Part shown: positions 1 through 33,848 of the stretch, piece after piece
Layout of the letters: every line of letters begins with the position of its first letter
Position numbering within the stretch: position 1 is the first letter of the stretch
NCBI GenBank assembly: GCA_022616315.1
Contig: JAKEEX010000333.1
Location: forward strand, 1 to 33,848
Reading direction: 5' to 3'
From: Myxococcaceae bacterium
Lineage (GTDB): Bacteria; Myxococcota; Myxococcia; Myxococcales; Myxococcaceae
Length of the DNA stretch: 33,848 nt
Translations under genes and position numbers: made by a program
The notes under the pieces: model-generated
The model's input: only the letters and a program-made list of their open reading frames with translations
The model's database searches: none
What the model was told of the DNA's origin: nothing

Positions 1-485
1 ACGGCTGGAGCGAGGCGCGCGGCGCCTTCCGGCTGTCCTACGAGAGCGAGTCGCTGGACGCGGCCAACCTGGTGATGCCGCTCACCTTCTTCATGGCTCC
101 CACGGACCCGCAGATGCTGCGCACCATCGACGCCATCAGCCGTCCGCCGCGCGAGGGTGGCCTATCCTACGACGGGCTCCCCTTCCGCTACGACGCGGAG
201 ATCCTCCAGGACGGCATGCTCGCGGAGAACGAGGGCACCTTCAACCTCTGCACCTTCTGGCTCGTGGAGGCCCTCACCCGCGCGGGACGCTCCGAGCGAC
301 GCCGGCTGGAGCAGGCGCGCCAGCTCTTCGAGCGCATGCTCGGCTACGCCAACCACGTGGGCCTCTACGCCGAGCAGCTGGGACGGCGCGGCGAGGCCCT
401 CGGCAACTTCCCCCAGGCGCTCACCCACCTCTCGCTCATCAGCGCCGCCTTCAACCTGGACCGCACCCTCGGCGCCCGCGACTGA
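1..485 (+). CDS. GH15 family glucoamylase/trehalase-like enzyme, C-terminal part (5' end outside window)
   Basis: The frame is open from the first base, so only the last 160 or so residues are present. The sequence has the C-terminal signature of glycoside hydrolase family 15 (alpha/alpha-six barrel enzymes that release glucose from starch, dextrins or trehalose by inversion). A segment [17 protein letters not shown] is followed by GLYAEQ and then [16 protein letters not shown]. In the family, the Glu of the GLxAE motif is the catalytic base, and the GNFPQAxxH motif follows it. The usual protein is about 600-800 residues, so most of the gene lies to the left. Substrate cannot be told from this end. 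The next gene starts 109 bases downstream on the same strand; a GC-only hairpin without a T tract lies at 505-521. Confidence 0.85.
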
Positions 486-594
486 ACTCCCGGTGCGACA
501 CCCCGGGGAGGGGGGCTCCCCATCCTCCGTAAAGCCGGGATAGGGTCCTCAAGCAGACCAACCTGAAATGGCTTCGGGGCGGGGGGGAAGTGAC

Positions 595-1173
595 ATGGAC
601 AGGCTGTACACGACGCACGACATCAGTCACCTGCTGCAAGTAGACCCATCGACGGTGAGCAAGTGGATTGACCGCGGTATCCTCCTGGCGTTCCGGACGC
701 CGGGCGGGCACCGGCGGGTGAGGGCCGCGGACCTGCGCAGCTTCCTCATCTCGCACGAGATGCCGGTGCCCGAGGAGCTCGGCGGCGACGTCGTCCGGTT
801 GATGCTCCTGGACGGGGAGAAGCTGCTGCTGGAGCTCACGCGCAAGGCGTTCAAGGCCGTGGCGTCCAGCGTGGACCTGCACACCACCTCGTCCGCGGTG
901 GAAGCGCTGCTGCAGGTGGTGGACCTCAAGCCGCACGGCCTCGTGGTGGACCTGGGCCTGACGGAGCTGGACGCGCTGGAGCTGGTCCGCCGCCTGAAGG
1001 CACACAAGCCGCTGGAGAGCGTGAAGCTCGTCACCATGACGTCACGCCACACGCCCGAGGCGGTGGAGGCCTCGCTCAAGGCGGGTGCGGTGGCATGCCT
1101 GCCCAAGCCCCTGGATCCCGGAGCGCTGCTCGAGCTGTTCCGCGTGCCGCTGGCCATGCGACGCTCCGGCTGA
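595..1173 (+). CDS. HTH (MerR/excisionase-type) plus receiver-domain regulator
   Basis: A 192-residue cytoplasmic regulator. Residues 1-55 form a winged-helix DNA-binding domain of the MerR/excisionase kind (TTHDISHLLQVDPSTVSKWI, then RTPGGHRRVRAADL, the typical wing). Residues 66-185 resemble a response-regulator receiver: Asp73 in the acidic pocket, Asp119 as probable phospho-acceptor, Ser/Thr near 148-150 and Lys171 in LPKP. The usual second acidic-pocket residue is Gly-Glu shifted, so phosphorylation is likely but not certain. HTH first and receiver second is the reverse of most response regulators. I chose ATG 595 over ATG 568 because a purine-rich GGGGGGAAG site lies just upstream and the conserved domain begins at residue 4. 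No kinase is adjacent. The next gene follows after 3 bases, so the two are probably co-transcribed. Confidence 0.85.
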   Translation: MDRLYTTHDISHLLQVDPSTVSKWIDRGILLAFRTPGGHRRVRAADLRSFLISHEMPVPEELGGDVVRLMLLDGEKLLLELTRKAFKAVASSVDLHTTSSAVEALLQVVDLKPHGLVVDLGLTELDALELVRRLKAHKPLESVKLVTMTSRHTPEAVEASLKAGAVACLPKPLDPGALLELFRVPLAMRRSG

Positions 1174-1176
1174 GCC

Positions 1177-1935
1177 ATGCAGCCTCGCCCCAGGAGCTCA
1201 CCGCCCACGCGCAACCGCATCGCCGCCGTCCTCCTCGAGGCGGGGCTGGTGACGCGGGAGCAGCTGCTCACCGCGCTCCAGCAGCAGGAGCACTGGGGAG
1301 GCCGCCTCACGCGCCAGATCGAGGAGCTGGGCTACGCCACCGAGGAGGCGATGACCGCCGCGGTGGAGCGGGGCCTGCGCATCCCGCGTCTCCGCCTCGC
1401 GACGGTGACGCCCACGGCGGCGGCGCTGTCCCGCGTGGACGCGGAGCTCGCCGAGGCCCGCGGGGTGCTCCCGGTGGCCTTCCAGGACGGCGGGCGTACG
1501 CTGCTGCTCGCCATGGCGGACCCGACGGACGTGGCCACCATGGACGAGGTGGCGCGTCGCTCGCAGACGCGGGTGCAGCCTGCCGTCGTGGGGGACCGGG
1601 AGGTGGAGGCCGCCATCCTGCGCCACTACCACGGCGTGGATGCCGCGCCGGCGCCCTCTGCAGCGGGGCCCGACGGCGTGACGGAGAAGCTGGACGTCGC
1701 TCCGGACCTGCTGGGGGCCAGCGCGCGGGCGGACAGTGCCGCGAACCTGCTGGAGGAGCTGCTCACGGGCGAGGCCACGCAGCCGGGCACCCTCACGGCC
1801 GAGGAGCAGCACCGGCTCGCGCTGCTGAAGCAGAACCAGGTGCGCAGCGGTCGGGTGCTGCGTGCGCTGCTCGAGCTGCTCGTGGAGAAGGGCGTGCTGA
1901 CGCAGGCGGCGCTCGCCGCGCGTCTACGCGGGTAA
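1177..1935 (+). CDS. Stand-alone MshEN (GspE/PilB N-terminal) domain protein
   Basis: A 252-residue protein that looks like the N-terminal domain of type II secretion or type IV pilus ATPases (GspE, PilB, MshE) without any ATPase part: there is no Walker A motif. Residues 14-37 (RIAAVLLEAGLVTREQLLTA, then LQQQ) and 43-65 match the repeated 24-residue MshEN motif that binds cyclic di-GMP in MshE and PilB, although the usual Gly of RLG is Ala or Thr here. Residues 85-145 form the alpha/beta part with AMADPTDVATMDEV, typical of the family. A further motif-like segment ends the protein (about 226-250). The start is 3 bases after the stop of the HTH-receiver gene and has no strong Shine-Dalgarno site, suggesting translational coupling. 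Role unknown; a cyclic di-GMP-responsive adaptor is an inference. Confidence 0.8.
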   Translation: MQPRPRSSPPTRNRIAAVLLEAGLVTREQLLTALQQQEHWGGRLTRQIEELGYATEEAMTAAVERGLRIPRLRLATVTPTAAALSRVDAELAEARGVLPVAFQDGGRTLLLAMADPTDVATMDEVARRSQTRVQPAVVGDREVEAAILRHYHGVDAAPAPSAAGPDGVTEKLDVAPDLLGASARADSAANLLEELLTGEATQPGTLTAEEQHRLALLKQNQVRSGRVLRALLELLVEKGVLTQAALAARLRG

Positions 1936-1942
1936 TGGGACG

Positions 1943-4765
1943 TCACCCGGCATCCCGCACCACGGGACTCTCCGGCGCATCCGGCGGCCGCGACACCCAC
2001 GCCGCGATGAACAGGTCCAGCTCGCCCCGCAGCACGTCCTTGAGGCGTGGCGTCCCCGCGCCGGTGCGGGGGTCCTCCACGTGCGGCGCACGGCCCACGT
2101 GGTAGCGGCGCGCCTCGGTCACGGGCGCACCCCCGCCGGCGAGCACCACCTGGGCCACCTCCTCCAGCTCGCGCACCACCTCACCGCCGAGCAGGGAGAG
2201 CAGCCGCCCGCTGCTCTCGTCGCGAAGCGTCACCTCGCACCCCACCCGGGGCAGGAAGCTGCCCACGTGGCGGCGCACCTCGCGAGCCCCCACGACGGCA
2301 CCCACGGCAGCGTGGGGCACGGCGCGATGGACACGCACGTAGGCCCGCACCCTCGAGCTCTCGGCGATGCGCCGGTGGAGCCCGGTCTCCCCCTTGAGGA
2401 ACCCGAAGGCACCGGGCCCCGTCACCCGGAGCACCACACGCGGTGGCTGCTGGCCCTCGGCCAGGGGCACCGCCTGGTAGCCACGGCGGGCGGCCCACGC
2501 CGAGTACATCGCGGCGAGCTCCGCCAGCCACGTGGTGTCCGCCGGGGTGACGTCCGCGGTCCACAGGTCCATCAGGGCCTCGTCGTCCGCCTCCGCGGTT
2601 CCGGAGGCCACGCGGGCCTCGGCGAGCTGGATGTCCCGGGCCGCCTCCTCCACCTGCCGCGCCGCGCCCTTGAGCTGCGCCTCGCCGCGCGCCTCGCGCA
2701 CCAGCTTGCGCGCGAACTGGCAGGTGCTCGCGAGCCGGTCCAGCTCGCTGAGCTGCGCCTCCACCTGACGGAACGCGCGCAGCGTCGCGGCTGCCCTCTC
2801 CGGCGCATCCCAGAGGTCCGGCGCCTGGGTCGCCTGCAGGAGGTCCGCGCGCCGCTTCTCCAGCTCCGGCCTGTGCGCCGTGCGCGCCACCCTCTCTACC
2901 CGGCGCACCAGCGCGTCCGTCTCCTCGAGGAGGGACCGCCTGTCCAGCCTTCGCTTCACCGCGGTGGCGCGGGCGCTCGGGAGCGTGAGCTGCGCGGTGG
3001 CCTCGCGGGGCGCGAGCGGCTCGGCCACGGCCACCACGCGCCCGCCCGTCCTCGCCTCCACGCGCACCGGCGTCCCCGGCGGGAGCGGGCGCCGGGCAAT
3101 CTCCACTGCCAGCGCCGCGGTGAGCGACTTCTCGATCTCACGCTGCAGGTAGCGCGCGCCGAACTCGGGCGAGTAGCCGCGGTCCACGAGGAGGTCCAGC
3201 ACCGCGGGGGACACCTCCACGTCCAGGGCACGTGCCCGGATGCCCTCACGCTCGAGCACCCGGCCCACCTCGCGCTGGGCGATGCGGCGAATCTCCACCT
3301 TGCTGAGCGGCTGGAAGTGGCACACCGCATCGAAGCGGTTTAGGAACTCGTGGCGGAAGGCCGCGGTGATGCGGCGGTCCACCTCGTGCACCAGCTCCGC
3401 CGTGGAGCGCACGCCGGCGAAGCCCACCACCTTCTCGCGGTAGACCTCCGCGCCCACATTGGACGTGGCCACGATGAGGGTGTTGCTGCAGGAGACGGTC
3501 TCCCCGGCGGCGTTGACGAAGCGCCCCTCGTCGAACAGCTGCAGGAAGCGGTCGTGGACGCTGCGGGCCGCCTTCTCGAACTCGTCGAGCAGCAGGACGG
3601 AGAACACCTTTCCGTCCAGGAGCCGCGTCAGCTCGCCCCTCTTGGCCTCGAGCGTGGCCGCCCAGGGCGCGCCGAAGGGGAGCGCCTCGTCGCCGTCGCT
3701 CGCGTAGTCCGCCATGTTGAGGCGCACCAGCCGGTCCCCGCTGCCGAAGAGGTACTCGGCCAGGAGCTTCGCCAGGTGCGTCTTGCCCACGCCGGTGGGG
3801 CCCGCGAAGAGGAACACGCCGAGCGGCCGCCTCGGATCGTTGAGTCCGGCCTTGAGCAGGGCCACCGCGCGCAGCACCGCGGACACCGCGTCGGTCTGGC
3901 CAAGGATGCGCTCGCCGAAGAGGCGCTCCACCTCGTCGAGCTCGAGCGGCATCGCGTCGTCCACGAGGAAGCGGGGCAGGCGCGTGGCGGCGCAGAAGCG
4001 GGCGAGGACGTCCTCGGGCCCCACCCTGTCGCGGCTGGCGGCGGCCGCCTCGCTCGCCGTCTCCTGGAGGAGCTCGATGGCCTTGCGCGGCAGGCGCCGG
4101 GCCAGGAGGAACCGCGAGGAGAGCCGCAGCGCGAGGTCGCAGGCCAGCGGGTCGATGGGCAGCCGGAGCTCCCGCTCGAGCTGCTCGGCCACGCGCCCGA
4201 GGATCCACCGCGCCTTCTCCGGGGTGGGCTCGGGCACGGGGATGACGTGTAGCCGCTCGGCGAGCGCCTCGTCCGCGCGCTGCAGCTCCTGCACACGCTG
4301 CTGCTCGGCCTCGAAGATGAAGCGCAGCGCGCCGGTGCGCATGGCGCGCAGGAGCACGGGGGCAAGGGGCCCCTCGAGGCTCGCGGTCAGGTCGCGCACG
4401 TACACCACGGCGCCTGGCGCCCGCGCGAGCGACTGGAAGAGCTCCTCGAGCACCTCGGGTGCGTGGCGCTGGCCCTGCGCGAGGATGGAGAGGGCGCTCA
4501 CCTCCACGAGCCGCATGCCCGCGAGCGCCGCGTCCACGCGCCCCTCGGCGAGGCGCCGCGCCACCTCCTGGACGAGCGCGGTCTTGCCCACGCCCGGCTC
4601 TCCGGCGAGGAGCGGGTGCTTGCCCCCGCGTGCCAGGAGCGCGAGCACCTCGGTCACCACCGCGTCCGCGCCGTGGGCCTCCGGCAGGCGGCCCTCGCGC
4701 GCGAGCGCCGTGAGGTCCCGGTCGACGTATCGCTCTCCCTGCTCGGCTCCGTTCTTCCTCGCCAT
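1943..4765 (-). CDS. ClpA/ClpC-like double AAA+ ATPase fused to a degenerate release factor 2 fold
   Basis: One uninterrupted 940-residue frame. Residues 13-560 are a Clp/Hsp100 double ATPase without the Clp N-domain and without the ClpB middle domain. D1 has Walker A GEPGVGKT (55-62), but its Walker B is changed to VVYVRD (120-125, consensus hhhhDE). D2 has GPTGVGKT (322-329), LLLDE (391-395), arginine finger Arg477 and sensor-2 Arg538, so it looks active. VGF at 447-449 sits where ClpC has its ClpP-docking loop. Residues about 600-925 follow bacterial RF2 (PrfB): PDLWDAPERA (649-658), AMYSAWAARRGY (752-763), KGETGLHR (791-798), and a C-terminal tail with EDPRTGAGTPRLKDVLRGEL (897-916). SPF and GGQ are both missing. 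ATG 4765 was chosen because the AAA+ homology starts at once; the frame is open further upstream. The stop lies 7 bases from a convergent gene. Confidence 0.9.
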   Translation of the reverse strand: MARKNGAEQGERYVDRDLTALAREGRLPEAHGADAVVTEVLALLARGGKHPLLAGEPGVGKTALVQEVARRLAEGRVDAALAGMRLVEVSALSILAQGQRHAPEVLEELFQSLARAPGAVVYVRDLTASLEGPLAPVLLRAMRTGALRFIFEAEQQRVQELQRADEALAERLHVIPVPEPTPEKARWILGRVAEQLERELRLPIDPLACDLALRLSSRFLLARRLPRKAIELLQETASEAAAASRDRVGPEDVLARFCAATRLPRFLVDDAMPLELDEVERLFGERILGQTDAVSAVLRAVALLKAGLNDPRRPLGVFLFAGPTGVGKTHLAKLLAEYLFGSGDRLVRLNMADYASDGDEALPFGAPWAATLEAKRGELTRLLDGKVFSVLLLDEFEKAARSVHDRFLQLFDEGRFVNAAGETVSCSNTLIVATSNVGAEVYREKVVGFAGVRSTAELVHEVDRRITAAFRHEFLNRFDAVCHFQPLSKVEIRRIAQREVGRVLEREGIRARALDVEVSPAVLDLLVDRGYSPEFGARYLQREIEKSLTAALAVEIARRPLPPGTPVRVEARTGGRVVAVAEPLAPREATAQLTLPSARATAVKRRLDRRSLLEETDALVRRVERVARTAHRPELEKRRADLLQATQAPDLWDAPERAAATLRAFRQVEAQLSELDRLASTCQFARKLVREARGEAQLKGAARQVEEAARDIQLAEARVASGTAEADDEALMDLWTADVTPADTTWLAELAAMYSAWAARRGYQAVPLAEGQQPPRVVLRVTGPGAFGFLKGETGLHRRIAESSRVRAYVRVHRAVPHAAVGAVVGAREVRRHVGSFLPRVGCEVTLRDESSGRLLSLLGGEVVRELEEVAQVVLAGGGAPVTEARRYHVGRAPHVEDPRTGAGTPRLKDVLRGELDLFIAAWVSRPPDAPESPVVRDAG

Positions 4766-4806
4766 GGCGCCCGCCACTCTACCAGCGGGCCCCGCCCACC
4801 GCCGCG

Positions 4807-5268
4807 CTACAGGAACCGCTTCCGCGTCCCGAGGATCCAGTCGAACAGGGGGAAGGTGACGCACCAGTTGGCGTTCTGGTCCACGCCCATGTGGTGCTCG
4901 TAGTGCCACGGCAGGTGCACGCGGGCCCACGCCGGGTCCAGGTGGGCCTTCTTGTGCAGCCGGTGGTAGCGCCACATGCTGAACCACACCGCGCTGACGA
5001 AGTACGGAATCCGCTTCAGGACGGGCAGCCACACCGCGGCCCCGAGGAGCAGGGCCAGCGCCTCCTTGGACTGCGCGTCCCACGCCTTGACGAGCGGGTG
5101 GGTGTAGGCAGGGTCCAGCATCGCGTTGCGGCGGACGGCGTTGTGGTGCTCGTTCCAGTGGAACGCCCAGACGGAGTCCTTCGAGCGGCCCAGCCCGTGG
5201 AGCATGTACCTGTGGATGGCCCACTCCCCTGCGTTCGAAGCGAGCAGGCCCAGCGGGAAGCCAACCAT
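4807..5268 (-). CDS. Membrane fatty acid hydroxylase / sterol desaturase superfamily protein
   Basis: A 153-residue protein of the di-iron fatty acid hydroxylase superfamily, which uses O2 to hydroxylate or desaturate lipid substrates at the membrane. The histidine ligand clusters are all visible: H19-x4-H24 (HRYMLH), H37-x3-HH41-42 (HWNEHH), H102/H105/H109 (HRLHKKAH) and H122-x2-HH125-126 (HYEHH). Two hydrophobic stretches (about 3-16 and 70-97) would be membrane segments. It is short for the family but complete: the frame has a stop just upstream and no other start codon before ATG 5268, which is preceded by GGAGGAGG. It ends 41 bases before the AAA+/RF2 fusion on the same strand, so the two may share a transcript. 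Substrate unknown; carotenoid hydroxylases have the same motifs. Confidence 0.8.
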   Translation of the reverse strand: MVGFPLGLLASNAGEWAIHRYMLHGLGRSKDSVWAFHWNEHHNAVRRNAMLDPAYTHPLVKAWDAQSKEALALLLGAAVWLPVLKRIPYFVSAVWFSMWRYHRLHKKAHLDPAWARVHLPWHYEHHMGVDQNANWCVTFPLFDWILGTRKRFL

Positions 5269-5472
5269 GTCCTCCTCCAGCGGCTCCGACGGACGCCGCG
5301 GGTCGGGCGCACTTCACTCCCAATATCTTCAGCCCTAGCCCCGGAGGCCAGGGCTCCAGCTGTCATGTCAGGAACCCGGCGGCTCCGCCGTCCAGCTCTC
5401 CATGTCACGCGGAGGGCGCCTGCGCATGCCGTGCTACCGTCAAATGGACTTTCGATTTCACCCTCCCTTTCG

Positions 5473-6138
5473 ATGCCCGTGGCTCCCCTCCCCCAGACGG
5501 ATGACGCCTTGTTCTCGGCCATCTTCGCCCGGCGTGCGGCCGGGGAGCCGGTGGGCGCTCTGCTCGGCGAGCTGTGCGAGCGATGGCGCCGGCCCGCGGC
5601 CTACGTCATCGGGAAGGTCCAGGCCTCCTACGGTCGGGGTGCGTCCGCGGACGTGGACGAGCTCTACCAGGACGCCGTGGGCAAGCTCCTCGACCGCGGG
5701 CTCGAGCAGTTCCGCGGCCTCTCCGAGCGGCACCCCGGGCGCGCGGCGAGTCCGAGGACGTTCTTCCTGCGCATCGTCAAGCACGTCACCATCGACTTCT
5801 ACAGGCGGCAGCGCGAGGACCTCGTCGACACGGCGACGGAAGGTGCTGCAGCGGAGGAGCCACCCGGCAACGCGGCGCGCTCGATGGCCCGTGCACACCA
5901 GCTCGAGGCCGCACGCGACGCGAGAGACGTCTACCGCGCGGCCTTCCGGCGCCTGACGCAGGAGCACCCGAAGGAGGCGGCGGCGTGGGACCTGTATCAC
6001 CACGAGGACGTGGAGGACCATGAGGAATGTGCACGGCGTCTGAACATCTCGGTGGTGAACTCGTACAAGCGCGTCAGCCGCGCGCAGGCGTACCTGAAGG
6101 CGTACCTCCTCGAGCTGCGCGACCGGGGCGAGCTGTGA
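5473..6138 (+). CDS. ECF-type RNA polymerase sigma factor
   Basis: A 221-residue sigma70-family protein with only regions 2 and 4. Region 2 spans about residues 40-115: ADVDELYQDAVGKLLDRGLE, then PRTFFLRIVKHVTIDFYRRQ, the usual pattern for the core-binding helix and the -10 recognition helix. Region 4 spans about 150-212 and ends with a helix-turn-helix (ECARRLNISVVNSYKRVSRA). The linker (118-140) is Ala/Glu-rich. ATG 5473 was picked because conserved sequence begins soon after; an in-frame GTG at 5431 would add 14 residues. The next gene, 28 bases downstream on the same strand, carries anti-sigma-type zinc motifs, so the two probably form a sigma/anti-sigma pair. Target promoters are unknown. 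Confidence 0.85.
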   Translation: MPVAPLPQTDDALFSAIFARRAAGEPVGALLGELCERWRRPAAYVIGKVQASYGRGASADVDELYQDAVGKLLDRGLEQFRGLSERHPGRAASPRTFFLRIVKHVTIDFYRRQREDLVDTATEGAAAEEPPGNAARSMARAHQLEAARDARDVYRAAFRRLTQEHPKEAAAWDLYHHEDVEDHEECARRLNISVVNSYKRVSRAQAYLKAYLLELRDRGEL

Positions 6139-6166
6139 CCGCGCTCCACATGCGGAGGCGACGCCC

Positions 6167-7381
6167 GTGAGCACCCCGGATGCGTTCATCGCACGCTACC
6201 GGAGGCTGAAGGCGGAGCTGCCCGCGCTCGAGGCAGCCGCCTCGAAGAGCTGGAGAGACACGGGAGCTCTCCTGGAAGCAGCGGGCGCGGTGCTGCGCCG
6301 GCACGAGCACCTGGGCGCAGTGGGTGAGGTGGACCCGGCGCTGCGCACCCTTCCCCGTGAATCCGTGCAGGCCTGGCTCGGTGCTCTCTCCGAGCGTGCG
6401 CTGGCCGAGGCCCTCCGACATGCGGAGGAAGACGGGCTCGAGGCCGCGCTCGCGGACTCGCCCGAGGAGAGCGAGCTCCACGTCGCCGAGGTGATGGGAG
6501 CGCTGTACGCGAGGGACGCCCTGCAGTCGCAGGCCTCTGCCCTCGCGCGCTGGGAGATTCTCGCCGGGGACGACGCGGGGCCGCTGACGGAGCGCCTGTC
6601 GGAGCAGCTCCTGTCGCTCGATGCGTCGCACCGTGGGCAGGCCCGGCTCTTCGTGGCGGCCAACCCCCGACGTCGTGCGGAGCGGGACACGCTGGATGTG
6701 GCGGAGCGGGCGCAGGCCTGGTGGTTCACCGCGCGCGCGGAGTGCGACGGCCTGGTTGCCGCGCTGGCCGGGAGAAGGGACGCACTCGGGGCTCACCTCG
6801 ACGTCTGCCTCGAGTGCCTGGAGGACCTGGAGAACGCCAGCCTCGTGGAAGCACCGCTGCCTCAGCACCTGGATGAGGACGCCCTCTGGGCGCTGGACAT
6901 GGGGACGGCCTCTCCCGGCGAGCGTGCACGGTGGACGGCGCATGCGGGGCACTGCTCTGCGTGTGGCGCTGCGCTCGAGGCGCTCTCACTCGGGGACGAG
7001 GCCATCGACGATGCTCTCGCGGAAGAGGCCGAGGCCCCCCCACGCCAGGCCGCGCGAAGCTCCACGAGGTCGACTCGCGCTCCCGGATCTGCACGTCGGC
7101 CGGATCGCGAAGTGCTCGAGCAGAGTGGCGACTTCCGCCTTCTCCTCATCCGTGAGCGTGGAACCGTGCGCCTTCAGGTCCAGCCTCTGCGCTCCGCCGC
7201 GGTCGCTTCAGCGCTCGTGTTCCTGCCGCCAGGCAGGAGTCCCATCCGCCCGAGGAACACTCCCGAAGGGATGGACTTCGCGCTCGGCGACGAAGCAGGG
7301 CTGCGTCATCACGTCGTCGCGGTCCGCCTCGAGCTGTCCGGCACTGGCGAAGTCTATCAGCGCGAGTTCCTTCTCGAATGA
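6167..7381 (+). CDS. Putative soluble anti-sigma protein with two zinc-binding (ZAS-like) motifs
   Basis: A 404-residue protein with no signal peptide or membrane segment. Residues 236-271 look like a zf-HC2/ZAS domain: an acidic helix (DEDALWALDMGTASPGERAR) leading to H259-x3-C263-x2-C266. A second H-x3-C-x2-C motif lies 49 residues earlier at H210, C214 and C217. The N-terminal 200 residues are helical and Ala/Glu-rich, unlike anything I can name. The segment 280-315 is low complexity (Pro/Arg/Ser), and the last 90 residues seem to form a beta-rich domain. The GTG start at 6167 has GGAGGCG upstream. Placement 28 bases after the ECF sigma gene suggests it binds that sigma factor in the cytoplasm. 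Redox or metal sensing through the Cys motifs is possible but unproven. Confidence 0.65.
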   Translation: MSTPDAFIARYRRLKAELPALEAAASKSWRDTGALLEAAGAVLRRHEHLGAVGEVDPALRTLPRESVQAWLGALSERALAEALRHAEEDGLEAALADSPEESELHVAEVMGALYARDALQSQASALARWEILAGDDAGPLTERLSEQLLSLDASHRGQARLFVAANPRRRAERDTLDVAERAQAWWFTARAECDGLVAALAGRRDALGAHLDVCLECLEDLENASLVEAPLPQHLDEDALWALDMGTASPGERARWTAHAGHCSACGAALEALSLGDEAIDDALAEEAEAPPRQAARSSTRSTRAPGSARRPDREVLEQSGDFRLLLIRERGTVRLQVQPLRSAAVASALVFLPPGRSPIRPRNTPEGMDFALGDEAGLRHHVVAVRLELSGTGEVYQREFLLE

Positions 7382-7954
7382 GCCACACATGGAAGTTGAA
7401 GAACAGCGCCTCGAAGCGTGGACTGGCGGGTGCACGGGCTTCGCGCTCGGGCGACACGGCGACTCGGTTGGCTCCTGGAGGGACGGAGGGCTGAAGGGCC
7501 TCCGGCCTCTCCCACCCAGACAGCCCCCGTTCTCCCGCAGCCCTCCAACGCCGCGTGCGAAGGCACACGCCCCCGGGGTACCGCCACGGCAGGGACCGCC
7601 CCGGGAGCGCTCCCCGGGCTTACTGCGGAGGACCCCTGGATTCGCAGCAAGCGGCGCCGCGCGCCTCGGCCCACCGCCTTCGTTCCCCCAGAACACATCG
7701 GGGTCACGAATCACTCGGGAAGCGCGCGTGCGCGCGCTCCGCGAGTTGAACGGACCTCCTCCACTCGGGTGCATCGTCGCCTTCGCCCCTGTGTGCATCC
7801 TCACCCTGCCCCCTCTCGCACCGGAAGACGGCTCGGCGGCCCGTCTGCCGAGCAGCCGTTCATCCTCTGTGCGCTGCACGGCTCGCCTCCACCTCTCACC
7901 TTGCCCCGCAGAGCGGGAGCGCCGCGCCCCCGCCGAGAGCAGGTGGGGGGCTTC
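7382..7954. other. 573-base region without a convincing gene
   Basis: Frames through this stretch are open only because of the GC content; their translations are Pro/Arg/Ala-rich without domain-like pattern. I see no tRNA or clear promoter. A perfect 12-base palindrome GGGAGCGCTCCC lies at 7603-7614 inside a slightly longer GC-rich dyad, with no T tract after it. The region presumably holds the end of the sigma operon and the promoter of the protease gene. Confidence 0.5.
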
Positions 7955-8686
7955 ATGCGACGCACGACGGTGCAGCGGCTCTGGGCGGTCCTCCTGACAT
8001 GCCTCGCACTCGCGTGCGCACGCACCGAGCTCCCGCCCGACGCTTCGGACACCGAGCACATCCTGCGCGAAGCCACGGTGACGCTCATGCCTCTGCGCTG
8101 CGCGGGCGTCGTGGTGGGCGCGGGCGACCGCGTGGTGACCGCCGCGCACTGCCTGGACCCACGGGAGACACGCGTCCCCCTCCAGCTCTCCGACGGGCGC
8201 CGCGTGGAGGCCGAGGCCCTCGTCGTGGACCGGGCACGCGACGTCGCGGTGCTCGGACTGGACGCGCCCGTGACAGCACGTCCCCTCATCCTCGCGGATG
8301 CGCTCCCTGCCCCTGGACAGCCGCTCCTCTTCGCAGGCCGGAACGACCGTCGCTCGGGCCTGCAGTCGGCCGTCGTCGAGCGCCTCGGCCGCTGCCCCTC
8401 CTTGCCGGGCGTGCCGCTGGCGCTCTTCACCTCGCTGAATGGACAGAAGGGGGACTCCGGCGCGCCCCTCGTGGGTCCGGACCTGAAGGTGCTCGGGCTC
8501 GTCCACGGAGGCGCGCGCTGCAACATCGCCACGCCCGTCACGGGTGCGGCGGACCTGCTCGCGGAAGGGGAGGTCCGCTGGGCCCAACGACACGCCCCGG
8601 GCAACACGGGCGTCGGCGGCTCGGGGCTCCCACCTCCGGACGCGGTGACGGTCCCCCCGAACACCAGCGCCCTCGATTCACGCTGA
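7955..8686 (+). CDS. Trypsin-like serine protease lipoprotein
   Basis: A 243-residue secreted protease of the chymotrypsin/trypsin fold (S1 family). The N-terminus is a lipoprotein signal: positive MRRTTVQR, a hydrophobic stretch and lipobox LALAC, so Cys21 would be lipidated. The catalytic triad is complete: His65 in TAAHC, Asp96 in RDVAVLGLD and Ser168 in GDSGAP. Cys50 and Cys66 may pair, and Cys147 with Cys189. The last 35 residues are Pro/Gly-rich and probably unstructured. ATG 7955 has GGTGGGGGG just upstream and starts exactly at the signal peptide; the open frame extends further left but with no protein-like pattern. The stop lies 7 bases from the convergent PilZ-receiver gene. Natural substrate unknown. 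Confidence 0.85.
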   Translation: MRRTTVQRLWAVLLTCLALACARTELPPDASDTEHILREATVTLMPLRCAGVVVGAGDRVVTAAHCLDPRETRVPLQLSDGRRVEAEALVVDRARDVAVLGLDAPVTARPLILADALPAPGQPLLFAGRNDRRSGLQSAVVERLGRCPSLPGVPLALFTSLNGQKGDSGAPLVGPDLKVLGLVHGGARCNIATPVTGAADLLAEGEVRWAQRHAPGNTGVGGSGLPPPDAVTVPPNTSALDSR

Positions 8687-8693
8687 TGCGGCC

Positions 8694-9452
8694 TCAGTGA
8701 ATGCGGAGCAGCTGCTTCACCGTCTCCAGCACCTCGACGAACTTCACCGGCTTGCGCAGGTACATGTCCACGCCGAGCGCCATGGCCCGCTCCTGCGCGT
8801 CCATGCCCCCCGCGGAGATGACCACCACGGGAATCCCCTGCAGCGACTTCTCCTCGCGGATCCTCTCCACCAGCGCGAACCCGTCCATCACCGGCATGTA
8901 CAGGTCCGTCATCACCAGGTGGAAGCGGCGCTCGCGCAGCTGCAGCAGCGCCGCGTGGCCGTCCTGCGCGAAGTGCACCTGGAGCGGCACCTTCCCCGCG
9001 AGCTCGCCCTGCGCCAGCTTCTTCAGGACGTAGCTGTACATCTCGATGATGTGCGGGTTGTCCTCGACGATGAGCACCCGGAACCCCTCCGCGGGGGCAG
9101 GTGCGACCGGGCGGGCAGGCGACTCGCTGGTAACGGAGCTCAAGAGGGCATCCAACCTTCTGCGGTCATCGACGCCATCGGCCCGGATGCCCACGCCCGG
9201 TCGCTCGGTGGCCGAGGCCGGCCGCACCCAGGTGACGGTCCCGGAGACTTGTACCGGATCCAGCAACCCCGGGAAAGAAAGCGCCAGCACCACCCGCTCG
9301 CCCATGGAGAAGGGGCGCTCGGTCTGCAGGAACAGGCCCTCCCTGGACAGATTTTCGGTGGCTGCCAGCCACCGCGCCCGGTCCGGGAAGTCCACCCGCA
9401 ACACGAACGGCACCCGTGCGCTCGCGCGCTTCTCGTCGGGCGGGTTGGTCAT
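8694..9452 (-). CDS. PilZ domain plus response-regulator receiver protein
   Basis: A 252-residue protein with an N-terminal PilZ domain and a C-terminal receiver. PilZ (about residues 8-105) has both halves of the cyclic di-GMP site: R9-x3-R13 (RASAR) and N34-x-S36-x2-G39 (NLSREG), so binding is likely. The receiver (about 124-250) has Glu130-Asp131 in the acidic pocket, phospho-acceptor Asp183 in MTDLYMPVMDG, Ser213 and Lys234 in LRKP. There is no output domain, so it probably signals by protein contact. Myxobacteria have many PilZ-receiver proteins linked to motility and polysaccharide, but nothing here names the partner. ATG 9452 begins right before the PilZ motif; an upstream in-frame TTG (9524) would overlap the promoter region of nuoE. 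Transcribed divergently from nuoE. Confidence 0.88.
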   Translation of the reverse strand: MTNPPDEKRASARVPFVLRVDFPDRARWLAATENLSREGLFLQTERPFSMGERVVLALSFPGLLDPVQVSGTVTWVRPASATERPGVGIRADGVDDRRRLDALLSSVTSESPARPVAPAPAEGFRVLIVEDNPHIIEMYSYVLKKLAQGELAGKVPLQVHFAQDGHAALLQLRERRFHLVMTDLYMPVMDGFALVERIREEKSLQGIPVVVISAGGMDAQERAMALGVDMYLRKPVKFVEVLETVKQLLRIH

Positions 9453-9517
9453 AGAAACGCTGGAAATCTCAGGGGAAACCGCTCGATGGGCAGGCAGTCT
9501 ACCGGGAGGACTTTTCG

Positions 9518-9545
9518 TTGACAATCAGCGGATCCGGGCCATACA
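9518..9545 (+). promoter_or_regulatory. Possible sigma70-type promoter of nuoE
   Basis: A perfect -35 hexamer TTGACA (9518-9523) is followed after 16 bases by CATACA (9540-9545), a poor -10. Predicted initiation would fall almost at the ribosome binding site, giving a very short leader, which weakens the call. Confidence 0.3.
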
Positions 9546-9553
9546 AGCCCGGA
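9533..9553 (+). promoter_or_regulatory. Inverted repeat overlapping the nuoE ribosome binding site
   Basis: TCCGGGC (9533-9539) and GCCCGGA (9547-9553) form a perfect 7-base-pair stem with a 7-base loop. The right arm covers the first bases of GGAAAG (9551-9556), the Shine-Dalgarno of nuoE. It could be an operator or an RNA hairpin that masks the start site. Confidence 0.4.
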
Positions 9554-9559
9554 AAGCCT

Positions 9560-10051
9560 ATGGCCGAACCCCTCTTCACGCCTGAGCAGCAGAAGACGTT
9601 CGACACCGAACTGGCAGAGATCCTCACCCATTACCCGCCCGACAGGAAGAGCGCCGCCATGCTGCCCGCGGTGCGGCTGCTGCAATCCCTCAAGGGGTGG
9701 TGCCCCCCCGAGGGACTGACCCTGGTGGCGGAGCGGCTCGGGGTGACGAAGGAGCGCGCCTACGAGGTCGCGAGCTTCTACGTCATGTACCACCTGAAGA
9801 AGCCGGGGAAGTACGTGGTGGACGTGTGCACCAACCTCTCCTGCTCCCTGCGCGGCGCCGAGTCCCTGCTCGGCTACCTGGAGGACAAGCTGGGGGTGCA
9901 CGCGGGCGAGTCCACCGAGCAGTGGACCCTGCGCGAGACGGAGTGCCTCGCCTCGTGCGGCACCGCCCCCTGCCTGCAGATCAACGAGGACCACTTCGAG
10001 AACCTCACCAGCCGCGAGAAGGTGGACGCCGTCTTCGCCAAGTTGAAGTAG
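9560..10051 (+). CDS. nuoE: NADH-quinone oxidoreductase subunit E
   Basis: A 163-residue subunit of respiratory complex I (24-kDa/NuoE family, thioredoxin-like fold) that carries the [2Fe-2S] cluster N1a in the peripheral arm next to the NADH site. The ligands are Cys90, Cys95 (CTNLSC), Cys129 and Cys133 (CLASC), with family spacing. VASFYVMYHLKKPGKYVVDV just before the cluster is typical. Length matches E. coli NuoE. ATG 9560 is preceded by GGAAAG; an upstream TTG frame extension has no homology. First gene of a co-directional block E-F-J-K-L-M-N. The gap to nuoF is 73 bases and contains GC-rich dyads. Confidence 0.97.
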   Translation: MAEPLFTPEQQKTFDTELAEILTHYPPDRKSAAMLPAVRLLQSLKGWCPPEGLTLVAERLGVTKERAYEVASFYVMYHLKKPGKYVVDVCTNLSCSLRGAESLLGYLEDKLGVHAGESTEQWTLRETECLASCGTAPCLQINEDHFENLTSREKVDAVFAKLK

Positions 10052-10124
10052 GCCCCCTGGACGAGGGCCTGCCAGAAGCGCCCGGCCCTCACGGAAGAGG
10101 CGGGCGCCCCCGTTGGACGCCCCT

Positions 10125-11464
10125 ATGACTTCACCTGCAGCCCCCGCAGTCGAGAAGGTCATCTCCAGGGCGTGGGGAACGCCCCACTCCCACACGCTGG
10201 CCGAGTACAGGAAGCGCGGCGGCTACGAGGCCCTGAAGAAGGCCCTCGAGATGGCGCCCCAGGCCGTCCTGGAGGAGGTGAAGAAGAGCAACCTCCGTGG
10301 CCGTGGCGGCGCCGGCTTCCCCACCGGCATGAAGTGGAGCTTCGTCCCGAAGGACAGCCCCAAGCCCAAGTACCTCGCCGTCAACGGGGACGAGAGCGAG
10401 CCGGGCACCTTCAAGGACCGCTACATCCTCGAGGAGGACCCGCACCTGATGCTCGAGGGCATCGCCATCGCGGCGTGGGCCCTCGACGTGCACACCTGCT
10501 ACGTCTACCTGCGCGGCGAGTTCAAGTTCGCCGCACAGAGGCTGCAGGCCGCCATCGACGAGGCGTACCGCGAGGGCATCTTCGGCAAGAAGATGCTGGG
10601 CAAGGACTTCGAGCTCAACGTGTGGCTCGTGCGCGGTGCGGGCGCCTACATCTGCGGCGAGGAGACGGCGCTGCTCGAGTCGCTCGAGGGCAAGAAGGGC
10701 TGGCCCCGCCTCAAGCCCCCCTTCCCCGCGGTGGTGGGCCTCTTCGGCTGCCCCACGGTGGTCAACAACGTGGAGACGCTCGCGAGCGTGCCCCCCATCT
10801 TCCAGCGGGGCGCGGACTGGTACGCGAAGCTCGGCACGGAGAAGTCCGGCGGCACGCGGCTCATCTGCCTCTCCGGCAGCGTCAACCGCCCGGGCGTCTA
10901 CGAGATCAGCATGGCCACCACCCTGCGCCAGCTCATCGAGGACCCGGACCTGGGCGGCGGGATGCCCGCGGGCCGCAAGGTGAAGGCGGTCATCCCCGGT
11001 GGCTCCTCGGCCCCGGTGCTCGCCGCGGACGAGCTGGACGTGGCGCTCGAGTTCGAGGCGCTCAAGGTAAAGCAGACCATGGCCGGCTCGGGCGGCGTCA
11101 TCGTCATGGATGACCGCACGTGCATGGTGCGCAGCCTCTGGCGCGTGGCGCGCTTCTACGCCGAGGAGTCCTGCGGCCAGTGCACGCCCTGCCGCGAGGG
11201 CACGCCGTGGCAGACCCGGCTGCTCCGCAAGATCGAGGAGGGCCGCGGGGAGCCCGAGGACCTGGAGATGCTGCTCAACGTGGCGACCTCCATCGCGCCC
11301 TACCCGCCCATCGGCCTCGGCACCACCATCTGCGCGCTCGGGGACGCGGCGGCGCTCCCGGTGCACTCCTTCGTCGCGCGGTTCCGGGCCGAGTTCGAGG
11401 CCCACATCCACGAGAAGCGCTGCCCGTTCGGCGACAGGCCGTGGGGGCACTTTGGAGACTGGGC

Positions 11465-11468
<4 letters not shown>
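10125..11468 (+). CDS. nuoF: NADH-quinone oxidoreductase subunit F (NADH-binding)
   Basis: A 447-residue flavoprotein subunit of complex I that oxidises NADH with FMN and passes electrons to cluster N3. The nucleotide/FMN site is clear: GRGGAGFPTG (59-68), VNGDESEPGTFKDR (86-99) and GAGAYICGEETALLESLEG (171-189). The [4Fe-4S] ligands are Cys350, Cys353, Cys356 (SCGQCTPC) and Cys403 (ICALGD). Length is normal. ATG 10125 is chosen over an in-frame TTG 12 bases earlier. The stop overlaps the nuoJ start by ATGA, so the catalytic subunit is coupled to the membrane arm. nuoG, which normally follows nuoF, is not here. Confidence 0.97.
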
Positions 11469-11974
<506 letters not shown>

Positions 11975-12071
11975 CCCCCCGGTGGAGTCGCATGGGGGCT
12001 TGGGACTAGCCTGTCCCTACAGAGCGCACCCCCGAAGACTCCCACGTCCTCCCACACGAGCAACGACATCC

Positions 12072-12374
12072 ATGGTTCCCACGAGCAACTACCTGCTGCT
12101 GGCGGCCGCCCTCTTCTGCATGGGCATGCTCGGCGTGCTGGTGCGCCGCAACGCGCTGGTGGTGTTCATGTGCGTGGAGCTGATGCTCAACGCCTCGAAC
12201 CTCACCTTCCTGGCCTTCGCGCGGCACCGGGGTGACATGACCGGCCACATCTCCGCGTTCTTCGTCATCGCGGTGGCGGCGGCGGAGGCGGCCATCGGAC
12301 TGGCCATCGTCATCGCCGTGTTCCGCAGCCGGGGCACGCTCAACGTGGACGACATCCGCACCATGCGACACTGA
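12072..12374 (+). CDS. nuoK: NADH-quinone oxidoreductase subunit K
   Basis: A 100-residue proton-channel subunit (ND4L homologue) with three transmembrane helices (about 5-24, 29-49, 60-85). The two conserved membrane glutamates are visible: one in [15 protein letters not shown] (around residue 36) and one in [19 protein letters not shown] (around residue 72). Length equals the E. coli protein. ATG 12072 is the only start that gives the normal N-terminus [18 protein letters not shown]. It sits between nuoJ and nuoL, as in most bacterial nuo operons. Confidence 0.95.
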
Positions 12375-12425
12375 CGCGGGGACGCCCCGCGCCACGGAGT
12401 CCCTTCCGAAGGGTCCTCATCCCAC

Positions 12426-14633
12426 ATGAACACGCTCCAGGAGTTCTTCCAGACGTCGCCGGTGCCGCCGAACACACTGGCGCAAGGCCTGTGGTGGATC
12501 ATCGGCCTCCCGCTTCTCGGCGCCTTCGTGTGCGGCGTCTTCGGCAAGAAGCTGGGGCGCGCCAACGTGAGCCTGGTGGCCTCGGCGGCGGTGGGAGGCA
12601 GCCTCCTCATCAGCCTGCTGGCCTTCTGGGCCGTGAACGACGTGCGCACCGCGGCCACGAGCGCCTATGCCGCCCTGCGCACGCCCTACACGCTGGCGGT
12701 GGACTCCGGCACCTGGTTCGCGGTGGGGGACTTCCGCGTCAACTTCGGCCTCCAGGTGGACCACCTGACGGCCATCCTGCTCCTGGTCATCACGGGGGTG
12801 GGCTTCCTCATCCACGTGTACTCGGCCGAGTACATGTCCCACGACGACGGGTACTGGCGCTACTTCGCGTACCTGAACCTCTTCGTGGCCATGATGCTCA
12901 CGCTGGTGATGGCGGACTCGCTCGTCCTCCTCTTCGTGGGCTGGGAGGGCGTGGGACTCTGCTCGTACCTGCTCATCGGCTTCTGGTACTCGGACGCGGC
13001 CAAGGCGTGGGCGGGCCGCAAGGCGTTCATCACCAACCGCATCGGTGACTTCGCCTTCCTCATCGCTGCCTTCCTGCTGGTGACGCTGGTGGCCGCCTTC
13101 GAGAGCCAGGCCACGCGTGCCAACTTCGGCTTCCCCGGCGGGAGCCCGACGACGTTCAGCCGCGGGCTGGACGCGCAAGGGCCGCTCCACTTCGAGGCGC
13201 TCAAGACGTTCTCGCGCGCCCTCGTGACGAACCCCACGCCCGGCGGCGCGGTGGCGGCCGTCACGCCGGACACTCCAATCGCCACGGGGCCTCTCAAGGA
13301 CTTCACCTACGGCGGGGTGCTCACCGCGGTGCTGCTCCTGTTCCTGCTCGGCGCGAGCGGGAAGAGCGCCCAGCTGCCCCTCTACGTCTGGCTGCCGGAC
13401 GCCATGGCGGGCCCCACCCCCGTCTCCGCGCTCATCCACGCGGCCACCATGGTGACGGCGGGCGTGTACCTCTTCTGCAGGCTCAACTTCCTGCTCGTCT
13501 TCTCGCCCGTGGCCATGGGCACCGTGGCGGTGGTGGGGGCGCTCACCGCGCTCATCGCCGCGCTCATCGCCTTCGCGCAGGACGACATCAAGAAGGTGCT
13601 CGCCTACTCCACCGTGTCCCAGCTGGGGCTCATGTTCATGGCGGTGGGCATGGGCGTATTCTGGGCGGCCATCTTCCACCTCGTCACCCACGCCTTCTTC
13701 AAGGCCTGCCTCTTCCTCGGCGCCGGCAGCGTGATGCACGGCAACGCGGACGAGACGGACATCAAGCGGCTGGGCGGCGTGGGGCGCGAGATGAAGTGGA
13801 CGGCGGCCACCTTCGGCGTCGCCACGCTGGCCATCACCGGCGTGCTGCCCCTCTCCGGTTTCTTCTCCAAGGACGCCATCCTCCACGGCATCCACCAGAC
13901 GGAGCTCTTCGGCCTGCCCTGGGTGGGGCCCCTGGTGCTCCGGCTGGGCCAGCTCGTGGCGGTGTGCACCGCGTTCTACATGACGCGCCTCTTCGTGCTC
14001 ACCTTCTGGGGTGAGCGCAGCCCGGAGGCGAGGGCCGCCCGCGCCCACGAGAGCGGTGCCACCATGGTGGGCCCGCTGGTCGTGCTCGCCGTCCTGTCGG
14101 TGGTGGCGCTGGTGTACGGCCTGAACCTCATCAACGGCCAGCCCGTCATGGAGAACTTCCTCGGGCCCGTGTTCGAGCCGGCCCGGCGCGTCGTGTCCGC
14201 GCTCGGCACGGTGCGGGTGGAGCACGGCCCCATCGGCGTCGGAGGCTACGCACAGGCGTGGGCGCTGGCGCTGCTCGGTGCGGGCGCGGCCTGCTTCCTC
14301 TACCTGCGCTTCTATCCGACGCGTGCAGGCCAGCAGGCCCCGGCCGCGGTGGCCGCGGTGCGCCGCTTCACGCAGAACAAGTTCTACGTGGACGAGCTGT
14401 ACGAGCTCCTCTTCATCAAGCCCCTGAAGGCCCTGTCGTTCGTGTTGTACAAGGTGGTGGATGCGCTGCTCATCGACACCGTCGCGGTCCGTGGGACCGC
14501 GTGGGTGACGACGCGGGTGGGAGCGGCGCTGCGGTACGTGCAGACCGGTAACGCCCAGGCGTACGCGGCTGTCATGGCGCTCGCGCTCGTGGGCGGTGTG
14601 GCCTACGTCATCGTGAGGTTCCTGACGCCATGA
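12426..14633 (+). CDS. nuoL: NADH-quinone oxidoreductase subunit L
   Basis: A 735-residue antiporter-like subunit (ND5 homologue) at the end of the complex I membrane arm. It has many transmembrane helices, the family signature FVGWEGVGLCSYLLIGFWY with the conserved Glu, and the HAATMVTAGVYL segment around the discontinuous helix. It is longer than E. coli NuoL (613 residues). Part of the extra length is a hydrophilic loop of roughly 70 residues at about 225-295 between two membrane helices; the rest is towards the C-terminus, where the long lateral helix lies. The start follows nuoK by 51 bases, and the stop overlaps nuoM by ATGA. Confidence 0.96.
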   Translation: MNTLQEFFQTSPVPPNTLAQGLWWIIGLPLLGAFVCGVFGKKLGRANVSLVASAAVGGSLLISLLAFWAVNDVRTAATSAYAALRTPYTLAVDSGTWFAVGDFRVNFGLQVDHLTAILLLVITGVGFLIHVYSAEYMSHDDGYWRYFAYLNLFVAMMLTLVMADSLVLLFVGWEGVGLCSYLLIGFWYSDAAKAWAGRKAFITNRIGDFAFLIAAFLLVTLVAAFESQATRANFGFPGGSPTTFSRGLDAQGPLHFEALKTFSRALVTNPTPGGAVAAVTPDTPIATGPLKDFTYGGVLTAVLLLFLLGASGKSAQLPLYVWLPDAMAGPTPVSALIHAATMVTAGVYLFCRLNFLLVFSPVAMGTVAVVGALTALIAALIAFAQDDIKKVLAYSTVSQLGLMFMAVGMGVFWAAIFHLVTHAFFKACLFLGAGSVMHGNADETDIKRLGGVGREMKWTAATFGVATLAITGVLPLSGFFSKDAILHGIHQTELFGLPWVGPLVLRLGQLVAVCTAFYMTRLFVLTFWGERSPEARAARAHESGATMVGPLVVLAVLSVVALVYGLNLINGQPVMENFLGPVFEPARRVVSALGTVRVEHGPIGVGGYAQAWALALLGAGAACFLYLRFYPTRAGQQAPAAVAAVRRFTQNKFYVDELYELLFIKPLKALSFVLYKVVDALLIDTVAVRGTAWVTTRVGAALRYVQTGNAQAYAAVMALALVGGVAYVIVRFLTP

Positions 14634-16390
14634 GCTTCCTCGACACGCACCTGCTGTCGTTCATCGTCTTCCTCCCCCTGGTGTTCGCCGGCGTGCTGGC
14701 GATGCTCCCCCGGGAGGAGCACGGTGAGCTGCGCGTCTTCTCGCTGATTGCGATGCTGACGGGCGCGGCGCTGGGCGTGTACGCGTACCTCCGCTTCGAC
14801 CCCGCGGGGCCGGAGTTCCAGCTCCTCTACCGGGCGCGGTGGTTCGACGAGGCGGGCATCAGCTACCACGTGGGCGTGGACGGCATCGCCGTCTCCCTGC
14901 TCATGCTCACCGCCTTCCTCGGGCCCCTGGTGGTGCTCGCGAGCTGGAGCTTCGTCACGGAGCGGGTGAAGGAGTTCCACATCGCGCTGCTCGTCCTGCA
15001 GACGATGATGCTGGGCGCGGTGGTGAGCCTGGACCTCCTGCTCTTCTACGTCTTCTTCGAGGGGATGCTCATCCCCATGTACCTGCTGGTGGGCGTGTGG
15101 GGGAGCGAGGACCGCCAGATGGCGGCCACCAAGTTCTTCGTCTACACGCTGGGCGGCAGCCTCCTGATGCTGATTGCGCTGCTGGGCGTCTACTTCATCG
15201 CCATGCCCGCGGGCAGCCGCACCTTCGACTACGCCACCGTCTACAACGCGTTCCTCTCCGCCAACCGGGAGCTCGGCGCCTGCCGCGGGGACCCGGCTGC
15301 GTGCGCCACCTTGAGCCCTCTCGCGGTGACGCTGCGCACGTGGGGCCCGTGGATGTTCGGGGCCTGCGTGCTGGCCTACGCCATCAAGGTGCCCATGTTC
15401 CCGGTGCACACGTGGCTGCCGGACGCGCACGTGCAGGCGCCGGTTGCGGGCTCCATCATCCTCGCCGGGGTGATGCTGAAGATGGGCACCTTCGGCTTCT
15501 GGCGCTTCGCCTTCCCGCTCTTCCCCGCGGCCACCCAGGAGTTCCGCGTGGCGCTCGCGGCCATCTCGGTGGTGGGCATCGTGTACGGGGCGCTGATGTG
15601 CCTTGCCCAGCGCGACGTGAAGAAGCTGATCGCCTACTCCTCGGTGAGCCACCTGGGCTTCTGCATGCTCGGGATGCTCGCGCTGACGGTGGAGGGCGCC
15701 ACCGGCAGCGCGTACCAGATGCTCAACCACGGCGTGTCCACCGGCGCGCTGTTCCTCCTCTTCGGCTTCCTGTACGAGCGGCGCCACACCCGGCTGATGT
15801 CGGACTACGGCGGCATCGCGCGGGTGATGCCGCTCTTCACCGCGGCCTTCCTCGTGGCCACCTTCAGCTCCATCGCGGTGCCGCCCACCAACGGCTTCGT
15901 GGGGGAGTTCCTGGTGCTGCTCGGCACCTTCAAGAGTGACCTGTCGCTCGTCCTGGCGGTGCTGGCCTCCACCGGCGTCATCCTCGGTGCGGCCTACATG
16001 CTGTGGATGGTGCAGAAGGTGTTCTTCGGACAGGTGACCCACGGCGAGAACCAGGGCCTGAAGGACCTGGGCGGCCGCGAGGTGCTCACCGCGCTGCCCT
16101 TCGTGGCGCTCGTGCTCGTCATGGGCCTGAGGCCCCAGCCCTTCCTCGAGCGCCTCGAGCCCTCCGCGCGACGGCTCGTGGCCCGCGCCAACGTGGCCCG
16201 GCCGGGCGCTGCCTCACCGGACGCCGAGCTCCTCATCTCCGCGCTCCCGCTGCCCCCGGCCGGGGGCACCGTCGCAAAGAGCCCCGAGGCCCCACCGAGG
16301 CTCCCGCTCCGGCCCGCGCGGCTGGCCACTCCCCCCTCCTCCCCGTCCGGCGCGCCCGAAGGTGTCCGCGTGGCGCCCGCCTCTCCCTAA
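14630..16390 (+). CDS. nuoM: NADH-quinone oxidoreductase subunit M with Pro/Ala-rich C-terminal extension
   Basis: A 586-residue antiporter-like proton-pumping subunit (ND4 homologue). Family marks include FYVFFEGMLIPMYLLVGVWG with the key membrane Glu, FFVYTLGGSLLMLIALLG, and AYAIKVPMFPVHTWLPDAHV. The membrane core ends near residue 500, as in other NuoM proteins. About 80 further residues are hydrophilic and rich in Pro, Ala and Ser, without any recognisable domain; such a tail is unusual for NuoM. The tail is in the same frame and compatible with the GC-rich codon pattern, and the normal nuoN start comes 6 bases after the stop, so it does not look like a frameshift. Confidence 0.95.
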   Translation: MSFLDTHLLSFIVFLPLVFAGVLAMLPREEHGELRVFSLIAMLTGAALGVYAYLRFDPAGPEFQLLYRARWFDEAGISYHVGVDGIAVSLLMLTAFLGPLVVLASWSFVTERVKEFHIALLVLQTMMLGAVVSLDLLLFYVFFEGMLIPMYLLVGVWGSEDRQMAATKFFVYTLGGSLLMLIALLGVYFIAMPAGSRTFDYATVYNAFLSANRELGACRGDPAACATLSPLAVTLRTWGPWMFGACVLAYAIKVPMFPVHTWLPDAHVQAPVAGSIILAGVMLKMGTFGFWRFAFPLFPAATQEFRVALAAISVVGIVYGALMCLAQRDVKKLIAYSSVSHLGFCMLGMLALTVEGATGSAYQMLNHGVSTGALFLLFGFLYERRHTRLMSDYGGIARVMPLFTAAFLVATFSSIAVPPTNGFVGEFLVLLGTFKSDLSLVLAVLASTGVILGAAYMLWMVQKVFFGQVTHGENQGLKDLGGREVLTALPFVALVLVMGLRPQPFLERLEPSARRLVARANVARPGAASPDAELLISALPLPPAGGTVAKSPEAPPRLPLRPARLATPPSSPSGAPEGVRVAPASP

Positions 16391-16396
16391 GAAGCC

Positions 16397-17971
16397 ATGC
16401 GAGTTCCCTCGATCCCCGCGGCGGACTTCCTCCCGCTGGTCCCCGCCATCATCCTCCTCGTCGGCGCGTGCGTGCTGCTGATGACGGAGGTGTTCCTCCG
16501 CTCCCCGAGCCGCGGCTACCAGGCCCCGCTGTCCCTCTTCTTCACGGGCCTCGCCGGTGCGGTGTCGCTGAGCAGCGCCTTCGAGCCGGCGCGCCCCGTG
16601 TTCCAGGGCTTCGCGGCGCAGGACCCCTTCTCGAGCGCCGTCACCCTCGTGGTGTGCGTGGCGCTGGGCCTGGCGGTGCTCACCTCCTCGGGCTTCCTGC
16701 GCAGCCGAAACGCCGAGCGTGGCGAGTTCTACGCCCTGATGCTCTTCGCCGCCTCGGGCATGTCGCTCCTGGCGATGTCCACCGAGCTCATCACCCTCTT
16801 CATCAACATCGAGGTGCTGAGCGTGGGCACCTACGCGCTCACGAGCTACCTGCGGCGCGGGACGCGGCCGGCCGAGGCGGGCTTCAAGTACTTCATCCTC
16901 GGCGCCTTTTCCTCGGCCATCCTGCTGTACGGCGCGGCGCTGCTCTACGGCGCCACCGGCTCCACGAAGCTCTCCGAGATGGCGGTGGTGCTGCCCGCGG
17001 CGCTCGCAGCCCAGCCGGCGCTCGTCTACGCGGGGGCGCTGCTCGTCGCCGGAGGCTTCGCCTTCAAGGTGGCCGCGGTGCCCTTCCACATGTGGACGCC
17101 GGACGTGTACGAGGGCGCGCCCACGCCGGTGACGGCGCTCATGAGCGCCGGCGTGAAGGCGGCGGCCTTCGCGGCCATGATCCGGGTGTTCCTCGTGCTG
17201 GGCAAGGGGATGGACCCGAGTGTGCCGCTCGCGCTCTTCTCCGGGCTTGCCTACCTCACGATGATCGTCGGCAACCTGCTCGCGCTGCCCCAGCGCAACG
17301 TGAAGCGGATGCTGGCGTACTCGTCCATCGGCCACGCTGGCTACCTGCTGGTGGGGGTGGCGGCGCTCTTCGTGACCGCGGAGGCACCGGCCGGGGATGG
17401 CTTCCGCTTCTTCGGGGCCACACCGCTCCTGGCCCCGGGCCTGAGCGAGGTGGCGGCGCGCGCGGACGCGCTGAAGGGCCTCCTCTTCTACCTCCTCGCC
17501 TACACGGTGACGACGGTGGGCAGCTTCGGCGTCCTGGCCGCGCTCGAGCGCAGCGAGGACGAGCCCAAGGGCACCGCGTGGGACCTGGACCGCTTCGCTG
17601 GCCTCGCCCAGCGGCGCCCGGGCTGGGCCTTCGCCATGGCCGTCTTCATGCTGTCGCTCGGGGGCGTCCCGCCCACCGTCGGCTTCATGGGCAAGCTGCT
17701 CATCTTCCGCAGCGCCGTGGACACGGGCCTGGTGGGCCTCGCGGTGGTGGGCGTGCTGACGAGCGCGGCGGCCATCTACTACTACCTGCGCGTCGTCGTG
17801 GCCATGTACATGCGCCCGGCTCCCGAGGACGAGCGCATCCCGGTGACGCTGTCCTGGGGCACCGAGCTGGCGCTGGCCCTCTCCGCCCTCGCCGTGGTGG
17901 TGCTCGGCATCCTCCCCGGCACCGTGACGGACTGGCTGCAGCAGGCCAGCACCCTCTGGCTGGGGCAGTAA
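16397..17971 (+). CDS. nuoN: NADH-quinone oxidoreductase subunit N
   Basis: A 524-residue antiporter-like subunit (ND2 homologue), last gene of the block. Family features are FINIEVLSVGTYALTSYLRR with the membrane Glu, AEAGFKYFILGAFSSAILLYG, FKVAAVPFHMWTPDVYEGAP with the conserved Lys, and NVKRMLAYSSIGHAGYLLVG. Length is slightly above E. coli NuoN (485). The region 17392-17450 codes for a longer loop (EAPAGDGFRFFGATPLLAPG) between helices. A strong hairpin follows about 20 bases after the stop, so transcription probably ends here. Confidence 0.96.
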   Translation: MRVPSIPAADFLPLVPAIILLVGACVLLMTEVFLRSPSRGYQAPLSLFFTGLAGAVSLSSAFEPARPVFQGFAAQDPFSSAVTLVVCVALGLAVLTSSGFLRSRNAERGEFYALMLFAASGMSLLAMSTELITLFINIEVLSVGTYALTSYLRRGTRPAEAGFKYFILGAFSSAILLYGAALLYGATGSTKLSEMAVVLPAALAAQPALVYAGALLVAGGFAFKVAAVPFHMWTPDVYEGAPTPVTALMSAGVKAAAFAAMIRVFLVLGKGMDPSVPLALFSGLAYLTMIVGNLLALPQRNVKRMLAYSSIGHAGYLLVGVAALFVTAEAPAGDGFRFFGATPLLAPGLSEVAARADALKGLLFYLLAYTVTTVGSFGVLAALERSEDEPKGTAWDLDRFAGLAQRRPGWAFAMAVFMLSLGGVPPTVGFMGKLLIFRSAVDTGLVGLAVVGVLTSAAAIYYYLRVVVAMYMRPAPEDERIPVTLSWGTELALALSALAVVVLGILPGTVTDWLQQASTLWLGQ

Positions 17972-17991
17972 CGGCAAACCCCGAAAAGAAG

Positions 17992-18027
17992 GCGGCCCGC
18001 TACTCCCGTGAGGGTGCAGCGGGCCGC
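17992..18027. terminator. Hairpin between the convergent nuoN and sigma54-activator genes, possibly a two-way terminator
   Basis: GCGGCCCGCT (17992-18001) pairs with AGCGGGCCGC (18018-18027), a perfect 10-base-pair stem whose 16-base loop can pair further (CCC with GGG). On the minus strand it is followed by CTTCTTTTC, a fair T tract; on the plus strand only by a weakly T-rich stretch. It lies 21 bases after the nuoN stop. Confidence 0.65.
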
Positions 18028-18227
18028 TGGACTTCTCTAAAGGTCGCCGGCGCAGATGAAGCGGTGGGGGGGAACCTCTTCATCCGTCCACCTGGCGAAC
18101 TCGGCGAATACTAGAGCACAGCGCGTGCCAGCCCGCCACTGCGCAGGGAACTCCAGTGTTTTCGCGCCCTTGGCAGCTTGGGGTGCCCCCAGGCGGGCCT
18201 GTCCGGGCGTTGCAAGACTGAAAGGCG

Positions 18228-18288
18228 CCTTTCACGGATGAAAAACCGCTGTCATTCCAGCGGTTTGCACTGTTTCTTCCGTGAAAGG
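18228..18288 (-). terminator. Nested double hairpin with T tract after the sigma54-activator gene
   Basis: On the minus strand the inner stem AAACCGCTG / CAGCGGTTT (18266-18258 with 18251-18243, 6-base loop) runs straight into a run of T, a classical intrinsic terminator. An outer 11-base-pair stem, CCTTTCACGGA (18228-18238) with TCCGTGAAAGG (18278-18288), encloses it, beginning 3 bases after the stop codon at 18291. The left outer arm overlaps a perfect 14-base palindrome GAAAGGCGCCTTTC (18220-18233). The rest of the 319-base gap 17972-18290 shows no gene. Confidence 0.85.
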
Positions 18289-18290
18289 GC

Positions 18291-19735
<1,445 letters not shown>

Positions 19736-19739
<4 letters not shown>

Positions 19740-21384
19740 GCCATGCCACCTTCGAGCGGGACGCGGAAGGTGAACGTGGTGCCCACGCCCATCCGGCTGC
19801 CCACCTCCACTTCGCCCCGGTGCTCCTCGACAATCCGTTTGACCACCGCGAGCCCCAGGCCCGTCCCCTTCGCCTTCGTCGTGAAGAAGGGCTCGAAGAT
19901 GCGCGCGAGCAGCTCGGGCGGGATGCCCGGCCCCTCGTCCGCCACGTCGATGCGCAAGCATGCGCGTCCGTCCTGCACCTCGCGCACCGCGCTCACCCGC
20001 ACCGTGCCGCCGCGAGGCATGGACTGCAGCGAGTTGACCATCACGTTGACGAGCGCCTGCCGGAAGAGGCGCCGGTCCACGGGCACGGGCGGGAGGTCCT
20101 CCGCCACCGTCGCCACGAGGGTGACGCCCTCCATCCCGCCCGGCTGGGCGCGGGCTGCGTCCAGCGCCTCCTGGATGAGCGCGCCCAGGTCCTCCGGCTG
20201 GAGGTCCAGGGTGCGGGGCCTCGAGAAGTCCAGGAGGTCCGAGACGATGCGGTTCAGCCGGTCCGACTCCTCCGCAAGGATGTCCAGCAGCATGCCCGCG
20301 TCCCCGCCGGGGCCCACCAGCCGCCGCAGGGAGGAGACGGCGTTGAAGATGACGCCCAGGGGGTTGCGCACCTCGTGGGCCACGATGGCGGAGAGCTCGC
20401 CGAGCGCCGCGAGCCGCTCGCGCTTCACCATCTCCGCGCGCGTGGCGGCGAGCTCCGCGTAGCTGCGCCACAGCGACTCGTAGAGCCGGGCATTGGCGAT
20501 GGCGAGGGCAATCTGCCCCACCGTGGCGTCCGCCAGCTCCAGCAGCTCGCGCGAGAAGCGGCGCGGCCCGCGCGCGTCGTCCACCACCACCACGCCGATG
20601 AGCTCGTCGCGGCTGAGCATGGGGAGCCCGAGCAGCGCGCGCGTGCCGAGCTGGTCCACGAGGGCGGGCAGGAAGGCACCCCGCTCCGCTTCGTGGACGT
20701 CCTCCACGGCCACTGCCCGCCGCTCCCGTGCCACCCGTGCGGCGAGGCCCGGCCCCTGGAGGTCCAGCTGAACGGTGCGGATGAAGGCGCGGTGGGCAGC
20801 GGACGCCGCCGCGCCCTTGAGGACGCGCGCTTCCTCGTCGTACAGCACGACGAAGCAGTTGGAGACGTCCAGGAGCTTCACCAGGAAGTCGCAGGCCACG
20901 TCCAGGATGTTGGCCATGTCCAGCGTGCCGGCGGTGGTGCGCGCGAGCTCGAGCAGCAGCTGGGTCTCCGTCAGCTGCCGCGCCGATTGCTGGCGGAGCC
21001 TCGCCCCGAGCAGCGCGCCGGAGAGCACCTGCGCGAAGAGCGACAGCACGTGCAGGCTCGCGGGAGGCAGGGGCGCGCCCGTGAGCACCAGCACCTCGCC
21101 CACGTCCGCGAGCGGCAGGTAGGCGTGGCTCGGGTGCGGAGCCGCCGCGCCACCGAAGAGCACCGTGCCCGTCTCCAGCGCGCCCCGCACCCGCTGCGCC
21201 TCCACCCCCGGAGGGAGCGCGGCGTCCGACCGGAGCGAGACGAAGTCGGCAGCGAGGCCGGCCTCATCGAGCCCCTCACACGCGGCCGCGCGCACCTGCT
21301 CCTCCGAGCGCGCCGCGACGAGCGCCGCGGCCACCGCGACCACCCGCTCCGGGAGGTCCACCTCGGGTGTGGGGCGGGGAGCAC

Positions 21385-21388
<4 letters not shown>
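19736..21388 (-). CDS. GAF-domain sensor histidine kinase
   Basis: A 550-residue cytoplasmic kinase with no membrane segment. Residues about 10-130 are a weakly conserved, possibly GAF-like, sensory part. Residues about 140-300 form a clear GAF domain (LLELARTTAGTLDMANILDV through LIGVVVVDDARGPRRFSREL). A short coiled linker leads to HisKA with phospho-acceptor His338 in IVAHEVRNPLG. The HATPase domain at about 430-545 has N-box VNVMVNSLQSMP, DEGPGIPPE, FFTTKAKGTGLGL and GTTFTFRVPL. The signal is probably a soluble small molecule or redox cue. The start overlaps the selB stop by ATGA, and its own stop overlaps the response regulator start, so all three are likely translated together. Confidence 0.93.
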
Positions 21389-23301
<1,913 letters not shown>

Positions 23302-23347
23302 GTCCGTCCCCCCGCGCGCCCGCCGCGCGCCGACCCTTCGCCCACCG

Positions 23348-23983
23348 TCAGGCGCCCGCCTTGTCCACGTCGAAGCGCGCTTCCTCCACCACCGGACCGT
23401 AGTCCCAGGGGAAGACCACGAGCTCGTCCGTCTGCACCGCCCCGAAGTCCGGCGCGAAGCCACCCTCGCGAGTGACGAGCGCCGCGGTCTTCACCTCCCG
23501 CGCGCCCACCTTCTTCGCGAGCTGCACGGCCAGCTCCAGCGACTCCCCGCTGGCGGAGATGTCGTCCACGACGAGCACCTTGAGGCCCTTGAGCTCCTTG
23601 GGCATGGCGCCGGCGAGGCGAGGCTGGGTGCGTCCGCCCTTGTCGCGGCTGCGGGGGCTGATGCGCACCGGGTAGTGCTCGCAGCCCAGGGCGCTCGCGA
23701 GGACCCCACCGACGAAGACGCCCCCGTGCGCGAGCCCCACCACGGCCTCCGTGCGGAAGCGCGCGCGCACCGCCTTGGCCAGGCCCTGCACCTGCTTGTC
23801 GAACTCCGCCCACGACAGCTCGCGCACCGGCGTGCGTTGCCGGGAGCGGTCCTCCCTGGCGAGCAGCTGACGAGGCACCTCGCTCTGGGGCGAGAGGACC
23901 ACGTCCTCGGGGATGGAGACGAGCTTCTCCGCCGCCACACGACGGGCAGATGGGGCCTTGGAGGTGGGACGCTTTGCGACCAC
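23348..23983 (-). CDS. Phosphoribosyltransferase-domain protein
   Basis: A 211-residue protein with a type I phosphoribosyltransferase fold. The PRPP-binding motif [13 protein letters not shown] is at 136-148 and a second loop [13 protein letters not shown] at 81-93, both well preserved. Residues 1-50 are a basic, probably flexible extension not found in standard enzymes. The sequence is closest in style to xanthine/hypoxanthine or ComF-like phosphoribosyltransferases, but the substrate cannot be named. The frame begins at GTG 23983, preceded by AGGAGGGC at good spacing. It lies in a row of minus-strand genes between an amino-acid dehydrogenase and selB, and may belong to the same transcript. 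Confidence 0.85.
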
Positions 23984-24081
23984 GGGATGCCCTCCTGGAG
24001 GTGAGGGGCCTTTCGCAGAGACATAGCGTAAAACCGCGGGCCTGGGCCGGGGAAGAAACCGCTCGCTCGCCGGCCGTGCCG

Positions 24082-25113
24082 CTAGCCGTAGAGCTTCTCC
24101 TCCACCATGTGGTCGGCCACCTGCTCCGGCCGCTCGCCCGTCTTCCGGGCACGGGTGAGGAGCTCCTCGATGGTGTCGTGGATGCGGGAGGCGCGGGCGT
24201 ACGCCTTCTCGCGGTCGTAGCCCGTCAGCTCCTGGGCCACGTTGATGAGGCCACCCGCGTTGATGGCGTAGTCCGGGACGTAGGTGATGCCGGCTCTCGC
24301 GAGCGCGGCGCCGTGGCGCGGCTCGAGCAGCTGGTTGTTCGCGGCGCCGGCCACCACCCGGACCCGCAGCACGCCCACCGTGACGTCATTGATGCTGCCG
24401 CCGAGCGCGCAGGGAGCGAACACGTCCGCCTCCTGGGCGTAGAGCTCCGCCTCACCCAGCGGCACGGCGCCGTAGGCCTCCACCATCTGCTGCACGCGCT
24501 CCCGGGCGATGTCACTGACGTAGAGCTTCGCCCCGCGCTGGTGCAGCTCGCGGCAGAGGTTCATGCCCACGTTGCCCACGCCCAGCACCGTCACCTTCAG
24601 GCCCTGGAGGTCGCTGCGCCCCAAGGCCACCTTCGCCGCCGCCTCGATGCCGCGCACCACGCCGAAGGCCGTCACGGGGGACGGGTCTCCGCTCCGCCCC
24701 TCGAGGCCCACCACGTGCCGCGTGGTCCGCGCGACCACGGCCATGTCCGCGGTGCTGGTGCCGCTGTCCTCGGTGGTGATGTAGCGGCCGCCGAGCGAGT
24801 CCACCGCGCGCCCGAAGGCCTCGAAGAGCGCGACGCGGTCGAAGGGGCCGCGGGGCAGCATGATGACGGCCTTGCCGCCGCCGAGGGGCAGCCCCGCCAG
24901 CGTGGCCTTGTACGTCATGCCCCTCGCCAGCCGGAGCACGTCCGTCGCGGCGTCCTCCTCCCCCGCGTAGGTGGCGAGCGCGCGCGTGCCGCCGAGTGCG
25001 GGGCCGAACTTCGTCGAGTGGATTCCCACGAGCGCGCGCAGGGAGGTCCGCGCATCGCTCAGCAGGTGCAGACCTTCGAAGCGACCCTCGAGCAGCTGGG
25101 GGAAGGCGTTCAT
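24082..25113 (-). CDS. Leucine/valine/phenylalanine-type amino-acid dehydrogenase
   Basis: A 343-residue NAD-dependent dehydrogenase of the Glu/Leu/Phe/Val family, which converts amino acids reversibly to 2-oxo acids and ammonia. The N-terminal domain has GMTYKATLAGLPLGGGKAVI with Lys69 and Lys81, corresponding in spacing to the two catalytic lysines of Bacillus leucine dehydrogenase. The Rossmann domain starts with VTVLGVGNVGMNL (about residues 182-194), and NAGGLINVAQEL near the C-terminus is a family signature. Length fits leucine dehydrogenases. ATG 25113 gives the family-like N-terminus; in-frame starts at 25149 and 25158 would approach or overlap hslO. A branched-chain substrate is likely: myxobacteria are rich in branched fatty acids, whose primers come from such oxo acids, but that link is inference. 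Confidence 0.9.
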   Translation of the reverse strand: MNAFPQLLEGRFEGLHLLSDARTSLRALVGIHSTKFGPALGGTRALATYAGEEDAATDVLRLARGMTYKATLAGLPLGGGKAVIMLPRGPFDRVALFEAFGRAVDSLGGRYITTEDSGTSTADMAVVARTTRHVVGLEGRSGDPSPVTAFGVVRGIEAAAKVALGRSDLQGLKVTVLGVGNVGMNLCRELHQRGAKLYVSDIARERVQQMVEAYGAVPLGEAELYAQEADVFAPCALGGSINDVTVGVLRVRVVAGAANNQLLEPRHGAALARAGITYVPDYAINAGGLINVAQELTGYDREKAYARASRIHDTIEELLTRARKTGERPEQVADHMVEEKLYG

Positions 25114-25150
25114 CGCAGCTGAGTCCCATCCCGCATGACGCGGGACCATG

Positions 25151-26047
25151 TCAATCACCTACGGACGCGAGCAGGCTTCGGAGCTCATCCTCCGCGATGA
25201 CGTACTCGGTGGAACAGAAGTGGCACGTGGCCTCCGCCTTTCCGTCCTTGACGAGGACGTCCTCCAGCTCCTGCCGACCCATGGCGAGCAGGGCGTTCTT
25301 CACGCGCTCGCGGCTGCAGGTGCACTGGAAGGCGAGCGGGTAGCGGGCCATGGGGTCCAGGCGGTGCTCGCGGAAGAGCGCCTCGAGGAAGGGCATGGGG
25401 CTCCTGGAGGAATGCTCGCGCACCGCGGTGTGGAAGCCCTCGTGTCCCATGAGCTGCTCGCGAAGGCGGGCGAGGGCCTGGAGGTCGCCGTCCGGGAGCG
25501 GCTGGACGAGGAGCCCCATGACGCGCGAGAGCGGCTCGTCTCCGTCGTGGACGACCTCGAGGAAGACGTGGGTGGGGAGCTGCTCGGAGGTGTGGAAGTA
25601 ACGCTCGAGGTCCCCCGCGATGTCGAAGCGCTCGAGGGCCACCTCCGAGCGGTAGTACTCGCCGCCGCCGAGGTCACGCAGCACCGAGAGGCGGCCGGTG
25701 TTGCCGAGCGCGGGGCGCCACTTGAACTCCCCTTCCGCGCCGGAGTACCGGACGAGGGGGTTGTTGACGTAGCCGCGCACGGTGCCTTCCTGGTGCGCGT
25801 CCACGAAGAAGCCGCGCAGGGGACCGTCGCAGGTCAGCTGGAAGTTGATGCGCGTGCGCTCCTTCTGCAGGGAGGCGAGCAGCGCCCCGCCGGTAAGCCC
25901 CTGGGCCAGCAGGGTGCTGGCGGTGGAGAACGCCTGGTGGAGGTCGCGCGCGCGGCGCGAGAGGTCGGTCGTGGTGGCGAGCACCACGCGGATGTTCACG
26001 TCCGGGAGGAGCGCGCTGACGAGTTCGTCTGCCATGCGGTCAACCAT
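25151..26047 (-). CDS. hslO: Redox-regulated chaperone Hsp33
   Basis: A 298-residue cytoplasmic chaperone that is activated by oxidation and protects unfolding proteins. The zinc-binding redox switch is complete: Cys242-x-Cys244 (CTCS) and Cys275-x2-Cys278 (CHFC). The N-terminal core has the usual AQGLTGGALLASLQKERTRI and GYVNNP segments. Length is typical. ATG 26047 and ATG 26035 are both possible, with no strong Shine-Dalgarno for either; the longer one is listed. It is the first gene of the minus-strand row that continues with the amino-acid dehydrogenase 37 bases downstream. Confidence 0.95.
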   Translation of the reverse strand: MVDRMADELVSALLPDVNIRVVLATTTDLSRRARDLHQAFSTASTLLAQGLTGGALLASLQKERTRINFQLTCDGPLRGFFVDAHQEGTVRGYVNNPLVRYSGAEGEFKWRPALGNTGRLSVLRDLGGGEYYRSEVALERFDIAGDLERYFHTSEQLPTHVFLEVVHDGDEPLSRVMGLLVQPLPDGDLQALARLREQLMGHEGFHTAVREHSSRSPMPFLEALFREHRLDPMARYPLAFQCTCSRERVKNALLAMGRQELEDVLVKDGKAEATCHFCSTEYVIAEDELRSLLASVGD

Positions 26048-26072
26048 CGCGACGGGCGGGCAGGAGGGCCAC

Positions 26073-26089
26073 AAAAAAGGGCCCTGCCC
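26073..26089 (-). terminator. Weak terminator-like hairpin between the Cys-rich lipoprotein and hslO
   Basis: On the minus strand GGGC-AGG-GCCC is followed by six T. An alternative 6-base-pair stem AGGGCC (26065-26070) / GGCCCT (26080-26085) puts the T run in its loop. It lies about 95 bases after the lipoprotein stop and 26 bases before the hslO start. Confidence 0.4.
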
Positions 26090-26128
26090 TCCTCCGGACG
26101 CCTGATGGCCAGGCTCCCCACGGAGTCC

Positions 26129-26154
26129 CCTCCCCTCTCCCTCTGGAAGAGGGA
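26129..26154. repeat. Intergenic palindromic repeat, copy 1
   Basis: CCCCTCTCCC followed by TCTGGAAGAGGGAC, with the internal stem TCCCTCT (26138-26144) / AGAGGGA (26148-26154) and a 3-base loop. It matches the inverted copy near 28100 at nearly every position. The pattern resembles a palindromic repeat common between genes in many Proteobacteria. Confidence 0.6.
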
Positions 26155-26182
26155 CATCAAGCAACAGGAGATTCCGTCGGTC

Positions 26183-27259
26183 TCAGAAGCCGCCGTCAGG
26201 CAGCAGGCAGAGGCCCTGGGTCTCACCCGCCGTGGAGCAGACGCGTGTCGGCCCGCAGCCGTCGATCTCGCAGGAGGGCGCGCAGAAGCCCTCGGGCGCG
26301 ACACCTCCGTCCGACTGGAGGAACGGAATACAGGCGTAGCTCTCGCGGCAGCCTCCATCCGGAATGTCGGGATCAACTCCCGGCACGTTCACGCACGACC
26401 TGAAGCACGTCGAGAGAGCAACTGGCGGATTGCCAACCGTGAAATATCCACGGACGCACACACCATCCGTGCCGCACATATCCGGGAATCCAGTGCACTC
26501 GGCCGTGCAGAGTCCACCAGGGAAGGCCACGCCTCCATCGCTCAGAGTGTCCTGGACGCAGACCGAATCGTAGGGCGGCTGTGCACAGCCACCATCCGCC
26601 TGGCACGCACTCCCCGCGAATCCGGCGGACGCGTTCGGGTTCGGGACGCTCTCCAACCAGCAGCCATTCGCGGACTGCCCTCCCTCCATGCCGATCTCGT
26701 AGCACGCGTACCCGGACCGGCAGTCGGTGGTCGATGCCGGATTGCACGCGGCCCAGCAGAAAGCGTCTGCCTCACCGTAGGCCGAAACACCCACGCAGAT
26801 GCTGCTCCCGGGGCACACTACGCCCTCGGCGTTGCAGAGAATCGTGCAGTACCCTTCGGGGTAGGCTGCGTTCCCGCTCGTCGTGGACTTCTTGCACACG
26901 GCCGCCGCCCCGAGCTGCACCTTGCACTCCGAGTCCTGTGCGCACGCCGCGCCCACGGCCTTGCACTCCTGGCACTCGCCGTTCGCGTCGCAGCACCCAC
27001 CGGGGCACGGCTCGAGGCACGTGTTGCCCCCATCGGTCGCCGCCGTCGTGCAGACGCCCGCGATGCAGCTCTGCCCAGCACCGCACGGTGCGCACGCGGC
27101 ACCGCCCACCTCGCACCTTGCCTCATTCGTGTCGCGAAGCTTCACGCACGCGCCATCTTCGTCCAGGCAGCCGTCGCACTCCGCGGTCCCGGAACATGAG
27201 GGCGTGAGGGCGACGAGGAAACCGAACACTGCGCCCAGCACCAAGGCTCGCAGGGTCAT
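26183..27259 (-). CDS. Extremely cysteine-rich lipoprotein of unknown function
   Basis: A 358-residue secreted protein with a lipoprotein signal: MTLRALVLGAVFGFLVALTP followed by Ser-Cys, so the first cysteine is the likely lipidation site. It has more than 40 cysteines in irregular spacing, with stretches such as CPGGCCDANGECQEC, and repeated Asp-Gly-Gly turns. This fits a disulfide-rich surface protein. Proteins of this style, rich in Cys and Gly, are a common feature of myxobacterial genomes, but no function can be assigned. I chose ATG 27259, preceded by AAAGGCAG, over ATG 27277. Third-position GC looks slightly lower than in the neighbours. It stands between ssb upstream and hslO downstream without tight spacing to either. 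Confidence 0.8.
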   Translation of the reverse strand: MTLRALVLGAVFGFLVALTPSCSGTAECDGCLDEDGACVKLRDTNEARCEVGGAACAPCGAGQSCIAGVCTTAATDGGNTCLEPCPGGCCDANGECQECKAVGAACAQDSECKVQLGAAAVCKKSTTSGNAAYPEGYCTILCNAEGVVCPGSSICVGVSAYGEADAFCWAACNPASTTDCRSGYACYEIGMEGGQSANGCWLESVPNPNASAGFAGSACQADGGCAQPPYDSVCVQDTLSDGGVAFPGGLCTAECTGFPDMCGTDGVCVRGYFTVGNPPVALSTCFRSCVNVPGVDPDIPDGGCRESYACIPFLQSDGGVAPEGFCAPSCEIDGCGPTRVCSTAGETQGLCLLPDGGF

Positions 27260-27393
27260 CGGGGCACTGCCTTTCATGGACGGGAGCGACCGGCCCGCTC
27301 AAGAGGAGGAGGAGGAGACGCGCGCCCCACCCTCCCGCCGCCGTCTTGAACCCGTCAACGAAGGCCCCCGGAGTTCGGCAGCCTCCTGAACAG

Positions 27394-27431
27394 AAAAAGG
27401 CCGGGCGCCCCATTGGAGCGTCCGGCCTTCT
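27394..27431 (-). terminator. Intrinsic terminator of ssb
   Basis: On the minus strand, arms AAGGCCGG-ACGC-TCC (27429-27415) and GGG-CGC-CCGGCCTT (27410-27397) enclose a short AATG loop and are followed by a T run (27398-27394). It begins 27 bases after the ssb stop. In the other direction the T tract is weak. Confidence 0.85.
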
Positions 27432-27455
27432 TCACTTCACACAGCGCTCGAGGGC

Positions 27456-27941
27456 CTAGAACGGGATGTCGTCGTCCCCGCCACCGCTCGGGCCCGCGTC
27501 ATCCATGCCCGGGGGAGGCCCGAAGTCGTCCGGACCGCGGCCACTCGCGCCGCGCCCAGCACCGCCAGCACCGCCAGCACCCGCGCCGCGCATGCCGCCG
27601 CCGGCACCACCACCGCCGAGGAACACGACCGAGGACGCCACCACCTCCGTGGTGTAGTTCTTCTTGCCCTCCTTGTCGTTCCACTCACGCGTCTGGAGGC
27701 GGCCCTCCACGTAGCACTGCCGCCCCTTCGCCAGGTACTCGCCGCACAGCTCCGCGAGCTTTCCCCACACGACGATGCGGTGCCACTCGGTGCGCTCCTG
27801 CTTCTGGCCGTTCTTGTCGGTCCAGGACTCGCTGGTCGCAATCCGGAAATTCGCCACCGCCTGGCCTCCCGGTGTGAAGCGCACCTCGGGGTCCGCACCG
27901 AGGTTGCCCACCAGGATGACCTTGTTGACTCCGCCTGCCAT
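27456..27941 (-). CDS. ssb: Single-stranded DNA-binding protein
   Basis: A 161-residue SSB. Residues 1-108 form the OB-fold: [59 protein letters not shown]. Residues 110-150 are a Gly-rich flexible linker with repeats of Gly-Ala-Gly. The end, DDDIPF, is the acidic tip that binds partner proteins of replication and repair. Length is normal. The start ATG has AAGGACG upstream and follows a divergent, apparently gene-free stretch. Stands as a single gene with its own terminator. Confidence 0.97.
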
Positions 27942-28070
27942 GTCCTACGTCCTTTCGTACCGAGAACCGACCCACCACGGGCCGGTCACTCCGCTCGCTG
28001 AGCGGCAGGCAGACTTCTAGCAGGAGGGACTGACAGAGAGCGAGCACGGTGGTGGGGCGCACATGGCCCT

Positions 28071-28101
28071 CACCCCGTCCCTCTCCCAGGGGGAGAGGGG
28101 T
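28071..28101. repeat. Intergenic palindromic repeat, copy 2 (inverted relative to copy 1)
   Basis: CCCTCTCCC (28079-28087) and GGGAGAGGG (28091-28099) form a perfect 9-base-pair stem with a 3-base loop, preceded by CACCCCGT. Read on the minus strand it aligns with copy 1 at 26129-26154. It lies between the dacB stop and the ssb start. Confidence 0.65.
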
Positions 28102-28136
28102 CGGTCGGCTGGGCTCGCCGCGAGTGAGCGACCGCC

Positions 28137-30326
28137 TCACCCTCCGGGGCGCGTGGAGGACTCGATTCCCCCGCCCCCGGCGACGCCGCTCAGCGTCGGG
28201 ACGATGGGCTGGAGCACCGGCACCACCGAGGTCGGCACCGGGGACTTCTCGCGCGCCACCTTCGCCGAGAGGACGCCCTCGGTGGCACGGGCAAACGTGG
28301 CCACCTCCCGGTCGGTGTGCCCGAAGGCGCGCTTGAGGGTCGCCCAGAACGGATGGTCCGCCTCCTGCGCAGCCACGAGCCCCCGCGCGAGGAGCGTGGT
28401 GACGGTGTCGCGCTCGACGTCCTTCAGCGCGCGCAGGGAGTGCAGGAGCTCGTCCGGCGCCGTGCGGGCCACGTCGGCCAGCGACGCCGCGAGCTCCGCC
28501 TGGGTGCTGACGTCTCCCTCCGCCGCATACGCCAGCGTCAGCAGCAGCTTCAGCGCGTCCGCGTTGCCACGCGCGGCGAGCTCCACCACCGAACCCACCC
28601 CGGGCACCTGCACGGACAGCTCACGCGCCACCTGCCGCAGCCGCCCGAAGACGACCGGCTCCGGCGAGTAGCTCTCCAGGAACGACTGCACCCCGAGGAA
28701 GTCACTGGGGTTGGACTGGTAGAGCGCGTCCGCGAGCACCGCGCGCACCGCCGGCTCCTTCTCGTTGCGCCACGCGGTGCGCAGGAAGGGGATGTTGCGC
28801 ACGTCCCGCTGCTGGCCGAGCGACAGGTACGTGCGGATGCGCGCCATTGCATCCTCCAGGGGCCCACCGTCCTGCCCCCGCGCCACACCCTGCGGCGCCC
28901 CGCCGGCCGCCACCGCCACGCCCATGGCCTCCATCCCGCCCACCACCGCCTTGCGGCCCCCGCGCCGCCAGTCGAAGTCGTTGATGAGGAAGGCAAAGCT
29001 GAACTCCTCTCCGCCCGCGGTCTGCACGTAGCCGGAGAGCGCGGTCACGTTCTCCAGAGTGCCCGTCTTGGCCCGGATCCGCGCCTCCGCCTCGCTCCCC
29101 TCGAAGCGGTTGCGCAGCGTGCCGTCCTTGCCCGCGATGGGCACCGAGGACACGAACTCGTCCGCGTACGTGAACCGGCGCTTCATGTACGCCAGGAGCT
29201 TCGCGAGCTGCGTGGCGGACATCCGGTTGGTGTCGTTCAGCCCGCTGCCATTCTTCAGCACGTAGGAGCCGCGCGGGATGTGCACCTCGTTCGCGAGGAA
29301 CTCCTCCACCACCTCCACGCCCTTGGCCGTGCTGCCCGGCGCCCCCTTCACCTCCGCCCCGAGTGCCTTGAGCAGCTGCTCGGCCACCATGTTCTGGCTG
29401 TTCTTGTTCATCACCTTCAACACCACGTCGAAGGTGTCGGACAGGGACACGTGCAGGAGGCGCGCGCTCGTGCCCACCGTCCCGCGCTTCACCTTCCCCT
29501 TCACCTTCACCCCGCGCTCGGCGAGCAGCGCCTTCAGGGTGTGGCCGAAGTAGAGCGTCGGGTTGTCGATGCGGCGGCGCGCCACGTCCGGGAGGCCCAC
29601 GTTGCCGCGCACGACGATGCGCTGCCTCTCCCCCGAGGGCTCGCTCTTCACGCTCCAGCGGTGCTGCTGCCGCTTGCCGGTGGTCAGCTGGTTCTCCACC
29701 TGGAAGAAGTCGCTCTTCGGCTCGAGCTCCACCACCGCCCTGGCCCCCGGCTTGTCCCCCGGCCGCAGGTACACGCCGATGGTGTTCCAGTTGAGCGAGA
29801 GGGCCCCGGTGGGCGCGAGGTACGCGCGGTCCCCCTCCTCCTGCTCGTAGCCCGGCGGATAGAGGGTGCCGTCGAACCAGCTGTCGTCCAGGACGATGTC
29901 CCCCACCTCGCGCAGGCCCACGTGCACCAGCTCCGCCACGATGCCGTAGAGCCGCTCGGTGGTGAGCGTGGGGTCTCCCTTGCCCCGCACGTAGAGCGTC
30001 CTCGTCTTGCCGCTCGCGCCGAGGTCCGCGTCGGTGAGGAACTCCGTCTGGAAGCGGAACTCGGGCCCGAGCCGCGCGAGCGTGGCCGCCGCCGTCACCA
30101 GCTTGATGTTCGAGGCGGGGTTGAGCAGCTCGTCCGCGTTGTGGGCGTAGAGGGTGCTGCCGTCGCGCAGGGACTGCACCAGCACACCCACGCGCGAGGA
30201 CTGCAGGGCCGGGCGCGAGAGCACCTCGTTGAGTGCGCGCTTCAGCTGTTCGCGGTCCATAGGGGCCGGCTCTCCGGCACCGGCGAGCCAGGGCACGAGC
30301 ACCGTCGCCACCAGCAACGCACGCAC
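28137..30326 (-). CDS. dacB: D-alanyl-D-alanine carboxypeptidase/endopeptidase (PBP4 type) with C-terminal helical extension
   Basis: A 729-residue periplasmic enzyme of peptidase family S13, which trims or cuts peptide bridges of peptidoglycan. A signal peptide (about 1-19, [17 protein letters not shown]) is followed by the three penicillin-binding motifs: Ser72-x-x-Lys75 (SNIK), Ser310-Gln-Asn312 and Lys420-Thr-Gly (KTGT). The large insert between the first two is typical of PBP4. The catalytic part ends near residue 480; usual PBP4 proteins stop there. About 250 further residues are mostly helical with a HEAT-like rhythm ([30 protein letters not shown]), ending in a Pro/Gly-rich tail. The GTG start at 30326 (GTG 30329 also possible) has GGAGGGGG upstream. 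The 343-base gap upstream divides it from divergent dtd. Confidence 0.9.
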
Positions 30327-30669
30327 CACTCCCCCTCCCTTTGCGGCAGGCCCACCCACGCAGCACCTCGTCCAGAAAATCCCGCGCAGCAACGCGCGAG
30401 AGGCCCATTATGGGTGCGGGTGGCAGAGCGGCAAGGAGGCACTCCTGCTCCCAACACGCCTTCTTGCCCAGGTTGCGTGCGTCCTGCCCACAGTTGGCCG
30501 GCGACGGGGCCCGAGGTCGGAGGAGGTGAAGGCAAAGCGCTTCCTCTGCGCGGGTGTAGGGCTTTGCTGCAGGTGGAAAGAGAAGGGTACGCAGCGGGAC
30601 ACCCGCGCCCGCCGCTGGGCCCAGTCTGCGGGCTACCGCTCGGGCTGTGCGCGGCGCTACAAACGGCCC
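30327..30669. other. 343-base divergent intergenic region between dacB and dtd
   Basis: No convincing gene is seen. A stretch at about 30414-30462 (GGGTGCGGGTGGCAGAGCGG onwards) resembles the start of a tRNA but has no proper T-arm or acceptor pairing. Promoters for both genes should lie here, but I cannot place hexamers with confidence. Confidence 0.5.
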
Positions 30670-31113
30670 ATGCGTGCGGTGGTGCAGCGGGTGTCCGAGG
30701 CGAGCGTCACGGTCGGAGGCGAGCGGGTGGCCCAGATGGGGCCGGGCCTGCTCGTGCTCCTGGGCGTCGGCAAGGGCGACACGGAGGCGGACGTCGCCTG
30801 GATGGCCGACAAGGTGCCGAACCTGCGCATCTTCGAGGACGCGGAGGGGAAGATGAACCGCTCCCTCCTGGACACGCACCGCGCGCTCATCGTGGTGAGC
30901 CAGTTCACGCTGTACGGGGACGCGCGGAAGGGACGCAGGCCCAGCTTCATCGAGGCGGCGGAGCCGGCGGAGGCCCAGCGGCTCTACGAGGAGGCGTGCC
31001 GGCGGATGCGGGAGGCGGGCTTGAGCGTGGGGATGGGCGTGTTCCGCGCGGAGATGCGCGTGGCGCTCGTCAACGAGGGGCCGGTGACGATCCTGCTCGA
31101 CAGCCGTTCGTGA
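30670..31113 (+). CDS. dtd: D-aminoacyl-tRNA deacylase
   Basis: A 147-residue enzyme that removes D-amino acids (and glycine from tRNA-Ala) wrongly attached to tRNA. It matches the family from [20 protein letters not shown] onwards. Both catalytic motifs are present: [17 protein letters not shown] (the SQxTL motif at about 77-81) and [11 protein letters not shown] (the NxGPVT motif near the C-terminus). The ATG is assigned from homology, since the frame stays open far upstream. Its stop directly abuts the stop of ptsN on the other strand. Confidence 0.97.
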
Positions 31114-31575
31114 TCACGCCTTCGCGTCTTCCTGCGCGATGAGGCGGTAGATGTCCTCCGCCGTGCGCGCCTCGAGGATGGCAGCGCGGAAGACGGGGTT
31201 CTTGAAGAGGCGCGAGATGCGGGCGAGCGCCTTGAGGTGAATCCCCGCGCTGTTCTCCGGCGCCACCAGCGCGAAGAAGAGGTGCGTGGGCTTTCCGTCG
31301 ATCGCGTCGAAGTCCACGCCCTCGCGCGAGAGCCCGAAGGACGCCTGCAGCTGCACCATCCCGCCGAGCTTGCCGTGCGGGATGGCCACGCCTTCACCGA
31401 TGCCGGTGGACCCGAGCTTCTCGCGCTCCTGGAGCACCTCCACCACCCGCTCGACGCGCAGGCCCGCGTGGGCCCGCGACAGCGCCTGCGACAGCTCCCG
31501 CAGCACCTCCGCCTTCGTCCGTGCGGTCAGCTCCGGAATGACCGCCTGGGGGCTGAGGAACTCGGCAATCTTCAT
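31114..31575 (-). CDS. ptsN: Nitrogen-regulatory PTS enzyme IIA
   Basis: A 153-residue EIIA-Ntr protein, the final phosphate acceptor of the regulatory PTS. The active histidine is His67 in GVAIPHGK; the sequences GIGEGVAIPH, HLFFALVAPEN and HLKALARISRLF are family-typical. It has no transport partner and usually acts by binding regulators or potassium transport proteins according to its phosphorylation state. ATG 31575 has GGGGAGA upstream. It follows hpf by 123 bases on the same strand, in the conserved order rpoN-hpf-ptsN. No HPr or rapZ gene lies in the window. Confidence 0.94.
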   Translation of the reverse strand: MKIAEFLSPQAVIPELTARTKAEVLRELSQALSRAHAGLRVERVVEVLQEREKLGSTGIGEGVAIPHGKLGGMVQLQASFGLSREGVDFDAIDGKPTHLFFALVAPENSAGIHLKALARISRLFKNPVFRAAILEARTAEDIYRLIAQEDAKA

Positions 31576-31698
31576 GGGTCTCCCCGTGAGTGGGAGACCG
31601 GCTGATACTCCCGGGACCGCAGAGGCGCAAGTGGCTCCGGACGAGGGCTGCCCGTGACCCGAGGCCACTCGCGCCTCATCGGGCGAGAGTCAGGGCCG

Positions 31699-32085
31699 CT
31701 ACGTCGCCTGCTCCTCGAGCTCGAAGAGCTCCACCCCGACGTGACGCGCCCTCAACTGCTCGAGCGCGTTCGTGTTGTGGTGCGCGTTCGCGCGCGCGTG
31801 GTGGTGCTTGATCCGCTCCTTGAAGCGGGTGAGCTGGCGCTCGATCTTGTCCATCGCCAGGTCGATGGACGCGTACATGTCCGGGCTCTTCTCGTGGCCT
31901 CTGAGCACGAACCTTCCGGCAGTGATGGTGATGTCCACGTGGTGCAGGTGGCGCTCGAGGCTGAACACCACGCTCGCCTCCCCTGCGTGATCCAGGTACT
32001 TGTTCACCCTCTCGACTTTCTCCCTCGCGTACTCGCGCAGGAAGTCCGACGAATCCATGTGACGGAAGGTGACATTGAGCTGCAT
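31699..32085 (-). CDS. hpf: Ribosome hibernation promoting factor (short form)
   Basis: A 128-residue protein of the HPF/RaiA (S30AE) family that binds the decoding centre of idle ribosomes. The start MQLNVTFRHMDSSDFLREYA and the following KVERVNKYLD, VDITITAGRFVLRGHEKSPD, MYASIDLAMDKIERQLTRFK segments fit the family's beta-alpha-beta-beta-beta-alpha fold. The C-terminal dimerisation domain of long HPF (total about 180 residues) is absent; only a short tail (HHNTNALEQLRARHVGVELF) follows, a little longer than in E. coli HPF. ATG 32085 has CTGGAGGC upstream at good spacing. It lies downstream of rpoN, as in many Proteobacteria, after a 270-base gap. Confidence 0.93.
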   Translation of the reverse strand: MQLNVTFRHMDSSDFLREYAREKVERVNKYLDHAGEASVVFSLERHLHHVDITITAGRFVLRGHEKSPDMYASIDLAMDKIERQLTRFKERIKHHHARANAHHNTNALEQLRARHVGVELFELEEQAT

Positions 32086-32262
32086 GCGGTCTGCCTCCAG
32101 ACGACTGGGTGAGCTCCAACGGGTTGCGTGTCCAATTCGACTCCCGTCCGTGACGCGAATGCAACGGGACCGCTGGACAGTGGGGCAACCTGCTCGTGTG
32201 TCCGCCATTCCCGGAGTCCGAGGAAATCGGAAAAGGGCCCGGGGTACGCACGGTTGGCACGC

Positions 32263-32277
32263 GCAGGGCGTCTGCCA
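32263..32277 (-). promoter_or_regulatory. Possible sigma54 (-24/-12) promoter upstream of hpf
   Basis: Read on the minus strand, TGGCAGACGCCCTGC has the GG-N10-GC spacing of sigma54 promoters and matches TGGCA at -24 and TGC at -12. It would start a transcript about 165 bases before hpf. In such GC-rich DNA the match may be chance. The rest of the gap 32086-32355 shows no gene. Confidence 0.25.
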
Positions 32278-32355
32278 GCCTGCCCTCCAGTCTGGTGCGG
32301 ATGGACCCTCGCGTTCACGAAGGCCCGTCGTCGGTGCAGAGGCAGCGCGCTCGCT

Positions 32356-33848
32356 TCAGAAGTAGCGCTTGCGCTTGCTCGAGGGCAGCACGCCGAGCAC
32401 CTCGCGGTACTTGGCCACGGTGCGCCGCGCAATCTCGATGCCCCGACCGTGCAGGAGCTCCACGAGCTTCTGGTCCGAGTAGGGGTTCTTCGGGTCCTCC
32501 TGCGCCACGAGCTGCTTGATGTGGTGCTTGACGGCCTCGCTCGCGGTGTCGTCCCCGGAGGTGCGGGCGATGGAGGAGTTGAAGAAGTACTTCAGCTCGA
32601 AGATGCCCTGCGGCGTGTGGACGTACTTGCTCGTGGTGACGCGGCTCACCGTGGACTCGTGCATCCCGATGTCCTCGGCCACGTCCCGGAGGATGAGGGG
32701 CTTCAAGAACGTGGGCCCCTTGTCCAGGAAGTCGCGCTGGAACTTCACGATGCTCTCGGTCACCTTGTAGATGGTCCGCTGCCGCTGGTGGATGGAGCGG
32801 ATGAGCCACATGGCGCTGCGCAGCTTGTCCTGGATGAACTCCTTGGCCTGCCCGGGCGCCATGGCGCCGGCCTTCAGCGCCCGCCGGTAGGTGCCGGAGA
32901 TGCGCAGCTTGGACAGGCCGTCGTCGTTGAGCACCACCGTGTACTCCTCGCCGAGCTTGTAGACGAAGACGTCCGGGGTAATGGCCTGCGCCTCGTCGCC
33001 CGTGTAGTTGCGCCCGGGCTTGGGGTCCAGCCGCGCCAGGAGCCGGCTCGCGGCAATCACGTCCTCGAGCGGCACCTTCAAGTCATTGGCGATGGCCGGC
33101 AGGTTCTTCGACTCCAGGTACTTCATGTGCCGCTTGATGATGAGGCCCAGGAGCGCCGCGGCCGGCTCCTTCAGCGCGGACACCTGGATGAGCAGGCACT
33201 CCTGCAGGTCGCGGGCGCCGCAGCCCAGCGGCTCGAGGTGCTGAATGCGGCGCAGCGTGCGCTCGGCGATGAACATGGGCACGTCCGCCTCCGCGGCCAG
33301 GCGGATGAGCGGGTCCCCCTCCACATCCGGCAGCTTCAGGTAGCCGTCGTCGTTCAGGTTCCCGAGGATGAACATGCCCACGCGGCGCTCGGCCTCGTTG
33401 AGCCGGAGCATCCCGAGCTGCTCGTCCAGGTGCGCGTAGAGGTCCTCCTTCTTGACGAGGTTGGCCTCGAAGGAGGGCATGTCCTCCGTGGCGACGTTGC
33501 CCCTGTTGGACGGGAGGCTGGGCTCGGAGAACTGGTTGCTGTTGAGGTAGGCCTCCCAGTCGATCTCCGGTTTCGCGTCCGCGGAGCCCTGGACCTCCTG
33601 GGTCCGGTCCGGCCCCGGCGGCTCCACCCCCGCGGGCGGCTCGAGGTTCTCCGCCTCCAGGGACGCCTCCCCCGGCGCCTTCTCCGCGAGGTCCCCCCCC
33701 AGCGTCTCGTCCGGCTGCTCGAGGAGCGGGTTCTGCTCCATCTCCTCGCGGACCTGCTCCAGGAGCTCCATCCGGGACAGCTGGAGCAGCTTGATGGCCT
33801 GCTGCAGCTGGGGCGTCATCACCAGCTGCTGCGTCATCTTCAACGACT
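32356..33848 (-). CDS. rpoN: RNA polymerase sigma54 factor (5' end cut by window edge)
   Basis: About 497 residues of sigma54 are visible, ending with the normal C-terminus. Region I is at the right edge: MTQQLVMTPQLQQAIKLLQL is the activator-responsive Gln/Leu-rich helix that inhibits melting until an enhancer-binding protein acts. An acidic region II follows (about 35-90), then the core-binding domain, the helix-turn-helix around VAEDIGMHESTVSRVTTSKY, and the RpoN box ARRTVAKYRE that recognises the -24 element. The true start lies just outside, since the family N-terminus has roughly eight more residues. Upstream lptB-type genes, common before rpoN, would be outside the window. The NtrC-like activator at 18291-19739 depends on this factor. 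Confidence 0.97.
   Translation of the reverse strand, partial: SLKMTQQLVMTPQLQQAIKLLQLSRMELLEQVREEMEQNPLLEQPDETLGGDLAEKAPGEASLEAENLEPPAGVEPPGPDRTQEVQGSADAKPEIDWEAYLNSNQFSEPSLPSNRGNVATEDMPSFEANLVKKEDLYAHLDEQLGMLRLNEAERRVGMFILGNLNDDGYLKLPDVEGDPLIRLAAEADVPMFIAERTLRRIQHLEPLGCGARDLQECLLIQVSALKEPAAALLGLIIKRHMKYLESKNLPAIANDLKVPLEDVIAASRLLARLDPKPGRNYTGDEAQAITPDVFVYKLGEEYTVVLNDDGLSKLRISGTYRRALKAGAMAPGQAKEFIQDKLRSAMWLIRSIHQRQRTIYKVTESIVKFQRDFLDKGPTFLKPLILRDVAEDIGMHESTVSRVTTSKYVHTPQGIFELKYFFNSSIARTSGDDTASEAVKHHIKQLVAQEDPKNPYSDQKLVELLHGRGIEIARRTVAKYREVLGVLPSSKRKRYF

Follow-up and report, generated by a model that had tools for sequence, protein, structure and literature searches.

In a window of 33,848 nucleotides from a Myxococcaceae bacterium we found a gene that encodes, in one chain, a Clp-type double AAA+ motor followed by a domain with the fold of bacterial release factor 2 (RF2), in which the motifs for decoding and hydrolysis have been lost. 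The gene is a single open frame on the minus strand, with its ATG at 4765 and its stop codon at 1943-1945. This bears out the original prediction of a Clp AAA+/RF2-fold fusion, which had given coordinates and no strand. Pfam assigned AAA to residues 52-126, AAA_2 to 313-480 (E 1e-34), ClpB_D2-small to 487-569 and PCRF to 636-798 (E 2e-11), and NCBIfam matched ClpA over residues 9-569 and prfB over 619-800 (E 9e-19). The double AAA+ module anticipated at residues 13-560 was thus recovered as D1, D2 and the small D2 domain.

Table 1. Features of the AAA+-pseudo-RF2 gene (window positions; all features on the minus strand)
Feature	Residues	Position	Observation
AAA+(D1-D2)-pseudo-RF2 fusion, whole gene	940 aa	1943..4765	unbroken single frame, likewise in relatives
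D1 AAA+ domain	13-250	4016..4729	retains Walker A; degenerate catalytic site and pore loops
D1 Walker A GEPGVGKT	55-62	4580..4603	no variation at Gly, Val, Gly, Lys across 42 homologues
D1 degenerate Walker B VVYVRDL (canonical FIDEIH)	120-126	4388..4408	Asp to Arg in 41/42, Glu to Asp in 42/42
D2 AAA+ domain and ClpB_D2-small	276-571	3053..3940	intact ATPase site; 162/296 positions invariant in 16 diverse homologues
D2 Walker A GPTGVGKT	322-329	3779..3802	invariant 42/42
D2 pore-1 loop region FGAPWAATLEAKRGEL	364-379	3629..3676	GYVG replaced; Trp368 invariant
D2 Walker B VLLLDEFE	390-397	3575..3598	invariant 42/42
ClpP-docking-type loop VGF	447-449	3419..3427	[M/L/I/V]GF in 42/42
D2 arginine-finger segment EFLNRF	473-478	3332..3349	invariant 42/42
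D2 sensor 2 GAR	536-538	3152..3160	invariant 42/42
RF2-like domain	609-925	1991..2941	PCRF/prfB matches; PDB profile E 1.4e-23; RF2 fold
RF2 domain-1 equivalent	609-722	2600..2941	helical; RF2 signature APDLWD
RF2 domain 2, first part	727-806	2348..2587	retains MY.xWA.RRG and GPG..GFL.GE.G.HRR; has neither GGTE tip nor SPF loop
RF2 domain-3 remnant	807-883	2117..2347	least conserved RF part
Site of lost GGQ, VGS	834-836	2258..2266	xGx in 42/42 homologues
RF2 domain 2/4 C-terminal segment ARRYHVGRAPHVEDPRTGAGTPRLKDVLRGELDLFIAAW	884-925	1991..2116	most conserved RF2-like part

The first ring, D1, starts at residue ~13, which leaves no room for an N-terminal adaptor or substrate domain, and the ClpA-type N-domain, Clp_N, was absent among the best 25 Pfam matches. 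Besides its altered Walker B motif, D1 lacks sensor 1 and the KYR pore-1 loop, and its pore-2 loop is shortened. Judged by these residues D1 would not be catalytically competent and probably only binds nucleotide. D2, the most conserved region of the protein, is predicted to be a competent ATPase: sensor 1 is also invariant across the 42 homologues, as are all of its other catalytic motifs. Its pore-1 loop is altered, with FGxxW where GYVG is expected, and the substrate-gripping pore-1 tyrosines are therefore missing from both rings (for the roles of KYR in D1 and GYVG in D2 see PMC9663308). The loss of these tyrosines, together with the shortened D1 pore-2 loop, makes canonical threading doubtful, and the label of a canonical threading unfoldase is weakened to that extent. 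Neither the degenerate D1 nor the loss of the canonical pore loops had been noticed in the original prediction. The link to ClpP that it had considered possible gained ground from the [VLIM]GF tripeptide found in D2 of every homologue. In our protein this VGF loop aligns with the LGF of the host's own ClpA, and the host's own ClpB has no such loop; we infer that the protein may bind ClpP. The host encodes two ClpPs, in addition to its own ClpA, ClpB and a ClpC-like protein.

A profile built from 34 homologous C-termini matched E. coli RF2 nearly end to end (residues 31-359, E 1.4e-23), and profile comparison favoured RF2 over RF1 ancestry (86 vs 52 bits). When an AlphaFold2 model of residues 596-940 was submitted to Foldseek, the top PDB matches were RF2 structures (5mdw, 8p16 and 1gqe; E 4e-13 to 5e-13, prob 1.00), with a TM of 0.60 against free RF2 1gqe; the objection that this region might adopt another fold accordingly fails. 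Core residues that are universal in RF2 have been retained (G..A(F/Y)GFL.GE.G.HR and DxRT). The prfB score is 68 bits, against an NCBIfam cut-off of 370, and a Pfam RF-1 search of the genome gave no match at the fusion locus. The claim that the region tracks RF2 along its whole length therefore stands for the fold and falls for the working motifs, SPF and GGQ both being absent.

The SPF codon-recognition loop corresponds to a gap in all 42 homologues, none of which has GGQ at the motif position; the sole GGQ string lies in the linker of homologue L103. Helix alpha7 and the switch loop are shortened, and near the decoding centre a number of RF2 residues are missing. Mean pairwise identity is 0.42 in the domain-3 remnant, compared with 0.58 and 0.78 in the RF parts on either side; the latter value is that of the domain 2/4 C-terminal segment, with 19 of its 42 positions invariant. 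In close pairs, dN/dS was ~0.05 for the AAA+ part and 0.07-0.10 for the RF2-like part, which by this measure evolves ~2x faster than the motor; such ratios indicate that purifying selection acts on both halves. On its motifs the RF2 part qualifies as a pseudo-release factor, devoid of the elements for decoding and hydrolysis; that it could perform neither reaction had been overlooked at first. The host genome encodes RF1, RF2 and a third RF-1-family protein. Its normal RF2, of 368 aa, contains SPF and GGQ, and we therefore rejected the notion that the fusion is the cell's own RF2; the fusion is a paralogue.

A second, divergent AAA+-pseudo-RF2 family was found in Myxococcota, where it opens an operon of three Clp genes, and one Chloroflexota genome encodes a like protein (prfB E 8.8e-24). 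The second family has retained domains 1 and 2/4 as well as the GF loop, and domain 3 and SPF are missing. The same RF2 subset, consisting of domain 1, the FGFL.GE.G.HR core and the DLRTG segment, is thus kept in Myxococcaceae, other Myxococcota and Chloroflexota. The 1128-aa product of the operon's second Clp gene showed no RF2-like tail (hhalign P 0.23). In a tree without outgroup each of the two fusion families formed a solid group. The layout of the trio is the same in three ~9 Mb genomes of one genus (g19), where another Clp gene lies several kb beyond. Gene order, rather than locus tags, makes the operon a probable match to MXAN_4823-4825 of M. xanthus, whose three Clp ATP-binding subunits were induced by 3.57, 2.67 and 2.61 log2 in one condition with chloramphenicol (PMC6617876), values that concern the sister operon and not the single-gene fusion. 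MXAN_4832 (clpC) rose by 1.19 log2 with chloramphenicol (PMC6617876). That report makes no reference to a release-factor domain.

We tentatively propose, with somewhat less than even confidence, that the protein is a Clp/Hsp100-type ATPase whose dead C-terminal copy of RF2 serves, instead of the customary N-terminal adaptor domain, as a substrate-targeting domain that is docked on the ribosome and may feed ClpP, comparable to Cdc48-Vms1. RF2 itself binds the L11 stalk through its domain 1, with domain 2 located in the decoding centre (PMC5378476). With domains 1 and 2/4 retained, the pseudo-RF2 may likewise bind the ribosomal A site and the L11 stalk, whatever the codon and without cutting peptidyl-tRNA, and would thereby deliver the AAA+ ring to translation complexes that are stalled or damaged. 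There, D2 would pull on a ribosome-bound protein or nascent chain, perhaps gripping it via Trp368 instead of GYVG, and the pulled substrate may pass to ClpP. Overall, this would amount to a one-chain bacterial counterpart of eukaryotic Cdc48 and Vms1, a release-factor-like protein that acts with this AAA+ ATPase in ribosome quality control (PMC5989216). Placement on the ribosome is favoured because the ribosome-docking parts of RF2 (domain 1 and the domain 2/4 core) are kept and decoding and hydrolysis lost, because the second family has the same pattern of retention and loss, and because the three-Clp operon matched by gene order is expressed more strongly under a ribosome-stalling drug (PMC6617876). 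The evidence suggests that the unfoldase on the ribosome envisaged in the original prediction would be the most coherent reading. We counted against it the pore-loop losses, the faster evolution of the RF part, the lost decoding-centre residues and the lack of a translation neighbour. A broader version, which we hold a shade more cautiously, is that the single-gene Myxococcaceae form, the three-gene operon of Myxococcota and the Chloroflexota form constitute a bacterial Clp-motor superfamily in which the dead RF2 would dock on the ribosome, remodel or clear stalled complexes and deliver substrates to ClpP.

It is possible, if rather unlikely, that the RF2-like domain acts off the ribosome and replaces the N-domain in substrate recognition, as an adaptor or in ring assembly, the substrates being ordinary proteins. 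The missing ClpA-type N-domain fits such a role, as do the loss of codon-reading and catalytic residues, the decay of domain 3 and the faster change of the RF part relative to the motor. There is also no genomic tie to translation genes: no neighbour is conserved across genera and nearby genes are ordinary, so that the context gives no functional clue. However, distant lineages keep the same RF2 subset, the sparing of ribosome-docking parts would not be expected if ribosome binding were irrelevant, and the sister operon appears to be chloramphenicol-responsive (PMC6617876).

We consider it improbable that the protein is an A-site occupancy or competition factor, similar to Dom34 or to hibernation-type factors, with its dead RF2 blocking or marking the A site, with an AAA+ part that serves solely to take off the factor or a bound partner, and with no degradation. 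Dead release-factor homologues acting on stalled ribosomes are known from Dom34 and, by proposal, from the baeRF-1 families (PMC6514570), and the pore loops are degenerate; an invariant [VLIM]GF loop would nevertheless be useless if ClpP docking were not needed. More improbable still is a pseudo-motor, a scaffold or sensor of translation stress in which ATP binding by D1 and slow cycling of D2 switch six RF2-like arms and nothing is pulled. The absence of catalytic residues, sensor 1 and both pore loops from D1 and of GYVG from D2 is in keeping with this view, but the catalytic residues of D2, the most conserved region, are all invariant and the pore loop holds an invariant Trp.

The motor is close to ClpA, ClpC and ClpB. 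The proposed ribosome-docked protein has its best matches among solved structures in ClpA/ClpC and shares with them the D1-D2 order, an intact D2 ATPase site and a [VLIM]GF loop that aligns with the LGF/IGL loop of ClpA. It differs in lacking the N-domain, the D1 Walker B motif, sensor 1 and the pore loops, in having FGxxW for GYVG, in its additional 330-residue RF2-like C-terminus and in scoring far under the NCBIfam ClpA and ClpB cut-offs. With RF2 (prfB) it has in common the fold, the domain order, the N-terminal P.(L/F)W signature and the C-terminal DxRTG...FI segment; unlike RF2, it has no SPF loop, GGTE tip or GGQ and carries a motor. At stalled ribosomes, the presumed site of action of the fusion, Vms1/ANKZF1 and Cdc48/p97 also pair a release-factor-like module with an AAA+ unfoldase (PMC5989216, PMC6514570). 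Vms1, however, has the unrelated eRF1 fold and a catalytic glutamine and binds Cdc48 non-covalently, and there is no shared ancestry. An eRF1 domain of the Vms1 type (RNase H fold) was not found in the fusion, whose fold is that of bacterial RF2 with no Gln at the motif. ArfA-RF2 and BrfA-RF2 rescue also recruits RF2 to stalled ribosomes independently of the codon, but with active RF2, GGQ and no motor (PMC5378476, PMC6881298). PrfH/RFH is another bacterial RF paralogue, with a presumed role on damaged ribosomes; it has no domain 1, keeps the catalytic domain and has RtcB as partner (PMC6514570), whereas the fusion keeps domain 1 and has lost catalysis. Dom34/Pelota is a release-factor homologue with a dead catalytic site that acts on stalled ribosomes, but it belongs to the eRF1-fold family, has the GTPase Hbs1 as partner and no fused AAA+ domain.

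Bacteria rescue stalled ribosomes by means of tmRNA, ArfA/ArfB, BrfA, PrfH and RqcH; we know of no ribosome-tethered Clp motor among these systems. In a search of the host for tmRNA, the sub-threshold match that was checked was a tRNA-Ala. A literature search that left most subscription papers outside its reach found no description of the fusion, and the word "Clp" does not occur in the main survey of release-factor evolution (PMC6514570). If our reading is correct, bacteria would possess an unfoldase pathway anchored to the ribosome, as a parallel to the ribosome quality control that depends on Cdc48 in eukaryotes. The combination of a Clp motor and a stripped release factor makes Cdc48-like pulling on stalled bacterial ribosomes directly testable in M. 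xanthus DK1622, a tractable laboratory strain. The protein would further offer a clear example of a translation factor that has become a targeting domain, in two families and two phyla, and may explain the strong chloramphenicol induction of the three-gene Clp operon.

An artefact, that is, an assembly chimera or a read-through frame joining two genes, has practically no probability and is refuted by conservation of the fusion, for although the source is a single MAG of 912 contigs and two relatives carry a frameshifted (G109) or decayed (G087) copy, sister AAA+-pseudo-RF2 fusions exist and the same one-frame fusion is kept, at ~60-72% identity, in nearly all searched Myxococcaceae, single-contig genomes included, and in one neighbouring family. 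The suspicion that relatives might encode two separate genes is thereby removed. An origin from a phage or plasmid was rejected, as the matches were only partial, with <60% identity, and the annotated ones were ordinary RF2; a defence system was likewise discarded, the PADLOC matches being generic AAA+. The stand-alone RF2-like gene of G087 is a remnant: its N-terminal sequence MARK...ERDLTELARAG can be read just upstream in a different frame, and nothing remains of the AAA+ region. In G109, one frameshift near residue 600, at the C/G-rich junction, accounts for the apparent split into separate genes.

The Clp-type AAA+ module and the release factor 2 (RF2)-like region were found to lie in one open frame, as the original prediction had held; the frame itself and the NCBIfam matches bear this out, and the Pfam families AAA, AAA_2, ClpB_D2-small and PCRF were all matched in the protein. 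The N-domain is absent from its Clp module.

Coordinates of the fusion, its domain matches and related genes
Feature	Location	Strand	Size or match
AAA+-pseudo-RF2 fusion gene	ATG 4765 to stop 1943-1945	minus	940 residues
AAA	residues 52-126 of fusion		Pfam
AAA_2	residues 313-480 of fusion		Pfam
ClpB_D2-small	residues 487-569 of fusion		Pfam
PCRF	residues 636-798 of fusion		Pfam
ClpA	residues 9-569 of fusion		NCBIfam, far under true-member cut-off
prfB	residues 619-800 of fusion		NCBIfam, E 9e-19, far under true-member cut-off
Trio of double-AAA+ Clp-like genes	L141 (G104:C1:1936001-1950500): 12344..8931, 8927..5544, 5878..3248	minus	1138, 1128, 877 aa
AAA+-RF2-like fusion	L037:3472-7059, JAHBVK010000012.1, Anaerolineae MAG, Chloroflexota	+	1196 aa; C-terminus prfB E 8.8e-24

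A profile built from the C-terminal regions of 34 homologues matched residues 31 to 359 of E. coli RF2 (E 1.4e-23) and, more weakly, RF1. The AlphaFold2 model of residues 596-940 (mean pLDDT 76.6; last ~40 residues unreliable) yielded the RF2 structures 5mdw, 8p16 and 1gqe as top Foldseek matches (E 4e-13 to 5e-13, probability 1.00), which confirms the RF2 fold proposed for residues ~600-925. Its closest global superposition was with 1gqe, the crystal structure of free, compact RF2 (TM 0.60). For the full-length model, ClpC-ClpP assemblies made up most of the best structural matches.

To read stop codons, RF2 relies on the SPF loop together with the α5 helix tip; to release the peptide, it needs GGQ. 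In the alignment of 42 fusion homologues, SPF is a gap in every sequence (42/42), the GAGGT(E/D) tip is gone and GGQ is replaced by xGx; the alignment of all forms also revealed shortening of the long helix after domain 3 and of the switch loop in the fusion. Still present are the P.(L/F)W signature of domain 1, MY...WA.(R/K)RG, G..A(F/Y)GFL.GE.G.HR and the DxRTG segment at the C-terminus, and the 2/4 core has the same residue at 12 of 20 RF2-universal positions. Within the RF part of the family, mean pairwise identity is lowest in the domain-3 remnant (0.42) and highest in the C-terminal 2/4 segment (0.78). Judged by its motifs, the RF2-like part is a pseudo-release factor. Because the genome encodes normal RF1, normal RF2 and a third RF-1-family protein, we regard the fusion as a paralogue with another job.

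The motor motifs were compared by alignment with those of ClpA, ClpB and the ClpC-like protein from the host. The first AAA+ domain, D1, retains Walker A and one Arg finger of the RR pair; its Walker B DE is changed to RD (D to R in 41/42, E to D in 42/42), the sensor 1 Thr and the KYR pore loop are missing, and the pore-2 loop is shortened. The second, D2, preserves Walker A, Walker B, sensor 1, the Arg finger and sensor 2 in all 42 homologues. ClpP is docked by the GF/GL loops of Clp proteins; an [MLIV]GF tripeptide, absent from host ClpB, aligns with the LGF loop of host ClpA in 42/42, and the genome has two ClpP genes. In ClpA the Tyr of the GYVG pore loop grips substrate (PMC9663308), whereas D2 of the fusion has FGxxW in its place, with Trp368 invariant. 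Because the D2 motifs and the tripeptide are kept and GYVG is replaced, D2 is probably a live motor fitted for ClpP, and its grip on substrate, should it thread any, probably differs from that of ClpA.

RF2 contacts the L11 stalk through domain 1 and the decoding centre through domain 2 (PMC5378476). We propose that the retained RF2 parts would still dock on the ribosome, that the docked pseudo-RF2 would be blind to the codon and incapable of hydrolysis, and that the AAA+ ring would act on whatever it meets there and may pass material to ClpP. The nearest working analogy, convergent and not homologous, is eukaryotic ribosome quality control, where release-factor-like Vms1 acts together with Cdc48 (PMC5989216; PMC6514570). 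As the main alternative, the RF2-like domain would act off the ribosome, now as a general substrate or assembly domain. Both halves of the fusion are known families, and no paper describing their combination was found in the open-access literature; ribosome docking, if shown, would make this a type of system so far undescribed in bacteria. Myxococcaceae encode an RqcH-like NFACT_N protein (G000:C590:137-1108 and its relatives), so a bacterial ribosome-quality-control pathway is probably present in the family, and the fusion could be one of its components.

In a search of 145 genomes from the order, the fusion was found in one open frame (~60-72% identity) in almost every genome of the window's family, several single-contig ones included, which rejects an assembly artefact and disposes of the counter-case of two separate genes in relatives. 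One genome of another family (G137) also carries it. Across 195 genomes of the phylum, the RF2-like domain scored at least 470 bits in 83, and true RF2s at most 91 bits; the two are thus unmixed classes. Contig ends cut a few of the 83 loci. Genome G109 (L105, G109:C1) has a single frameshift by a short C run near residue 600, at the AAA+/RF2 junction (around 7137-7141), a sequencing error or fresh mutation. The G087 copy (L099, G087:C77, around 6129-7281) is a remnant in which linker and RF2-like sequence, in other frames, come very soon after the first ~20 residues; the whole AAA+ region is deleted, and the RF2-like part remains an open frame with 49% identity. Synonymous sites approach saturation in wider pairs, so only close pairs are informative for dN/dS (~0.05 for AAA+, 0.07-0.10 for the RF2-like part).

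Paralogues of 34-36% identity in the order genomes led to a tandem Clp-like trio. The 1138-aa protein of the trio has an RF2-like C-terminal domain that has diverged and lost domain 3 entirely; profile-profile comparison matched it to RF2 (P 1.9e-11) and to the RF2-like domain of the window (P 2e-10), and the same comparison found no RF2-like tail on the middle, 1128-aa gene product. The GF loop occurs in 3/3 trio proteins and GYVG in none. The trio recurs at four loci (L174, L176, L178, L179) and partially at L172, L175 and L177; the 1138-aa type was found in seven Myxococcota genera, two from other families (G155 and G160), whose proteins matched prfB directly (8e-5 and 4.5e-4). Further ClpB-like genes lie within ~10 kb of the trio on either side (L180-L181 of G118; L184-L185 of G103), making the region a cluster of Clp ATPases. 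The Chloroflexota fusion lacks GGQ and SPF and has the GF loop; no second trio-like Clp gene was found beside it within the fetched DNA. Aligned together, all forms retain domain 1, FGFL..E.G.HR and DLRTG. A single genome-wide scan reaching past Myxococcota, based on single-sequence patterns, yielded mostly true RF2s.

In M. xanthus, induction has been reported for MXAN_4823-4825, an operon of three genes for Clp ATP-binding subunits: log2 rises were 3.57, 2.67 and 2.61 under one chloramphenicol condition and 1.47-2.17 under a second, and MXAN_4832 (clpC) was up 1.19 (PMC6617876). The trio is a candidate for this operon by gene order: in line with the tag numbers, another Clp gene lies several kb past its end in three ~9 Mb genomes of one genus (g19). 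The induction bears on this sister family, not on the window's gene.

No conserved gene neighbour was found beside the fusion across genera. Its neighbours in the window code for a response-regulator/HTH protein, an MshEN-domain protein and a fatty-acid hydroxylase, with NADH dehydrogenase genes farther off. The HTH_17 and response-regulator receiver protein (568-1170, plus strand) is directly followed by the MshEN-domain protein (1177-1932, plus strand), which lacks the ATPase that normally accompanies it; such a stand-alone pairing is unusual.

Follow-up and report, generated by a model that had tools for sequence, protein, structure and literature searches.

The window, a stretch of 33,848 nucleotides from a Myxococcaceae bacterium (contig JAKEEX010000333.1), carries on its reverse strand a gene at positions 1943-4765, which starts with an ATG at 4765 and encodes 940 residues followed by a stop codon. 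The encoded protein is a tandem Clp-type AAA+ protein fused to a module resembling the release factor RF2 (PrfB). Two Clp/Hsp100-type AAA+ domains, D1 (residues about 14-270, positions 3956-4726) and D2 with its small domain (residues about 271-575, positions 3041-3955), precede the RF2-like module (residues about 605-930), which consists of a helical part like RF2 domain 1, the PCRF domain (residues about 605-722, positions 2600-2953), and a part like RF2 domains 2, 3 and 4 (residues about 723-930, positions 1976-2599). Pfam searches identified two AAA+ regions, ClpB_D2-small and PCRF, the last at residues 636-798 (2.2e-11), and NCBIfam searches ranked the ClpB and ClpA models top over residues 9-579 and matched prfB over residues 619-800 (8.8e-19). 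The ClpA and ClpB matches missed their curated cut-offs (287-297 bits versus near 1000-1230), and the prfB match was also far below its own. Because the RF2-like module is fused to a tandem Clp-type motor, the functional entity is an ATPase that carries a part derived from RF2 rather than a free release factor paralog. An earlier note on this DNA had described a release factor paralog turned to another ribosome job; the derivation from RF2 stood, but the note left the motor part out of account.

Upstream of the fusion gene, on the same strand, lies a fatty-acid-hydroxylase-like gene, and downstream, on the opposite strand, lie a response-regulator/HTH gene and an MshEN-domain gene. These two downstream genes (positions 568-1935, forward strand) encode a short protein with an HTH and a response-regulator receiver and then a small MshEN-domain protein that lacks the secretion ATPase domain usually present. 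Three consecutive proton-antiporter genes (complex I NuoL/M/N-like) were also observed in the window at 12426-17968 (forward strand). No gene neighbour conserved across genera was found, although close genera share one upstream frame, and no operon partner is common across genera. Nor was a conserved neighbour among translation, proteolysis or hibernation factors seen at the ortholog loci.

We examined the fold of the RF2-like module. A profile of the module matched RF2 in the PDB with an E value of 2.6e-24. AlphaFold2 modelling with 30 sequences yielded a mean pLDDT of 82.7, with helices and strands as expected for RF2, and the Foldseek matches of the model at E < 0.001 were RF2, RF1 and their relatives, the best at 3.3e-16. 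VIA-align superposed the model on free E. coli RF2 (1gqe) with a Z score of 22.9 at 3.9 A over 312 residues, and comparison with PrfH gave a Z score of about 10. The module contains both the PCRF domain 1 and domains 2-4 of the RF2 fold, and its relationship to RF2 is far beyond chance. In the modelled domain 3, two strands (residues 823-833 and 841-849) and a helix (residues 864-876) were present, and a shortened hairpin replaced the GGQ loop. Since the model matches RF2 across 312 residues, the GGQ domain is predicted to persist as a fold with a shortened tip and is not simply absent.

Alignment of the module and its orthologs with 20 RF2s of the phylum, all of which contain GVHRLVR(I/M)SPF and a GGQ loop, revealed three losses. 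In every aligned ortholog the SPF segment was deleted, the GGQ site was occupied by a shortened loop without Gln, and about 22 residues preceding IRSY, in the stretch that carries the switch loop in RF2, were missing. In the window protein, the place of the SPF tripeptide reads AESSRV (residues 801-806, positions 2348-2365), with SSR at residues 803-805 right after TGLHRRIAE, exactly as the earlier note had read it, and the place of the GGQ loop reads VGSFLPR (residues 834-840, positions 2246-2266), which contains the invariant Gly835 and no Gln. Neither SPF nor a GGQ at the GGQ site was found in any of the 66 distinct orthologous modules (0/66 for each); the sole GGQ string among them, in L109, is off-site in the linker after domain 3. 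The loss of both motifs proposed from the single sequence was thus upheld. The claim that the GGQ segment is shortened was borne out in part: the module is about 36 residues shorter than RF2 between the HR of GLHR and the RTG of the tail, but a large share of this shortening is the missing switch-loop stretch, and domain 3 is still predicted to fold. The exact position of the gap at the GGQ loop is uncertain, because the profile-to-PDB alignment adopts another register and is ungapped there; Gln is missing in both registers.

The RF2-like C-terminal tail (domain 4; residues 884-926, positions 1988-2116) is strongly conserved and retained as had been claimed, with RRY...VEDPRTG...VLRGELDLFIAAW present, and the G.HR, DPRTG and V..G..D.FI.A signatures of domain 2 and the tail are kept together. 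Only 26 of the 119 RF2-conserved columns are retained, and the pI shifted from 5.2 in RF2 to 9.3 in the module, from acidic to basic. Trp319 of the switch loop has a role in RF2 (PMC5378476), and with the Trp319 stretch, SPF and Gln all gone, the module is predicted to be unable to terminate translation by the known RF2 route. Judged by its sequence, the module appears dead in both decoding and hydrolysis, which agrees with the earlier view that it neither reads stop codons nor releases peptides by the known mode.

The motor part displayed a mixture of intact and degenerate motifs. Walker A is kept in both rings (GEPGVGKT in D1 and GPTGVGKT in D2), and the Walker B (LLLDE) and the EFLNRFD box of D2 are intact. 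The D1 Walker B is degenerate, reading YVRDL instead of FIDEI with loss of the DE pair, and is R-D in nearly all orthologs; through this motif alone the protein falls short of Walker A and B in both rings. Comparison with Clp paralogs of the same genome and with orthologs showed that the D1 pore motif K[YF]RG is lost. The GYVG motif of D2 is lost as well, and its site (residues 364-372, positions 3650-3676) contains Trp368, which is invariant and lies two residues ahead of the Tyr position, so that both aromatic pore-loop motifs of class I Clp proteins are replaced. Owing to this loss, the motor may remodel its substrates or pull weakly instead of threading them fully. ClpX and ClpA attach to ClpP through IGF loops, and it is the pore-1 loops that engage the substrate (PMC9035409). 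The [ILMV]GF tripeptide of the orthologs, VGF in the window protein (residues 447-449, positions 3419-3427), aligns exactly with SLGF in the ClpP-docking loop of ClpA; its GF is invariant in 25 aligned orthologs, with Met in the first place in some, and the ClpB-like paralog of the same genome lacks the tripeptide. By its aligned position, VGF is a putative ClpP-docking loop, and the window's genome contains two ClpP genes. Set against ClpA and two further Clp paralogs encoded in the same genome, to which it is about 30-33% identical, the fusion protein has lost or never had an N-domain. In another genome (G104 C1:1939161-1947612) and at similar places in relatives, several Clp-like AAA+ frames of 850-1140 residues are clustered, each about 35-38% identical to the fusion protein's motor.

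We ran a protein search over 145 genomes of the order and a profile search over 195 genomes of the phylum. The module was found in 87 of the 145 genomes (counting rows with E < 1e-40, partial modules at contig ends included), of which 86 belong to the window's family (86 of its 96 genomes) and one to another family. The module and the AAA+ part usually share one frame in the carriers, nearly all of which also have a second match that scores like an ordinary RF2. An alignment-based scan of a contig collection, which rests on two peptide patterns so that relatives elsewhere are possible, detected 49 loci, nearly all myxobacterial, in Myxococcus, Corallococcus, Pyxidicoccus, Archangium, Hyalangium and Citreicoccus and in uncultured Myxococcaceae and Archangiaceae; a single-protein scan of the same collection gave no matches. 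One locus on a contig titled Comamonas sp. KCTC 72670 (L106, BNCN01000002.1) is a typical myxobacterial copy with 57% module identity, suggesting that this contig may carry a wrong label. At L047 (G109 C1:3002000-3005700), near locus base 2140, the AAA+ and RF-like parts lie in different frames, and the break falls at a GC-rich run just before the linker, as a real split or a sequencing error. At L127:9719-10909 (G087 C77), an RF-like module (48% identity) lies mid-contig without an AAA+ part, and remnants of the first residues of the gene and of the linker occur immediately upstream in different frames, a pattern like that left by an internal deletion.

Pairwise dN/dS medians over 391 pairs, which are not independent, were 0.15-0.18 for the RF part compared with 0.08-0.09 for D1 and D2, indicating that the RF part evolves faster than the AAA+ part and that purifying selection acts on the RF2-like fold, as had been supposed. 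The full-length orthologs and these ratios exclude a chance or reading-frame artefact. In the tree, the RF-like modules lie on one side of a branch with 100/100 support and all RF2s on the other; owing to the length of this branch, the point among the RF2s from which the module arose is not resolved by the tree. No relatives were detected among viral contigs, the matches listed from a plasmid collection were prfB or unannotated at about 28% identity, and PADLOC matches cover the AAA+ parts only, which disfavours a viral or plasmid origin and a known defence system.

We next considered the translation factors of the host. The window's genome contains a normal RF2 (L002), a normal RF1 (L001) and a GGQ protein that was judged ArfB-like by eye (L003), so the fusion protein is not the host's only release factor. 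The two outcomes named beforehand as refuting the repurposing, orthologs with GGQ or SPF at their sites and a genome without a normal prfB, were both absent. SmpB and a tmRNA over the cut-off were not found in the window's own draft genome. Since SmpB occurs in 138 of the 145 genomes of the order, including nearly all carriers of the fusion gene, this gap is most likely due to incompleteness of the draft, and replacement of trans-translation was dropped as an explanation. A link with the RqcH-like NFACT protein was uninformative, as nearly every genome has this protein, whether or not it carries the gene. With SmpB and the NFACT protein both nearly universal in the order, the fusion gene replaces neither pathway.

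We infer from the sequence a non-catalytic docking role for the module and binding to the ribosome. Our leading reading, held tentatively and short of probable, is that the dead RF2 serves as a docking module, blind to codons and without hydrolytic activity, that directs the Clp-type ATPase, most likely to ribosomes. A duplicated RF2 would have been fused behind D2 of a lineage-specific Clp/Hsp100 ATPase and would have lost its switch loop along with GGQ catalysis and the ability to read stop codons, and its remaining shape would serve as a non-catalytic docking domain. The target would most likely be the ribosome, at the A-site entry region and the L11 stalk, where the D2-powered ring would remodel protein bound to stalled, vacant or hibernating ribosomes; alternatively, the ribosome-bound protein would be handed to ClpP through the ClpP-type docking loop. 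The L11 stalk is contacted by domain 1 of RF2, and RF2 bound to ArfA occupies the A site with SPF unused (PMC5378476), which makes codon-blind ribosome docking the simplest use of such a module. The RF2 fold of the whole module and the presence of the losses in all orthologs alongside a dN/dS of 0.15-0.18 support docking, and both Walker A motifs, the intact D2, the [ILMV]GF position and the two ClpPs in the genome support the role of the motor. Against this reading stand the degenerate state of the D1 Walker B and of the two pore motifs and the lack of a conserved neighbour with a role in translation or proteolysis. Given the few conserved columns kept and the shift in pI, the surface with which RF2 binds may no longer exist. 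The D2 end of known Clp proteins faces ClpP, and a module on this end could hinder ClpP docking. A more specific version, a bacterial ribosome-docked extraction ATPase in which the dead RF2 holds a ClpP-linked motor at the A-site side of stalled ribosomes to extract nascent chains or blockers bound to the ribosome, is improbable.

A non-ribosomal role is nearly as likely as ribosome docking, given how few RF2-conserved residues remain, the basic charge and the attachment of the module to the D2 end. The RF2 fold would have been exapted as an adaptor or ring-stabilising domain for a non-ribosomal client, with loss of ribosome binding. The absence of the switch loop, SPF and GGQ and the opposite net charge agree with such an adaptor, as does the absence of an N-domain; client-recognition domains are common on Clp proteins. 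Yet all RF2 domains are kept together with G.HR, DPRTG and V..G..D.FI.A, which is beyond the apparent need of a mere adaptor. Rather unlikely is a block or guard of the A site, in hibernation or in protection from RF2, with the ATPase loading or removing the dead RF2 instead of unfolding clients. An RF2 fold without catalytic activity would naturally compete there, the degenerate pore motifs speak against threading, and a precedent exists in the A-site insertion by inactive factors that is proposed for other RF families (PMC6514570); however, no link to hibernation factors was seen in the neighbourhood, and nearly all orthologs retain the tripeptide of the ClpP-docking position. It is very improbable that the RF part is a functionless passenger decaying behind a working ATPase: its faster change, the frame break in G109 (L047) and the loss of the AAA+ part in G087 (L127) are outweighed by a frame that is open in dozens of species of many genera, by invariant residues throughout and by a dN/dS far below 1, which together with the ortholog alignment largely refutes decay.

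These results suggest a conserved myxobacterial gene in which a release factor was probably turned into a docking piece, perhaps for the ribosome. No description of a Clp-RF2 fusion or of a dead RF2 in myxobacteria was found in the open-access papers searched, and to that extent the combination of two known kinds of protein appears to be new. A release factor that lost both known activities and was nevertheless maintained across a bacterial family shows that a motor protein can take up the RF2 fold as one of its parts. Should the module dock a Clp motor on ribosomes, stalled translation would be coupled, directly and physically, to the unfolding or degradation of proteins. According to a review of ribosome rescue in bacteria, a step around nascent-chain extraction in bacterial quality control remains unknown (PMC8012679).

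Compared with RF2, the module has the same four-domain fold, domain order, tail sequence and PCRF domain 1, but it lacks SPF, the GGQ glutamine and the switch-loop stretch and, unlike the unfused RF2, sits behind a Clp-type motor. With ClpA and ClpC, the fusion protein shares two AAA+ rings, Walker A, the D2 Walker B, D2-small and an [ILMV]GF at the place of the ClpP-docking loop; it differs in the lack of an N-domain, the D1 Walker B and canonical pore motifs and in the addition of a C-terminal RF2 module. PrfH and ArfB, which are weaker matches in fold, have likewise lost normal stop-codon reading, but they keep GGQ and have no PCRF domain 1, the reverse of the module, which therefore falls outside their type. 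Dom34 and MRPS35, as described in PMC6514570, are likewise RF-type proteins in other use without the catalytic Gln; Dom34 is of another lineage and fold, MRPS35 is of the ArfB type, and neither is described there as fused to a Clp motor. For the proposed ribosome-docked extraction ATPase, the counterpart in kind would be Cdc48 with Vms1 and Rqc factors.
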